NCBI GenBank assembly: GCA_020629695.1
Contig: JAHDCV010000007.1
Coordinates: 22,100-86,099 of the forward strand
DNA from: Acidimicrobiales bacterium
GTDB lineage: Bacteria > Actinomycetota > Acidimicrobiia > Acidimicrobiales > SZUA-35
Direction of reading: 5' to 3'
DNA length: 64,000 nucleotides
This document shows positions 1-64,000 of this stretch, in pieces (the stretch's first letter is position 1; each line of letters begins with the position of its first letter). Below the pieces are notes generated by a model. That model was not told the DNA's origin. It worked only from the letters and a program-made list of their open reading frames with translations, and did not search any database. The position numbers and the translations under genes were made by a program.

Positions 1-454
1 GGCGTTCGGCCACGATCTCCAGGGTCTCGGGGTCGAGCCGATGGAGGAACGAGCCGTTCACCGACAGGATCGACCCGTTGGCGTGGACCGCGATCGAGCC
101 ACACCAGACGTGCTCCCCACACGGGAGTTCGGGGGAGCGGACGACCGGCTGGAGGGTGTCCGGATCGACACGTTCGACCCAGCCGAACGGCGCCGGTCCG
201 GCGAATGCGGGCATCGTGCCCCCGAGATACCACTCGCCGGGATCGCGACGGACGGCCATGACGTGCCAGCGGTCGTCGATACGGGTCACGACCTGCGCCG
301 CACCGTCCCGGGCGCCGAGTACCCCGGTGCGGGCCTTCTGCCGACGATTCCCGCCGCACTCGACGGGCCATGGCGACGGCCAGTAGCCGGGATGGGTCTC
401 GAGCCGGTCCCGCACGGAACGGTCACCGTCGTCCCGCCCTGTCTCTTGCTGCAT
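1..454 (-). CDS. Partial protein of unknown function (beta-propeller-like), continues beyond window start
   Basis: Minus-strand open frame from ATG at 454 reads MQQETGRDDGDRSVRDRLETHPGYWPSPWPVECGG...WHVMAVRRDPGEWYLGGTMPAFAGPAPFGWVERVDPDTLQPVVRSPELPCGEHVWCGSIAVHANGSILSVNGSFLHRLDPETLEIVAER; open to the window edge. Confidence 0.6.
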   Translation of the reverse strand, partial: MQQETGRDDGDRSVRDRLETHPGYWPSPWPVECGGNRRQKARTGVLGARDGAAQVVTRIDDRWHVMAVRRDPGEWYLGGTMPAFAGPAPFGWVERVDPDTLQPVVRSPELPCGEHVWCGSIAVHANGSILSVNGSFLHRLDPETLEIVAER

Positions 455-517
455 GCGGGCGAGCCTGCCACGCTCATCACGGCGGCTCACATCGGCACCG
501 CCGACGGAAGGACCCTC

Positions 518-1345
518 GTGCGTCTCGAACCTCTCAGCGACGTCGTCGGCTCGATCGTGCGCGACGTCGACCTGCGAACGATCGACGAGGCCGAGCTCCA
601 GCTGCTCGACCGGACGTGGGCCGAGCGGGGCCTCCTGGTCGTGCCCGGCCAAGAGCTGTCGCCGGACGACCACCTGGCGTTCGCGCGTCGGTTCGCCGAG
701 GTCGACGTCAACCGGTTCTTCACGCCCGTGCCGGGCCATCCCGAGGTCGCCGAGGTCCGCAAGGAGCCGGACCAGATCACCAACATCGGCGGCGGCTGGC
801 ACACCGATCACAGCTACGACCCGGCCCCCGCCCGCGGTTCGATCCTGGTCGCACGCGAGCTCCCACCCGAAGGCGGCGACACCGAGTTCCTCCACACCGG
901 CGAGGTGCTGTCGTCGCTGTCGGACGCGTTCGTCGATCATTTACGCGGGATGCGTGCGGTGCACAGCAATCACCACGTCTTCGGCGTCGGTGCGGGCTAC
1001 GACGACAACACCGACATCCAGTTCAACAACCACGATCAGACCGGCGAGGCCGTGCACCCGGTCGTGCTCCGACACCCCGACACCGGGGCGGAGAGCCTCT
1101 ATGTCAACACGGCGTTCACGACGCACTTCGAGGGGTGGACCGTCGCCGAGTCCAAACCGCTGTTCGAACAGCTCCTGCAGACGATCGTCGATCGCTCCAC
1201 GACCGTCCGCCTCCGTTGGGAGCCCGGCATGGTCGCCATGTGGGACAACCGCAACACCTGGCACAAGGCCCACAACGACTATCACGGCCACCGTCGGGTG
1301 ATGCACCGGGTCACGGTGGCCGGCGTCGAGCTGTCCGCAGCCTGA
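518..1345 (+). CDS. TauD/TfdA family dioxygenase
   Basis: GTG start at 518 inside the longer ORF 41..1345; WHTDHSYDPAPARGSILVARELPPEGGDTEF and TWHKAHNDYHGHRRVMHRVTV match the TauD/TfdA Fe(II)/2OG fold. Confidence 0.88.
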   Translation: MRLEPLSDVVGSIVRDVDLRTIDEAELQLLDRTWAERGLLVVPGQELSPDDHLAFARRFAEVDVNRFFTPVPGHPEVAEVRKEPDQITNIGGGWHTDHSYDPAPARGSILVARELPPEGGDTEFLHTGEVLSSLSDAFVDHLRGMRAVHSNHHVFGVGAGYDDNTDIQFNNHDQTGEAVHPVVLRHPDTGAESLYVNTAFTTHFEGWTVAESKPLFEQLLQTIVDRSTTVRLRWEPGMVAMWDNRNTWHKAHNDYHGHRRVMHRVTVAGVELSAA

Positions 1346-1426
1346 GCACTCCGTCGCCGGCTGGGCTCGCCACCGAGCGAGATTCGGCGCGTTCGGGCAC
1401 GATGATGGACACTGGTCGCCTCCGAC

Positions 1427-2548
1427 GTGAAAGAACGCCTCGTGGACTTCGAACTCTCTGCCGATCTGGTCGCCCTTCGTGATCGTGCCCGCACCGTCGC
1501 GGCCCAGGGTGTCCGTGACTTCGGACGTCACAACGACTCCTGGATCAACGGGTTCTCGAAGGAGTTCGCGAAGGTCATGGCGTCGGAGGGCTGGATCGGG
1601 ATGGGCTGGCCGACGCAGTACGGAGGCCGGGAGCGTCCTCCGATCGAACGGGTCATCGTCGCCGAGGAGATGATCGGTGCCGGCGCACCCATCGCCGCGA
1701 TGTGGTTCTCCGATCGACAGATGGGCCCGACGCTCATCGCGTACGGGACCGAGGATCAGAAGGCGGAGTTCCTGCCGGCCATGCTCTCGGGGGACACCAC
1801 GTGGTGTATCGGCATGTCCGAACCCGATGCCGGCTCGGATCTGGCCGGACTGAAGACGTCCGCCGTGCGCGACGGCAACGAGTTCGTCGTGAACGGTCAG
1901 AAGATCTGGACGAGCTTCGGTGAGGTCGCCGACTACTGCTACCTCATCTGTCGCACGTTGTCCGACGGCCCACCGCACAAGGGCATCTCGGAGCTCATCG
2001 TGCCCATGGATCTTCCCGGCATCGAGGTCCGCCCGATCACGGACATGACGACGAATCGCCATTTCTGCGAGGTCTACTTCACCGACGTGCGTGTTCCGGT
2101 CGAGAACCTCGTCGGCGTCGAAGGCGACGCCTTCAAACAGACCATGGTGCAGCTCCAACACGAGCGCGGCGGCATCGATCGGCTCGTCTCCAACCGGGCG
2201 TTGTACGACCTGGCACTGGCACGGGCCGACACGGCCAACCCGGTCGTCCGCCAGGAGATCGCCCGCATCGAATCCGACTACCGAGTCGGCCGGCTCCTGG
2301 TCTACCGCGAGGTGCTGCAGCAGGCGCCGACGGGGTTCAGCGCAGCCACCAAGGCGTTCTGTACCGAACACGAAGCACGGGTTGCCGACTTCGTGGCCGG
2401 GGTGCTCGGTGCCGACGCGATGCTCTGGGACGACGTGGCGAAGGGGCTGGCCTACGGACCCGCCTACACCATCATGGGCGGCACGTCCGACATCATGCGG
2501 AACATCCTCGGCGAGCGGACGCTCGGACTGCCCCGCGAGCCCCGCTGA
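1427..2548 (+). CDS. Acyl-CoA dehydrogenase
   Basis: CIGMSEPDAGSDLAGLKTSAVRDGNEFVVNGQKIWTS and GPAYTIMGGTSDIMRNILGERTLGLPREP motifs. Confidence 0.95.
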   Translation: MKERLVDFELSADLVALRDRARTVAAQGVRDFGRHNDSWINGFSKEFAKVMASEGWIGMGWPTQYGGRERPPIERVIVAEEMIGAGAPIAAMWFSDRQMGPTLIAYGTEDQKAEFLPAMLSGDTTWCIGMSEPDAGSDLAGLKTSAVRDGNEFVVNGQKIWTSFGEVADYCYLICRTLSDGPPHKGISELIVPMDLPGIEVRPITDMTTNRHFCEVYFTDVRVPVENLVGVEGDAFKQTMVQLQHERGGIDRLVSNRALYDLALARADTANPVVRQEIARIESDYRVGRLLVYREVLQQAPTGFSAATKAFCTEHEARVADFVAGVLGADAMLWDDVAKGLAYGPAYTIMGGTSDIMRNILGERTLGLPREPR

Positions 2549-2556
2549 CGGCGGAG

Positions 2557-2584
2557 CGTACGGTCAACGCCGTACGGTCAACCC
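2557..2584. repeat. 14-nt near-perfect tandem repeat (CGTACGGTCAACGC/CGTACGGTCAACCC) that also forms a hairpin, between convergent genes
   Basis: Direct reading; CGTACGG-TCAACG-CCGTACG (2557-2576) is also an inverted repeat. Confidence 0.55.
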
Positions 2585-3333
2585 AGACCCGTCCAGAAGC
2601 GGTCCAGGGCGGTTGCCGCGTCGGATGCATGACTCGTGGCCCACCAGTGCCCGGCGCCTCCGAGCACGTGTTCATCGAGTCCGAGCCGGCGTGCGACCCT
2701 GCCGGCCGACGCCGCCGGAACGTAGGCGTCGTCCTCGGCCGTGAGCAACAACCCGGGCGGCAGCGGGTCGAGCTCGGCCAGTCGATCGCCGAGCTCGCTG
2801 AGGTACGGCTGCGCTCCGCCGCGGTACAACCCGAGGATGGCCGATGTCATGTCCTCGTCGAGGGCATCGGCGAACGACACGGCGATCGATTCCGACAGCC
2901 CGAGCCCGACGTAGACGGCGACGAGATCCTCCGACGGCACGGCCAGCATGCCGGCGAGTGCCTCCTCACCGGCACCGGGCGTCTGCCAGACCTGTGCGGT
3001 GTCGTGCCAGACGTAGTCGGCTGCCAGGAGGCCGCCGCAGTCGATGGCCCAGGAACGGACGAGGTCGGGGCGATCGGCGACCAGTCGGGCGACGTGAGCG
3101 GCACCCCAGTCGTGGCCGAGCAGGTCGACGGGGCCGGAACCGACATCCTCGATCCGGTCGATCAACCATCGGGCGTAGGCAGCGGGGCTCGGTTCGAACT
3201 CGTCCGGCAGCTGCGTGCCGAAACCGGGTGGTGAGCATCGGACGAGGTCGTGCCCGAACGGGCGGAGAGCCCCGGCGAGGTCGTCCCAGACGGCGTCGGT
3301 CTCGGGAACACCGTGCACGGCGATGATGGTCAT
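2578..3333 (-). CDS. Alpha/beta hydrolase
   Basis: MTIIAVHGVPETDAVWDDLAGALRPFGHDLV...VDLLGHDWGAAHVARLVADRPDLV; GHDWG nucleophile elbow. Confidence 0.88.
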   Translation of the reverse strand: MTIIAVHGVPETDAVWDDLAGALRPFGHDLVRCSPPGFGTQLPDEFEPSPAAYARWLIDRIEDVGSGPVDLLGHDWGAAHVARLVADRPDLVRSWAIDCGGLLAADYVWHDTAQVWQTPGAGEEALAGMLAVPSEDLVAVYVGLGLSESIAVSFADALDEDMTSAILGLYRGGAQPYLSELGDRLAELDPLPPGLLLTAEDDAYVPAASAGRVARRLGLDEHVLGGAGHWWATSHASDAATALDRFWTGLG

Positions 3334-3403
3334 GAACCGATCATGGCATCTTCGTCCGCCCCATGCGGCAGAGCTCCGGTCGGTGCGCTACACATGAGCC
3401 GGC

Positions 3404-5968
3404 ATGGGAGCCCTTCCGGCGACGGCCGCTCGCACGACGTCCGAGGACGCCTCGGGATCCGGGCTCGGCACCTTCGGCGGGGTGTTCACGCCGAGCCTGC
3501 TGACGATCCTCGGTCTGGTTCTGTTCCTGCGGCTGGGCTTCGTGACCGGCAACGTCGGTCTCGGCCAGATGCTGCTGATCCTGGTGGCAGCGACATCCGT
3601 GTCGTTGTTGACCACGATCTCCCTGGCGGCGATCGCCACGAACCTCCGCGTGGGCGGCGGGGGCGTCTACTACCTGATCTCCCGGACGCTCGGACCGGCC
3701 TTCGGGGGCGCGATCGGTCTCGTGCTGTACCTCGCCATGTCGGTGTCGGTCGCCTTCTACGCCATCGGTCTCGGCGAGGCCGTGACGAGCGTGCTGGGCT
3801 CGGACAGTGAGGTCTTGCCGCGGTTCGTCGCCGCGGGCACGATCATCCTCCTGCTCGGGCTGGCCTGGCTCGGTGCCGACATCGCCACCCGGTTCCAGTA
3901 CATCGTCATGGTCTGCCTCGTCGTGGCCATCGCGGGCTATCTGATCGGCGTGGTGCCCGACATGGAGGTCGGGCGCCTGAGCGATTCGTTCGGCGCACCC
4001 TCGGACGGTGATGACTTCTGGATCGCCTTCGCCCTGTTCTTCCCGGCCATCACCGGCTTCACCCAGGGTGTGGCGATGTCGGGCGACCTGCGGTCACCGG
4101 GCCGCTCCATCACCCGGGGCACGTTCGCCGCGATCGGACTGTCGACCCTCGTCTATCTGTTCGTCATCGTCACCTTCGCGGCCGCCGTCCCACTCGACGA
4201 ACTCCGGGCCGACACCGCCATCATGCGGCGGCTCGCGGTCGCCCCCGCGTTCGTCGACGTCGGGGTCATCGCCGCCACGCTCTCCTCGGCGATCGCCTCG
4301 ATGCTGGGTGGGCCGCGCACGCTCCAACGCCTCGCCGCCGACCGGCTGATCGCCCGGCTCGAGCCGCTGGGCGTCGGCGCCGGACCCGACGACAATCCCC
4401 GTCGAGCCGTGCTGCTCACGACGGGAATCGCCCTCGTGACCGTCGCACTCGGAGATCTCGATCTCGTCGCCCCCGTCATCTCGATGTTCTTCCTCGCCAG
4501 CTACGGACTCATCAACTTCGCCACCTACAACGAGGCTCGCGCCGCGAGCACCTCGTTCCGGCCGACCTTCCGGTTCTTCGACTGGCGTCTGTCGCTGTTG
4601 GGCACGGTCGTGTGCCTGGGCGCCATCCTCGCGATCGACGCGCTCGCCGGGGCACTCGCGTTCGTCGCCGTGTTCGCCCTCTACACCTGGCTCGCCCGTT
4701 CGGTGACCGAGTCACGCTGGGCGGACTCCACCCGCGCACACCATGCGGGTCGAGTCCGCAACCACCTCCTCCTGATGGCCGACACCGTCGATGCCGGCCG
4801 GGACTGGCGGCCGGTCACGATCGGCTTCGTCCCCCGAGATCCCGAGCGCCGCACCCGACTCTGCGAGGTCGCGGGCTGGCTCGAAGGAGGTGCCGGATTC
4901 ACCACGATGGCCAGGATCGTGGTGGGCCGAGGACCACTCGTGCGGCGACATGCGGCCTCGGTCGACCGCGAGCTGGCTCGTGAGCTGTCGTGGACGGGTT
5001 CCGGCGCCTATCGCCGGGTCGTCGTCGCCGACACGCTGGACAATGGCGTCGCGTCGTTGATCCAGAGCCACGGCATCGGACCCATCACGCCGAATCTCGC
5101 GCTCTTCAGCGGCGCCGATGTACGACTCGCCCGGAGCGACGAGGAGGGTCAGCGGGGAAGCATGGTCCAGACCGCCCTCCGGTACGGCATGAACGTCGCG
5201 GTCATGTCGGCGTCGGCGGAGGCGTGGGAGTCGCGGGCCACGCGTGACTCCCGTCCGATCGTCGTCTGGTGGACCGATGAACGGGTCGGTCGGCTGCTCA
5301 CGCTGCTCGCGTGGATGTGCACCCGGACCGATGCCTGGTCGGGCCGAGCGATCGAGGTGTTCGTCGTCGATGGCGACCTCGCCGCCGTCGATGCGGTTTC
5401 GGCCGCACTCGACGAGGCCCGGCTCCCCGTCCGAGTGCGTGGCGGCGTCAGTTCGGATGCATTCCTCGCGCGGACCGGCGACGCCGCACTCGTGTTCGCA
5501 CCACTGCGGGTCCGCAGCACGGAACTGCTCGGCCCGGGTGATCGCCCGCTCGCCGAACTCTCCGCCGGGCTCGGTCTTGTCGTCTTCGTGCACGCGGCGG
5601 ACGAGGTCGCCCTCGACATCCAGCCCGACGACTCGCTCCTCGCCCTCGCCGCCGATGCCCGTGACCGGGCGAAGCAGGCGGCCACGCGGGCCGAGGAACT
5701 GGATGCGGAGGCCGGCCGCCTGATGGTCGATGCCGAGATGCTCCGCATCGAACGCGGCAGCACCGACCCCGACGTCGAAGTCGCCGTGGCCCGGTCGGCC
5801 GCGGCGCAACGCCGCTACCTCGACGCCCGGGCCCGGGCCGACGAGGCCTGGCGCGTGGTCGGCGAACTCGACCCCAACGAGGTGTTCGAACCGGTCGATC
5901 CCGAGGTGTGGCTCACGACCGACGAGGTTCGCTCACCCTTCCGCCGATCCGGCCGGCGGAACATCTGA
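3404..5968 (+). CDS. APC-superfamily permease resembling cation-chloride cotransporters (SLC12-like) with cytosolic C-terminal domain
   Basis: FGGVFTPSLLTILGLVLFLRLGFVTGNVGLGQMLLILVAATSVSLLTTISLAAIATNLRVGGGGVYYLISRTLGPAFGGAIGLVLYLA; multi-TM then ~430 aa soluble tail. Confidence 0.8.
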   Translation: MGALPATAARTTSEDASGSGLGTFGGVFTPSLLTILGLVLFLRLGFVTGNVGLGQMLLILVAATSVSLLTTISLAAIATNLRVGGGGVYYLISRTLGPAFGGAIGLVLYLAMSVSVAFYAIGLGEAVTSVLGSDSEVLPRFVAAGTIILLLGLAWLGADIATRFQYIVMVCLVVAIAGYLIGVVPDMEVGRLSDSFGAPSDGDDFWIAFALFFPAITGFTQGVAMSGDLRSPGRSITRGTFAAIGLSTLVYLFVIVTFAAAVPLDELRADTAIMRRLAVAPAFVDVGVIAATLSSAIASMLGGPRTLQRLAADRLIARLEPLGVGAGPDDNPRRAVLLTTGIALVTVALGDLDLVAPVISMFFLASYGLINFATYNEARAASTSFRPTFRFFDWRLSLLGTVVCLGAILAIDALAGALAFVAVFALYTWLARSVTESRWADSTRAHHAGRVRNHLLLMADTVDAGRDWRPVTIGFVPRDPERRTRLCEVAGWLEGGAGFTTMARIVVGRGPLVRRHAASVDRELARELSWTGSGAYRRVVVADTLDNGVASLIQSHGIGPITPNLALFSGADVRLARSDEEGQRGSMVQTALRYGMNVAVMSASAEAWESRATRDSRPIVVWWTDERVGRLLTLLAWMCTRTDAWSGRAIEVFVVDGDLAAVDAVSAALDEARLPVRVRGGVSSDAFLARTGDAALVFAPLRVRSTELLGPGDRPLAELSAGLGLVVFVHAADEVALDIQPDDSLLALAADARDRAKQAATRAEELDAEAGRLMVDAEMLRIERGSTDPDVEVAVARSAAAQRRYLDARARADEAWRVVGELDPNEVFEPVDPEVWLTTDEVRSPFRRSGRRNI

Positions 5969-6490
5969 CGCAGCGGTGCCGGGCTCGGCCGTGCCCGAGA
6001 CGACTCCCTGCTCGTCGTCGCGCCCGACCAGATGTGTCGCCGTCCAGGCGAGGGCCGCGAGGACGACCATGGCGGCCGGACCGAGCGCGAGGAGGGCGCC
6101 GTCGGTGTCGGCCACGCCGAGCACGAGGTCGACCCCGTTGCCGTCGGGCGAGGCGACGAGCTCGACCACGTCGGCCTCGAGATCATCCCCCCGGTCTCGG
6201 CTCAGCGGACTCGGTCCGGCGTCGAACTCGAGCTCGACGAGATGGGCGACCAGTCGGCCACGCGCGTCGCCGAGGTCACCGTCGACGGTGCCGAGCGGCA
6301 CGAGGGTGAGCTCGAGCTGCGGCCCATCGAGCCCCACGACCCAGTCGCTCGACGAACGCTCGAAGCCCGAGGGTGTGCCGATCTCGCCGTCGAGCGCCCG
6401 TATGGCGAGTGTCATCGGCGCGAGCATGATCAACATCACGACCCCGGCGATGAGCGCGACGAGGAGGAGCAGATGACGGAATCGCCGCAT
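5933..6490 (-). CDS. Hypothetical membrane protein (two TM segments flanking an extracytoplasmic domain)
   Basis: N-terminal LLLLVALIAGVVMLIMLAPMTLAI and C-terminal ALLALGPAAMVVLAALAWTATHLV; 3' end overlaps the convergent transporter gene. Confidence 0.6.
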   Translation of the reverse strand: MRRFRHLLLLVALIAGVVMLIMLAPMTLAIRALDGEIGTPSGFERSSSDWVVGLDGPQLELTLVPLGTVDGDLGDARGRLVAHLVELEFDAGPSPLSRDRGDDLEADVVELVASPDGNGVDLVLGVADTDGALLALGPAAMVVLAALAWTATHLVGRDDEQGVVSGTAEPGTAASDVPPAGSAEG

Positions 6491-6500
6491 GTGCAGCCCG

Positions 6501-7286
6501 TCAGTTTCCGCGGAAGCCCGGTCGGCGCTTGTTCAGGAAGGCGTCGATGCCTTCCTTGCCATCGCCCGTGCCGCTCATCGCCGCGATGTTCCGAGCCTCG
6601 AGCTCCATCTGGGTCTCGAGCGTGCCCGAGAAACTCTCGTGGAGCATCGCTTTGACCCGACCGAAGGCGAGCGTCGGCCCGGCCGCCAGCCTGGCCGCCG
6701 TCGCCTGCGCCGTCGCCAGCAGCTCCTCGGCCGGGACGACCTGGGTGATCAGTCCCCACTCGAGCGCCTCGGCTGCGGACAGGCGTCGGTTGGTGAGCAT
6801 GAGCTCCGCAGCCCGTCGCAGTCCGACCAGGCGGGGCACGAAGTACGTGGACGAACCATCCGGCGTGAGCGCCGCGGCCGTGTAGGCCGAGGTGAAGGTC
6901 GCCTGGTCGGAGGCGATGGCGAGATCGGACGCTGCGACGAACGAGAACCCCGCGCCGGCCGCGGCACCGTTCACCGCGGAGATCAGGGGTGCATCCATCC
7001 GGGCGAAGCGCGAGATCGCCGCGTGGTAGTAGGTCGTCATCTCCTTCAGGAGCCCGCCGGCCCCGTCACCGGCGTCGGCGAAGGCGCCGAGGTCGCCGCC
7101 GGCACAGAAGAACTTGCCCGCGCCCGTCGCCACGACCGCACGGACGTCGGCGTCCTCGTCGCATCGGATCGCGACGTGCATCAACTCGTACATGAAGTCC
7201 CGGTTCATCGCGTTCGCCGCATCCGGGCGGTTGAAGGTGATCGTGGCGACCTGGTCGGTCAGGTCGAAGAGGATGAGATCGGACAC
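6501..7286 (-). CDS. Enoyl-CoA hydratase/isomerase family protein
   Basis: Start VSDLILFDLTDQVATITFNRPDAANAMN; GAAAGAGFSFVAASDLAIASDQATFTSAY. Confidence 0.93.
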   Translation of the reverse strand: MSDLILFDLTDQVATITFNRPDAANAMNRDFMYELMHVAIRCDEDADVRAVVATGAGKFFCAGGDLGAFADAGDGAGGLLKEMTTYYHAAISRFARMDAPLISAVNGAAAGAGFSFVAASDLAIASDQATFTSAYTAAALTPDGSSTYFVPRLVGLRRAAELMLTNRRLSAAEALEWGLITQVVPAEELLATAQATAARLAAGPTLAFGRVKAMLHESFSGTLETQMELEARNIAAMSGTGDGKEGIDAFLNKRRPGFRGN

Positions 7287-7390
7287 GGGCGACTCCTGGC
7301 GAGCGAGGGACGCGTGCGACGCTAGGGCGGGAGCGGGTCCGTCGCCATACGGCACGACGTCCCCCCCTCGCGGGCTCTACCGTCCGGGGG

Positions 7391-8425
7391 ATGTCGCCGA
7401 CGCCTGCCCTCGCCACCCGACTCGTCGAGGCGATCCACGCCGGCACGCTGCGGTCGACGATCACCACGCTGCGAGCCTCCGGTCTGGAGGACCCGCTGCT
7501 CGCCGAGGCCGAGCGCGCGATCGCCGCACTGGACCGTCGTCAGGACCAGGATCGCTCGCGATGGTCGCAGCGGTTCGCCGAGGCCGGGCTCGAGCATCGG
7601 CTGGCCGAGCCGGAGCCCGGTTCGCTGATCTCGGTGCCCGAGTTGATCGTGGCGCCGGAGGACGTCGACGCCGCCCTGGCAGAGGTCGAGCGGCGCGGTC
7701 TTCGGCGCTGGACGCCATCCGGTGGGTCGGCGGCCGAGGCCGTCCGGCGGACCACCGATCGGCTGATGCTCGCCTCGGTGGCCGACGTTCCCGAACGAGT
7801 CACCATTCGTTGGGCCGAGACACCGCCACGTCTCGCACCTCTCGCACCACGGATCCCGGATCTGACCGGTCGGGAGCTGCCCGCCGGGTTGTGGCCCGTC
7901 CATCTCCTCCGACGCGTGGCCAGGGTCGGCCTGACCCGGCTGGGCCGGGCTCCGGCTGCCCCCGACCTCGGTCCGTTGCTGGTGACGCCCGTGCCGCTGG
8001 CCGAGGCCCTCATGCGTTCGCTCGGGCTCACATCCACCGACGTCGTCGTCGATCTCGGGTGCGGGGACGGACGACTGCTGGTCGCCGCGGTCGACGCCGG
8101 CGCCGGGTCGGCGGTCGGGCTCGAGATGGATCCCGACGTCGCTGGGCTCGCCCGACGTCGGATCGAGGAGGCCGGCCACGCCGAGACCATCCGGGTGCAC
8201 ACGACCGACGCGGCGCGCCACGATCTGTCCGACGCCACGGTCATCGTGATGTTCATCGCCGCGTGGGCAGCGGCCGAGCAGGTCGACGCGGTCCGGCGTC
8301 GGGTCGGTCCGGGGGTACGGATCGTCGCCCACGAGCTGGAGCCGATCGAGGCGGGGCAGCCGGGGGAGCGGCGGCCGTTGTTCACCGACGACGCCATCAG
8401 CGTCTGTCACGTGTGGACGACATGA
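7391..8425 (+). CDS. SAM-dependent methyltransferase-like protein
   Basis: DVVVDLGCGDGRLLVAAVDAGAGSAVGLEMDPDVAGLARRRIEEAGHAETI. Confidence 0.82.
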   Translation: MSPTPALATRLVEAIHAGTLRSTITTLRASGLEDPLLAEAERAIAALDRRQDQDRSRWSQRFAEAGLEHRLAEPEPGSLISVPELIVAPEDVDAALAEVERRGLRRWTPSGGSAAEAVRRTTDRLMLASVADVPERVTIRWAETPPRLAPLAPRIPDLTGRELPAGLWPVHLLRRVARVGLTRLGRAPAAPDLGPLLVTPVPLAEALMRSLGLTSTDVVVDLGCGDGRLLVAAVDAGAGSAVGLEMDPDVAGLARRRIEEAGHAETIRVHTTDAARHDLSDATVIVMFIAAWAAAEQVDAVRRRVGPGVRIVAHELEPIEAGQPGERRPLFTDDAISVCHVWTT

Positions 8426-8472
8426 CCTCCGAGGTCATGGTCACGACGACCTCGCCGCCCGATGATGGCACC

Positions 8473-8907
8473 ATGACCACGATCCCATCCGACCAGCCCA
8501 CCATCGAGGCCGCCGACGCCGCCGGCCGGTCAACAGTTCTCCGTCGAGCGCTGCGGGCCAACGCCGGGTTCTCGGTGGTCACCGGCCTGCTCGGGCTGCT
8601 CGCCGGATCCCGGGTCGCCGAGGTCGCCGGCATCGACCCGGTCTGGCTCGTGCCGCTCGGGGCGGTCGGACTACTCGGCTTCGCCGGCGGCCTGCTGTGG
8701 CTCGCCGCTCAGGACACGGAGACGTTGCGACGACACGTGCCGGGCGTCATCGCCGCCGACGGCGGCTGGGTCCTCGCGACCGCTGCGGTCGTCGGCCTGG
8801 GTTGGCTCTCCTCCGAGGGCCGCCTGTGGGCGGCCGCGATCGCCGTGGTGGTGGGGGCCGTGGCCATCGCCCAGTGGCTCGGTCTGCGGCGGCTCGATCG
8901 ACGATGA
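8473..8907 (+). CDS. Hypothetical integral membrane protein (4 TM)
   Basis: MTTIPSDQPTIEAADAAGRSTVLRRALRANAGFSVVTGLLGLLAG...; frame shared with ORF 7114..8907; alternative ATG at 8422. Confidence 0.65.
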   Translation: MTTIPSDQPTIEAADAAGRSTVLRRALRANAGFSVVTGLLGLLAGSRVAEVAGIDPVWLVPLGAVGLLGFAGGLLWLAAQDTETLRRHVPGVIAADGGWVLATAAVVGLGWLSSEGRLWAAAIAVVVGAVAIAQWLGLRRLDRR

Positions 8908-9671
8908 GCGCGTTCGGGCCCCGCCTCCGGACCTGGCGACTCCATCGGGGCCACACCCAGGAGCGCCTGGCCCATCGGGCGGAGGTCTCCCAGCGGCACC
9001 TGTCGGCGATCGAGAACGGGCGGGCCGTGCCGAGTGCCGAGCTCATCGGTCATCTCGCCCGCACACTCGACATCCCACCTCGGGACGAGAACGATCTGCT
9101 GCTCGCCGCCGGCCACGCTCCCCGCCGAGTCGAGACACCGCTCGACGAGCTCGACGACGTGCGGATGGCGCTGACCTTCATGCTCGAGGCGCACGACCCC
9201 CACCCGGCCGTGGTCGTCGATCACCGCTGGACCCTCGTCGACGCCAACGACGCGGCCACCGGTCTGATCGCGGCGCTCGTGCCGAACCCACCGCTGCTTG
9301 ACGGCACTCTCAACCTCATGCACCTGCTGCTCGACCCGGCCGGCCTGCGCCCGATGATCGAGAACTGGTCCGAGTGCGGGCCCACCCTCGGACGAGCCGT
9401 GGCGGACGAGTCGGCCCGTCAGCCGGACGATCCCGTGCTCGCCGACCTGGTGCGGCGCTTCGCCGCGAGCCTGCCACAACGTCCGGACAGCACGTCGGCC
9501 GGTTCGGTCGTCTCCATGCGTCTCCGCACGCCGGTCGGGCCGATCTCGCTGTTCACCTGCCTGTCCGTGCTCCTCGGACCGATCGACATCACCGCGGCGG
9601 AGCTGCGCCTCGAGACGTTCTTCCCGACCGACGAGGCCAGCCGCGCACGCCTCGAGGCACTGCTCGGCTGA
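8904..9671 (+). CDS. XRE-family transcriptional regulator with MmyB-like ligand-binding C-terminus
   Basis: LRTWRLHRGHTQERLAHRAEVSQRHLSAIENGRAVPSAELIGHLARTLDIP; VVDHRWTLVDANDAA; ATGA overlap with the upstream gene. Confidence 0.87.
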   Translation: MSAFGPRLRTWRLHRGHTQERLAHRAEVSQRHLSAIENGRAVPSAELIGHLARTLDIPPRDENDLLLAAGHAPRRVETPLDELDDVRMALTFMLEAHDPHPAVVVDHRWTLVDANDAATGLIAALVPNPPLLDGTLNLMHLLLDPAGLRPMIENWSECGPTLGRAVADESARQPDDPVLADLVRRFAASLPQRPDSTSAGSVVSMRLRTPVGPISLFTCLSVLLGPIDITAAELRLETFFPTDEASRARLEALLG

Positions 9672-9674
9672 TCC

Positions 9675-10484
9675 TCAGACGGTCGGGCCGTCCGTCGCCG
9701 GGCCGGCGAAGGCCTGTGCCTTCTCCATCCAGTCGCGGGCCAGGGGGCCGTCGATCACGAGTTTCGTCGCATCGACGTGGCGCCGCTGCGTCACGACGAG
9801 GCAGAAGTCCTCGGCGGACCCGCTGACCCGGTCCGCACACTCCGGCTCGCCGAAGTTCCACTCGGCCCCAGACGGTGCCTGGAGCGTCACGGCGACCTCA
9901 CCGTCGGGGACGTCCTCGCCCCGGTTCATGTACGTCCATCCCCGCGTGTTCACGCCGAGGCGCACGATGTGGGCGAGGCGATCGGTCGCGGGCCGAGTGA
10001 CGCCGACCGCATCCGCGACGTCCTGGCCGTGCGCCCAACACTCCATGAGCCGCGCGGTGAGAAACGACTTCGCTCCCATCGACGGCCCGTACCAGATCAC
10101 GCGATCACGGTCTCCGAGACGTTCGGCGGCAGCGGCGAGGTCGGTCCGGGCGGCTCGCCACTCCGCCATGCGTCCGTCGCGGTCGAGCGAACGGAAGGGG
10201 CCGAGTGTTCGTTCGTCGAGTTCCTCGGGCTCGAGCGAGAACCCCGACATCATCTCCGTGGCATGCGATCGGAACCCGTCGGGATCGATGATCGCCAGTG
10301 CGGCGGTGCGATCGAAGTAGGCGAGATGGGCGATCTGATCGGTGACCGTCCAGCGCGGACTGGCGGTCGGGGAGTGCCATCCGTCGGGTGCCAGGGGCGC
10401 GACGATCGCATCGAGCGCCGCCTGTTCGGCGAGCAGGTCCTCGGTCACGGACACGCGGGTGACGGGTGCATCAGCTGTCGACAT
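9675..10484 (-). CDS. TIGR03084/DinB-like (maleylpyruvate isomerase N-terminal type) protein
   Basis: MSTADAPVTRVSVTEDLLAEQAALDAIVAPLAPDGWHSPTASPRWTVTDQIAHLAYFDRTAALA; MECWAHGQDVADAVG. Confidence 0.8.
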   Translation of the reverse strand: MSTADAPVTRVSVTEDLLAEQAALDAIVAPLAPDGWHSPTASPRWTVTDQIAHLAYFDRTAALAIIDPDGFRSHATEMMSGFSLEPEELDERTLGPFRSLDRDGRMAEWRAARTDLAAAAERLGDRDRVIWYGPSMGAKSFLTARLMECWAHGQDVADAVGVTRPATDRLAHIVRLGVNTRGWTYMNRGEDVPDGEVAVTLQAPSGAEWNFGEPECADRVSGSAEDFCLVVTQRRHVDATKLVIDGPLARDWMEKAQAFAGPATDGPTV

Positions 10485-10489
10485 TCGAG

Positions 10490-10530
10490 CCTCCGACGAC
10501 GCCGGTAGAGGACGGCACCGCCGTCGGAGG
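10490..10530. terminator. Candidate terminator hairpin (CCTCCGACG ... CGTCGGAGG)
   Basis: 9-bp perfect inverted repeat just downstream of the minus-strand MFS gene. Confidence 0.35.
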
Positions 10531-10533
10531 ACG

Positions 10534-11733
10534 CTAGACGTACGGACTCGCGAAGGCCATCGCGGGCCGTGCGGGCCGAACCCGACGCATCGCCCAGACA
10601 CCAATCAGCGGGCCGGGGACCAGGAAGACGAACGCCCATCCCCACCCGTGCGACGCCACGATCACCGGGATGAGGAAGATCGTCACGACGCTCAGGACGA
10701 AGCCACTTCCCAACTGGAGCGTGAGCGCCGTGCCGACCGTACGGGGATCGGCGTGCTCGGAGACGATCACCGAGAACTGGGCCGAGTCGGCCACCACCCA
10801 GAAACCCCAGGTCGCGCCGACGCCGAGCAGGATCGGCCAGGGCGCGTCGAGCAGAAACCCCACCACGAGTGCCGCCGAGCCCGACCACCGCAACGACTCG
10901 GAAGCGGCGCGGACCCGGCCGAGCCGGTCGGAGAGGCGGCCGGCGTACACCGCACCCAGCGCCCCGGCCGCGATCGTCCCGAACGCGGCGAGCGACGCCG
11001 AGCGGCCGGGCCACCGCTCGGCGTAGAACACCCCGATCCAGGCCCACATGGCATACAGCTCCCACATGTGCCCCAGGTACCCGAGCGTGGCGAACCGGAA
11101 CTCCCGTCGACGAAGTACCGCCCGGATCTGACGCACGGCGAACCGAGTCGGTCGAGCCTGGTACGGACCCTCGACGAGACCCCGATCGGCCACGATCCCA
11201 CCGAGCAGCGTGAGCGCCGAGGTCACAGCGATCGTGACCCGCCAGTCGAGGCCGCCGACGCCGGCCACGAGGTGGGGGAGGGCCGACCCGAGGGTCAACC
11301 CGCCGACCATCCAACCCAGCGCTCGGCCTCGACCCTGCCGAAACCAGCCCGATGCCGCCCGCAGGCCCGCCGGATACACCGTGGCGAGTGCGGCGCCGGT
11401 GAGCACCCGAGCGAGGAGGGTCGTCGCCACATCCGGGGCCACGATGACCGCGGCGTTCGCCACGGCGGCGGCGACCGCACCCACAAGCATGAGTCGGCCC
11501 GCGGCCAGGCGGTCCGCCCATCCCGTCACGGCCGATGCCACGGCACCGAGGACGAACCCGAGCTGCACGCCGATCGTCAGCCACGACGCAGCGATCGCAC
11601 CGAGGTCCAGGCGGACGCGGAGGTCGGCGATCACCGCAGCCGTGGAGAACCAGGGCGCCATCGTCAACACGAGGGCGAGGCCGGCGACCGCGAGCTGGCG
11701 CTCGGACTCGGCGAGCCGGCGAGGAGTTCGCAT
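10534..11733 (-). CDS. MFS transporter
   Basis: 12-TM pattern; GFVLGAVASAVTGWADRLAAGRLMLVGAVAAAVANAAVIVAPDVATTLLARVLTGAALATVYPAGLRAASGWF. Confidence 0.88.
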   Translation of the reverse strand: MRTPRRLAESERQLAVAGLALVLTMAPWFSTAAVIADLRVRLDLGAIAASWLTIGVQLGFVLGAVASAVTGWADRLAAGRLMLVGAVAAAVANAAVIVAPDVATTLLARVLTGAALATVYPAGLRAASGWFRQGRGRALGWMVGGLTLGSALPHLVAGVGGLDWRVTIAVTSALTLLGGIVADRGLVEGPYQARPTRFAVRQIRAVLRRREFRFATLGYLGHMWELYAMWAWIGVFYAERWPGRSASLAAFGTIAAGALGAVYAGRLSDRLGRVRAASESLRWSGSAALVVGFLLDAPWPILLGVGATWGFWVVADSAQFSVIVSEHADPRTVGTALTLQLGSGFVLSVVTIFLIPVIVASHGWGWAFVFLVPGPLIGVWAMRRVRPARPAMAFASPYV

Positions 11734-11782
11734 GCCCGGTCAACCGGACGGGCAGGTCAGAACTTCCCCGCCGGAACGCGAA

Positions 11783-11810
11783 CGAGCCGGGGTCCGTGGA
11801 CCCCGGCTCG
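11783..11810. terminator. Strong hairpin terminator candidate downstream of proX
   Basis: CGAGCCGGGGTCC-GT-GGACCCCGGCTCG, 13-bp perfect inverted repeat. Confidence 0.65.
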
Positions 11811-11813
11811 ATG

Positions 11814-11851
11814 CAGATCAGCAGATCTGAGTCAGATCAGAAGATCTGGGA
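11814..11851. repeat. Two tandem 19-nt near-identical units between proX stop and terminator
   Basis: CAGATCAGCAGATCTGAGT / CAGATCAGAAGATCTGGGA. Confidence 0.6.
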
Positions 11852-11855
11852 AGGA

Positions 11856-13079
11856 TCAGCCCTTTGCGGCGGCGAGCCAACCGTCGACGAGGTCGCGGTT
11901 GTTCTCGATCCAGGTGGCCGCGAGGCCCTGGATGCACTCGGAGGTGTCGCAACCGTTGCCCTGCTCGACGTTGGCGAGCGAGACATCGATGACCGACAGG
12001 GTGATCTGCTCGAGGAGCGCCTCGGCAGCCGGGTTGGCAGCGAGGAAGTCGTTGTTGGCGGTCGCCAGGATGTCGGCGGCAGCCCAACCGGTCTGGCAGG
12101 TGTCGGTGGCAGCCGGGCACACGTCGGTGCCGATGGCGGCCGTGCCGGGACGCTGGTCGTGGGCCTCGCCGCCCTCGTCACCCGTGGGGTTCGAGTCGTC
12201 GAGGACCGTCTCCACGCCTGCCCAGTACACGTTCTGGCCGGGGACCAGCTGCGTGATGTAGGCGGACGGCGTCCAGGTGTAGATGACCATGGGCTCACCG
12301 GCATCGGCCTTGGCGACCGCCTCGGCGATCATGGCGTCGTAACCGGCGATGGTCTGCTGGATGTTCTCCCAGCCCGAGAACGCGATCATGTTGGTGATGA
12401 TGTTGTCGCAGGTCCAGGACTCCTGGCAGCCGTAGATGTCGGCGAAGCCGTTCCCGGGGACGGGGTCCCCGGCGTCGAAGGCGGCGAGGGCGTCAGCGTT
12501 GTTGTTGAGCTCGTCGAGGGTGTAGACGCCGAACTCATCAGCGAACGCCTTCGTGATCAGGAAGCCCTGGAGGCCACCGGCGATCATCTCCTCACCGACG
12601 ATCGACACGTGATCGCCGACCTTGCTGCCGTCGGGCATCTCGGCCTCGTGCCACGAGAAGTGACCGGGGTACCAGGAGTTGACCCAGAAGTCGAACTCGC
12701 CCTGTGCCATCGACAGGTAGGCGAGGGACGGGCCGAGCTCGAGCTCGGCGGGGTCGGTGACCTCGTAGCCGAGTTCCTGCATCAGCTGCTGGTACACGTA
12801 GGCCTGGAAGTAGCCGGTCGACCAGTCGGCGCGAGCCATGGTCACGGTGATGCCTTCGCCCGGAAGCTCCGACATGGCCTCTTCCATGGCCTCTTCGCCT
12901 TCTTCCATGGCTTCTTCGGCCTCTTCAGCGACCTCTTCGACGGCCTCTTCAGCGGCGTCGGCAGCGTCCTCGACCACCTCGGTGGCGGCGTCGGTCACGC
13001 TGTCCGAACCGCAGGCTGCGGCGATGAGCCCCAGCGCTGCGAGCAGCGCGAACAGCGCTGTTTTGTTGAGTTTCCTCAT
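11856..13079 (-). CDS. proX: Glycine betaine/proline-type ABC transporter substrate-binding lipoprotein
   Basis: MRKLNKTALFALLAALGLIAAACGSDS lipobox; ITVTMARADWSTGYFQAYVYQQLMQELGYEV...FDFWVNSWYPGHFSWHEAEMPDGSKVGDHVSIVGEEMIAGGLQGFLITKAFADEF (OpuAC fold); adjacent to permease and ATPase. Confidence 0.88.
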   Translation of the reverse strand: MRKLNKTALFALLAALGLIAAACGSDSVTDAATEVVEDAADAAEEAVEEVAEEAEEAMEEGEEAMEEAMSELPGEGITVTMARADWSTGYFQAYVYQQLMQELGYEVTDPAELELGPSLAYLSMAQGEFDFWVNSWYPGHFSWHEAEMPDGSKVGDHVSIVGEEMIAGGLQGFLITKAFADEFGVYTLDELNNNADALAAFDAGDPVPGNGFADIYGCQESWTCDNIITNMIAFSGWENIQQTIAGYDAMIAEAVAKADAGEPMVIYTWTPSAYITQLVPGQNVYWAGVETVLDDSNPTGDEGGEAHDQRPGTAAIGTDVCPAATDTCQTGWAAADILATANNDFLAANPAAEALLEQITLSVIDVSLANVEQGNGCDTSECIQGLAATWIENNRDLVDGWLAAAKG

Positions 13080-13174
13080 TGGTTCCCCTCCAAGGGTTTT
13101 GGTTGTGAGCGAGTTGCAGCAACCCAGCACACGTTGAGCGCTACAACGATAGTCCACCCTTGCGGGCAGACCGG

Positions 13175-13202
13175 GACAGCCCCCCATTTGAGGGGGGCTG
13201 TC
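13175..13202. terminator. Intercistronic hairpin between permease and substrate-binding protein genes
   Basis: GACAGCCCCCC-ATTTGA-GGGGGGCTGTC, 11-bp perfect stem. Confidence 0.6.
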
Positions 13203-13219
13203 GGAGCGTGACGAGATGA

Positions 13220-15361
13220 TCAGCCGACCGGAGCGGGCTCGGTCTCGTCGACGGTCAGGTCGACGGTCGCTGCGAGCGCAGCGTCCGTCCGAGCGGGTTC
13301 ATCGGCGTAGACCCGGGTGCGTCGGAACTCGTTGAGCACCGGACGGGCCGAGGCCAGGACGAAGAAGCCGGCGCACAGGGCGATGAAGGAGCCGACACCC
13401 GACACGAAATTCGGATCGGTTGCTCGTGCGAGCGTGCCGATCCAAGCGGCGCAGATGGCGAAGATGCCACCACCCATGCCGGCGAGCACGGTCGAGCCGA
13501 CCCATCGGAAGCGATCGTCGAGCCCCGCCAAGCCGGAGCTCAACACCGCGACGCCCAGTGAGATCACACCCAGAACGAGCGCCCAGATACCGAGGCCCGC
13601 CCCTTCGGACGTCCGTCCGTCGAGGATGATCTTGGCGTTCGTCTGTTGCGTGGTCTGCAGCGTGGTGATCTCGGCGGCGTAGACCGCGGCGTTCGCCGGG
13701 TCGGCAACCGCCTGCGCCTTCAGCTCGTCGATGCGAGCGAGATCATCGGCTGAGAGCACGGTGTCGGACCGGGTGTCGAACGACCACGCCGAGAACATCC
13801 CGATCGTCAGGAAGACCACGGCGATGACACCGGAGATGACCCGACCCCAGGCCACGCCCGACGGCAGCGGGTGCAGCGGCGAGTGGGGGGCGACCCGGAT
13901 CCACATCATCGTGCCGATGACGGCGACGAGTCCGCCGAGCAGGGCGAGGTAGACGCCGATGCCCTGACCAGGATCGACAGCCGCATCCGACGGCGCAGCG
14001 ATGAAGTGGCCGAAGGCCACGAGGAAGCCGATGAATGCGGCGATGGCGGCGCCGTCGGTGGTGAGCCAACGCAGCCCGCGACCGGGGCGGAGCATGACCT
14101 TGGCGATCGACCCCAGGATGATGAGGCCGGCGACGAGCACGAGATAGCCGAACCAGGATCCACCCGAGGCGGACAGACCCGAGAACGACTGGCCTTCCAG
14201 CTCGAGCTGATCGACGCGGCGGCTGTAGCCGCTGATCTTGCCCGCATTGGACGTCCAGGTGAGGAAGACCGACACGACCATCGCCAACGCGCCGACGCCG
14301 GCGACCATGATCCCGGGCCGCTCGGCGGCCATGACCGGGGCGAAGTAGGAGGACTCCTGCTTCTTCGACTCCTCGACCGCTGCGGCCTTCGCCGCCTCGG
14401 CCTCATCGAGCAGGGTCTCCGGATCGGAGCGGTGCGCCCACGCCATCTTGATGCGGCGGAACAGCCCGCCGGTCGACTCGCCGTCACGCTGGGAGATCCG
14501 GTCGAGCACGACCGCCACCAGGAAGAACGCGAGACCGGCCGAGGTGCCACGTACCACGGACTGGGTCGACAGCGCCTGGAAGAGCAGACGCCCGAGACCG
14601 CCGGCGCCCATGATCGCGGCGATGCCGAGCATCGAGATCGAGAGCAGCAGCGTCTGGTTGATCCCGGTCATGATCGCTGGTCGGGCGAGCGGGAGCTGCA
14701 CGTCGGTGAGCACCCGGCGTTCCGGGGCGCCGTAGGCACGAGCCGCTTCGACGACGTCCTCCGGCACCTGACGGATACCGAGGTTCGTGAGGCGGATGAG
14801 CGGCGGGACCGCGAAGATCATCGTCACCATGGTCGCGGAGACCGTGCCGATGCCCCAGAAGTAGATGAACGGGAGCATGTAGACGAACGAGTGCACGACC
14901 TGCATGGCGTCGAGCACCGGTCTGACCACCTGCCATATCCCGTCGATCCGCCCGCAGGCGATGCCGATGGGGATACCGACGATCACACAGAGGATCACGG
15001 CGACGCCGATGAACCCGATCGTCTTCGCGGTCTCGATCCAGTACTCGGTGCCGAGCAGACCACAGGTCGTCAATGCCACGCCGGTGAAGATCGCGACCTT
15101 GCCGTTCTGGGCGAGCCACGCGACGAGCATCATCGCCACGACGACGGTCCACCACGGGACCTTGACGAGGATGTCGTCCACGATGAGGTCGAGCAGGAAC
15201 TGGAACGGCCACTCGATGACGCTGAGTGCGCCGGTGGCCCGGGTGGCGATCCAGTCGACCGCCTGGTCCATCCACTCACCGAACGGGATGAGGAACTCAT
15301 CGAGCACGCCGTTGTCGTTGAGGGACTTGCCTTCGTCTGTTGCCTGTGCGAGTTCCATCAC
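13220..15361 (-). CDS. proW: Glycine betaine/proline ABC transporter permease with long C-terminal multi-TM extension
   Basis: IGVAVILCVIVGIPIGIACGRIDGIWQVVRPVLDAMQVVHSFVYMLPFIYFWGIGTVSATMVTMIFAVPPLIRLTNLGIRQVPEDVVEAARAYGAPERRVLTDVQLPLARPAIMTGINQTLLLSISMLGIAAIMGAGGLG; extension from about residue 305. Confidence 0.9.
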   Translation of the reverse strand: MMELAQATDEGKSLNDNGVLDEFLIPFGEWMDQAVDWIATRATGALSVIEWPFQFLLDLIVDDILVKVPWWTVVVAMMLVAWLAQNGKVAIFTGVALTTCGLLGTEYWIETAKTIGFIGVAVILCVIVGIPIGIACGRIDGIWQVVRPVLDAMQVVHSFVYMLPFIYFWGIGTVSATMVTMIFAVPPLIRLTNLGIRQVPEDVVEAARAYGAPERRVLTDVQLPLARPAIMTGINQTLLLSISMLGIAAIMGAGGLGRLLFQALSTQSVVRGTSAGLAFFLVAVVLDRISQRDGESTGGLFRRIKMAWAHRSDPETLLDEAEAAKAAAVEESKKQESSYFAPVMAAERPGIMVAGVGALAMVVSVFLTWTSNAGKISGYSRRVDQLELEGQSFSGLSASGGSWFGYLVLVAGLIILGSIAKVMLRPGRGLRWLTTDGAAIAAFIGFLVAFGHFIAAPSDAAVDPGQGIGVYLALLGGLVAVIGTMMWIRVAPHSPLHPLPSGVAWGRVISGVIAVVFLTIGMFSAWSFDTRSDTVLSADDLARIDELKAQAVADPANAAVYAAEITTLQTTQQTNAKIILDGRTSEGAGLGIWALVLGVISLGVAVLSSGLAGLDDRFRWVGSTVLAGMGGGIFAICAAWIGTLARATDPNFVSGVGSFIALCAGFFVLASARPVLNEFRRTRVYADEPARTDAALAATVDLTVDETEPAPVG

Positions 15362-16596
15362 ATGAACACCTCTCGCTCGAATCCGTCGATGAGGGACTCC
15401 ACACGTCCCATTTCCTTCATGATGTCCTGCGGGTCGAGGTTCCCGACCAAGCGGCCATCGGCGTCCACCACGGCGATCGGCAGGCCGCGACCGGCGGCCG
15501 CGTAGACGTCGTTGAGGGTCGTTTCAGGCGTGCACGACTCGAAATCCGAGCGCATCGCCTGGTCGATCGAGCTCGAGCCGACACTCTGTGCCCTGATGCC
15601 GTCGCCGGCGGTGAGCACGGCGATCGGCCGGCGATCGTCGTCGAGGACGAACACGCCGGCGCGGTCACCGATGTGCGTGAGCGCGTCGCCGAGAGCGAGG
15701 GAGCGGTCGACGGGGTGGGGCTCGGCCATGACCTCGTGCACCTGGATCACGCGACCCTGGTCGACGTCCTGCACGAACTCCGCGACGTAACCCGTCGCAG
15801 GCTGGGTGAGGATCTCTTCGGGAGTGCCGATCTGGACGACGGCGCCGTCCTTCATGATGCAGACTCGGTCGCCGATGCGGAGGGCCTCGTTCAGATCGTG
15901 GGTGATGAAGACGATCGTCTTCTTCAGTTCATTCTGGATCTCCATCATCTCGTCCTGCATCTGGCGCCGGATGAGCGGGTCGAGCGCCGAGAAGGCCTCG
16001 TCCATCAGAAGGATGTCGGGATCCGTGGCCAGCGCCCGGGCGAGACCCACGCGCTGCTGCATGCCGCCGGAGAGCTCCGATGGCATGTTCTGGGCATAGG
16101 CGTCGAGGCCGACCAGCGCGAGGGCCCGGAGCGACGCTTCGTCCCGCTCGGCCTTCGGCTTGCCCTGGACCTTGAGGCCATAGCCACAGTTGTCGATCAC
16201 CGAGCGGTGGGGGAACAGAGCGAAGTGCTGGAACACCATGCCCATCTTCTCGCGGCGGAAGGCCTGGAGTTCGGTGCCCTCCATCTGCTGGACGTCGACC
16301 CCGTCGACCATCACCCGACCGTGGGTGATGCCGTGCAGCTTGTTGATGGTGCGCAAGGCGGTGGACTTCCCGGACCCCGACAGGCCCATGATCACGAAGA
16401 TCTCGCCCTTCTTGATCCCGAAGTTGACGTTGTTCATACCGACCACGTGGCCGGACATGCGCTGCACGTCGTTCTTGCCGTAACCGGCCTCGCAGAGCTC
16501 AAACGCTCGTCCCTTCGGCTGTGGGCCGAAGATCTTGTAGACGCTCTCGAGCCGAATGATCTCGTCATTCGCTTCTGACACGTGTGTTCCCCTCAT
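15358..16596 (-). CDS. proV: Glycine betaine/proline ABC transporter ATP-binding protein with CBS domains
   Basis: IFVIMGLSGSGKSTALRTINKLHGITHGRVMVDG; LSGGMQQRVGLARALATDPDILLMDEAFSALDPLIRRQMQDEM; C-terminal CBS pair; start MRGTHVSEANDEIIRLESVYKIFG; 4-nt overlap with permease. Confidence 0.93.
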   Translation of the reverse strand: MRGTHVSEANDEIIRLESVYKIFGPQPKGRAFELCEAGYGKNDVQRMSGHVVGMNNVNFGIKKGEIFVIMGLSGSGKSTALRTINKLHGITHGRVMVDGVDVQQMEGTELQAFRREKMGMVFQHFALFPHRSVIDNCGYGLKVQGKPKAERDEASLRALALVGLDAYAQNMPSELSGGMQQRVGLARALATDPDILLMDEAFSALDPLIRRQMQDEMMEIQNELKKTIVFITHDLNEALRIGDRVCIMKDGAVVQIGTPEEILTQPATGYVAEFVQDVDQGRVIQVHEVMAEPHPVDRSLALGDALTHIGDRAGVFVLDDDRRPIAVLTAGDGIRAQSVGSSSIDQAMRSDFESCTPETTLNDVYAAAGRGLPIAVVDADGRLVGNLDPQDIMKEMGRVESLIDGFEREVFM

Positions 16597-16732
16597 CGTT
16601 GGACGTCGGAGACCATGGACGCAGGGCAGCGCTCGCGCAACTGACTCCCACGATGTGAACTCCGACACGTCGACGTTAGTGCACATCACCGTTCGTGATC
16701 CGACGAGCGAACGACCTTTGACGAAGCCGTAA

Positions 16733-16759
16733 CAGTTGCTTGCAGACCGCAAGCAACTG
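16733..16759. promoter_or_regulatory. 11-bp inverted repeat in the divergent intergenic region upstream of proV
   Basis: CAGTTGCTTGC-AGACC-GCAAGCAACTG. Confidence 0.5.
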
Positions 16760-16860
16760 ACGCCCGGTCGACGACCGTGCACCGGACGTTCGTCCAGTCG
16801 CTGCATACTCGTGCGCCGACCGAGCGTCACGACCGATGCTCCGTCGCCTCGAGGAGACAC

Positions 16861-17703
16861 ATGGGAGCGCTGCTGGGCGCCGTCAGCGCGATCTGTATCG
16901 GCATCGCCGACGTCCTGGGTCGACGCGTGGCCGAGACCAACAACGCGATCTCGCTCAGCGGCCTCCTCCAGATCGTGGCCGCAGCGACGGCTGCGATCGC
17001 TGTCGTCGTGGTGCCCTCGACCTGGATCGGCGGTGACGTCGCCCTCGGGCTCGCTTCGGGGCTCGGGCTGGGCGTCGGACTGGCGGCCTACTTCCACGCG
17101 CTGGGGGGATCGACCTCGACCGTCGTGGCGCCACTGGTCGGAACCCTCGTCGCCGTGCTCCCGTTCGCCTACACCGTCGGCACCGGCTCGTCGGTTCCCC
17201 CCGTCGCCATCGGGGGAGCGGTGCTCGCTCTCGGCGGGCTCGCGGTCCTGTCGTCCCGATCCAACGGCGCAACGACGACCGCCACGCAGATCCGACACGG
17301 CCTGCTGTGGGGATCGGTCTCCGGCCTCGGCTACGGATCCGGGCTCACCTTCGTGATCGAGACGGCGGCGGTTTCCGGCGCCTGGCCGTCGTTCGCCCAG
17401 CGGCTGTCGGCCGCCGTCTTCACCTTCGTGCTCGCGGCGCGACTCGGGCTCCCACTCTTCCCGAGTGCGACCCGACGATCGTTCGGGCTCGCCATCGTCT
17501 CCGGCACGGTCTCGGGCGTGGCGTCGCTGTCCTACCTGTTCGGTGTGCAGATCGACGCCCAACCGACCGTGGTCATGGCGTCGACGTTTCCCGCGGCGAG
17601 CGTGATCGGCGGGCGACTCGTGCTGGGCGACGAGGTCTCGGCCCGACAAGGGGTGGGTGTGCTCGCCACGCTCGCCGGCGTCGCACTCATCGTCGCGACC
17701 TGA
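16861..17703 (+). CDS. DMT/EamA family transporter
   Basis: MGALLGAVSAICIGIADVLGRRVAETNNAISLSGLLQIVAA; ~10 TM; GRLVLGDEVSARQGVGVLATLAGVALIV. Confidence 0.82.
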   Translation: MGALLGAVSAICIGIADVLGRRVAETNNAISLSGLLQIVAAATAAIAVVVVPSTWIGGDVALGLASGLGLGVGLAAYFHALGGSTSTVVAPLVGTLVAVLPFAYTVGTGSSVPPVAIGGAVLALGGLAVLSSRSNGATTTATQIRHGLLWGSVSGLGYGSGLTFVIETAAVSGAWPSFAQRLSAAVFTFVLAARLGLPLFPSATRRSFGLAIVSGTVSGVASLSYLFGVQIDAQPTVVMASTFPAASVIGGRLVLGDEVSARQGVGVLATLAGVALIVAT

Positions 17704-17769
17704 ACGCCCGGCCGAGGTTGCACCACTCGACGGTTCGACGACGCCCGACGACCCGACCAGACTGCCCGG

Positions 17770-19125
17770 GTGCTGTCCGCGAACCACCGGGTCCGAATCG
17801 CCGTCATCGCCGGTGGATCGATCGCCGCGCTGTCACTCGGTGTGCGTTCGACCTTCGGGGTGTTCCTCGATCCCGTCGTCGACGGCCTCTCGATCGACCG
17901 CGGCACGTTCGCTCTGGCCGTCGCCGTGCAACAGCTCTTCTGGGGTCTCTCCCAACCGATCGCCGGTGCTCTGGCCGACCGGTACGGATCGGGGCGTGTC
18001 CTGGCCACCGGTGGCCTGCTCTACGCCGCCGGGATGATCGCCATGTCGAGCGCAAGCGACGGTGTGCTGCTCACGCTCTCCGCCGGGGTGTTGACCGGCA
18101 TCGCCGTCGGGGCAGCCGGGTTCTCCGTGGTGTTGGCATCGGTCGGGCGGATGGTGCGCCCGGAGCGTCGTGCGCTCGCCCTGGGTGTCGTCAGTGCCAT
18201 CGGATCGCTCGGCCAGTTCGTCCTGATCCCCGTCGCTCGGCAACTCATCGACAACGGCGGCTGGGAACGAACGGCCCGCGTCCTCGGTCTGATCGTGTTG
18301 CTCGTGGTCGTGGCGGCGCGGTTCCTCCTCGGCCGTTCGGCTGATTTCGCCGACTCGGGTGTCGCTGCACCCGAGGCGAGGCCCCTTCGGGCGGAACTCC
18401 GCCGCGCCGCCCACGCACCCGGATACCGGCGCCTCAACGCGGCGTTCTTCGTGTGCGGTTTCCACGTGACCTTCATCGGCACCCATCTCGTCTCCTACGT
18501 CGGCGATCTGCGCATCCGCCCCGAGGCCGCCGACCTCGCGCTCATGCTCATCGGCCTCTTCAACGTCGTCGGCTCCCTGGCGGCGGGCTGGCTCGGCAGC
18601 CGTCACTCGAACACGATGTTGCTCGCAGCGATCTACGGCCTGCGGGCCGTCGTCATCGCGGCGTTCCTCGTCGTCCCGGCATCCGCGGGCAGCGTGGTCG
18701 TGTTCGGCGCGGCGATGGGCGTCCTCTGGCTGTCGACCGTCCCGCTGACGTCCGGCATCGTCGCCGCGCAGTTCGGAACCACCCATGCCGGCACGTTGTT
18801 CGGCATCGTCTTCCTCTCCCACCAGTTCGGTGCGTTCGCCGGCGCGTGGCTCGGCGGCGAGCTGGCCGATGCCACCGGCAGCTACGACATCGCCTGGTGG
18901 ATCGGTGTCGCACTCGGTGTCGTGGCCATGTTGTTCCACATCGGACTGGACGAGGGCCCCGCACCCGATCCACCGGAGGTCGGTCCGGTGAGGCTGCGGC
19001 CGGCAGCGGGCATCGCTGCGGCGGGCCTCACCCTCGGCGTCGCCGGTGCCATCGCCCCCGCCCTGGCGGCTGCCGACGACGCCGCCGCCGGCGTCTCGCC
19101 CGTCTGCGCCCTCGATCTCACCTGA
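17770..19125 (+). CDS. MFS transporter
   Basis: GVRSTFGVFLDPVVDGLSIDRGTFALAVAVQQLFWGLSQPIAGALADRYGSGRVLATGGLLYAAG. Confidence 0.9.
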   Translation: MLSANHRVRIAVIAGGSIAALSLGVRSTFGVFLDPVVDGLSIDRGTFALAVAVQQLFWGLSQPIAGALADRYGSGRVLATGGLLYAAGMIAMSSASDGVLLTLSAGVLTGIAVGAAGFSVVLASVGRMVRPERRALALGVVSAIGSLGQFVLIPVARQLIDNGGWERTARVLGLIVLLVVVAARFLLGRSADFADSGVAAPEARPLRAELRRAAHAPGYRRLNAAFFVCGFHVTFIGTHLVSYVGDLRIRPEAADLALMLIGLFNVVGSLAAGWLGSRHSNTMLLAAIYGLRAVVIAAFLVVPASAGSVVVFGAAMGVLWLSTVPLTSGIVAAQFGTTHAGTLFGIVFLSHQFGAFAGAWLGGELADATGSYDIAWWIGVALGVVAMLFHIGLDEGPAPDPPEVGPVRLRPAAGIAAAGLTLGVAGAIAPALAAADDAAAGVSPVCALDLT

Positions 19126-19165
19126 CCACCGTCGGGAACCCACGTCTCAACACCAAGGAGCCCAC

Positions 19166-19816
19166 ATGGCACCGGTCCACGATCAACTCCTCGAACTGCG
19201 CCGCACCGGCGGAGCGATCATCCTGCTCACCTACCGAGGCGATTGGTGACCGTATTGCTGTGGCCAGCTCGTGCGGTTGGCCGCCGTGTCCGAACGCATC
19301 CACGCCGCGGGCGGTGAGGTCCTCGCCGTCAGCGTCGACGACGAGATCCGTCAGGCCGGCATGGCCGACCGATGGCCGACACCGATGGTCCGGTACGTGT
19401 CGGACCCCGGGGGAGCGGAACTGCTCGGCCCCCTCGATCTGTTCGACCCCGACGAGCGCGGCGGCATCGCGCTGCCCGGCATGCTCGTGATCGCGCCGGA
19501 CGGAATCGAGGTCTACCGATACCGCGGTCGCGACTTCGCGGACCGGACCACCGACGACGACGTGCTCTCGGCCCTCGAGGCCCTCGGACTCGAACCGGTC
19601 GAACCCGTCGACTGGGTCGGCGAGGTGGAGATCCCGGAAGACCTGCGCGGCTTCTTCCGGCCTTCGGACCTCGGCGCCTACTTCCGCGGGAACAAGTTCG
19701 GCGCCCTGGCGATCGGAAACCGCATCGAGGATCCCGCGGCTCGAGCACTCGCGAAGGAACATCGCGTCATGAGCGACGCCACGCTCGAGGCGTGGGCGAC
19801 CGTGCGCTCCGGGTGA
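19166..19816 (+). CDS. Predicted selenoprotein: thioredoxin-fold/peroxiredoxin-like protein with UGA-encoded Sec at 19247-19249 (residue 28)
   Basis: AAGGAG ribosome-binding site 5 nt before ATG; MAPVHDQLLELRRTGGAIILLTYRGDW-(TGA)-PYCCGQLVRLAAVSERIHAAGGEVLAVSVDD...; the TGA is the only in-frame stop across 217 codons and falls at the first Cys position of the WCPYC-type redox motif; bSECIS-like hairpin directly downstream. Confidence 0.88.
19260..19284 (+). promoter_or_regulatory. Candidate bacterial SECIS element
   Basis: Ten consecutive pairs (260-269 with 275-284, including three G-U wobbles), apical loop CGUGC with G at position 2; 20 nt between the UGA and the loop. Confidence 0.75.
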
Positions 19817-19822
19817 AGCCGA

Positions 19823-20503
19823 TCAGGTGTCGGCCCCGTCGGTCGGCGGGGCCGACACCCGGAACAACCAGCGCAGCCCGTGCGCGGCGGCCGCGGCGGC
19901 CGCGATCTGGGCGATCACGAAGCCCGGTGCCGAACCCGGAGCGATCCCGGCGAAGCTGTCGGAGAACATGCGGGCGACCGTGACCGCCGGGTTGGCGAAC
20001 GAGGTCGAGGCCGTGAAGTAGTAGGCCGCGCCGATGTAGGCCCCGACCGTCGCCGCCACCGCGCCGATCGACTGTCGACGGGCCGTGCCGTGGATGACAC
20101 CGAGCAACCCGACCGTCGCCACGAACTCGGCGAACAACAGGGCGGGTCGGGAGCGATCGGTCGTCGACCAGCTGATGGCCGCCAGACCGAACATCATGTT
20201 CGCCGCGACCACCCCGACGACACCGCCGGCCACCTGCATCACGACGTACGCGCCGAGCTCCGACGTCGTCGAGCGGCCATGCAGTCGATCGACGAGGCTG
20301 ACCACCGGGTTGAAGTGTGCGCCCGAGATCGGACCGAACGTGATGATCAACGCCCCGAGCAACAGCGCCGTCGCGAACGCGTTCTGGAAGAGCTGGAGCC
20401 CGACGTCGTCGGTCAACTGCTCGGCCATGATCCCGGAACCGACGACGCCGGCCAGCAGGAACGCCGTACCGAGGAACTCCGCCACCAGTGCACGTTTCGA
20501 CAT
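19823..20503 (-). CDS. MIP/aquaporin family protein (arsenic-associated AqpS-like type)
   Basis: FGPISGAHFNPVVSLVD and FTASTSFANPAVTVARMFSDSFAGI; six TM segments. Confidence 0.85.
   Translation of the reverse strand: MSKRALVAEFLGTAFLLAGVVGSGIMAEQLTDDVGLQLFQNAFATALLLGALIITFGPISGAHFNPVVSLVDRLHGRSTTSELGAYVVMQVAGGVVGVVAANMMFGLAAISWSTTDRSRPALLFAEFVATVGLLGVIHGTARRQSIGAVAATVGAYIGAAYYFTASTSFANPAVTVARMFSDSFAGIAPGSAPGFVIAQIAAAAAAAHGLRWLFRVSAPPTDGADT
19827..19858. terminator. Bidirectional terminator hairpin between convergent selenoprotein and aquaporin genes
   Basis: GTGTCGGCCCCG-TCGGTCGG-CGGGGCCGACAC, 12-bp perfect stem overlapping the aquaporin C-terminal codons. Confidence 0.6.
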
Positions 20504-20555
20504 GACGGCGACGCTAGGTCGATTCCGAGCGCACGACGCGCCTAGGTTCGGCGCG

Positions 20556-20945
20556 ATGCAGCGCGGCTACCGGGACCTCATCGATGCGGCGGAAGCCGAG
20601 ATCTCGACGCTCGACGTCGACGAGATGCGGGCGGCACTCGACGATCCGGAGACCGTCGTGGTCGACATCCGCGACGTACGGGAGCTGCAACGCAGCGGCA
20701 CGATCCCGGGAGCGGAACACGCTCCCCGGGGAATGCTCGAGTTCTGGGTCGACCCCGACAGTCCCTACCACCGACCGATCTTCGCGGAGGACAAGCGGTT
20801 CGTCTTCTTCTGCCAATCCGGTTGGCGTTCGGCGCTCGCCACCAAGACCGTGCAGGACATGGGCCTGGCCCGGGTCGCCCACCTCGGCGGGGGATTCGCG
20901 GCGTGGTCCGAGGCCGGCGGCGCAGTCGAGGAACGGTCACGCTGA
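20556..20945 (+). CDS. Rhodanese-like domain protein
   Basis: VVVDIRDVRELQRSGTIPGAEHAPRGMLEFWVDP...FVFFCQSGWRSALATKTVQDMGLARVAHLGGGFAAW. Confidence 0.92.
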   Translation: MQRGYRDLIDAAEAEISTLDVDEMRAALDDPETVVVDIRDVRELQRSGTIPGAEHAPRGMLEFWVDPDSPYHRPIFAEDKRFVFFCQSGWRSALATKTVQDMGLARVAHLGGGFAAWSEAGGAVEERSR

Positions 20946-20948
20946 CGC

Positions 20949-21770
20949 ATGACCAGTGCCTCCCGGCCGTGGGTCGACAGCCACACCCACCTCTTTCCCG
21001 ACGGCCTCGCCCGAGCGATCCGACAGTTCTTCACCGACCACATCGGTGATCGGCTGATCCACCCGATCGAGCCGCTCGCCGTGCTGGACGCGCTCGCCGC
21101 CGACGGCGTCGGCGAGATCTGGAATCTCCCGTATGTCCGCCTCCCCGGTCGGGCGCGTGCGCTGAACGACGCGATGCTCGAGGTGGCTGCCGGCCTCTCG
21201 TCCCACGACGTGCGGATCGTGACCGGCTGCACCGCACACCCGGGCGACCCCGACCCTGGCGGCGAGATCGAGCGGTCGGCCGACGCCGGAGCCTCGGTCG
21301 TGAAGCTGCACTGTTCCGTCGGCGACTTCGAGGCCGACGACCGTCGACTCGATGCGGTCTACGCCGTCGCCGGCGACCGAGGCCTGCCGGTCGTCGTCCA
21401 TGCCGGGCACGGCGTGAGTGGCCACACCGAACCGGACGAACTCGCTCCCGTCGTCAACGCAGCGGGACGGCACCCGTCGACGGTGATCGTCCTCGCCCAT
21501 CTCGGTCACCGCGCCGCGGTCCGTGCCGCCGGGCTCGTCGCCGTGACACCGAACCTGTGGGCCGACCTGACTCCGGTGCTCGATGAACTGCCGGAACTGC
21601 GCCTGGACGTGATCCGCCCGATCACGGACCGACTCCTCCTCGGTTCGGATGCGCCGAACACCGGTCGGCTTCCGAGCGAGATCGTGACGGCGTTGGTCGA
21701 CCTCGGCCTCGACGCCCCGGAGATCGACGCGATCACGTCGGGCAACGCACGGAGGCTCGTGCCGCGCTGA
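20949..21770 (+). CDS. Amidohydrolase / TatD-like metal-dependent hydrolase
   Basis: WVDSHTHLFPDG; VVVHAGHG; VIVLAHLGHRAA; LLLGSDAPNT. Confidence 0.85.
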   Translation: MTSASRPWVDSHTHLFPDGLARAIRQFFTDHIGDRLIHPIEPLAVLDALAADGVGEIWNLPYVRLPGRARALNDAMLEVAAGLSSHDVRIVTGCTAHPGDPDPGGEIERSADAGASVVKLHCSVGDFEADDRRLDAVYAVAGDRGLPVVVHAGHGVSGHTEPDELAPVVNAAGRHPSTVIVLAHLGHRAAVRAAGLVAVTPNLWADLTPVLDELPELRLDVIRPITDRLLLGSDAPNTGRLPSEIVTALVDLGLDAPEIDAITSGNARRLVPR

Positions 21771-21789
21771 CGGCGCGGCGTTCGGCGAC

Positions 21790-22554
21790 TCAGGCAGCCG
21801 GCCGATGACGGCGGGTCAGGAACTCGGGGTCGAAGCCGAACGGCAGCTCGAGACGATGTGCCTCGAGCAAGGCGGTGTCCGCGAGGATCGCCGGGGTCGG
21901 ACCATCGGCCACCACCCGTCCGTCCGACACGATGATCGACCGGGGACAGACCTCGAGCGCGAACGGCAGATCGTGGGTGATCAACAGCTGGGTGTGATCG
22001 AGGGTCTGGAGCAGATCGGCGAGTTCCCGACGACCGGCCGGGTCCAGCCCGGAGGTCGGCTCGTCCATGACGATCACGTCGGGCCGCATCGCCAGCACCG
22101 TCGCCAACGCGATGCGACGCTTCTCCCCACCGGAGAGATGATGGGGGCTCCGCTCGATGAACTCCGCCGCCTGCACCATCGCGAGCGCCTCGGCCACGCG
22201 TTCGTCGCGTTCGGTGCCCTTCAATCCGAGGTTGCTCGGACCGAACGCCACGTCCTCGCCGACGGTGGGCATGAAGAGTTGGTCGTCGGCGTCCTGGAAG
22301 ACCATGCCGACCCGGCGTCGGATCTCGGGCAAGGTGGTGTCGGTCAGCTCGGTGCCCGCGACGGCGATCGAGCCGGCCTCGGCGCGATGGATGCCGTTCA
22401 GGTGGAGGGCGAGGGTCGTCTTTCCGGCGCCGTTCGGTCCGAGCAGGGCGACCCGCTCACCGACATCCACGGTGAACGAGAGATCCTCCAGGGCCGGATG
22501 GCCGTTCGGGTAGCAGAAGGTGAGGCCGGCGACCTCGAGTGCGGGCACGGTCAT
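21790..22554 (-). CDS. Energy-coupling-factor ABC transporter ATPase (CbiO/NikO type)
   Basis: MTVPALEVAGLTFCYPNGHPALEDLSFTVDVGERVALLGPNGAGKTTLALHLNG; HHLSGGEKRRIALATVLAMRPDVIVMDEPTSGLDP. Confidence 0.92.
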   Translation of the reverse strand: MTVPALEVAGLTFCYPNGHPALEDLSFTVDVGERVALLGPNGAGKTTLALHLNGIHRAEAGSIAVAGTELTDTTLPEIRRRVGMVFQDADDQLFMPTVGEDVAFGPSNLGLKGTERDERVAEALAMVQAAEFIERSPHHLSGGEKRRIALATVLAMRPDVIVMDEPTSGLDPAGRRELADLLQTLDHTQLLITHDLPFALEVCPRSIIVSDGRVVADGPTPAILADTALLEAHRLELPFGFDPEFLTRRHRPAA

Positions 22555-23312
22555 GTGAGCAGTCCTCCCAGCGCTGCAACCGCAGCGAGCATCGGAACGA
22601 TGGCGGCCATGCGCCACTCCGCCGGGCTGGCCCGGCGGTCGTCCAGTGTCGGCATGGTGCCGTCGAATCCACGAGCGAGCATGGCGGCGTGGACGCGCTC
22701 GCCCCGCTCATAGGACCGCACGAACATCGCACCAGCGGAGGATGCGATCGGTTTGACCTGCCAGAGCCAACGGGCGTCATGCCCCCGGGCGACCATGGCG
22801 GTGCGCATCCGGCCGAGATCGGCGGTGATCAGATCGAGGTAGCGGAACATGAACGAGATCACCGACGTCACCAACGCCGGCACCCGGAGTCGTTCGAGCC
22901 CGCGCACGATGTCGGCCACCGGAGTGGTCGATGCGAGCACGATCGACGTCGTCGCGCCCAGCACGGACTTCGTCAACACGTTCCACGTGCCCCACAGCCC
23001 TTCCGTCGACAGGGACACGCCCAACACCTCGGTCGTGGCACCACCCGCGAGGAAGGGGAGGAAGAAGGCGAAGGTCACGAACGGCGCGATCACGGCCAGC
23101 CGTTTCACCACGAGCGACGGACGCAAACCAGCTCGGGCGATCCAGCACGCCAGCAACAGACCATGCAGCACGAAGACCCACACGGCTCGGCGCGGCGTGA
23201 CCGCGACGGCGAGGACGAAGGCGAACGCCGCGACGATCTTCGCCTCCGGCGCCATGCGATGGACGATCGTGTCCCCGGGGACGTGCAGTCGATGTGCGTG
23301 GCCGGCACCCAT
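22551..23312 (-). CDS. Energy-coupling-factor transporter transmembrane protein (CbiQ/NikQ type)
   Basis: IVHRMAPEAKIVAAFAFVLAVAVTP; FMFRYLDLITADLGRMRTAMVARG; GERVHAAMLARGFDG. Confidence 0.9.
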   Translation of the reverse strand: MGAGHAHRLHVPGDTIVHRMAPEAKIVAAFAFVLAVAVTPRRAVWVFVLHGLLLACWIARAGLRPSLVVKRLAVIAPFVTFAFFLPFLAGGATTEVLGVSLSTEGLWGTWNVLTKSVLGATTSIVLASTTPVADIVRGLERLRVPALVTSVISFMFRYLDLITADLGRMRTAMVARGHDARWLWQVKPIASSAGAMFVRSYERGERVHAAMLARGFDGTMPTLDDRRASPAEWRMAAIVPMLAAVAALGGLLT

Positions 23313-24307
23313 CAGCCGGCCAGTTCGTGCGCCGCACGTCGACCGGGCACGCCACTCACCGTGCGGAACACGCCGTAGCCGACCGCGAGGGTGAGGAGGG
23401 TGCCGCCGGCGCCGGCGATCGCGAGGCTGAGACTCTCGTTGCCGACCCCGGAGGTCGCGTAGTCGGCGAACACCGAGTTGCCCAGTGCGTGATCTTCGGC
23501 GGTGTCGACGAAGCCCTCGTCCTCCGCCACCCGCTCGAGTCCGTCGGGATCCCCACTGGCGAACTGACTCACGACGGTGGCCACGCCGAGGCTCACGACG
23601 AGTGCGCCCACCACGAAGGCCCGCATCGGGATCTTGCGAGCCGACGACAGCGCCACCCGATCGAGGTCACGGGCGCCGGCCACCAGGTCGGGACGAGCGG
23701 CGAGCACGGCCGAGACGACCATCGCGCTGATCACGGCCTCACCGATCCCGATCAGCAGATGCACGCTCACCATCGCGCCGAACACGGTGTCGAACGGCAC
23801 CGGTGCCGCCGCCCCGAACAGCCACTCGATCGAGAAGGCGGTGGCCGACAGCACGACACTCGCGAGTGCGGCGATCCCCGTGGCGCCGACCACGCCGCCG
23901 GCCGTCGACGGGAGGAACTTGCGGGCGAAGGTGAACACCGCGTAGCCGCCGAACGCGGGCACGATCGCCATGTTGAGGGTGTTGTAGCCGAGCGCGGTGA
24001 GTCCGCCGTCGGCGAAGACGAGCGCCTGCACGACCACGACGATGGCCACCACGAGCGCACCGACCCCGGGACCCAGCAGGATCGCCGCGAGCGCACCTCC
24101 CAGGAGATGCCCCGATGTTCCTGCGGCGACCGGGAAGTTCACCATCTGACCGGCGAACACGAAGGCGGCCGCGAGGCCGGCGAGGGGAATCTGCTTGTCG
24201 TCGAGCTCGTCGCTCGCCTTGCGAGCGGCCAGGCCGAGCAGGCCGGCGGACAGCACACCGGTGGACACGGCGGTGGCGGCGGTCAGGAATCCGTCTGGTG
24301 CGTGCAT
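23312..24307 (-). CDS. Substrate-specific component CbiM/NikM fused to PDGLE (N-type) domain
   Basis: MHAPDGFL N-terminus (CbiM Met-His motif); GTSGHLLGGALAAILLGPGVGALVVAIVVVVQALVFADGG; C-terminal GDPDGLERVAEDEGF. Confidence 0.92.
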   Translation of the reverse strand: MHAPDGFLTAATAVSTGVLSAGLLGLAARKASDELDDKQIPLAGLAAAFVFAGQMVNFPVAAGTSGHLLGGALAAILLGPGVGALVVAIVVVVQALVFADGGLTALGYNTLNMAIVPAFGGYAVFTFARKFLPSTAGGVVGATGIAALASVVLSATAFSIEWLFGAAAPVPFDTVFGAMVSVHLLIGIGEAVISAMVVSAVLAARPDLVAGARDLDRVALSSARKIPMRAFVVGALVVSLGVATVVSQFASGDPDGLERVAEDEGFVDTAEDHALGNSVFADYATSGVGNESLSLAIAGAGGTLLTLAVGYGVFRTVSGVPGRRAAHELAG

Positions 24308-24367
24308 GGCGCACTCCTTGGAGATCGGGGCGGAGCGGGGGATTCGCCCGGGGTCTCCCGGACCTTA

Positions 24368-24384
24368 TTGCAAGTGATTCGCAG
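24368..24384. promoter_or_regulatory. Candidate Nur/Fur-family operator
   Basis: TTGCAA-GTGAT-TCGCAG, resembling TTGCAA-N5-TTGCAA, in the CbiM/Fur-family divergent region. Confidence 0.45.
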
Positions 24385-24479
24385 CCACTCGAACCGTGCG
24401 GCACGCAACGAGTGCAGTCCGCAAAGGTCCGACCTCGCTTCCGGGGTCCCGAGGACCGGCAGCCACTAGGTTCCCGGCC

Positions 24480-24890
24480 GTGGATCTGGCCGAAGCACTA
24501 CAGACACGGGACCTCCGCCTCACCCGCCCCCGCCAACTCGTGTGGGACGTGCTCACGAGCGGAGACCATCATCTGACGGCCGCCGACATCGCCGCGGAAG
24601 TCCACCGGCGGGACGGCTCGGTGAACCTGTCGAGCGTCTACCGGGCGCTGTCGCTGTTCGCTGATCTCCGGCTGGCTCGCGAGTCCCGTCTCGGTTCCCC
24701 GGAGGGTTCGCATTGGGAGGCGGCCCATGCCGACGACGTCATCCACCTCGTCTGTGAGTCCTGCGGGGAGGTCCAACACCACCACGGCGATCAGATCGAT
24801 CACCTCCGGTCGCATCTCGGCTCCGATCACGGTTTCGAGGCGACCTGGTTCGACGTGGTCGTGCACGGACGGTGCGGCGAATGCCGTTGA
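24480..24890 (+). CDS. Fur-family metalloregulator (Zur/Nur-like)
   Basis: LRLTRPRQLVWDVLTSGDHHLTAADIAAEVHRRDGSVNLSSVYRALSLFADLRLARE; HLVCESCGEVQHHHGDQI; CGEC. Confidence 0.9.
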   Translation: MDLAEALQTRDLRLTRPRQLVWDVLTSGDHHLTAADIAAEVHRRDGSVNLSSVYRALSLFADLRLARESRLGSPEGSHWEAAHADDVIHLVCESCGEVQHHHGDQIDHLRSHLGSDHGFEATWFDVVVHGRCGECR

Positions 24891-24909
24891 GACGGCTGGG
24901 GCGCGCGCC

Positions 24910-25377
24910 TCAAGCGGGCACGGGTTCGACCGGGCACGCCTGCAACTCGAACGTCGACAGCCGTCGACGCAGCGCCCACAGCGCAGCGCCGATCGCCAGC
25001 AGGCCGACGACGGGCTGAAGCGGCGCCCACCAGCTCAACGCCCCGGACACGCCGACCACGGCGACCACCACCTGGTTGCACACCGGGCAACCCACCGCGA
25101 GGAACGAGACGAACCCCGTCCACACGGTTCGGGTCTGCTCACGATCCGACATCGGGGCCCGGATGGCGAACACGAGGCCGATGAGCGTCGACGTGACGAT
25201 CCAGATCACGACGTCGAGCGTCCGGACCGGCACGGGCCGACCGAAGATCGGGGTGTCGATGATGTCGGACGGCACCCCGATCAGCACCGCAGCGATCACG
25301 GCGAACACCGGCAGCCGCCACCACGTCGTGCGGTCGAGACGGATGAGCTGGGCGAGCACCTTCCCCCGAACCACCAC
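24910..25377 (-). CDS. Membrane protein with intramembrane CxxC (GCPVCNQ)
   Basis: Four TM segments; FLAVGCPVCNQVVVAVVGVSGALSWWAPLQPVVGLLAIGAALWALRRRL. Confidence 0.7.
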   Translation of the reverse strand: MVVRGKVLAQLIRLDRTTWWRLPVFAVIAAVLIGVPSDIIDTPIFGRPVPVRTLDVVIWIVTSTLIGLVFAIRAPMSDREQTRTVWTGFVSFLAVGCPVCNQVVVAVVGVSGALSWWAPLQPVVGLLAIGAALWALRRRLSTFELQACPVEPVPA

Positions 25378-25424
25378 GAGCCGTCCGCCATTCCCGGACC
25401 CCGAGCGTCGTAGGGTCTCGACTC

Positions 25425-27101
25425 GTGCGCAGCTCGAACGACGTCGATCCGACCACCGGCCCCGACCGGATCCTGCTCGGCGGCCCGATCACGACCATGG
25501 CGCCGTCGCATCCCACCCTCGCCGCGATGTTCGCCGCCGGTGACGGTGCCATGGCCGTCCGAGACGGGCGCATCATCGGCCTCGGTCGCCGCGACGAGAT
25601 CGTGGCGACCCGCACCCGTTCCACCGAGGTCGTCGATCTGGTCGGCCGGGCGGCGATCGCCGGTCTGGTCGAACCTCACACCCATCCGGATCTCGCCGCC
25701 CAGATGGGCCGGTGGGTGGACGTGTCCGGCTTCACCCACCCCTCCGTGACCGGTGTCGAAACGGCGCTGCGAGCGGCCATCGAGACCACCCCGGCAGGGG
25801 AGTGGATCCACGCGTTCGGACTCGACTTCATGCTGACCGAGGGGCTCGGTGTGTGGCATCGTGATCGACTCGATGCGCTCGCCCCGCATCACCCGCTCGT
25901 GGTGATGATCCAGTCCATGCACACCGTGTTCGTCAACTCGCTCGCACTCGAGCGTGTCGGAATCGACGAGTCGACCCCGCAACCGGGCCACGGCGGGCAC
26001 CGGGTGATCGGTCCCGACGGTCGCCTCACCGGCCAGATGGAGGAGGCGGCGGCCACCGGGCCGTTCATCGAGGTCGCCGGCGTGCCTCCCGAGCAGCTCG
26101 ACGTCGCCCTCCGGGAGCAGTACCGGCGATACGCCGACGTCGGCATCACGACGGTCGGCATGGCGGGATCGTTCACGGCGGGCCGGGACTTCGGCGTCTT
26201 CGAGCGACTCGGCGCCCGGGACGACACCGAGGTCGGTGTCGTGGCCTATCTCCGTCACGGCCCGGCCCTGTCGGGTCGGACTCGCCCCGGCCGGGTCAAC
26301 GACGGTTTCACCATCGCCGGGGTGAAGCTCTGGTACGACGGCTCCCCCTACACCGGCTCGATGTTGCTCGACGAGGCCTATCTCGAGTCCGACCTGTGCT
26401 GCTGCACGCTCGGGATCGCTCCCGACACCGTCGGACGGGCGAACTTCGAACCGGACGAACTGATCGACATCCTGACTCGTCTCCGTGACGCGCGTTGGCA
26501 GGTCATGACCCACGCCCAGGGAGACCGGGCGTGCCGGGAGATGATGGAGCTCTACGCACGGGTCCTGGGTCCGACGCCGCCGCCGGACCACCGTTGGCGC
26601 CTCGAGCACTGTGCCCTCATCACGGCCGACACACTCGCCGACGCCGCGAGTCTGGGGGTGAGCCCCTCGTTCCATGTCGACCACATCCGGTGGTACGGCC
26701 CCGAGCTGGCCGACCACATCATCGGCCCGGAACGGGCGGCCCGTCTCATGCCGGTGCAGACATCCCTCGCGTGCGGCCACCGACCGAGCCTCCATGCGGA
26801 CACACCGATGTACCCGCCCGGACCGCTCCGCCTCGCCGGCACGGCGGCCACCCGACGGACCCGGCTGGGCACCACGCTCGGGCCGGCCGAACGGGTGTCG
26901 GTCATCGAGGCCCTCCGCGCCGTCACGATCGATGCCGCCTGGCAGCTCGGGGTCGAGGAATCGGTCGGCTCGCTCGAGGTCGGCAAGGTCGCCGACCTGA
27001 CGATCTGCGACCGCGATCCGGCAGCGGCCGGGGCCGAGGATCTCGAACACATCGACGTGGTGGAGACCTGGCGTCGGGGGCGGACGGTGTCGTCGGGCTG
27101 A
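25425..27101 (+). CDS. Amidohydrolase family protein (YtcJ-like)
   Basis: IAGLVEPHTHPDLAAQMG; HAQGDRACREMMELYARVL; RWRLEHCALI; VEESVGSLEVGKVADLTICDRDP. Confidence 0.9.
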   Translation: MRSSNDVDPTTGPDRILLGGPITTMAPSHPTLAAMFAAGDGAMAVRDGRIIGLGRRDEIVATRTRSTEVVDLVGRAAIAGLVEPHTHPDLAAQMGRWVDVSGFTHPSVTGVETALRAAIETTPAGEWIHAFGLDFMLTEGLGVWHRDRLDALAPHHPLVVMIQSMHTVFVNSLALERVGIDESTPQPGHGGHRVIGPDGRLTGQMEEAAATGPFIEVAGVPPEQLDVALREQYRRYADVGITTVGMAGSFTAGRDFGVFERLGARDDTEVGVVAYLRHGPALSGRTRPGRVNDGFTIAGVKLWYDGSPYTGSMLLDEAYLESDLCCCTLGIAPDTVGRANFEPDELIDILTRLRDARWQVMTHAQGDRACREMMELYARVLGPTPPPDHRWRLEHCALITADTLADAASLGVSPSFHVDHIRWYGPELADHIIGPERAARLMPVQTSLACGHRPSLHADTPMYPPGPLRLAGTAATRRTRLGTTLGPAERVSVIEALRAVTIDAAWQLGVEESVGSLEVGKVADLTICDRDPAAAGAEDLEHIDVVETWRRGRTVSSG

Positions 27102-27180
27102 CCCGGCCGTCAGCTCCGAATCACCTCCGCGCCAGTTCCACGACAGCTTCGGTAGGAACCCCGACAGCCGACACTCATCG

Positions 27181-27591
27181 ATGCGTCACATCGGCGAAAC
27201 GGCGGCAGAACACACCGCCGACGACGACCAGAAGCTGGGACTGATGGCGGGATGTGCGGCCTACGTCCTGCCGTCGAAGCCGCGCACCGAGTTCGTGGAG
27301 ACCTTCGGCATCTCCCTCGTCGAGGCCATGCTGAGCGGTGCTCCGACCGTGATCACGACACCGACCGGGGGTATTCCCGAAGCCGTCGGCCGGGCCGCGG
27401 TGAGCGTCCGACCCGGTGATGTCGACGGACTGGCCGTGGCCCTCGACGATGCGGTGCGTGCCCTCGCCGACGGCACGTGCGACGAACGCATCGAGCTGGC
27501 CCGCCGGCAGGGCCGACGTTTCGATCGACGCGAGGTCCTGCGCGGGCTCCTGGATCGCGCCGAACGCCGTCCTCAGGTGTTCGCGGCCTGA
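27181..27591 (+). pseudogene. GT4-type glycosyltransferase C-terminal half only (fragment)
   Basis: DDDQKLGLMAGCAAYVLPSKPRTEFVETFGISLVEAMLSGAPTVITTPTGGIPEAVG is the GT-B C-terminal domain; no N-terminal domain fits in the 80 nt after the previous gene. Confidence 0.65.
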
Positions 27592-28394
27592 GCGTCCAGG
27601 GCGGCACCCAGGAGCGCGAGGCCGGGCCGGTCGACTCGTTCGATCTCGACGCCGAGCTCGGAGGTCCACACGTCGCGCACCAGATCGACCACGGGTGAGG
27701 CGCCACCGGCGACGAGCACCTGCTCAGCCCGCACGTCGTGCACACACCGGGCCAACTCCCGGCCGGCGAGGCGAGCCCAGGCGTCGATCGTCGCATCGTC
27801 CCCGCGGCTCCGACCGACCCGAGCCGCCAGTTCGTCGGGCGGCACGCCGAGGGCGGCAGCGAGCCCGGTCGCCGAGATGATCCGATCGAGGGCACGGCCG
27901 TCGTCGGCGACGCGCTCCCAGAGCCGTCCCACGACGACGTCGTCGACGGCCCGCACCGGTCGTCCGTCGACGACGAGCGCCGAGCCGAACCCCGTCCCGA
28001 GTGCGATCACCAGGACCCGTCGACGGGCCGGGCGGGCGTGATGAACCGCACCCAGCGCCATCGCCTCGGCATCGTCGACGAAGTGGATGCGACCGATCGC
28101 ACCAGCTCGGGCGAACCAGGGACGGAGCTCCACGCCGGAGATGGCGGCGAACTTGTGGGACATTCGGGACATCCCGGCGGTGTGGTCGAACGGGCCCGGC
28201 ACCGACACGGCCAGATCCGGAACCCCGGACCGGTCGACGGCCGAACGCACGGCATCGGCGAGGGCGCCGAGCACCGTCGTCCGGTCGCCGTCGGCCAACG
28301 CGGGAAACGTCGGCCCGGGGGCCACGTCGAGGCCATGCACCGTGCCGGTCTTGATCGAGGTACCGCCGACGTCGACGGCCGCCCACACCGTCAC
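27573..28394 (-). CDS. ROK-family sugar kinase-like protein
   Basis: WAAVDVGGTSIKTGTVHG; VIALGTGFGSALVVDGRPV; EQVLVAGGASPVVDLVRDVW. Confidence 0.85.
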   Translation of the reverse strand: MTVWAAVDVGGTSIKTGTVHGLDVAPGPTFPALADGDRTTVLGALADAVRSAVDRSGVPDLAVSVPGPFDHTAGMSRMSHKFAAISGVELRPWFARAGAIGRIHFVDDAEAMALGAVHHARPARRRVLVIALGTGFGSALVVDGRPVRAVDDVVVGRLWERVADDGRALDRIISATGLAAALGVPPDELAARVGRSRGDDATIDAWARLAGRELARCVHDVRAEQVLVAGGASPVVDLVRDVWTSELGVEIERVDRPGLALLGAALDAQAANT

Positions 28395-28408
28395 CGTCGA
28401 CGCTCGCC

Positions 28409-30622
<2,214 letters not shown>

Positions 30623-30689
30623 CGGGGACCTCGCGAGTGCGTCGGTGGGCCCGGTCAGGGTACCGAGGCGGCCACCGCTCCCGGGGGAC

Positions 30690-32114
30690 TCAGTCGCCGA
30701 GACCGACCGCCATCTCGAGTCGGGCGAGCTCGGTCTCGAACCGGGCGGCCACCGCCCGGAGATCGGGGACGAGCTGCCGGTCGGCGACGAGACTCAGGCA
30801 CAGACGGTCACCGAGCGACATGGCGCCGATGTGCAGGCCCATCCCGTCGATGACCCCGAAGATCGGGTAGCTGCCGACCACACGGGCCCCGAGGGCATAG
30901 AGCTGTTCGGTCGGCCCCGGCACGGAGGTGATGGCCGTGTTGAACGGGGGCAGCAACCGGTCGGCCAGCGGGGTGCTGTCCAAGAGCCGGGACGCGAGCA
31001 TGCCGACCAGAGGTGTGCCGCCCGACAGCATCGAGATCTCCGCCGCCGATCGGGCGCCGCGCTCGACGACGGCGAGGCCGATCTGGCGATGGATCTCGTC
31101 CAGGCGGACCTCCGGTCGGTGTTTCTCGGTCTGGAGGTCGATCAGTGCTCCGGCGATGCCATCGACGGCGTCCGGATCCGTGACCGACAACGGCACGAGC
31201 GCCTTCAGCGTCTCGCGCGGCAGCTCATCGTGTTCGAGCAGCCACCACCGGAGCACCCCGCCGGCGACCGTCGCGAGCACGTCGATGTTCGACACCCCGC
31301 GATGGCGGCGGATGGCGGCGATCCGATCCATGTCGAGCTCGATCCGGGCCCATCGCCGATGCGGCCCGACCCGGCCGTTGAACGACGTCCTCGGCGTGAT
31401 CGTGTCGGAGGCCGTTGCGATGTAGGGCTCGGCGTTGCGCTGATTCAACAGTGCCAGTGCCGGATTCAGGAAGGGTCGGAGCCCGGGGAGCGAGGCGAGC
31501 TGCCGGGGGATCGACCCGAGACTGCGGGCGGGCTCGAACACGGCGTTCAGTCCCGCTCGGGTGCAGAGATCGACCATGGACGGCTGCGGCTTCGGGCGCC
31601 ATCGCGTCGGCTCGGCACCGCCGAGCAGCTCGGGTTCCGGGCCGATGAGGCCGATGTCGAGGATCGAACTCGACGACTCGTCGATCAGCGCCATGTGCAC
31701 CTTGGACAGCAGCGCGACCCGGCCGTCCTCCAGACCGGTGATCAGATACAGCTCCCACAGGGGGCGGTTCCGATCGAGCGGGCGAGAGTGGATGCGGGCG
31801 ATGAGGTCCTCGAGCGCCGCCGGATCGTCGTCGTTCGGGACGGCGATGTAGCGCAGGTGATACCGGAGATCGAAATGGGCGTCGTCGGCCCACCACGGGC
31901 GATCCAGGCCGAGGGGCACCTCGACCAGCACCTTGCGCAGCATCGGGAGCGCCGCGAGCCGTGCGGTCACCTCGGCCCGGAGCGTCCGATTGTCGAGCTT
32001 CGGACCGCCGTCGACGGGCTCGAGCACGGTCACGTTCGTCGTGTGACCGAACGCCGTCGCCGACTCGACGGAGAGCAGGCGCGACGTCGCCGGCTGGAGC
32101 TGTGTGCCGGGCAT
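30690..32114 (-). CDS. WS/DGAT-type acyltransferase-like protein with degenerate HHxxxDG motif
   Basis: [97 protein letters not shown]. Confidence 0.85.
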
Positions 32115-32119
32115 CGTGG

Positions 32120-32887
32120 TCAACCGGCGGCCGAACGCACGATGCGCAGGGTCGGCGGAGCGGCCACGCTCGGTTCGGGGAACAGCGCGGCGAGGCGGTC
32201 GGGCACGACGAAGGGCTCCCAGACCCCGTCGGGCTGGGCCAGCCGATCGGCCACCGTCCACACCGCGGCCAGGTTGTGCCCGAGGCCCGTGTGGGCACCG
32301 TAGACCTCGATGTTCTCCGACTGCGGGCCCGGTGTCTGGAGGCAGGCCGCCGGTGCGACCACGCCGTCGTGGCGGGAGTAGATCGAGGTCGACGGCACCG
32401 GGATCCGACGGATGTCGTGCCGACGGCGCTGCGCTTCCAGGCCCACGAGCTTCCCGATGATCCGGATCGGGTTCGACACCTCGTCGTGGGGATCGGAGAT
32501 CCGAAGCGGGGAGCCCATGGAGATCACCTGGCGCACGTCTTCGGGGCGGTGCTGGGCGATGAGTCGACCGAAGATCCCGCCGAGCGACCAACCGACGATG
32601 TCGATCGGCCCACCCTGGAGATCGACCAGGCGGTCGACCTTGCGCAGCAACGCCGCGAGGGTGATGTCGTCGGGCCCGATGTTGGTGCCGAGACCCCAAC
32701 CGTGCGGTCGATGCCCGAGCAGCTGCAGGGTGCGTCGCAACGGGATCGTGGCGACGTCGCCACTGACGAAGCCGGGCAACACGAGCACGTGGCTGCCGTG
32801 CCCACGAGGCGCTGCCGCGAGCAGCCCGGGCACGAAGGTCAGGTAGGCGCCGAACTCGCCGAAGGCGGTGATCTCACGAGCGAACAT
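32120..32887 (-). CDS. Alpha/beta hydrolase (lipase-like)
   Basis: HVLVLPGFVSGDVATIPLRRTLQLLGHRPHGWGLGTNIGP; IDIVGWSLGGIFGRLIAQHRPEDV. Confidence 0.82.
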   Translation of the reverse strand: MFAREITAFGEFGAYLTFVPGLLAAAPRGHGSHVLVLPGFVSGDVATIPLRRTLQLLGHRPHGWGLGTNIGPDDITLAALLRKVDRLVDLQGGPIDIVGWSLGGIFGRLIAQHRPEDVRQVISMGSPLRISDPHDEVSNPIRIIGKLVGLEAQRRRHDIRRIPVPSTSIYSRHDGVVAPAACLQTPGPQSENIEVYGAHTGLGHNLAAVWTVADRLAQPDGVWEPFVVPDRLAALFPEPSVAAPPTLRIVRSAAG

Positions 32888-33005
32888 TCGGGGACGTCGC
32901 ACGACGGGTCCTCGTGGGTCGGGGTCGGAATTCGGGCGAAGGCGAGACCGTACTGGCCGGTCACCTGCGGTGTCACGGTGCGTGATACCCATCGGCACCA
33001 AACCG

Positions 33006-33377
33006 TCATCTGCGAGCCGCGACCAGGGCGAGCAGGGGCACGGCGGTCAGCGTGGCGAACAACGCGAGGCGCCCGAACAACGCGCTGCCGGTCACGGTCC
33101 ACACGACCAGGGCGACGATGAAGGCCGCCGGGACGGACCAGATGATCGCCGACACGAGGCGTCGCCGGCCCACGGACGGGTCGGCCGCCAGTGTGCGGTC
33201 ATAGACCGCTCGACGCTGGGGATCGCCGAGCACGAACTCCGCCTCGTCGAGTTCCGTCATCAGGAACCGGTCGGTGTCATGGTCGAGGACGACGGCGGCG
33301 CGCAGCGACGCGACGGCCGCCACGATCTCGTCCGGGCTGGCCGTTCGGGACAAGCCCAACGTGTCGTAGTGGCTCAC
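33006..33377 (-). CDS. J-domain-like membrane protein lacking HPD
   Basis: VSHYDTLGLSRTASPDEIVAAVASLRAAVVLDHDTDRFLMTELDEAEFVLGDPQRRAVYDRTL then two TM. Confidence 0.7.
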   Translation of the reverse strand: MSHYDTLGLSRTASPDEIVAAVASLRAAVVLDHDTDRFLMTELDEAEFVLGDPQRRAVYDRTLAADPSVGRRRLVSAIIWSVPAAFIVALVVWTVTGSALFGRLALFATLTAVPLLALVAARR

Positions 33378-33811
33378 GCCTCCATGCTGCCCGACGGGAC
33401 CGACGAACCCGGCCGGATGGCGACGACGATCGCCACCGCAACGGGCACCGCGAGGAGCGGGACGAGCCCCACGAGCCACCGCGTGATGGCGTCGGGCGCA
33501 CCAACCGCGCCGGCGGCGGCACCCACGACGAGCGCAGCCATGAGGAACAAACCGAAACAGGCCCCCATCACACCGAGCAACCGGGGCAGACCGCCGGGAC
33601 CGACGAGGCGCGCCGGACCCCGCGACGGCTCGAGGCGGCCGAGGCCGGCTCGCTCGACCTCGTCGATGGCATCGAAGAGGAAGCGGTCCGCCTGCTGGCG
33701 GGCGGCCGAACGTCGGAGCTGGTCGGCCCTGGCTCGCACATCGGCCTCGGTGGCGCGTTCGGTCAACCCGAGCCGGATGAACGCGAGATCGATGTCGACC
33801 GACTGCCGCAT
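33374..33811 (-). CDS. Small membrane protein with degenerate J-like N-terminus
   Basis: MRQSVDIDLAFIRLGLTERATEADVRARADQLRRSAARQQADRFLFDAIDEVERAGLG then two TM; 4-nt overlap with the next gene. Confidence 0.6.
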   Translation of the reverse strand: MRQSVDIDLAFIRLGLTERATEADVRARADQLRRSAARQQADRFLFDAIDEVERAGLGRLEPSRGPARLVGPGGLPRLLGVMGACFGLFLMAALVVGAAAGAVGAPDAITRWLVGLVPLLAVPVAVAIVVAIRPGSSVPSGSMEA

Positions 33812-33887
33812 GACCGAAGCGACCGTAGTCCTCGTGGCGTCGACATCCCGGGATGTGAGACCCTGGGCCGTGGATGGCCATCCGTCG

Positions 33888-35672
33888 ATGGCCGACGACG
33901 AAAGGCCCACGATGGCGCTCCCGAGCCGACTCACCACACGATCCGGACCGGAGGTCGACACGATGGCCGGCCGGGTGCGGGGCCGCCGATCCGACAAGGG
34001 CCGGATGCACGTCTTCAAGGGCATCCCCTACGGCGCCGCGCCGGTGGGCGAACGCCGATGGGCCCCTCCTGCGCCGGTCGAACCCTGGGAGGACGTGCGG
34101 AGCTGCACCAAGGCACCACCGACCGCCTGGCAGCTCGGCACGGGCATGCAGGAATTCGTCGGGCGTCTCGCCCAGGGCCTCGGTATGTCGGCGATCAAGT
34201 CGGCCGCCATGGCCAAGGCCATCACGATGTTGCCCTCCAACGAGGACGAGGACTGCCTGTACCTCAATGTCCGGGCGCCTGCGGCGGCCGCCGATCTGCC
34301 CGTCATGGTCTGGATCCACGGCGGCGATCACACCGACGGCTCGGCGAACGAACCCATGTATCAGTCGAACGCACTGCCAGAACGAGGCTGTGTGCTCGTC
34401 ACCATCAACTACCGACTCGGCATGTTCGGATTCCTCAGCCATCCCGAGCTGTCCGCCGCCTCACCGGACGGCATCTCGGGCAACTACGGGCTCCTCGATC
34501 AGATCGCCGCCCTGGAATGGGTGCGTGACAACATCGCCGGCTTCGGAGGCGACCCGGACAACGTCACCGTCTTCGGCGAATCCGCCGGTGGCATGGCGGT
34601 GCTCAACCTCATGACCTCGCCGACCGCGCGGGGGCTGTTCCACAAAGCGATCGCCCAGAGCCCGGCCGACACCGGACGGTGGCTCCACCTGAACCGCCCG
34701 GTGATGGAGCTCCCGGCATCGGCCGATGCCGGCGTGGCGTTCGCGACCTCACTCGTGGGGCCGGAGGCCGGCCAGATCGAGCGGCTCCGTGCCATGACCG
34801 CCGAGGAACTCTCGGCGGCCTATCGCGCCGACGCCCACGCCGCCCGCTTCTTCTACCCGGTCGTCGATGGTCACCACCTGCCCATGGAGCCGATGTCGGC
34901 GTTCAGCACCGGCTCGCAGGCCCCGGTACCGCTGCTGATCGGGTACAACGCCGACGAGGCATCACTGTTCACCGGCTACCTGCACCCGGCGGGTCCGGAG
35001 TTCGGGCCCGCACCGGAGCTCGTGGGAGCGCCGCCACTCGACGGCGACGCGGTCCGACGGGCGCTCGTCGTGTCGCACGGCTCCGAGGACGCAGTGGCGG
35101 CGCTCACCGCGGCGTATCCGGGGCTGGAGCGTGGTGAGGCTTCGGCGGTCGAGAACCACGCAGCGGACCACCTGTTCGGCGTGCACGTGGACCACGCGAG
35201 CCGCACGCATCATCGGGTCGGGGCACCGTGCTACCGCTACCACTTCCGCTCGACCTCCCCGCTTCCCGGCCAGACCGCCGGCGCCTACCACGCGGCCGAG
35301 ATCGTGCACGTCTTCGGCTCGACCGTGCCGCTCATGCCAGTGGCCGACGACGGTCACCTGCTCACCCGGGCGATGGGGGATCACTGGTTCGCCTTCGCCG
35401 CCACGGGCACACCCGACCATCCCGGTCGACCGGCATGGCCGGCCTTCGACGAATCGGACCCCGTGCACATGGTGTTCGATCGCCCGCGATCAGGCCCGGA
35501 GCCGTGCCCGACTCAGCCCGGCCTCGACGTGTTGCGGGCCCGGATCGAACACCTCACCGCTCAGCTCGTGACGCCATCACTCGATCTCCGAACCGGGACG
35601 GTGACCGTCGCCGACCCGCCGGCCGACACCCCGAAGCGCGGTTGGCGCCGTCGGAAGGCGGCCGCCGGCTGA
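33888..35672 (+). CDS. Type-B carboxylesterase
   Basis: MHVFKGIPYGAAPVGERRWAPPAPVEPWEDV; EDCLYLNVRAP; VFGESAGGMAVLNLM. Confidence 0.93.
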   Translation: MADDERPTMALPSRLTTRSGPEVDTMAGRVRGRRSDKGRMHVFKGIPYGAAPVGERRWAPPAPVEPWEDVRSCTKAPPTAWQLGTGMQEFVGRLAQGLGMSAIKSAAMAKAITMLPSNEDEDCLYLNVRAPAAAADLPVMVWIHGGDHTDGSANEPMYQSNALPERGCVLVTINYRLGMFGFLSHPELSAASPDGISGNYGLLDQIAALEWVRDNIAGFGGDPDNVTVFGESAGGMAVLNLMTSPTARGLFHKAIAQSPADTGRWLHLNRPVMELPASADAGVAFATSLVGPEAGQIERLRAMTAEELSAAYRADAHAARFFYPVVDGHHLPMEPMSAFSTGSQAPVPLLIGYNADEASLFTGYLHPAGPEFGPAPELVGAPPLDGDAVRRALVVSHGSEDAVAALTAAYPGLERGEASAVENHAADHLFGVHVDHASRTHHRVGAPCYRYHFRSTSPLPGQTAGAYHAAEIVHVFGSTVPLMPVADDGHLLTRAMGDHWFAFAATGTPDHPGRPAWPAFDESDPVHMVFDRPRSGPEPCPTQPGLDVLRARIEHLTAQLVTPSLDLRTGTVTVADPPADTPKRGWRRRKAAAG

Positions 35673-35693
35673 GTCCGACGGAGGTGGCCGGGG

Positions 35694-36056
35694 TCAGCAG
35701 CAGCCCGTCTGGGCGGCGATCGTCGGCCGGAGCGCGTCCGCGAGTTCCGAGATCCGGCCGTCGGCGAGCCGGAACCACGCCCATTTGCCCCGTTGCTCCC
35801 GCTCGAGCAACCCGACCTGCACCAGTTTGGTCAGGTGATGGCTGATGGTGGGCTGCGCGCGTCCGAGCACTTCCGGCAGATCGCAGGCGCAGATCTCACC
35901 GCTGGGCTGGCACGCGACGATCGAGACGATCTGCAGCCGAACCGGATCGGCGAGCGCCTTGAGAATCGCCGCCATCTCCTCGGCCTGTCCGATCTCGAGA
36001 GGTCCGCCCGAGAGCGGGGTACAGCACGGCACGGAGGCGGGGGTCGTCGATGTCAC
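35694..36056 (-). CDS. arsR: ArsR-family transcriptional regulator (arsenic type)
   Basis: EEMAAILKALADPVRLQIVSIVACQPSGEICACDLPEVLGRAQPTISHHLTKLVQVGLLEREQRGKWAWFRL; Cys pairs at both termini; divergent from an ArsI/CadI gene. Confidence 0.88.
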   Translation of the reverse strand: MTSTTPASVPCCTPLSGGPLEIGQAEEMAAILKALADPVRLQIVSIVACQPSGEICACDLPEVLGRAQPTISHHLTKLVQVGLLEREQRGKWAWFRLADGRISELADALRPTIAAQTGCC

Positions 36057-36068
36057 GTGGAAGATTGT

Positions 36069-36121
36069 ATTGACGAACGTCGATGTGACGCAATAGGGTC
36101 TCCACATCGACGTTCGTCGAT
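36069..36121. promoter_or_regulatory. Paired ArsR operator candidate (two ATYGAC-N4-GTCGAT sites)
   Basis: ATTGACGAACGTCGAT (36069-36084) and ATCGACGTTCGTCGAT (36106-36121); the wider GACGAACGTCGATGTG/CACATCGACGTTCGTC is a perfect 16-bp inverted repeat. Confidence 0.7.
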
Positions 36122-36159
36122 ATGTTGTTCCCCACGACACGGACCCGGAGGTCCCCGCC

Positions 36160-36585
36160 ATGCGTCTCCAACTCGCCCTCAACGTCGACGACCTCGACAC
36201 CGCCATCGACTTCTACTCGAAGATGTTCGACACCGCCCCGGCCAAGATCAAGCCGGGGTACGCCAACTTCGAGGTCGACCAGCCGCCCCTCAAGCTCGTC
36301 CTCATGGAAGACGGCACCGGCAACACCCTCAATCACCTCGGCGTCGAGGTGGAGCAGGCACCGCAGGTGACCGCCGCCGAGTCCCGGATGACGGCCTCCG
36401 GTCTCGAGACCACGGGGGTCGAGGACACCATGTGCTGCTTCGCCGACAAGACCGAGACGTGGATCACCGCTCCGGACGGCCAGCGCTGGGAGTGGTACGT
36501 CAAGACCGGCGACAACGAGCAGTTCGACAACGTCGTCATGGCCAGCCACGACGGCGGAAGCGCCGGGAGCTGCTGCCCGTCGTGA
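36160..36585 (+). CDS. ArsI/CadI-family metalloenzyme (VOC fold)
   Basis: MRLQLALNVDDLDTAIDFYSKMFDTAPAKIKPGYANFEVDQPPLKLVLME; GVEDTMCCFADKTETWITAPDGQRWEWYVKTGD; C-terminal GSCCPS. Confidence 0.88.
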   Translation: MRLQLALNVDDLDTAIDFYSKMFDTAPAKIKPGYANFEVDQPPLKLVLMEDGTGNTLNHLGVEVEQAPQVTAAESRMTASGLETTGVEDTMCCFADKTETWITAPDGQRWEWYVKTGDNEQFDNVVMASHDGGSAGSCCPS

Positions 36586-36595
36586 CCCGACGGGA

Positions 36596-37912
36596 TCACC
36601 CGCTGGCTGCGATCGCCCGACGTCGCTCGAGATGGCGGCGCTCGGTGTCGGAGGTGACGACGCCGAGCGCACGGTCGAACGCCACGACCGCCTGATGCGA
36701 CCGGCCGGAGCGGAGCAGGAGTTCGGCTTCGGCCGACCATCGCAGGTGGTAGTCGTCGAGCCCCTCGAGACCGGCGAGGCGACGGAGCCCGGCGTCGGGA
36801 CCGTCGGCCATCGCCAGCGCCACCGCCTCGTTCAGGGCCACCACCGGCGAGCCCGTCATGGCGACGAGCTGGCCGTAGAGCGAGGCGATCATCGGCCAGT
36901 CGGTCTCTGCCGCGGTCCGGGCGTTGGCATGCAGTGCGGCGATCGTCGCCTCCACCTGGAATCGGCCCGGTTGGCGGAGCTCCATCGCCCGATGGAGCGC
37001 CGCGTTGCCGACGCCGATCGTCTCCAGGTCCCATGCCGAGCGGTCCTGGTCCTCCAGGAGGACGAGGTCACCGGCACCGTCGAGCCTCGTCGACCGTCGG
37101 GCTTCGAGGAACGAGGTCAGGGCGACGAGGCCGTGGGTCTCGGCGTGCTCGGGCACGATCTCGGCGAGCTCGACCGCGAGCCGCCTCGCTGACGCCGTCA
37201 GCTCCGCTCGGATCGCCGGGCCGTCGGAGTGACGCAGATAGCCCTCGTTGAAGACGAGATAGAGCACCGTCAACACGGCGTCGAGGCGTTCGCCGGGATC
37301 GGCCGGGATCGACATCGGGATCGCGGCATCGCGGATCTTCCGCTTCGCCCGGACGATCCGTTGAGCCATGGTCGGCTCGGCCACGAGCAGGGCATGGGCG
37401 ACCTCCGTGGTGGTCAGCCCACCGACGAGGCGGAGGGTCAGCGCGACCTGGGTGTCTCGATCCAGCGCTGGGTGGCAACAGAGCAGCATGAGGCGGAGCT
37501 GACCGTCGTCGAGTTCGTCCGACGTCGGACCATCGGGATCGGGCGTGTGGTCGTGGATCATGTGGCGCCCTCCTGCGTCGCCGGGCTGGCCTCGCTCGAG
37601 GACGTCGGGAGCGGCACGTTCGAGCCGGCGACGTTCGGCGTCGGCTCGACGGAGCAGATCGATCGCATTGCGCTTCGCCACGGTCATCAGCCAGGCCGGG
37701 GGCGAATCGGGCACCCCCCGCTCCGGCCAGGTCCGGGCGGCGTCGGCCAACCCCTGGGCGACGGCGTCCTCGGCGAGATCGAGGTCACCGAAACGGGATG
37801 CGAGCAGGCCGATGACCCGTCCGGCGTGGTGGCGGGCGAGCTCGACGAGCGCCCGACCGACGGGGTCACCCGGGGAAGGCGACACGACGTCGGTCGGGGC
37901 GTCGTCGGGCAT
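36596..37912 (-). CDS. ECF-type RNA polymerase sigma factor with long C-terminal domain (ECF42-like)
   Basis: LLASRFGDLDLAEDAVAQGLADAARTWPERGVPDSPPAWLMTVAKRNAIDLLRR; LRLVGGLTTTEVAHALLVAEPTMAQRIVRAKRKI; YLVFNEGYLRHSD; next gene encodes a YCII/DGPF protein. Confidence 0.9.
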   Translation of the reverse strand: MPDDAPTDVVSPSPGDPVGRALVELARHHAGRVIGLLASRFGDLDLAEDAVAQGLADAARTWPERGVPDSPPAWLMTVAKRNAIDLLRRADAERRRLERAAPDVLERGQPGDAGGRHMIHDHTPDPDGPTSDELDDGQLRLMLLCCHPALDRDTQVALTLRLVGGLTTTEVAHALLVAEPTMAQRIVRAKRKIRDAAIPMSIPADPGERLDAVLTVLYLVFNEGYLRHSDGPAIRAELTASARRLAVELAEIVPEHAETHGLVALTSFLEARRSTRLDGAGDLVLLEDQDRSAWDLETIGVGNAALHRAMELRQPGRFQVEATIAALHANARTAAETDWPMIASLYGQLVAMTGSPVVALNEAVALAMADGPDAGLRRLAGLEGLDDYHLRWSAEAELLLRSGRSHQAVVAFDRALGVVTSDTERRHLERRRAIAASG

Positions 37913-37915
37913 CGA

Positions 37916-38278
37916 TCAGGCGTCGGGCCGGAAGGCGACCGGCCGGACCTCGAACGCACCGTCGGTGATCGGCAGGCGTTTGGCCAGCTCGATCGCCTCG
38001 TCGAGGTCGGCGGCGCGCACCAGGTAGTAGCCGCCGAGCTGTTCCTTCGTCTCGGCATATGGCCCGTCGGAGATCGTGGCCGCGGTGCCGACCCCGACCG
38101 TGACGGTCGTGGCGGTGCCGGTCGGGGCGAGAGACGCTCCCGAGATCCAGTGGCCGCCGTCGATCAGCATCTGGTTGTAGGCCATCCAGCCGCCCATGTA
38201 CTCGGCGAACTCGGGTGTGCCCGGCTCGGGGCCGGCTCGGTCCTCGTCGGAATAGGCGAGGATCATGTACTCGGTCAT
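37916..38278 (-). CDS. YCII-related (DGPF) protein
   Basis: MTEYMILAYSDEDRAGPEPGTPEFAEYMGGWMAYNQMLIDGG...ISDGPYAETKEQLGGYYLVRAADLDEAIELAKRLP. Confidence 0.93.
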   Translation of the reverse strand: MTEYMILAYSDEDRAGPEPGTPEFAEYMGGWMAYNQMLIDGGHWISGASLAPTGTATTVTVGVGTAATISDGPYAETKEQLGGYYLVRAADLDEAIELAKRLPITDGAFEVRPVAFRPDA

Positions 38279-38324
38279 CTCAATGGTTCCTTTCGGGTTG
38301 GTGATTCTTTCGCGGATGCGACGG

Positions 38325-38837
38325 TCACGCCGTCACCCGGTCGGGACCGGGTGCGGCGGCGACGCCCTCGGCGGCGACCTTGAGGCGCTCGAGCGTGGTG
38401 GTCATGCCGAGCCGGAGACTGGCCGCCCGGTCGGCAGCGCCGCCGAGGCGCTGGAGGAGGCGGAGCGGTGCCGGGGAGCGCGTGTCCTGCGTGACGGACT
38501 CGGTGACCCGCACGCCGCCGGTGGCGGTCGGTTCGAGGTCGTAGCGCCACTCGGGGCCGCCCTTGCCCGGCACGCGGAAGGCGAAGGTGCGGCCCTCGGC
38601 CAGCTCGGTGATCTCCGGCTTGGTCGCCCAGCGCAGGAAGCCGAGTTCGTTCCTGCCCTCGAAACGATGGCCGACGGCGGCGCGGTCGACGCCGTCGAGC
38701 CACGTCGCCGAGACCGTCTCGGGGCTCCACTCACCCATGCGGGTGATGTCGGTGACGAGGTCGAACACGATCTCGGCGGCGGCGTCGATCTCGATCGAGA
38801 TCGACTCGTCGATCAGGTTGGTGGCTGCGGTGTTCAT
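38325..38837 (-). CDS. SRPBCC (polyketide cyclase/dehydrase-like) protein
   Basis: ISIEIDAAAEIVFDLVTDITRMGEWSPETVSATWLDG. Confidence 0.85.
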   Translation of the reverse strand: MNTAATNLIDESISIEIDAAAEIVFDLVTDITRMGEWSPETVSATWLDGVDRAAVGHRFEGRNELGFLRWATKPEITELAEGRTFAFRVPGKGGPEWRYDLEPTATGGVRVTESVTQDTRSPAPLRLLQRLGGAADRAASLRLGMTTTLERLKVAAEGVAAAPGPDRVTA

Positions 38838-38919
38838 GGGGTGTCCCTCCGGTTCGGTGACCACCTGCGTGGTGGCCCGTTGCGGAGATGACGCAGCACG
38901 GACGGGGGATCGACCGCGA

Positions 38920-38949
38920 TCGCGGAGAAATTCCGAGATTTCTCCGCGA
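38920..38949. promoter_or_regulatory. 12-bp perfect inverted repeat upstream of the SRPBCC/YCII/sigma operon
   Basis: TCGCGGAGAAAT-TCCGAG-ATTTCTCCGCGA. Confidence 0.5.
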
Positions 38950-38969
38950 GGCCGGGTTCGGTGGTCGTC

Positions 38970-39353
38970 TCAGGGGTGTTCGAGGGTCAACCGGGCCAGG
39001 TCGTGGACCCCGAACACCCCGAGCGCGAGCCGGACGATCCACGGGAGCGACGGCCGTGCGACCGTTCGATCGATCACCTCGACGCCGATGATGGCCTGGA
39101 CGATGCCGTCTCGCTCGACCGAGCCGCCGCCGGCCCGCACGTTGCGCAACCAGTCGGCCCGGGTGCCATAGGTCAGGACCACCAGGAGGCCGCCGTCGGA
39201 TTCGAACCCGTAGAGCGGCGTCGACCGAGCGTTCCCGGTACGACGACCGAGGTGGCGCACGACGAGGTAGCCGTCGGTCCGCCGCATGCATGGTTCGATC
39301 CACCGGTTCGTGACGCGCCGGTTGAACCGGGCGATCGAGTGAGGCAGTGCCAC
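38970..39353 (-). CDS. Deazaflavin (F420)-dependent nitroreductase family protein
   Basis: GYLVVRHLGRRTGNARSTPLYGFESDGGLLVVLTYGTRADWLRNVRAGG. Confidence 0.85.
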   Translation of the reverse strand: MALPHSIARFNRRVTNRWIEPCMRRTDGYLVVRHLGRRTGNARSTPLYGFESDGGLLVVLTYGTRADWLRNVRAGGGSVERDGIVQAIIGVEVIDRTVARPSLPWIVRLALGVFGVHDLARLTLEHP

Positions 39354-39434
39354 GATCGCAACCTAGAGCCGCACCAGCGGCTCCCGCCGCCCGGGGCACC
39401 GGCCATCCGGGTGTCTCGGGCTACGTTCAGGCGG

Positions 39435-41204
39435 GTGACGACGAATGCCGCCATCTGGGCGATGCTCGACGAGCTCGCCGCCCTCACCGCCCTCGACGAA
39501 GGCAGTCCGCAGTCGTTCAAGGTGCGCGCCTACGACAACGCCAAGCGGTCGCTCATGGCCACCGGCCTGGAGATCTCGGAGCTGTCGTTGAAGGAGATGG
39601 TCGCCCTCGACGGCGTGGGCAAGGCAACGGCGTCGAAGATCCGCGAACTCGTGGACGGCGGCACGGTCGAGAAGCTGGAGAAACTCCGCGTCGAGTACCC
39701 CCCGGCGGTCGTCGAGATGAGCCGGATCCCCGGGATGGGACCGAAGACGGTGCAGCTCGTGCGAGCCAAGCTCGGTGTCCACGACGTCGAGGCGCTGAAG
39801 CAGGCCATCGCCGACGAGAAGCTCCGGACGCTGCCCGGTCTCGGCGCCACCAGCGAAGCGAAGATCGCGAAGGCCATCGAACGCCTCGGGATGTCGGGCA
39901 AGGACAGGCGGACCCCCATCGCAGACGCCATGCCGTTGTCGGACCGGCTACGTGATGACCTCGCGGCGCTGGACGGGGTCGAGCAGGTGGAGGTCTGTGG
40001 GTCGCTCCGCCGCATGTCGGAGACGATCGGTGACATCGACATCACCGTGGCGTCCCTGACGCCCGAGCCCGTGATGGAGGCCGTGCGAACCCATCCCGAA
40101 GCCTCCGAGGTGATCCTGTCCGGCTCGACCAAGACGTCGTTCCTCACGGTCACCGGACTGCAGATCGACGTTCGGGTCGTCGAGCCCGAGCAGTTCGGGG
40201 CGGCGACGCTGTACTTCACCGGTTCCAAGGCCCACAACATCGAGCTCCGCCAGCGCGCCATCGATCGCGGCATGACCCTCAACGAGTACGGGCTCTTCCG
40301 GCAGCCCTCCGACGACGACCCCGAGGCCGAACCCGAGCTGGTCGCCCGGGCCACCGAACCCGACATCTACGACGCGCTCGACCTCGACTTCGTTCGTCCC
40401 GAGATGCGCGAGGGCGCCGGAGAAGTCGCCGCCGCGGCCTCGCGCACGCTGCCTGATCTGGTCACCGTCGAGCACATCAACGGCGACCTCCACTATCACA
40501 CCGACCGATCCGGCGATGGACGTTCGACGGTCGAGGAGATGGTCGCCGTGGCCGCAGCGCGCGGCTATGACTATCTGGCCATCACCGACCACGGCGTCGA
40601 CCTGGCGATCAACGGTTCGACCGCGGAGGAGATGCTCGAGCATCGCGACCACATCGGCCGGGTCCAGGCCGATCACCCGGACATGACCCTGCTGTGGGGA
40701 TGTGAACTCAACATCGGGGCAGCCGGAGGCCTCGACTACGACCCGGACTTCCGCGCACTGTTCGACTACACGGTCGCCTCGGTGCACTCCCACTTCGACC
40801 AGTCGGTACGAGACCAGACGGCTCGCCTCGTCGCGGCGATCGCCGACCCGACCGTGCATTCGATCGGCCACCTGACCGGCCGGTACATCGGCCGCCGGCC
40901 CGGGATCGAGATCGACGTCGATGTGGTGCTGGAGGCACTGCACTTCTTCGACGTCGCGCTCGAGGTGAACGGTGCGCTGCAACGACTGGATGCCGCATCC
41001 GACGTCGTCCGCAGGGCCGTGGACCGGGGCGTGAAGCTCGTGATCAACACCGACAGTCACCACACCTCCGAGCTCGGGCGGATCGAGTACGGCGTGCGCA
41101 CCGCGCAACGCGGCTGGGCCCCCGCCGACCTGGTCGTCAACACCTGGGATCGGAAGCGTTTCCTCGACTGGGTCTCGGCACCGAAACCCGTGGGTTCGCC
41201 GTGA
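39435..41204 (+). CDS. DNA polymerase X family protein with PHP domain
   Basis: SPQSFKVRAYDNAKRSL; GVGKATASKIRELVDGG; VEVCGSLRRMSETIGDIDITV; GDLHYHTDRSGDGRSTVEEMVAVAAARGYDYLAITDHG. Confidence 0.92.
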   Translation: MTTNAAIWAMLDELAALTALDEGSPQSFKVRAYDNAKRSLMATGLEISELSLKEMVALDGVGKATASKIRELVDGGTVEKLEKLRVEYPPAVVEMSRIPGMGPKTVQLVRAKLGVHDVEALKQAIADEKLRTLPGLGATSEAKIAKAIERLGMSGKDRRTPIADAMPLSDRLRDDLAALDGVEQVEVCGSLRRMSETIGDIDITVASLTPEPVMEAVRTHPEASEVILSGSTKTSFLTVTGLQIDVRVVEPEQFGAATLYFTGSKAHNIELRQRAIDRGMTLNEYGLFRQPSDDDPEAEPELVARATEPDIYDALDLDFVRPEMREGAGEVAAAASRTLPDLVTVEHINGDLHYHTDRSGDGRSTVEEMVAVAAARGYDYLAITDHGVDLAINGSTAEEMLEHRDHIGRVQADHPDMTLLWGCELNIGAAGGLDYDPDFRALFDYTVASVHSHFDQSVRDQTARLVAAIADPTVHSIGHLTGRYIGRRPGIEIDVDVVLEALHFFDVALEVNGALQRLDAASDVVRRAVDRGVKLVINTDSHHTSELGRIEYGVRTAQRGWAPADLVVNTWDRKRFLDWVSAPKPVGSP

Positions 41205-42391
41205 CCCCGCCGCTGGCCGAGCGTGCGGCGACGCTCGGCGGTCCGGGCGCCGCCGCATGGGACATCCATCGCCGCGGCATGGAGGCCAGGGCGCGGGGCG
41301 AGGACGTGATCGTCCTCAGCGTCGGCGATCCCGAGGAGGACTCGCCCGCGGCCGCTGTCGACGCCGCCGTTCGTGCCCTGCTCGACGGGGATCACCACTA
41401 CGCCCCGGTGGCCGGCCGGCGGGCGCTCCGTGGGGCGATCGCCGAGACCGTCGCCCGACAGACCGAGAGCCCGGTGACCGCGGCGCAGGTCATGGTGCTC
41501 GCGGGGACCCAGAACGCCCTGTTCGCTTCGGCCCAGGTGCTGTTCGATCCCGGCGACGAGGTCATCGTCTGTGATCCGGCCTACGTCACGTACGCGGCGA
41601 CACTCGGCGCCGCCGGTGCGGTGCCCGTGCCCGTCGCACCGCTCGACGGGTTCCGACCGGATCCCGAAGGTGTCGAGCGTGCTGTCACCGACCGGACTCG
41701 TGGCCTGTTGTTCGCCTCGCCGGGCAACCCGACCGGGGTCGCCTTCGACGCCGACGAGCTCGCCGCACTCGGGAAGATCGCGATCGCCCACGACCTCTGG
41801 GTGCTGGCCGACGAGGTGTACGCAGGGCTGGTGTTCGACGGCGCGCACCGCTCGATCCGCTCGGTGCCGGGTCTCGTCGACCGGACGGTCGTGGCCGGGA
41901 GCCTGTCGAAGTCCCACGCGATGACCGGCTGGCGAGCGGGTTGGGCCGTGGCACCCGAGCCGGTCGTCGAGGCGCTCGACCTGCTCGGGTTGGCCATGCT
42001 CTACGGGCTGCCCGGCTTCGTCCAGGAGGGTGCGACCTCGGCGCTCAGGCTGGCGAGCGACGTGCCGACCGCGATGCGGGATCGCTATCGGCGGCGACGG
42101 GACCTGGTCGTCGACGCGGTCGGCGCCATCGACGGGCTCGCGACCGTCCGACCGGAAGCCGGCATGTTCGTGATGATCGACGTCTCGTCGATCTGCGCCC
42201 GAGCCGGTCTCGGCTCGTCGGCCGAGTTCGCCGACGGTCTGCTCGAATCCGTCGGGGTCTCGGTGTTGGACGGCGCGGCGTTCGGGTCGAGCACGGACGG
42301 CTGGTTGCGGTTGTCGCTCTGCGTGGACGACGACCGTCTCCGTGAGGCGATGGCTCGAGTCGACTCCTACGTCGGTTCACTCGTCGACTGA
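41201..42391 (+). CDS. Class I/II PLP-dependent aminotransferase
   Basis: LLFASPGNPTGVAFDADELAAL; ADEVYAGLVFDG; AGSLSKSHAMTGWRAGW. Confidence 0.93.
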   Translation: MTPPLAERAATLGGPGAAAWDIHRRGMEARARGEDVIVLSVGDPEEDSPAAAVDAAVRALLDGDHHYAPVAGRRALRGAIAETVARQTESPVTAAQVMVLAGTQNALFASAQVLFDPGDEVIVCDPAYVTYAATLGAAGAVPVPVAPLDGFRPDPEGVERAVTDRTRGLLFASPGNPTGVAFDADELAALGKIAIAHDLWVLADEVYAGLVFDGAHRSIRSVPGLVDRTVVAGSLSKSHAMTGWRAGWAVAPEPVVEALDLLGLAMLYGLPGFVQEGATSALRLASDVPTAMRDRYRRRRDLVVDAVGAIDGLATVRPEAGMFVMIDVSSICARAGLGSSAEFADGLLESVGVSVLDGAAFGSSTDGWLRLSLCVDDDRLREAMARVDSYVGSLVD

Positions 42392-43188
42392 CCATCGCCG
42401 AGGACGAGGTCCGGCGCGTCGGCGAGCACCGACGGAAGCGGGGCGCGGTGCACGATCGCGAGTGATCGGGTCGCCCGGGTCAGTCCGACGTAGAGCGAGC
42501 CGAGGTCGAACACGCTCGGCTCCACGAGCACGACGTCGTCGAACTCGAGTCCCTTCGACTCCGTCGCCCCGAGGAGGTCGACCGCTTCCAGCCCGTCGAC
42601 GAGCGCGGCGGCCTCGAGCCAGCCGTCGGCGTGGATCACCGCCGTGCGACGCCGGTCCGGAAGGCGATCCAGCGCCGTGCGGATCGAGGCCGTCCAACCG
42701 TCGGCGACGCTGTGCACGGTCACGGGAACACCGCTGCGCCGAATGGCGACCGACGGCGTGGCGCCGGTGGGCATCGACGCGAGCACGATCGCCGCGAGGT
42801 CATTCACCTCGGCGGGGGAGCGGTAGTTGACGGTCAGGTCCTGCTGCGTGAAGTGGGAGATCTCGGCCGGGAGGAGCTCCCGCCACGACGTGGCCGGTCC
42901 GGCGGAGCGCTGGGCGAGATCGCCGACGATGGTCATCGACCCACCGGTCGTCCGACGCGTGACCATCCGCCACTGCATCGGCGTCAGGTCCTGCGCCTCG
43001 TCGACGATCACGTGACCGAACCGCCACTGTCGCCGGCCGGACACCTGATCGACGACCGCCGCCAGTCGTTCGGCGACGTCGTCGACGCGGTCCACCTCCA
43101 GCTCCGACAGGATCTCCCCGTCGGCGTCGAGCACCGGCTCGTCGTCGAAGGCACCGTCATCACGCCGAGTCATGGGCATCCCATCCAC
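42367..43188 (-). CDS. HelD/UvrD-like helicase, C-terminal part (Walker B onward)
   Basis: FGHVIVDEAQDLTPMQWRMVTRRTTGGSMTIVGDLAQRS; LLGATESKGLEFDDVVLVEP; LYVGLTRATRSLAIVH; start may be 43188, 43179 or 43173. Confidence 0.8.
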   Translation of the reverse strand: MDGMPMTRRDDGAFDDEPVLDADGEILSELEVDRVDDVAERLAAVVDQVSGRRQWRFGHVIVDEAQDLTPMQWRMVTRRTTGGSMTIVGDLAQRSAGPATSWRELLPAEISHFTQQDLTVNYRSPAEVNDLAAIVLASMPTGATPSVAIRRSGVPVTVHSVADGWTASIRTALDRLPDRRRTAVIHADGWLEAAALVDGLEAVDLLGATESKGLEFDDVVLVEPSVFDLGSLYVGLTRATRSLAIVHRAPLPSVLADAPDLVLGDGQSTSEPT

Positions 43189-44881
43189 GCCACGGTCCCG
43201 GATCCGGCTCGGCGTCCGGGTACGGGTCGGCTTCCAGACCGGCCAGCAGTTCTTCGGTCAGCTCGGTGTCCAGCTCGGCCAACTGCTCGAACGACAGCGC
43301 GGCGACTTCGTCGTCGAGGTCGTCGGTGGTGCCCCGAGCGAGGTCCCGGTCCCTGGTGTCTCGATCACGCGCCGCCGCCTGCTCGAACTCGTCCGCAGCG
43401 TCCCGCTCGACGTCACGACCGGTCTCGATCGTGCCGGACACCTTGCCCAGCATCGCCTCGAGCTCGTCGAGCAGCGGTACGTCGGCGTCGGTCCAGCGAC
43501 GGTCCCCGAGCTCGCGTTCGCGGCTGCGCTCACGGTGCAGGGCCCCGACGACCTCGGCATCGGCGCCGGCCGCCCGCAACATCGCCACGGATCCGTAGAG
43601 GTCGTTCAGCGCCTGCTCCGGCCGCAACGACGGCCAGTGACGGAGGCAGAACTCCTCGACGGCCTCCGACTCGTGGAAGGACTGACGGGCGTCGTCGAGT
43701 TCGACGAAGGCGGGGTCGTAGACCTCACGAACGAGCGATCGCACGAGCTCCTCGCGGAGCACCGCTGCCCCGTCGTTGTGTCGGGCCTCCTGATCCGCTC
43801 GCTCGAACATCTGCACGAGGTCGGCGGCCCGCAGCACGACTCGCCGAGAGCCGTACCAGGCGACGAGATCGGTCGAGGGCCGTCGCCGCCGGAGCCGCAG
43901 CCCGTGCTGCAGCAGCTCGGCCATCTCGGCCCGCCCCTTGATCCGGGCGGCCTCGTCGGACTCGGTTCGACCGACGAGAATTCCGGGATAGAGCTTCGAC
44001 ACCACGGTCGAGACGACGCCGGTCTCGCCGAGCGACGGCAGAACGTCCCGGATGTAGTTGAGGAAACGGGGCGACGGGCCGATCACGAGCACGCCGGCGT
44101 CGACGAGTCGGGCTCGCTGGTTGTAGAGCAGGTAGGCGGCCCGATGGAGCGCCACCACCGTCTTCCCCGTGCCCGGACCGCCCTGGACGACGAGGGCGCC
44201 GGTTGCGGGTGCGCGGACCACGGCATCCTGCTCGGCCTGGATGGTGGCCACGACCGAACGCATCTGATCCTCGGAGGGCGCATCGACGGCGGACAACAAC
44301 GCAGCCTCGCCCCGCAAGGTCCGATCGGTCACCTCGGCGTCGATCACGGCGTCGATGTCGAAGATCTCGTCGGAGTAGTCGACCAGGTCGCCGGCGCTGT
44401 CGCCGACACCGCGTCCGCCGGCGCCCCGGCGAGCCCCGTACTGGAGGTGCCGTCGGCGGACCACCCCGAGCGGCTCCACCGGTGTCGCCTGGTAGAAGGG
44501 GACCGCGGCGTCGGCGCGCCAGTCCACGCAGAGCGCTTCCTCTCCGTCGGCGTCGAGCACCGTGAGCCGCCCGATCCGCATGACCTCGGCATCCTCGGTC
44601 GTGGTGTGGCCGAACGCGAGCGCTTCTCCCATCGACTCGAGCTCGTCGACGCGTCGGATCGCGTGCATGGCTCGGGCCGAGAGCTGTCGCACCATGGCCG
44701 CGGCCACGGCGGCGTCGACCTCGGCGTCTTCGTCGACGAGGTCGCGGATCCCGTCCTCGGTCGACTCGGCCGCCTCGGCCGCCAACGCCTCCGCCTGCGC
44801 ACGGGCGAGATCGAGATGACGCCGATGCGCGGTCCGGATCCGCTCGAGCGCACGTTGCTCCTGTTCGAGCGGGTCGGTCAC
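43160..44881 (-). CDS. HelD/UvrD-like helicase, N-terminal part (Walker A)
   Basis: MTDPLEQEQRALERIRTAHRRHLDLARAQAE; VVQGGPGTGKTVVALHRAAYLLYNQRARLVDAGVLVIGPSPRFLNYIRDVLPSLGE; ends TGA at 43160 while motif II onward is in another frame. Confidence 0.85.
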   Translation of the reverse strand: MTDPLEQEQRALERIRTAHRRHLDLARAQAEALAAEAAESTEDGIRDLVDEDAEVDAAVAAAMVRQLSARAMHAIRRVDELESMGEALAFGHTTTEDAEVMRIGRLTVLDADGEEALCVDWRADAAVPFYQATPVEPLGVVRRRHLQYGARRGAGGRGVGDSAGDLVDYSDEIFDIDAVIDAEVTDRTLRGEAALLSAVDAPSEDQMRSVVATIQAEQDAVVRAPATGALVVQGGPGTGKTVVALHRAAYLLYNQRARLVDAGVLVIGPSPRFLNYIRDVLPSLGETGVVSTVVSKLYPGILVGRTESDEAARIKGRAEMAELLQHGLRLRRRRPSTDLVAWYGSRRVVLRAADLVQMFERADQEARHNDGAAVLREELVRSLVREVYDPAFVELDDARQSFHESEAVEEFCLRHWPSLRPEQALNDLYGSVAMLRAAGADAEVVGALHRERSRERELGDRRWTDADVPLLDELEAMLGKVSGTIETGRDVERDAADEFEQAAARDRDTRDRDLARGTTDDLDDEVAALSFEQLAELDTELTEELLAGLEADPYPDAEPDPGPWRGWDAHDSA

Positions 44882-44949
44882 GTCGCGAGCCTACGCCCCG
44901 GGGATACCGGGGCCGGGATCGTGCCGAGGCCCGCCAGGGCGGGCGACGA

Positions 44950-45993
44950 TCAGCCGATCAGCTCCCTGAGCTTCGCCACCGTCTCGACCGGATTCCCCAC
45001 GGGTTGGATCTGGAGATGGGTGACGCCGGCCTCCGCGTAGGCGGCGAGGCGCTCCTTCACGTAGCCGGCGGGACCGACGAGGTTGGTGTTCTCGAGCAGC
45101 TCCGAGGGCACGGCCGCGGCCGCCTCGGCCTTCTTGCCATCGAGATACAGGTCCTGGATCTCGATCGCTTCGGACTCGTAGCCGTAGTTCCGCACGATGT
45201 CGTTGTAGAAGTTCTTGTCGCGCGCGCCCATGCCGCCGGCATACAGCGCGACGTTGGGTCGAGCGTGGTCCAGCACCTTCTGCTGCGCGTCGCCCGTGAG
45301 CGACTCGTCGATGGCGACCATGCCGCCGGCCGAGATCTGGAGCTGACCGAGCTCGGGAGCGCGGGTGGCCGTGCCGGCCTTGATGTCGTCACCCCAGACC
45401 CGGTGGTACTTCTCCGGGTCGAAGAACACCGGCAGCCAGCCATCGGCGTGGCGTGCGGTGTTGCGAACCGACAGCGGCTGGAGGGAGGCCCAGAAGATCG
45501 GGATCTCGCTCCGCACCGGATGGTTGATGATCTTGAGGGGTTTCCCGAGCCCGGTGCCCTGACCTTCGGGCAGCGGCACCTGCACCGCCTTGCCCTCGTA
45601 CTGGATCTTCTCCCGGCGCAGCGCCTGGCGGGTCACCTCGATGTAGTCCTTGATGCGGGGCATGGGCTTTTCGTATGCGACGCCGTGGAAGCCCTCGACG
45701 ACCTGTGGGCCCGAGGCGCCGAGTCCCAACACGAACCGACCGTCGGAGACGTGATCGAGGCCGGCGGCGGTCTGAGCGATGCACGATGCCGTCCGGCTGT
45801 ACACGTTGAGGATGCCCGAGCCGATCTTCACGGTCTCGGTCATGGCGGCGAGGTACCCCATCAACGACACCGAGTCGAAGCTGTAGGCCTCCGCCACCCA
45901 GGCGAGGTCGAGGCCAGCGGCCTCCAGATCCCGTACCTTGGCGGCCGAGGTCTTGATGTCGTCGGAGTAGCTGATCATCATGCTGAGCTGCAT
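44950..45993 (-). CDS. LLM-class (F420-dependent type) oxidoreductase
   Basis: MQLSMMISYSDDIKTSAAKVRDLEAAGLDLAWVAEAYSFDSVSLMGYLAAMTETVKIGSGILNVYSRTASCIAQTAAGLDHVSDGRFVLGLGASGPQVVEGFHG. Confidence 0.93.
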   Translation of the reverse strand: MQLSMMISYSDDIKTSAAKVRDLEAAGLDLAWVAEAYSFDSVSLMGYLAAMTETVKIGSGILNVYSRTASCIAQTAAGLDHVSDGRFVLGLGASGPQVVEGFHGVAYEKPMPRIKDYIEVTRQALRREKIQYEGKAVQVPLPEGQGTGLGKPLKIINHPVRSEIPIFWASLQPLSVRNTARHADGWLPVFFDPEKYHRVWGDDIKAGTATRAPELGQLQISAGGMVAIDESLTGDAQQKVLDHARPNVALYAGGMGARDKNFYNDIVRNYGYESEAIEIQDLYLDGKKAEAAAAVPSELLENTNLVGPAGYVKERLAAYAEAGVTHLQIQPVGNPVETVAKLRELIG

Positions 45994-46017
45994 GGCAGCG
46001 AACCTAGGGGAGCGACC

Positions 46018-46851
46018 GTGAACGACGCACGCCGGACGATCGTGAACCTCGTCGGCTCGACACCGCCGATCGATCTCGAGTTGGTCGAGTGGCCGCGTGA
46101 CCGATCCGATCCGAGCGCGGACGACCTCGACGAGACCGTGCTCGTCATCCCGTCGGCGGGACGGGCCGTCGCCGACTTCGACGACCTCGCCCGTCGCCTC
46201 ACGAGCTCCGGGCGCCGCGTGGTGGCGATGGAACCACGTGGCATCGGTCGGTCGACCGGACTGGTCGAAGATCTCCGCCTCGAACAGCTGGCCGACGACC
46301 ATGCGGCGGCACTCCTGGCACTCGGCGTGGAACGAGCGGTGGTGATCGGCCACGCCTTCGGGAACCGGGTCGCCCGGATGCTCGCCGCCCGTCACCCCGA
46401 GGTCATCTCCGGCGTCGTGCTGCTCGCGTGCGGCGGCATGATCCCGATGCCCGCCGAGATGTGGCCGTCGTTCGACATCGTGTTCGACGAGAGCCGTTCG
46501 GCACGGGACCGGCTCGACGCCGTGCGGCACTGCTTCTTCGCCGATGGCAACGACGCGTCCGTCTGGGCCGACGGGTGGTTCTCCGAGGTGATCGATGCGC
46601 AGAACCACGCCTCGGAGGCGAGCCCACTCGAGAGCTGGGCCTCGGCGGGCACCGAGGCGCCGGTCCTGGTCGTGCAGCCCGGACAGGATCGCCTCGCGCC
46701 CGAACGCAATGCCGAACTCCTCGTCGAGCTGCTCGGCGATCGGGCAGAGCGGGTCACCGTGGACGGGGCCGGCCACGCGCTGCTGCCGGAACGACCCGAC
46801 GAGCTGGCCCGGGTGGTGCTCGGCTGGCTCGACCGGCGCCGGCTCGGCTGA
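46018..46851 (+). CDS. Alpha/beta hydrolase
   Basis: RRVVAMEPRGIGRS; AVVIGHAFGNRVARMLAARHPEVISGVVLLACGG; VDGAGHALLPERPDELARVV. Confidence 0.88.
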   Translation: MNDARRTIVNLVGSTPPIDLELVEWPRDRSDPSADDLDETVLVIPSAGRAVADFDDLARRLTSSGRRVVAMEPRGIGRSTGLVEDLRLEQLADDHAAALLALGVERAVVIGHAFGNRVARMLAARHPEVISGVVLLACGGMIPMPAEMWPSFDIVFDESRSARDRLDAVRHCFFADGNDASVWADGWFSEVIDAQNHASEASPLESWASAGTEAPVLVVQPGQDRLAPERNAELLVELLGDRAERVTVDGAGHALLPERPDELARVVLGWLDRRRLG

Positions 46852-46865
46852 GGGCCCGTCTGGAT

Positions 46866-47411
46866 TCAGCCGTCGTCGACGAGCGGGCTGTCGGCGTCGT
46901 CGGGGGTCACGTCGGTCCAGTCCCGGTCCAGCAGCGCGTTGGTGCCGATGACCACCAGGAAGGCGAAGGCGACCGTCACGACGACGTTGCTGACACCGTC
47001 CGCGTTCGGGCGCTCGGCCGGCACGACGGCCAGGAGGACCAGGCAGGCCACGATCGCGAGGATCGATGTCCAACCGGTCAGCGGCACGAACCCGAGCAGC
47101 TCGGGCACCTCGCCGAGCACGTCTTCGGCGCGACGCTGTTGCGCTCGGCCGGTGAACCAGACGAGGCCGGCGAGCATGATGGTCGGCACGCGGGCGCCTT
47201 CGGAGGTCGCTGCGAGCTGGAGCAACAGCAGGATCAGGACGATCACACCGGCGGGGATGAGAACCCACGACACCACTTCGGTGGGACCGGCCAGTGTCCG
47301 GTACCAGCTCCACGCGAAGCCGACCAGCCCCAGGACCCCGGCGAACCAGACCGTCCAGGCCGCACCGAGACGGACACGTTCGCGGGTGTCGGGAACAACG
47401 ACGGTCGTCAC
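46866..47411 (-). CDS. Hypothetical membrane protein
   Basis: VTTVVVPDTRERVRLGAAWTVWFAGVLGLVGFAWSWYRTLAG...; about 4-5 TM segments. Confidence 0.6.
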   Translation of the reverse strand: MTTVVVPDTRERVRLGAAWTVWFAGVLGLVGFAWSWYRTLAGPTEVVSWVLIPAGVIVLILLLLQLAATSEGARVPTIMLAGLVWFTGRAQQRRAEDVLGEVPELLGFVPLTGWTSILAIVACLVLLAVVPAERPNADGVSNVVVTVAFAFLVVIGTNALLDRDWTDVTPDDADSPLVDDG

Positions 47412-47461
47412 GGACGCGACCCTAGAGCGCGGATGCGGTCGAGCCGGTGACGGGGTGGGGT

Positions 47462-49513
47462 TCACCCCGCCGACACGGGGCGGGCGAGGCCGTCGGCGTC
47501 GACGACGTGGGTCGTGACACGGAGTCCATCTCCGATCGTCCACCAGGTCTCGTCGACCCGTTCACCGGGAGCGCCGATCAGGGTCGGTCCATCGGCGTGG
47601 TCGTACCGTCGGTGACCGAGGGGCACATGCCGGTCGACATCGCCGATCCGGGCGACGCCGTCGACGACCGGGACCAGCAGCAGGTGCCGCCATGCCCGCG
47701 GCCCGAGCGAGACCTCGACCGACGGGCCGAGGACGTCCGCGGTGCCGGCTCGCATGTCGTAGCCGAGCCACGTCCCGGCCGGTCCACTCAGGCCGAGTTC
47801 GGCGAAGAGTGCCCCCAGGTCGATCGAGTCCGTCCAGCAGGCCGCATCGGGCGCACCATCGTCGACGGGACCCGTCTGGATCGCGAGCAGGTGCACCTGC
47901 GGCCCCGTCGTCGTCGCCGCCCACGTGATCGCCACGGTGGGGTCCATCGAGCGTCCGAGGATCGCGACCGGTCGGTCCGGCCCGATGATCGCCCCATCGG
48001 CCCGGCAGCAGCGGGCCACGATCGCGGCATCGGTCCGTCCGACCCGGTCGCCGATGCCCACCGGTCCGGCGGACAGAGCGGACAGCACCGACTCCAGTTC
48101 ATGGTGCGGGTCGCCGTCGGTCGGACCCGGGTCGGCGAGGTCGTCGACACCGCTCGAGAAGAAGCAGTCCTTGAACGGCGGGAGCCCGAGGCCGTCGGCC
48201 AACAGATTCACGGTGAGGAACCAGCGCCAGAGACTCGCTGGATCCTCGGCGAACCGATAGTCGTCGCTCGTGCGGACCGCCGAGACGCGGCGCAGCGTCG
48301 CAGCGTGGATCAGGTCCGACGGAGTCGCCATGCAGAACCAGAGGTGCAGGTCGTGCTCCGCCGCGAGCCGATCGAGGGTGTCGAGCCAGTGCGCCGCTCG
48401 TCCCGAACCTTCTCGGAGCTGCCGGACACCGAACCAGTACAGCAACATCCAGTCCTGCTCGATGGTGCTCGCGCCCCAGGCCCGCGCCCGTTCGAACCAT
48501 CCTCGGAACCAGTCCGGGTCGGACGGCATCGCACACCGGTCGAACCACCATGTCGCGTCCGCACCATCCGCCTCCGGCGACAGATGCCGGCTGTGGAGGA
48601 TCAACGGCGGCCGACCGAGTGCGTCCGCGAACGCGGGCATGCCGTCCGGCACGGTGTCGGCGCGTGCATCCCATCGCAGCATCGGGGTCGGCGGGACCTC
48701 GTCGGGATAGTCATCGGGTCGGACCGCTCGTGCGATCTCGTGGTCGTAGAACCACGAATCGAGCTCGACGGCCCGGATCGGCACCCGCCGTTCCCGGAGA
48801 TCGGCGACGACGTCCACGACCGTCTGGGCCAGATCCCGCCCGGATTCGTTGCGATACCAGTAGGCGGCACCGTTGTCGGTCCAGTACGAGAGATGGCTCG
48901 TCGCGACGTCGGCACGCCGATCGACCTCCAGCGTGCCGGCCCGTCGTCGCACACCGTCGCCCCACGAGCGGAGGAGTCGGCGCAGCGATGGCCCGCGTCG
49001 GATCTCGAGCTCGATGGCCCAACCCTCCGGGACCTCGCGGAGGTCGCCGTGTGGGCCCCAGCGCAATCGACGTCCCTCCGGACCCTCCACGATCGTGATG
49101 ATCTGGTCGTGCCAGCGAGCACGCGGTGCGAGCAACCACCAGTCGTGTTCGGCAGCACGGATCCACACCGGCTGCATCGCCGCGGGGGAGCGCAGGTTCG
49201 ACGCGGGCTCGAAGTCCATCTCGAGTCCGGGGCCCGACCAGACGGGAAGTCCGAACTGCGTGAATGCGCATCCGCCGACCCCGACCCCGGGCGCGTCGCC
49301 GAACACGTCCACCTCGATCGGGATCCCGATCGCAGGGTGCGCGAACATCCCGGTGGCGGCGTCGGCCAGCACGCGGATGCCGGAGGCCCCATCGACGCCC
49401 ATCGACCAGACGACGGCGCCACCCGTGTCGACCTCGTCGATCGGACGCGACGACACCGACAGCCCGGCGGGAAGTCGGACGTGATCGAGCGACCAGGGAA
49501 GTGTCGGGGGCAT
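47462..49513 (-). CDS. Putative TIM-barrel glycosidase (alpha-galactosidase/raffinose-synthase-like)
   Basis: ADVATSHLSYWTDNGAAYWYRNESGRDLAQTVVDVVADLRERRVPIRAVELDSWFYDHE; WARAWGASTIEQDWML-type acidic motif. Confidence 0.55.
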   Translation of the reverse strand: MPPTLPWSLDHVRLPAGLSVSSRPIDEVDTGGAVVWSMGVDGASGIRVLADAATGMFAHPAIGIPIEVDVFGDAPGVGVGGCAFTQFGLPVWSGPGLEMDFEPASNLRSPAAMQPVWIRAAEHDWWLLAPRARWHDQIITIVEGPEGRRLRWGPHGDLREVPEGWAIELEIRRGPSLRRLLRSWGDGVRRRAGTLEVDRRADVATSHLSYWTDNGAAYWYRNESGRDLAQTVVDVVADLRERRVPIRAVELDSWFYDHEIARAVRPDDYPDEVPPTPMLRWDARADTVPDGMPAFADALGRPPLILHSRHLSPEADGADATWWFDRCAMPSDPDWFRGWFERARAWGASTIEQDWMLLYWFGVRQLREGSGRAAHWLDTLDRLAAEHDLHLWFCMATPSDLIHAATLRRVSAVRTSDDYRFAEDPASLWRWFLTVNLLADGLGLPPFKDCFFSSGVDDLADPGPTDGDPHHELESVLSALSAGPVGIGDRVGRTDAAIVARCCRADGAIIGPDRPVAILGRSMDPTVAITWAATTTGPQVHLLAIQTGPVDDGAPDAACWTDSIDLGALFAELGLSGPAGTWLGYDMRAGTADVLGPSVEVSLGPRAWRHLLLVPVVDGVARIGDVDRHVPLGHRRYDHADGPTLIGAPGERVDETWWTIGDGLRVTTHVVDADGLARPVSAG

Positions 49514-49523
49514 TCGGGTTCGC

Positions 49524-50651
49524 TCAGCTGACGGTGCGCCGCACCACCACACTGCCGACCGAGTAGCCGGCACCGAACGAACAGATCACGCCGACATCGC
49601 CGGGTTCCAGACCATCGCGGTGCAGGTGGAAGGCGATGACGGACCCGGCCGACGACGTGTTCGCGTAGGAGTCGAGGATCACGGGCGCCTCGGTCGCGTC
49701 GGGGACCCGTCCGAGCACACCCTTCGCGATGAGCTGGTTCATCTTCAGGTTGGCCTGGTGCAGCCAGAAGCGGCGCACGCCGGTCGGCTCGAGGCCCAGG
49801 TCGGCCAGGTGCTCCGTCATGTGCGCCGACACGAGCGGGCAGACGTCTTTGAAGACCCGGTTGCCGTTCTGCCGGAACTGCAGCTCGTCGGGGTGGCGCT
49901 CGCCGTCCTCGGCCACGTTGATGAAGCCGAAGTCGTTCCGGATGTTGTTCGAGAACTGCGTCGCGAGGCGGGTCCCGAGCACCTCCCAGCGCTCGGCGGC
50001 GACGGCATCGTCGGCTCGCTCCAGCACGGTGGCCGTGCAGGCGTCTCCGAAGATGAAGTGGTGATCGCGCTGATTCCACGCCTGATGCGCGCTGGTGATC
50101 TCGGGATTGACCACGACCACACACGACGCCGAACCGTTGCGGAGGGCGTCGACGCCGGCCTGCATCGAGAACGTCGCCGAAGAGCAGGCCACGTTCATGT
50201 CATAGGCCCAGCCACCTGCGCCGAGGGCGTGCTGGACCTCGATGGCGACGGCGGGATAGGCCCGTTGGATGTTCGACGCGCCGAGGATGACCGCGTCGAC
50301 CTCGGCGCCCGTGCGCCCGGCCTGGGCCAGTGCCGGCTCGATCGCCGCCAGGGCGATCTCGGCCTGGATGCTGAGCTCGTCCTCACCACGCAAGCGCAGC
50401 CTCGGGCGAAGCCGATCCGGGTCGAGCACCCCGTCACGTTCCATGACGTGGCGGGACAGGATGCCCGACGCCTTCTCGATGAAGGCCTCCACCGGTGCGT
50501 CCTTCGCGGCGATCTCGCCGGCGGCGATGGCATCGGCGTGTGTGGCGTTGAACGCCTCCACGTGCGCGGTCAACGAAGCGACGAGTTCGGCGTTGGAGAT
50601 CGACTGGCCGGGGGTGAAGAGGCCGGTTCCGGTGATGGCGATGGTGGTCAC
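49524..50651 (-). CDS. 3-oxoacyl-ACP synthase III family (beta-ketodecanoyl-ACP synthase-like)
   Basis: VTTIAITGTGLFTPGQSISNAELVASLTAHVEAFNATHADAIAAGE; YDMNVACSSATFSMQAGVDAL; FWLHQANLKMNQLIAKGV; LDSYANTSSAGSV. Confidence 0.9.
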   Translation of the reverse strand: MTTIAITGTGLFTPGQSISNAELVASLTAHVEAFNATHADAIAAGEIAAKDAPVEAFIEKASGILSRHVMERDGVLDPDRLRPRLRLRGEDELSIQAEIALAAIEPALAQAGRTGAEVDAVILGASNIQRAYPAVAIEVQHALGAGGWAYDMNVACSSATFSMQAGVDALRNGSASCVVVVNPEITSAHQAWNQRDHHFIFGDACTATVLERADDAVAAERWEVLGTRLATQFSNNIRNDFGFINVAEDGERHPDELQFRQNGNRVFKDVCPLVSAHMTEHLADLGLEPTGVRRFWLHQANLKMNQLIAKGVLGRVPDATEAPVILDSYANTSSAGSVIAFHLHRDGLEPGDVGVICSFGAGYSVGSVVVRRTVS

Positions 50652-50739
50652 GTTCTTCACCCCACCACGTTCGCCGACCGAACACAACCAGCGACGATGA
50701 CGGGCGACCGGTGGCATCGACGCGGATCAGTGCGAAGCT

Positions 50740-51720
50740 GTGCCGATCGAAGCCCCGCTCCGGTTCGTCCGAACCTTCCAGGCCAACGTCACGGCCCACT
50801 ACACGATGCTGGTCGCCGCCGGCGTCGCGTTCTACGGCGCGCTCGCGCTGGTCCCGGCACTCATCGCCGTCGTGGCGGTCTACGGCCTCGTCGCCTCACC
50901 CGAAGGTGTCCAGCAGAATCTCGAGCCGCTGACCGAGGTTCTCCCCACCGCCGCGGGGGACCTCATCGTCCGGCAGCTCGAGAGCGTCACGCAGGCCGAT
51001 GACGCCCAGGTCGGCGCCGGCCTCGCCGTCGGTTTCGCCGGTGTGCTCTGGCTCGTGTCCGGCGCCGTCAACGCCCTCGTCATGGGCATTCGCATCGCGC
51101 ACGAGCGCAAGAGTCCTCACAGCTGGCTGCGAGGACGGCTCTACGCACTGGCCCTCGCAGGTGCCGCCGTGCTCACCACTGCGCTGGTGCTGCTGTTGGT
51201 CATCGCCGGGCCGGAGCTCCTCGCCGAGACCCCGCTCGGTTCGACCATCCAGAACGTGCTCCGCTGGTTGCGTTGGCCGGTCGTGATCCTGTTCTCGGCG
51301 ACGATGATCGCCGCGCTGTACGGCTCGGTCCTCGGCCACCGCGTGGGAGCCCGTCGCACACTCACCGCCGGCACGCTCACCGCGACGATCGTGTGGGTGG
51401 GCGGCACGATCCTGATGGGCACCTTCGCCACCAACGTGGATCAGCTCGAGGCGACCTTCGGCACCCTCGGCGCCGTGGCGGTGCTCCTCGCCTGGCTCTA
51501 CCTCACGGCGATCGCCATCCTGTTCGGTGCCGAGATCGACAACGTGCTCCACGGCGGTTCGGCCGAACTCCCCGAGGGGCAACGTCACCTCATCACACCG
51601 CAGGACGCGGCCGTGACCGGTGAGATCCCGGTGATCGAAATCGCCTCGCAGGTCGCGCGACGCCGTCGCGGTCGCCGCGGGGCCGAGAACGACAACCGCC
51701 CGGCCGCCGGCGGCTCCTGA
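50740..51720 (+). CDS. YihY/BrkB-family inner membrane protein
   Basis: VTAHYTMLVAAGVAFYGALALVPALIAVVAVYGLVASPE; LGAVAVLLAWLYLTAIAILFGAEIDNVL. Confidence 0.92.
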   Translation: MPIEAPLRFVRTFQANVTAHYTMLVAAGVAFYGALALVPALIAVVAVYGLVASPEGVQQNLEPLTEVLPTAAGDLIVRQLESVTQADDAQVGAGLAVGFAGVLWLVSGAVNALVMGIRIAHERKSPHSWLRGRLYALALAGAAVLTTALVLLLVIAGPELLAETPLGSTIQNVLRWLRWPVVILFSATMIAALYGSVLGHRVGARRTLTAGTLTATIVWVGGTILMGTFATNVDQLEATFGTLGAVAVLLAWLYLTAIAILFGAEIDNVLHGGSAELPEGQRHLITPQDAAVTGEIPVIEIASQVARRRRGRRGAENDNRPAAGGS

Positions 51721-51816
51721 ACGGAACCGTCCGGCAGACCGGGCGGGGTGACGACGAGGTCGTCGGGGAAACGTCGGATCAGCCGGTTCGGGGGATCCCC
51801 GAGCCGGCCGTCGGGA

Positions 51817-52413
51817 TCAGGTGGCGGGGATCCGCAGCACCTGACCGGGGAAGATCAGGTCGGGATCGGACAGCATCGGGGTGTTGGCCTCGAAGACCTC
51901 CGGGTACCGATTGCCGTTGCCCAGGTACTCCGTCGCGATCGCCCAGAGGGTGTCGCCGGCTTCGACGACATGCAGGCGGGACTCGGCGCTCGGGGCCGCG
52001 ACCGTGATCGACTCGTTCACGGTGCCGACGCCGTGGCAGTTGCCGACGGCGAGGATGCAGCGTTCCTTCATCTCCTGGGTGGCGGCCTCACCGGTGATGG
52101 TGGCGGTGCCGTCGTCGAAGCGGATGTCGAGATCCTTGATCTCGATGTCGAGCTTGTTGACGTAGGCCTCGAGGCGGGCCGAACGCTTCGACTCCTCGAG
52201 CTTCTCGGCACGCTCCTCGCGGGCCTCCTCCGCCGCACGCATCTTCATGCGCTTCTTCTGCTCGGCCACTCGCTCCTTCGTGGCCGCGACGGCCTTCTCA
52301 CGACGAGCTGCCTCGGCGGCGGCCTCAGCCGCTGCCTGCTCTTCCTTCTCCGCCTTCGAGTCACCGATGCCGATCTTGGCACCCGCTTCCTTCACGAAAT
52401 CGAACACGCCCAT
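51817..52413 (-). CDS. Kbp/YgaU-like BON + LysM protein with coiled-coil insertion
   Basis: MGVFDFVKEAGAKIG; DIRFDDGTATITGEAATQEMKERCILAVGNCHGVGTVNESI; RLHVVEAGDTLWAIATEYLGNGNRYPEVFEANTPMLSDPDLIFPGQVLRIP. Confidence 0.9.
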   Translation of the reverse strand: MGVFDFVKEAGAKIGIGDSKAEKEEQAAAEAAAEAARREKAVAATKERVAEQKKRMKMRAAEEAREERAEKLEESKRSARLEAYVNKLDIEIKDLDIRFDDGTATITGEAATQEMKERCILAVGNCHGVGTVNESITVAAPSAESRLHVVEAGDTLWAIATEYLGNGNRYPEVFEANTPMLSDPDLIFPGQVLRIPAT

Positions 52414-52493
52414 GGTTCGCCCCTTTGTGTGCTTGACGATGGGAACCGTTCGAAAACGTAACACCCCGGAGCCCCACCCATCCCTGAACGCGA

Positions 52494-52530
52494 CGATGCC
52501 CGCCATCCCTCGGGGGGACGGCGGGCATCG
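52494..52530. terminator. Terminator-like hairpin downstream of the SDR gene
   Basis: CGATGCCCGCC ... GGCGGGCATCG, 11-bp perfect stem. Confidence 0.5.
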
Positions 52531-52604
52531 CTGCGGATTCGATTCCGACAGACGGTAGGCCCATGGGTCGGACCGACCGGCGCCGGAGCCGGCTCATGCC
52601 GCGG

Positions 52605-53384
52605 TCACTTCGGGGGCATACGGATCCCGCCGTCGAGCCGGATCGTCTCTCCGTTCATGTACGGGTTCGTGATGCACTCCATCACGCCGAACGCGAGCTC
52701 TTCACCGGAACCGAGGCGCTTCGGGAACAGCACCGACTGGCCGAGGTGGGCCTTGAACTGCTCCGATGCTTCACCCTCGCCGTAGATGGGGGTGTCGATG
52801 AGGCCGGGAGCGATGGTGTTGACCCGGATCCCGACGGCCGACAGATCGCGGGCGATCGGCAAGGTCATGCCGACCACACCACCCTTGGACGCCGAGTAGG
52901 CGCACTGACCGATCTGGCCGTCGAACGCAGCTGCCGAGGCCATGTTGACGATGGCACCACGGGCGCCGTCGGCGTCGACCGGATCGGTCTTGGCCATGGC
53001 CGCTGCGGCTTGCGCCAGCATGTTGAACGTGCCGAGCAGGTTCACCTTGATCACGAACTCGAACTTGTCGAGTGGGAACGGCTCACCATTGCGGTCGACG
53101 GTGCGGCCGGCATAGCCGAGCCCGGCGGAGTTGACGAGCGCCCGGAGGGGGCCCATCTCCGACGCCGCGGCCACCGCGGCCTGGGCGTCCTCCACCGACG
53201 ACACGTCGCACTTCACGAACAGGCCGCCGAGCTCGGAGGCGACGGCTTGGCCCTTCTCCTCGTTGAGGTCGGCGATCACGACACGCGAGCCGGCGGCGGC
53301 GAGCTGACGGGCCGAGGCCTCGCCGATACCCGAGGCACCACCGGTCACGATGGAGGACGAGCCCTCCAGATTCATCCTGGGCAT
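52605..53384 (-). CDS. SDR family oxidoreductase (3-hydroxyacyl-CoA dehydrogenase type 2-like)
   Basis: MNLEGSSSIVTGGASGIGEASARQLAAAGSRVVIADLNEEKG; QCAYSASKGGVVGMTLPIARDLSAVGIRVNTIAPGLIDTPI. Confidence 0.93.
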   Translation of the reverse strand: MPRMNLEGSSSIVTGGASGIGEASARQLAAAGSRVVIADLNEEKGQAVASELGGLFVKCDVSSVEDAQAAVAAASEMGPLRALVNSAGLGYAGRTVDRNGEPFPLDKFEFVIKVNLLGTFNMLAQAAAAMAKTDPVDADGARGAIVNMASAAAFDGQIGQCAYSASKGGVVGMTLPIARDLSAVGIRVNTIAPGLIDTPIYGEGEASEQFKAHLGQSVLFPKRLGSGEELAFGVMECITNPYMNGETIRLDGGIRMPPK

Positions 53385-54553
53385 CAGCCGTCCACCCGCT
53401 CGATCACGGTGGCGTTCGCGAGACCGCCACCTTCACACATGGTCTGGAGGCCGTAGCGGCCACCGGTGCGCTCGAGCTCGTTGAGCAGCGTCGTCATGAG
53501 CTTCGTGCCGGAGGAACCGAGGGGATGCCCGAGAGCGATGGCGCCGCCGTTCACGTTCGTCTTCGACAGGTCGGCGTCGTGCTCGGCCTGCCAGGCGAGC
53601 ACCACCGAGGCGAAGGCCTCGTTCACCTCGAACAGATCGATGTCGTCCATGGTCAGCCCGGAGCGCTCGAGGATCTTCTCGGTGGCGGGGATCGGACCCT
53701 TCAACATGGTGACGGGGTCGGTTCCGGCCACGGCGAAGTGACGGAACACGGCGCGCGGCTTGTAGCCGAGCTCCTCGGCCTTCTCGCGGCTCATGATGAG
53801 CACGGCGGAGGCACCATCGGAGATCTGGGAGGAGTTGCCGGCGGTGATCTTGCCGTCCTCTTTGAATGCCGGCTTGAGATTGGCCAGCTTCTCGGCCGTC
53901 GTGCCCGGGCGGATGCCCTCGTCGCGGGTCATCATCACGGTCTCGCCGTCGATCTCGACCGGCACGGGCACGATCTCGTTCTCGAAGCGGCCTTCCTCGG
54001 TGGCGATCTCGGCCCGGCGCTGGGACTCGGCACCGAAGGTATCGAGCTGCTCGCGGGTGATGCCGTACTCGTCGGCGATCATGTCGGCGCCGATGCCCTG
54101 CGGGGGGAGGCCGGTGTCTTCGTAGCGGGCCTGCATGTCGTCGGGGAACGGGAAGCCCATGCCCTTGACGATCGAGGCACCCATCGGCGTGCGGGTCATG
54201 ACCTCCACACCGGCGGCGACGACGACGTCGTAGGCACCGGCGATCACACCCTGGGCCGCGAAGTGCAGCGCCTGCTGGGACGAGCCGCACTGGCGGTCGA
54301 CGGTGGTCGCGGGGACCGACTCGGGCCATCCGGCGGTCAGCACCGCGTTGCGGCCGATGTTGAGCGACTGCTCGCCCACCTGCATGACGCACCCCATGAT
54401 GACGTCGTCGACGAGCGACGGATCGAGGTTGTTGCGCTCCTCGAGTGCCTTCAGCGTGTGGGCCGCGAGGTCGGCGGGATGCCACCCGCTCAACATGCCG
54501 TTGCGCTTGCCGCCTGGCGTGCGCACGGCATCGACGATGACTGCTTCTCTCAT
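53384..54553 (-). CDS. Thiolase family protein (acetyl-CoA C-acyltransferase)
   Basis: MREAVIVDAVRTPGGKRNGMLSGWHPADLAAHTLKAL; VDRQCGSSQQALHFAAQGV; NVNGGAIALGHPLGSSG; MCEGGGLANATVIE. Confidence 0.96.
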   Translation of the reverse strand: MREAVIVDAVRTPGGKRNGMLSGWHPADLAAHTLKALEERNNLDPSLVDDVIMGCVMQVGEQSLNIGRNAVLTAGWPESVPATTVDRQCGSSQQALHFAAQGVIAGAYDVVVAAGVEVMTRTPMGASIVKGMGFPFPDDMQARYEDTGLPPQGIGADMIADEYGITREQLDTFGAESQRRAEIATEEGRFENEIVPVPVEIDGETVMMTRDEGIRPGTTAEKLANLKPAFKEDGKITAGNSSQISDGASAVLIMSREKAEELGYKPRAVFRHFAVAGTDPVTMLKGPIPATEKILERSGLTMDDIDLFEVNEAFASVVLAWQAEHDADLSKTNVNGGAIALGHPLGSSGTKLMTTLLNELERTGGRYGLQTMCEGGGLANATVIERVDG

Positions 54554-55176
54554 GATGCTGCTTTCTGTCGGGGGGTGTTCCCGGAGGAACTTGTGTCGGC
54601 GCCCTCGATGACCGGAACCTCGGAGAGGTCGGCGCATCGAGCGGCACGATCGGCCTCGGAGAGATCTCCGAGTGCGTAGTGGGCGTTGGCCTGGAGCTTC
54701 GACAGCATCCGATACAGGAGCTGGCGCTCCTCACGGGTCATGTCCCGGCGGAGTTCGGCACCGAGTTGGCCGTCGAGGTCGACCGCGGCCGAGGCGAACC
54801 GCTCGCCGTCGTCGGTCAGGGCGATCCGCCAGACCCGGCGATCGGCCGGGTCGGACTGACGCTCCAACACACCCCGGTCGACGAGTTTGTCGATCGCCGA
54901 TCCAGTCGCTGCCTTGCCCATCCGCAGATGGGCGGCGATGTTGGTCTGCGTGACCGGGCCGTAGTCGCGGACGTAGCCGACGATGCTGGCCGAGGTCAGG
55001 TTGAGCCCGAGCACGGCGAATCGGTGGTCGTAGGCGGCCCGGATCAACCGGCCGGTGTCGAGCACGGACGTCTCGACCCGACGCCACGGCGGACGACCCG
55101 TGAGGTCCGACGTCGGCGCCAGCGCGTCGTCCGGGACGGGAGACAGGTCGGCCACCGCCAGACTGTACGACTCCAT
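54550..55176 (-). CDS. MarR-family transcriptional regulator
   Basis: RFAVLGLNLTSASIVGYVRDYGPVTQTNIAAHLRMGKAATGSAIDKLVDRGVLERQSDPADRRVWRIALTDDGE; ATGA coupling to thiolase. Confidence 0.9.
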   Translation of the reverse strand: MESYSLAVADLSPVPDDALAPTSDLTGRPPWRRVETSVLDTGRLIRAAYDHRFAVLGLNLTSASIVGYVRDYGPVTQTNIAAHLRMGKAATGSAIDKLVDRGVLERQSDPADRRVWRIALTDDGERFASAAVDLDGQLGAELRRDMTREERQLLYRMLSKLQANAHYALGDLSEADRAARCADLSEVPVIEGADTSSSGNTPRQKAAS

Positions 55177-55182
55177 ACAGTC
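55161..55182. promoter_or_regulatory. Candidate MarR operator overlapping the marR start codon
   Basis: GACTGTA-CGACTCCA-TACAGTC inverted repeat; start codon at 55174-55176. Confidence 0.5.
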
Positions 55183-55313
55183 CGCCACCAAATCACCCCG
55201 GCGACATCCTGGGCCCAGGCGACGCCCGGGGGTCGTCGTTGCGCAGCTTCGGGCGAACACGTCTTGATCGAGCGTGCAACCGAGGGGCCTGGCGGCGGCT
55301 CTAGTCTTCCGAC

Positions 55314-56294
55314 ATGACCGGACTCGACGCCCTCCTCGACGGCCGCACCGTCATGCTGATCGACGGGGCCATGGGCACCGAGCTGTTCCGCCGCGGCCTC
55401 GGCTCCGGCGATCCGCCGGAGGCGTGGAACGTCGACGAGCCCGAGCGGGTGAAGGCCGTCTACGCGGCCTACGTGGATGCGGGCTCCGACGTGTTCCTGA
55501 CCAACTCGTTCGGCGGCACCCGCTACCGGCTCAAGCTGCACAAGCTCGACGACCGGGTGCACGAACTCAACGAAGCCGCGGCACGACTCGGTCGTGAGGT
55601 CGCTGACGCGGCGACCGATCGTCGCGTGCTGGTCGCCGGGTCCATGGGGCCGACCGGAGAGTTGCTCGTCCCGATGGGTCAGCTCACGCCGGAAGGCGCA
55701 GTGGATGCGTTCGCCGAGCAGGCCGCCGGGCTCGCTGCCGGGGGAGCGGACCTCGTCTGGATCGAGACGATGTCGTCGCTGGAGGAACTCGAGTGTGCGG
55801 TCATCGGCGCCCGCCAGGCGTGCGACCTGCCGGTGTGCGCGACCATGAGTTTCGACACCGCGGGCCGCACGATGATGGGTGTCACCGGTACCGCTGCCGG
55901 CGAGCTGGCGACTCGGCTCGACCTGGCGGCGATCGGGGCCAACTGCGGCAACAACCTCGCCGACACCGAAGCAGCCGTGCTGCAGATGCAGGCCGCCGCT
56001 CCGCACATCCCGGTCATCTCCAAGGGCAACGCCGGAATCCCCGAATGGCACGGCACCGAGCTCCATTACTCGGGCTCACCGGAGGTCATGGCGGCCTATG
56101 CGCACCGGGCCAAGGAACACGGCTTCACCCTGATCGGGGCATGCTGCGGGTCGACTCCGGAGCATCTGGCTCTGATGCGTGCCGTCCTCGATGGGGTCGA
56201 GCCCGTGCCGGAGGTCGAGGAGGTGGTCGCCACCACCACGCTCGTGGCCAAACCACGCGAGGGCCGCCGAGGTGGCCGTCGGCGCCGTGACTGA
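55314..56294 (+). CDS. Homocysteine S-methyltransferase family protein (betaine-homocysteine methyltransferase-like)
   Basis: MLIDGAMGTELFRRGLGSGDPPEAWNVDEPERV; AIGANCGNNL; LIGACCGSTPEHLALM. Confidence 0.92.
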   Translation: MTGLDALLDGRTVMLIDGAMGTELFRRGLGSGDPPEAWNVDEPERVKAVYAAYVDAGSDVFLTNSFGGTRYRLKLHKLDDRVHELNEAAARLGREVADAATDRRVLVAGSMGPTGELLVPMGQLTPEGAVDAFAEQAAGLAAGGADLVWIETMSSLEELECAVIGARQACDLPVCATMSFDTAGRTMMGVTGTAAGELATRLDLAAIGANCGNNLADTEAAVLQMQAAAPHIPVISKGNAGIPEWHGTELHYSGSPEVMAAYAHRAKEHGFTLIGACCGSTPEHLALMRAVLDGVEPVPEVEEVVATTTLVAKPREGRRGGRRRRD

Positions 56295-56469
56295 TCGCGA
56301 CTCCGAGCCGAACGAGCCCACGGCGTGGTGGATCATCGCCCTCGGCTTCGCTCTCTCGATCGGCATCGGCCTGATGGCCGACGGAGAACGGGTGATCTGG
56401 GTCGTCGCGGCGCTCGGCGTCTTCTCCTCGGCGAAGTTGCTGGTCGAACGGATCCGCGCACCACGCTGA
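56287..56469 (+). CDS. Small two-TM membrane protein
   Basis: GTG start overlapping the upstream stop; VTDRDSEPNEPTAWWIIALGFALSIGIGLMADGERVIWVVAALGVFSSAKLLVERIRAPR. Confidence 0.55.
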   Translation: MTDRDSEPNEPTAWWIIALGFALSIGIGLMADGERVIWVVAALGVFSSAKLLVERIRAPR

Positions 56470-56530
56470 ACGAGCTCGGGAACGGCGCCGGGACGGCCAC
56501 CGGCGTACCGGCGACCGTCCCGACCGATGC

Positions 56531-59254
56531 TCAGCAGTCGAAGACCGACGGCGCCGGGGTGAGGTCGGTGCCCCCGAGGGACACCACGCAGGCGTCGTAG
56601 GCCAGCCGCTTCACCGCCCCGCCGGACACGAGCACGACCGCGCCGTTGCGATCGGTCACACCGGCCAGGGTCTCGTTCAGACCGCCGCTGACGGCGATCT
56701 CGACGGTCGCTCCCTCGACGGGTGCTCCGTTGCCGTCGACGACGGTGACCGTGACCACCGCCTGCTGGCGACCCTTGCCGGCGTTGCGGGTGGTCTCGAC
56801 GACGGACGACACCGTCATCGTCGTGGCCGGCTCGGCGGTGGTGAAGCTCCACAGCGACCCGGCCGTCTCACCGAGGGCGTTCACCGCCGTGACCTGCCAG
56901 GTGTGAACCGTGCCCGGGACCAGGCCCGTGACCGGCAGGCTCGTCATCGACGTCGTGCCCGACGCCACTTCGACACCGTCGACCCAGACGCTCACCTCGT
57001 AGCTGGACGCACCGGCGGCGGGCGCCCAGGCGAGGGTCGTGTCGGCGGCGACACCGTGCGCACCATCGGCAGGGGTCGGGCCGCTCGGTGCGACCGGCGG
57101 CTCGGTCGGCGGCTCGCCGCCCTCGATGTGCATCAGGTCGATGGCGATCCGATCGAGCGACACGTTGCGGGCCGTGCGATCGGTGTCGACCACTCGGACG
57201 TAGACGTCGCCGACCGGGGCGCCGAGATCGTAGGCCGCGTCGACGCCGCCGACGAGGGTGTCGAGTGCCACCCACGGACCGGAAGCGTTCGACGACCAGG
57301 ACAACTCGAAGCCCGTATCGGCGTCACCGCCGTCCGTCACCTGCGCGACCAGACGCAACAGATGGTTGCCGTCGCTCACGGGAATCCGCCAGACCTGATC
57401 GGCCCGGTCGAAGCGGGACGACTTCCGTCCACCGGAGGATTGCTCACTGAGGGTCTGCACGGCTCCGTCGAGGGCGGCGGTGTCGGCGACGACGCCCGAC
57501 ACGGCGCCGTACGGGCCGCTCACGCTGACGGCGAGGTCCGGGACGACGGGCGCGTCAGGCGTCGTTGCGCTCACGACGTCCGAGCTGGTCGAGCGATTGC
57601 CGGCGAGGTCTCGGGCGACGACCCGGTAGTGATAGGTCGTGCCGTCGGCCACGGTGGCGTCGCTGTGTCCGACGTTCGCCGGCGTGGCGATCACGGTGAA
57701 CGGTCCGATGGCCGAGGTCGAGCGCTCGACGTCGTAGCCGGCGAGGTCACTCTCGGTGTTGGCCGCCCAGGTGAGGTCGATGCCGTCGACGCGCACGTCG
57801 GAGACGGTCAGGCCGGTGGGCGCCGCGGGTGGTTCGGTGTCCGGCGGGGCATCCGTCAGCGTGATGTCAACGGTGTACTGGCCGAGGCTGCCGTACTCGA
57901 CCCATCCGGTGGGACCCGACGTCAGGGGATCGCCCCAACCGGTCCCGTCGACCCGGACCAGGTAGGTGCCGGCAGCGAGGTCGGGTCGGTCGATCGCCGC
58001 CCGCAGGGAGGAGGACGGCGACGAGACGACGACGACGTCACCGCCGGCGGTCGTGATCTCGAGCTTGATGTCGAGATTCGGATTGGCGTCGACCGGGTCG
58101 GCGGCGACGGCGAGCCCACCCGAGGTGGTCACGACGAAGACATCGACGTCATCGGTGGTCTCGATGACCCCGCTGCGGGATCCCGAGGTCGCCACGACCG
58201 TGGCGTCCATCGCGGTGTCGCCGTGATCGTCGACGCGGTAGCCGAACCCGTTGCCGTTGGTCAGCGAGCTGATGACGGCGAGGTCGTCCGGGCCACGGTT
58301 GTAGTTGGCGCCGGAGCCGGCGTTGTTCGAGTCGAAGTAGTCGCCCTGCGACCACTGCGTCACGTTCTTGTTGTAGGCGGCGCCCATGATCGGCCCCCAG
58401 GAGGTCTCGCCCGACCCGTGCCCGCCGTAGTAGCCACGCTCGGACGTGCCGTCGTGCGACAGACCCATGGCGTGGCCGACCTCGTGACTGGCGGCCTCGA
58501 TCAGGCCCGTGAGGCTGGTGTTGAAGACGTAGACCGGCTCATCGACGACGTCGTCGAACGACCCGATGTAGGCGATCCCGCCGCACCCGCAGGAGAAGGC
58601 CGTGTCCCTCGAGAACACCACTCGCACGCCCCAGGTCGCGTCGCCGGACCCCGATCGGGTCAGTTCGTCCTGGGACGGCTCCGCGGTCGTGACGTTCACG
58701 TCGAACGGGGCGAAGTCCTCGGCGACAGCCAGGAAGGTCGCCCGGATGCGGTTCAGCTCCGTCGTCGACCACGTCTCCGGGGCGCTGTCGATGTCGTACG
58801 GCGGTGACACGATCGTCGCGCCGCTGTTCCACGTCGTGCCCGACGCGGTGTGACCGTCGAAGTCCAGGTAGATCGTGTGATCGGCACCGGGCCGACTCGA
58901 CAGGGCGAAGACCGGATCGGTCGTCGGGGGAGCGGCGGCGGTGAGTTCGCCGGCGCTCGCTTCGATGGCCTCTTCGCCGGGGGCGAGCTCGTCGGCGTAG
59001 AGCAGCTCACCTCGTCGGTCGACGGCGAGCGTCGGGTCGTCGAGGAACATCCGATTCAGTTGGCCGGGGCTCAACCCGTACGCCCGGGCCGTGTCGGGCA
59101 GTCGGTCGCCGAGCACGTCGACGGCCCGTTGACCGAACGCCCACTCGGGCGGACTCCCACGGCCGACCTGCGCCGCGGCCGGAGCCAGTCCGACGATGGC
59201 CGCCAGAGCGACGGTGAGGAGCGGGAACAACAGTCGGATGAAACGCACGGTGAC
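56531..59254 (-). CDS. Secreted metzincin-type metalloprotease with fibronectin III-like domains
   Basis: Signal peptide RFIRLLFPLLTVALAAIVGLAPAAAQ; HEVGHAMGLSHDG with Met-turn GPIMGAAY; FnIII-like PAAPTGLTVSDVRVDGIDLTWAANTESDLAGYDVERS. Confidence 0.82.
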   Translation of the reverse strand, partial: VTVRFIRLLFPLLTVALAAIVGLAPAAAQVGRGSPPEWAFGQRAVDVLGDRLPDTARAYGLSPGQLNRMFLDDPTLAVDRRGELLYADELAPGEEAIEASAGELTAAAPPTTDPVFALSSRPGADHTIYLDFDGHTASGTTWNSGATIVSPPYDIDSAPETWSTTELNRIRATFLAVAEDFAPFDVNVTTAEPSQDELTRSGSGDATWGVRVVFSRDTAFSCGCGGIAYIGSFDDVVDEPVYVFNTSLTGLIEAASHEVGHAMGLSHDGTSERGYYGGHGSGETSWGPIMGAAYNKNVTQWSQGDYFDSNNAGSGANYNRGPDDLAVISSLTNGNGFGYRVDDHGDTAMDATVVATSGSRSGVIETTDDVDVFVVTTSGGLAVAADPVDANPNLDIKLEITTAGGDVVVVSSPSSSLRAAIDRPDLAAGTYLVRVDGTGWGDPLTSGPTGWVEYGSLGQYTVDITLTDAPPDTEPPAAPTGLTVSDVRVDGIDLTWAANTESDLAGYDVERSTSAIGPFTVIATPANVGHSDATVADGTTYHYRVVARDLAGNRSTSSDVVSATTPDAPVVPDLAVSVSGPYGAVSGVVADTAALDGAVQTLSEQSSGGRKSSRFDRADQVWRIPVSDGNHLLRLVAQVTDGGDADTGFELSWSSNASGPWVALDTLVGGVDAAYDLGAPVGDVYVRVVDTDRTARNVSLDRIAIDLMHIEGGEPPTEPPVAPSGPTPADGAHGVAADTTLAWAPAAGASSYEVSVWVDGVEVASGTTSMTSLPVTGLVPGTVHTWQVTAVNALGETAGSLWSFTTAEPATTMTVSSVVETTRNAGKGRQQAVVTVTVVDGNGAPVEGATVEIAVSGGLNETLAGVTDRNGAVVLVSGGAVKRLAYDACVVSLGGTDLTPAPSVFDC

Positions 59255-59399
59255 GCCTTTCTCGGCCCGGACCCGGGCCATGGGTATGGCGACCCAAGGC
59301 ATCGGCCAGACGACCCATGACCTTGAGGCGTCTCACTCACTCGGGACCATCCGCCCGAAACGACGGGACAGCCGCCGTGACGCTCGGCAGACTCGTCCG

Positions 59400-60161
59400 A
59401 TGACCGCCGCAGCCGAGCACGAGTTCGACGCCGCCATCGCCGAGGCATGGCCGGCGGCGATCGTCGATCGAGATCGGGTCCCCGGGTGGGAGCTGCGCTC
59501 GACGTTCGGCGTGACGAGGCGGGCGAACTCCGTGCGGTTCTTGGCGACGGTCGACGATCCGGCGGCTGCGCTGGCCGAGGCCTCCGCGTGGTTCCGGTCG
59601 GCCGGGGCGAACCCGACGGCGCTGATCAGCGACCAGTCGCCGGGAGGGGATGCGGTACGGGAGATCGCAGCCGCCGACTCGGGCCGGGAGATCTCCACGA
59701 CCGTCGTGCTCTCGATGCCGATCGTCGTCGAGGCGCCGACGGACTCATCCGGAACTGGTGTCGCCCGAAGGGACGAGCTCGACGAAGCGTGGTTCGAGAC
59801 CCATCTCGCCCTGGGCGGACGTGGCGACACTCCGGACGCCCGACGTGCGCTGGCACATCTGCTCCGCCCCGGGCGCCCGACTGCCTATCTCCGGATCGAC
59901 CTCGGCTCGTCCGTCGTCGGCGTGGCCCAGGTCGTGGCCGTCGATCGCCTCGCCGTCGTCCAGTGCGTCGGTGTCGACCCGTCGTACCGCCGACAGGGTC
60001 ACGCCCGACGGCTGATGCTCGCAGGGCTCGACGCTGCTGCCTCCCTCGGAGCCGACGCGCTCGTCATCGCCGTGGAGGCTGACAACACCGCTGCCCGCCG
60101 CCTCTACGACGATCTCGGCGCGATCGAGTCACATCGCTATCGCTACGTCGAGTGGAACTGA
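59400..60161 (+). CDS. GNAT family N-acetyltransferase
   Basis: VQCVGVDPSYRRQGHARRLMLAGLDAAASLGADALVIAVEADNTAARRLYDDLGAIESHRYRYVEW. Confidence 0.9.
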   Translation: MTAAAEHEFDAAIAEAWPAAIVDRDRVPGWELRSTFGVTRRANSVRFLATVDDPAAALAEASAWFRSAGANPTALISDQSPGGDAVREIAAADSGREISTTVVLSMPIVVEAPTDSSGTGVARRDELDEAWFETHLALGGRGDTPDARRALAHLLRPGRPTAYLRIDLGSSVVGVAQVVAVDRLAVVQCVGVDPSYRRQGHARRLMLAGLDAAASLGADALVIAVEADNTAARRLYDDLGAIESHRYRYVEWN

Positions 60162-60194
60162 GCGCGAGCACGCGCTTGCGCGAGTTCCCCGCGC

Positions 60195-60217
60195 CAGGCG
60201 ACAGGACCCGTCGCCTG
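60195..60217. terminator. Terminator-like hairpin between convergent genes
   Basis: CAGGCGAC-AGGACCC-GTCGCCTG. Confidence 0.5.
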
Positions 60218-60234
60218 CACCTGGGATTCGGGAG

Positions 60235-61485
60235 TCAGATCGGGAGGTCGCCGGTGGCGGAGGCGGTGGTGCCGAAGTCCTTGTAGGCGGCGATCGTGCG
60301 CTGGGCGATCCGCATCTGGTGGATCTCGTCCGCGCCGTCGGCGAACCGGGCCCAGCGAGCGTGCTGGTACATGTGTGCGAGCGGCGTGTCGGTCGAGTAG
60401 CCGAGTGCCCCGTGCACCTGGATCGAACGGTCGATGATCCGGTTCAACGAGTTGGCCACGAAGTGCTTCGCCATCGAGACCTCCGACTTGAAGTCGACCG
60501 GCTCCCCCCGATGGGCGGCGTCGATCTTCGAGGCCGCGTGCAGCACCATCAGCTTCGACTGGTAGAGCTCCATCGCCGAGTCGGCGATCATCCACTGCAC
60601 GCCCTGCTTCTCGGCGAGGATCGACCCGTGCGAGTAGCGGTCGAGTGACCGGGCGACCATGAGATCGAGCGCGGTCTCGGCCTGGGCGATCCACCGCATG
60701 CAGTGGGCGAGGCGGGCGGGGCCGAGGCGGTACTGCCCGAGCAGATGGCCCTGACCCCGACCACCGAGCATCTGGCGCTCGTGCACCCGGAGGTCTTCGA
60801 TGACGATCTCGGAGTGGCCGGTCGAGCCGTGCATGGTCTCGATCTGGCGGACCTCGTTCCATCCCTCCTGCGGGAGGTCGATGATGAAGGCGGTGTTGGC
60901 GGCCTGCGGGAGGTCGGGGTCGTCCTCGGTGCGGGCGATGAGGATGGCGAACGACGCACGGTGGGCGTTCGAGATGAACCACTTGTGCCCGTTGAGCACC
61001 CACTCCTCACCGTCCTGATAGCCGTGGGTGCGGATGAGCGTCGGGTCCGAACCGGCGACCTCCGGTTCGGTCATGGCGAAGCACGACCACGTGTGCCCCT
61101 TCAGCAGCGGCTTGAGGTACTTCTCCTTCTGCTCGTCGGTCGCCCAGTGCAGGAGCGTGTGCATGTTGCCCTCGTCGGGCGCCTGGCAGTTGAAGACCCA
61201 CGGCCCGAGCCGGGTCTTGGCGGCTTCGGCCTGGACCATGGCGAGTTCGACGTGGCCGAGACCCATGCCACCCCACTCCTCGGGCATGTGAGGGAGCCAG
61301 ATGCCGGCCTCCTGGGCCTTCTCCCGCATGCCCAACAGGGCCGTGATGTACGCCTTGCGGTCGGTCTCGTCGAGCTTCTCGGCCTCGATGCGCTCCGACT
61401 CGGGCTTGATCACTTCGTCGACGAAGGTGCGGACCCGCTGACGGATCTCCTCGAGTTCGGGCGTGAGCGTGAAGTCGATGGCCAT
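60235..61485 (-). CDS. Acyl-CoA dehydrogenase
   Basis: MAIDFTLTPELEEIRQRVRTFVDEVIKPESERIEAEK; CFAMTEPEVAGSDPTLIRTHG; QVHGALGYSTDTPLAHMYQHARWARFADGADEIHQ. Confidence 0.95.
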   Translation of the reverse strand: MAIDFTLTPELEEIRQRVRTFVDEVIKPESERIEAEKLDETDRKAYITALLGMREKAQEAGIWLPHMPEEWGGMGLGHVELAMVQAEAAKTRLGPWVFNCQAPDEGNMHTLLHWATDEQKEKYLKPLLKGHTWSCFAMTEPEVAGSDPTLIRTHGYQDGEEWVLNGHKWFISNAHRASFAILIARTEDDPDLPQAANTAFIIDLPQEGWNEVRQIETMHGSTGHSEIVIEDLRVHERQMLGGRGQGHLLGQYRLGPARLAHCMRWIAQAETALDLMVARSLDRYSHGSILAEKQGVQWMIADSAMELYQSKLMVLHAASKIDAAHRGEPVDFKSEVSMAKHFVANSLNRIIDRSIQVHGALGYSTDTPLAHMYQHARWARFADGADEIHQMRIAQRTIAAYKDFGTTASATGDLPI

Positions 61486-61558
61486 GGCGCGAGGTTGGCA
61501 CCACGCCGGGACCAGTGCCAATGGCGAGCCGATGCGGCGAGCGGACTACGTTCGCCGC

Positions 61559-62392
61559 ATGTGCGCTGCGACTTCCTCCACCGACCGACCCCTCGCCGGA
61601 CAGCACGCCCTCATCACCGGCGGAGGGTCCGGCATCGGGCTCGGGGCCGCCCGGGCCCTGATGGCCGACGGGGCCGAGGTCACCCTGTGCGGACGTTCCG
61701 CAGAGCGCCTCGAGGCCGCCGTCTCGGCACTCGGTGACGGCGCCCACGCCCGCACGCTCGACGTCGCCGACGAAGACCGCACGGCCGAGGTGATCGCCGA
61801 GGCGAACGAACGCCGGTCGCTGTCGATCGTCGTGGCGAGTGCCGGGATGGGCGGGGCCGGTCCGGTGACCGGCTGGCCGCTCGAGAACTGGCAGCAGGTG
61901 CTCGACACCAACCTCACCGGCGCCTTCCTCACGATCAAGCACGGTGGGGCGACCCTCGCCGCCAACGGCGGGGGAGCGATCTGCGCGGTCTCCTCGATCG
62001 CCGGCTCGCACACCCACCGCTTCATGTCCGCCTACACGGTCTCGAAGGCCGGGCTCAACATGCTCGTTCGCAACGCCGCCGACGAACTCGGCGCACTCGG
62101 GGTGCGCGTGAATGCCGTGGCCCCTGGCCTCGTGGAGACCGACATCTCGCAGGCGTTGCAGGACTCACCCGAGGTCAACGAGGACTACCGGCAGAACATG
62201 CCACTCGGTCGACGGGGCACCGCCGACGACATCGGCTCGGCCATCCGGTTCCTGTGCGGGCCCGAGTCGTCGTGGGTCACCGGTGTGGTGCTCCCGATCG
62301 ACGGTGGCCACCACCTCCGGCGTGGCCCGAACATCGATCCGCTGCTCGCGCCGTTCATGCCCGATCTGGCGCCACCCTCGCCCGAGGCCTGA
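61559..62392 (+). CDS. SDR family oxidoreductase
   Basis: LAGQHALITGGGSGIGLGAARALMADGAEVTLCGRS; MSAYTVSKAGLNMLVRNAADELGALGVRVNAVAPGLVETDI. Confidence 0.93.
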   Translation: MCAATSSTDRPLAGQHALITGGGSGIGLGAARALMADGAEVTLCGRSAERLEAAVSALGDGAHARTLDVADEDRTAEVIAEANERRSLSIVVASAGMGGAGPVTGWPLENWQQVLDTNLTGAFLTIKHGGATLAANGGGAICAVSSIAGSHTHRFMSAYTVSKAGLNMLVRNAADELGALGVRVNAVAPGLVETDISQALQDSPEVNEDYRQNMPLGRRGTADDIGSAIRFLCGPESSWVTGVVLPIDGGHHLRRGPNIDPLLAPFMPDLAPPSPEA

Positions 62393-63145
62393 TCAGACCA
62401 GCCCGGCGGCGGGGAATGCCGCGACCTGGTCGGCGTCGTGGCCGTAGACGAGTCGGTGACCGCCGGCCCGGAGATCGGCGAGCACCTGCATCGAGCGGAG
62501 CTGTTCGTCCCGATCGTGCCCGAAGGCCGGGGTCCGCATCTCATCGAGCAGTTGCTCGGTGTAGACACAATCGCCGCACAGCACCACGGGCCCGGACGCC
62601 AGTTCCACGACGAGCGACTGGTGCCCGGCGGTGTGGCCCGGCGTCGGGAGGCACCGGACCGCACCATCTCCGAACAGGTCGTGTGCCCCGTCCACCTCGA
62701 GCCGATCGTGTCCGAGGTCGTAGTCGGCCGGGAGGTAGATGCCCTGCTCGATCGCGTCGGCGTCCTTGCCGGCCGCCCACTCGGCGGCCTGGACGACGAC
62801 CCGGCAATCGGGCAAGCACCCGAGCCCACCTGCGTGGTCGAAATGCAGGTGCGAGACGACGACGTGTGAGATGTCGCTCGGGCGGACGCCGATCGCCTCG
62901 AGTTTCGCCACGAGGGTGTCCTCGTCGGCCATGTCGACCCCGAAACCCCGCTCCAGCCGACCGAGTCGGCTCGTGTCTCGCACGAGGTCCGGATGCATCC
63001 CGGTGTCGAACAGCACCAGGCCGTCGGCATGCTCGACGAGGTGACAGAGCACCGGCAGCACGCCGCGGCCCTCGCCACCGGTGAAGAAGCGCATGTCGAC
63101 CTCGAGCCGGCCGGTGACGAGCGGGAGGATGCGTACGGCGGTCAT
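62393..63145 (-). CDS. Metallo-beta-lactamase fold hydrolase (AHL lactonase-like family)
   Basis: VLFDTGMHPDLV; ISHVVVSHLHFDHAGGLGCLPDCRVVVQAAEW; PTPGHTAGHQSLVVEL; VYGHDADQV. Confidence 0.9.
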   Translation of the reverse strand: MTAVRILPLVTGRLEVDMRFFTGGEGRGVLPVLCHLVEHADGLVLFDTGMHPDLVRDTSRLGRLERGFGVDMADEDTLVAKLEAIGVRPSDISHVVVSHLHFDHAGGLGCLPDCRVVVQAAEWAAGKDADAIEQGIYLPADYDLGHDRLEVDGAHDLFGDGAVRCLPTPGHTAGHQSLVVELASGPVVLCGDCVYTEQLLDEMRTPAFGHDRDEQLRSMQVLADLRAGGHRLVYGHDADQVAAFPAAGLV

Positions 63146-63186
63146 CGCCCGACCCTTCCACTCCTGTGGAGCCGACACCAGCGGGC

Positions 63187-63208
63187 AACATGCGATCTCT
63201 TGCATGTT
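63187..63208. promoter_or_regulatory. Candidate ArsR-family operator
   Basis: AACATGCGA-TCTC-TTGCATGTT (9-bp arms, one mismatch) between divergent MBL and ArsR genes. Confidence 0.55.
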
Positions 63209-63235
63209 CTTGTCGAGGGCCGTACGGTTGTCTCC

Positions 63236-63562
63236 ATGTCGGCCGCCTTGCACCTCGACGCCGCCTTCAAGGCCCTCGGCCATCCCGAACGGCGTCGGAT
63301 CCTCGACCTGTGCCGACGAGAAGCCGCCGTGGGCGAGCTCGTGGAGCGCACCGGCCTGGCCCAACCCGCTGTGAGTCAACACCTCCGGACCTTGCGAGAC
63401 GCACGACTGGTCACAGCTCGAACCGACGGCACACGACGCTTGTACCGAGTCGACACGGCACGACTGGACGAGGTCCGGACCTATCTCGACTCGTTCTGGG
63501 CCGGACGGCTGGATGCGCTCAAGGTCGTCGCCGAGCGCGGGAGTGGGGAGCGCAACGCGTGA
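63236..63562 (+). CDS. ArsR-family transcriptional regulator
   Basis: LDAAFKALGHPERRRILDLCRREAAVGELVERTGLAQPAVSQHLRTLRDARLVTARTDGTRRLYRVD. Confidence 0.92.
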   Translation: MSAALHLDAAFKALGHPERRRILDLCRREAAVGELVERTGLAQPAVSQHLRTLRDARLVTARTDGTRRLYRVDTARLDEVRTYLDSFWAGRLDALKVVAERGSGERNA

Positions 63563-63975
63563 TTCCGCTCGCCGAGGCCGTCATCGAGATCGACGCACCG
63601 GTCGGCCACGTCTTCGACCTCTGGACGACCGCCGACGGGTTGACCCGATGGATGGCCGAGGAAGCGGTGGTCGACCTCCGCACGGGCGGCGCCTGGCGGT
63701 GGGTGCACGAGGACGGCGAGGCCTGCTGCGGCACCTACCTCGAGATCGAACGCCCGAGCCGCCTCGTGTTCACCTACGGCTGGGAGACGGGGCGGTTCGG
63801 CGTTCCCGCCGGGTCGACGACGGTCGAGGTCCGATTCCGGGAGACCGCGGGGCGTACCCGTGTCGAGGTCCGCCATGACGGACTCGGTGCCGAGGCCGCG
63901 GAGCGGCACGTCGTCGGCTGGACCCATTTCCTGGGCGCCCTCGCCCACATCACCCTCGACGAGGAGACGAACTGA
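63559..63975 (+). CDS. SRPBCC/AHSA1-family protein
   Basis: AVIEIDAPVGHVFDLWTTADGLTRWMAEEAVVDLRTGGAWRWVHEDGEACCGTYLEIERPSRLVFTYGWE; 4-nt overlap with arsR. Confidence 0.9.
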   Translation: MIPLAEAVIEIDAPVGHVFDLWTTADGLTRWMAEEAVVDLRTGGAWRWVHEDGEACCGTYLEIERPSRLVFTYGWETGRFGVPAGSTTVEVRFRETAGRTRVEVRHDGLGAEAAERHVVGWTHFLGALAHITLDEETN

Positions 63976-64000
63976 TGGCCAAGGTCGGCGAACGAGATCC
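63975..64000 (+). CDS. Partial CDS start, runs off the window
   Basis: ATGGCCAAGGTCGGCGAACGAGATCC directly overlapping the previous TGA. Confidence 0.4.

Follow-up and report, generated by a model that had tools for sequence, protein, structure and literature searches.

We infer from the genomic evidence that the in-frame UGA of the gene at 19166-19816 is read as selenocysteine (Sec), and its product is almost certainly a selenoprotein. The gene lies on the plus strand of the window, the 64,000-nucleotide stretch of Acidimicrobiales DNA analysed here, and all its features given below are on the same strand. It shows the combination that marks bacterial selenoproteins, namely an in-frame UGA at a redox-active position for which Cys homologues exist. 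The overall explanation, which we regard as highly probable, is a selenoprotein of the peroxiredoxin fold in which SelB and an mRNA hairpin direct Sec to residue 28, creating a U-P-Y-C redox centre.

The gene forms one frame encoding 216 residues, of which residue 28 is Sec. The ribosome-binding site AAGGAG (19155-19160) precedes the ATG (19166-19168) by 5 nt. The start codon opens a segment of 27 residues, which is followed by the in-frame TGA (19247-19249, U28), a further 188 residues and the terminal TGA (19814-19816). With the TGA taken as U, the conceptual translation is MAPVHDQLLELRRTGGAIILLTYRGDW-U-PYCCGQLVRL...VRSG, and the active-site context of the single UGA is YRGDW-U-PYCC. Direct reading confirms the gene layout of the original prediction, including the single frame, the AAGGAG 5 nt before the ATG at 19166, the lone in-frame TGA and the stop at 19816. 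The extent of the complete coding sequence is further supported by full-length homologues that are 44-64% identical. In the mechanical list of open reading frames, the downstream part begins at the GTG at 19271. A standard gene caller would therefore lose the active site, as had been anticipated, and conventional annotation would probably truncate the whole family of such selenoproteins. The RGDWUPYC motif together with the hairpin provides a concrete pattern for repairing such truncated gene models.

The protein matches the Pfam families AhpC-TSA (PF00578; 39.6 bits versus a gathering cut-off of 26) and Redoxin (PF08534; 37.2 bits versus 26.6). Its AlphaFold model, in which Cys replaces Sec, adopts the peroxiredoxin fold (pLDDT 93.7, pTM 0.89), and the best PDB matches found by Foldseek are AhpC/PrxQ/Bcp peroxiredoxins. 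The UxxC motif U-P-Y-C and the vicinal Cys (U28, C31, and C32) occupy 19247-19261 and are embedded in strongly conserved surroundings. Among 31 aligned Sec and Cys relatives, R24, G25, D26, W27, U/C28, P29, C31, Q34, and L35 are invariant, and the same holds for D80, G83, P104, G113, D123, A125, D126, and R127 further downstream. Pro104 (19475-19477), located in the motif IALP, is judging from the fold the probable cis-Pro of the thioredoxin/peroxiredoxin fold.

The peroxiredoxin fold and the CxxC-type, thiol oxidoreductase-like site together characterize the product as a peroxiredoxin-fold protein with a thioredoxin-type UxxC centre. By analogy with known UxxC families, it would probably function as a thiol/disulfide or peroxide reductase, with U28 as the nucleophile and C31 as its partner. 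In such a cycle, the selenol of U28 would serve as the nucleophile of the U-P-Y-C centre and attack either a disulfide (of a protein or a small molecule) or a peroxide. U28 would then form a selenenylsulfide with C31, and a thioredoxin-type reductant would reset the U28-C31 centre. The roles of the two residues would be exchanged in a true peroxidase, where C31 attacks the peroxide and U28 is the resolving residue. This arrangement agrees with the profile alignment, in which C31 falls on the Cys of the SPVC motif of the thiol peroxidase 2cx3/4gqc and U28 on the Ser. We nevertheless consider it unlikely, because the classical TxxC site has Thr/Ser where this protein has Sec, and aligning the protein to ResA yields the standard CxxC layout, in which the first residue is the customary nucleophile. 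Moreover, Sec is the better nucleophile, and its N-terminal placement is that seen in redox selenoproteins of the UxxC type. The original prediction had put the TGA at the first Cys of a Prx-like WCPYC motif. Cys forms of this motif do exist, but the assignment has to be refined, as Sec aligns with the Thr/Ser of TxxC and C31 with the peroxidatic Cys. The chemistry of a peroxiredoxin scaffold that has Sec where Thr usually stands is directly testable.

The view of UxxC as an established signature of redox selenoproteins is in line with previous descriptions of a peroxiredoxin-like UxxC kind (PMC13188914, PMC9312934, PMC2398784). Prx-like thiol:disulfide oxidoreductase selenoproteins, assigned to PF00578 and carrying UxxC or UxxU, are listed in Table 1 of PMC13188914 and Table 1 of PMC9312934, and the GOS survey lists Prx-like 1/3 selenoproteins (PMC2398784, Table 2). 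Like the members of these groups, the window protein is prokaryotic, combines an AhpC-TSA domain with Sec as the first residue of UxxC, and has Cys homologues. Its PF00578 score lies over the gathering cut-off, and its Sec is part of a UxxC (U28-P-Y-C31) within that domain. The Redoxin-family UxxC selenoprotein (PF08534), also listed in PMC13188914, is similar in its Redoxin domain and UxxC, whereas the window protein scores better with PF00578. Classical PrxQ/Bcp/AhpC proteins have the same fold and the same position of the active-site loop, but the window protein is set apart from them by its CxxC-type site, where Sec occupies the place of the TxxC Thr. The segment R24-G-D-W-U-P-Y-C accordingly deviates from the classical PxxxT(S)xxC motif, as it contains no PxxxT and its Thr/Ser is changed to Sec. 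The sole NCBIfam match is the SelL-related model NF040769, a weak similarity around the active site that scores 22.8 bits, below the cut-off of 120 (20.9-54.8 in relatives), and no NCBIfam model covers the lineage above its cut-off. The gene is best called a further member of the described peroxiredoxin-like UxxC kind, the published representatives of which were compared by description only. The motif RGDWUPYC is absent as text from the searched literature, and searches for Acidimicrobiia selenoproteins likewise returned nothing on this family. Actinobacteria were described in 2006 as a selenoprotein-rich group, with five selenoproteins in Rubrobacter xylanophilus (PMC1794560).

Reading the site locus by locus divides the family into two groups, subfamily 1 with YRGDWUPYCC, to which the window gene belongs, and subfamily 2 with mostly L/FRGDWUPYCNGQ. 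A SECIS-like hairpin begins 14 nt after the UGA. Its core, CCAGCU-CGUGC-GGUUGG, is located at 19264-19280, and the fold in the window extends to 19260-19284. The apical loop CGUGC (19270-19274) includes a conserved GU, the G of which lies 22 nt after the UGA. A hairpin just 3' of the UGA with a G/GU in its apical loop is the arrangement expected of a SECIS element, and SelB carrying Sec-tRNA(UCA) would bind here, leading to the insertion of Sec at residue 28. In subfamily 1 the hairpin has a 6-bp stem, and its loop is CGUGC in most members, with the GU present in 27/27 loops. All six stem pairs are formed in each of the 27 distinct sequences of this subfamily. When synonymous codons were permuted within each gene (2000 trials), full stems appeared in a mean of 3.1/27 and a maximum of 10/27 sequences, a comparison that ignores shared ancestry, so that the counts overstate independence; this affects compensatory changes less where they lie on separate branches. 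Compensation is seen at pair 4 (G-C/A-U/G-U), pair 5 (C-G/U-A), and pair 6 (U-G/U-A/C-G), and the A-U form of pair 4 occurs in L012, L016, L023, and L105, which represent separate branches of the tree. A related stem occurs in subfamily 2, with a single bulged base and a loop of GGUC or GGCC, and the full stem is formed in 21/28 sequences (shuffle maximum, 7). In five Rubrobacteraceae Cys genes, the full stem is never formed. Folding by energy only gives z values of about -1.2 for the Sec genes and -0.1 for the Cys genes; this test is weak alone, so the explicit stem test was used in its place. The hairpin matches no Rfam family, SECIS families included. As a separate observation, the sequence after the TGC of the Cys gene L046 from Rubrobacter sp. 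MGR_bin80 (GGG CAG CTG GTC .. .. GCC AGG) still matches most of the hairpin found in its Sec relatives, and it looks as if a SECIS remnant had persisted after a recent switch from UGA to UGC.

The codons around the UGA carry a corresponding record of selection. Synonymous divergence (pS) is 0.30 at codons +5 to +11, versus 0.57-0.65 in the surrounding codons. The 26 distinct subfamily-1 genes give a pN/pS of 0.38 over the 18 codons before the UGA, 0.15 over the nearest eight and 0.44 over codons +12 to +44. Purifying selection on either side thus indicates that the frame is translated through the UGA. A two-gene arrangement, with the UGA as a true stop and a restart at GTG 19271 that yields a 181-residue protein without the active site, is very improbable. 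It would match the mechanical calling of open reading frames, and some chains may indeed end at the UGA, since SECIS elements can leak. However, the 27 codons that precede the UGA show conservation as part of the same fold, supplying a beta strand and the active-site loop, and the Rubrobacteraceae Cys homologues run continuously across the same point. Moreover, termination at the UGA would leave the conserved hairpin without a purpose.

Reading the UGA as Sec is further supported by the conservation of the TGA across genomes. A congener carries the gene with 64% identity and the TGA at the same codon. The order sample of 299 genomes includes eight with the gene (the window's own and seven at 44-67% identity), all of which have the TGA, and one of the eight has a second TGA further downstream. 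In the class sample, 32 of 296 genomes give a match at E <= 1e-15, with the TGA at the same codon in 32/32, and no Cys homologue was found among the sampled Acidimicrobiia at the match threshold used. Scanning of named genomes revealed more members in Acidimicrobiales, Ilumatobacter, and Ilumatobacteraceae. A sizeable Sec family is thereby added for a poorly cultured actinobacterial group, in which Sec is kept almost without exception. Rubrobacteraceae possess both Sec and Cys relatives, and more distant bacteria have Cys forms only (RGDWCPYC). The Cys codon in Rubrobacteraceae and other relatives is TGC or TGT; the Cys homologues with WCPYC that had been predicted for the TGA position thus exist. 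One base separates TGA from TGC or TGT, and the host sequence is a draft in 121 contigs, so a broken Cys codon, arising in a pseudogene or through an error of sequencing or assembly, has to be considered. This is extremely unlikely, as the TGA is present in dozens of independent assemblies at 44-64% protein identity, the codons on either side of it are under purifying selection and the SECIS-like hairpin is maintained. Conservation of the TGA across genomes refutes this reading, and a misread TGC or TGT, which the original prediction had named as its potential refutation, is excluded because all close homologues carry TGA.

Several individual loci deviate from the common pattern. In four of them, L018, L043, L104, and L141 (Ilumatobacteraceae DT_55 and G213), a second TGA ends the Sec gene at about residue 144, reflecting either a frameshift or a real short form. 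In the Rubrobacteraceae-like family f103, the genomes G787 and G868 each apparently contain both a Cys member (no stop) and a TGA (Sec) member, and in two loci of this family, L151 with GDWDPYC (Asp) and L159 with GDWSPFC (Ser), the first active-site residue is apparently lost. At L045/L019, the record titled Acidobacteria bacterium SM_70_13 shares its gene with a genome assigned to the window's order, and that title looks wrong. The sole IMG/VR match, the viral L021, was rejected as a relative, as it is an unrelated zinc-ribbon-like protein sharing GDWCPYCC by chance. The plasmid search gave only one weak match (27%), to a Paraburkholderia record.

The host genome encodes the machinery required for Sec insertion. 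In the assembly (4.17 Mb in 121 contigs, 97% complete), contig C25 contains selA (400.6 bits versus a cut-off of 267.9), directly followed by selB (278.2 versus 242.25), as well as a tRNA-Sec with the anticodon UCA (67.2 versus 47). The selD gene is located on contig C48 and scores over its cut-off. The expectation that selA, selB, selC, and selD would be found outside the window is thus borne out, and the lack of SelB or tRNA-Sec in the source genome, which would have counted against a selenoprotein, does not apply. In addition, selD itself has an in-frame UGA (L020:1531-1533) at its known catalytic site, HGAGUACK, providing the host with a second, well-known UGA-Sec gene. Codes in which UGA specifies Trp occur in other bacteria, but decoding of this UGA as Trp or another amino acid, through a code change or a suppressor tRNA, can practically be dismissed, since UGA terminates ordinary host genes, ending both the selenoprotein gene and the upstream transporter gene (19123-19125), which argues against an altered genetic code, the tRNA-Sec and selA/B/D are present, and homologues have Cys, not Trp, at this position.

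The presence of the Sec gene is associated with that of SelB. SelB was scored with TIGR00475, and only matches over the cut-off were counted, because by E-value alone this model matches every genome via EF-Tu. SelB was detected in 36/38 genomes with the Sec gene versus 22/37 related genomes without it (Fisher p = 0.0003), although the genomes are related and hence not independent. The exceptions among the carriers are G517 (84% complete), with no SelB over the cut-off, and G190, with only a SelB fragment, a match of 219 bits in a short open frame. Two Sec genes are filed under other phyla (L049 as Chloroflexi, L052 as Acidobacteria), and their genomes have SelB over the cut-off. Cys forms are found in genomes both with and without SelB.

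Two changes of the Sec/Cys state are required on the 85-member tree, in which the Rubrobacteraceae Cys forms are nested within Sec branches. With the distant Cys relatives as outgroup, Sec appears to have been gained a single time near the base of the family, with one loss in Rubrobacteraceae. Because the outgroup is attached by long branches and support for the Cys/Sec fork in Rubrobacteraceae is weak, this direction of change is probable, not certain. A Sec-to-Cys conversion inside one family is also probable. More tentatively, these genes may constitute an undescribed Actinomycetota lineage in which Sec is the standing state and Cys has arisen from it at least once, in Rubrobacteraceae. Its Sec at the Thr position, combined with the retained Cys at the peroxidatic position, might confer a redox activity unlike that of both thioredoxin-like proteins and classical peroxiredoxins, a proposal that we hold to be possible and somewhat doubtful.

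No conserved neighbourhood was found among the relatives, only scattered pairs, so the gene context gives no pointer to a substrate or partner. Three relatives have a putative cation/proton antiporter gene, so identified by reading, next to the Sec gene (L023:2764-3993, L043:2768-3979, L028:5194-6378). Within the window, the region 21790-24890 contains genes of an ECF-type transporter (an ABC ATPase identified with Pfam, and CbiQ-/CbiM-like genes by reading) adjoining a Fur-family regulator, and this transporter probably serves metal uptake. On the minus strand, the genes at 11856-17000 look on reading like an ABC uptake system of the glycine betaine/proline type, composed of a binding protein, a permease, and an ATPase.
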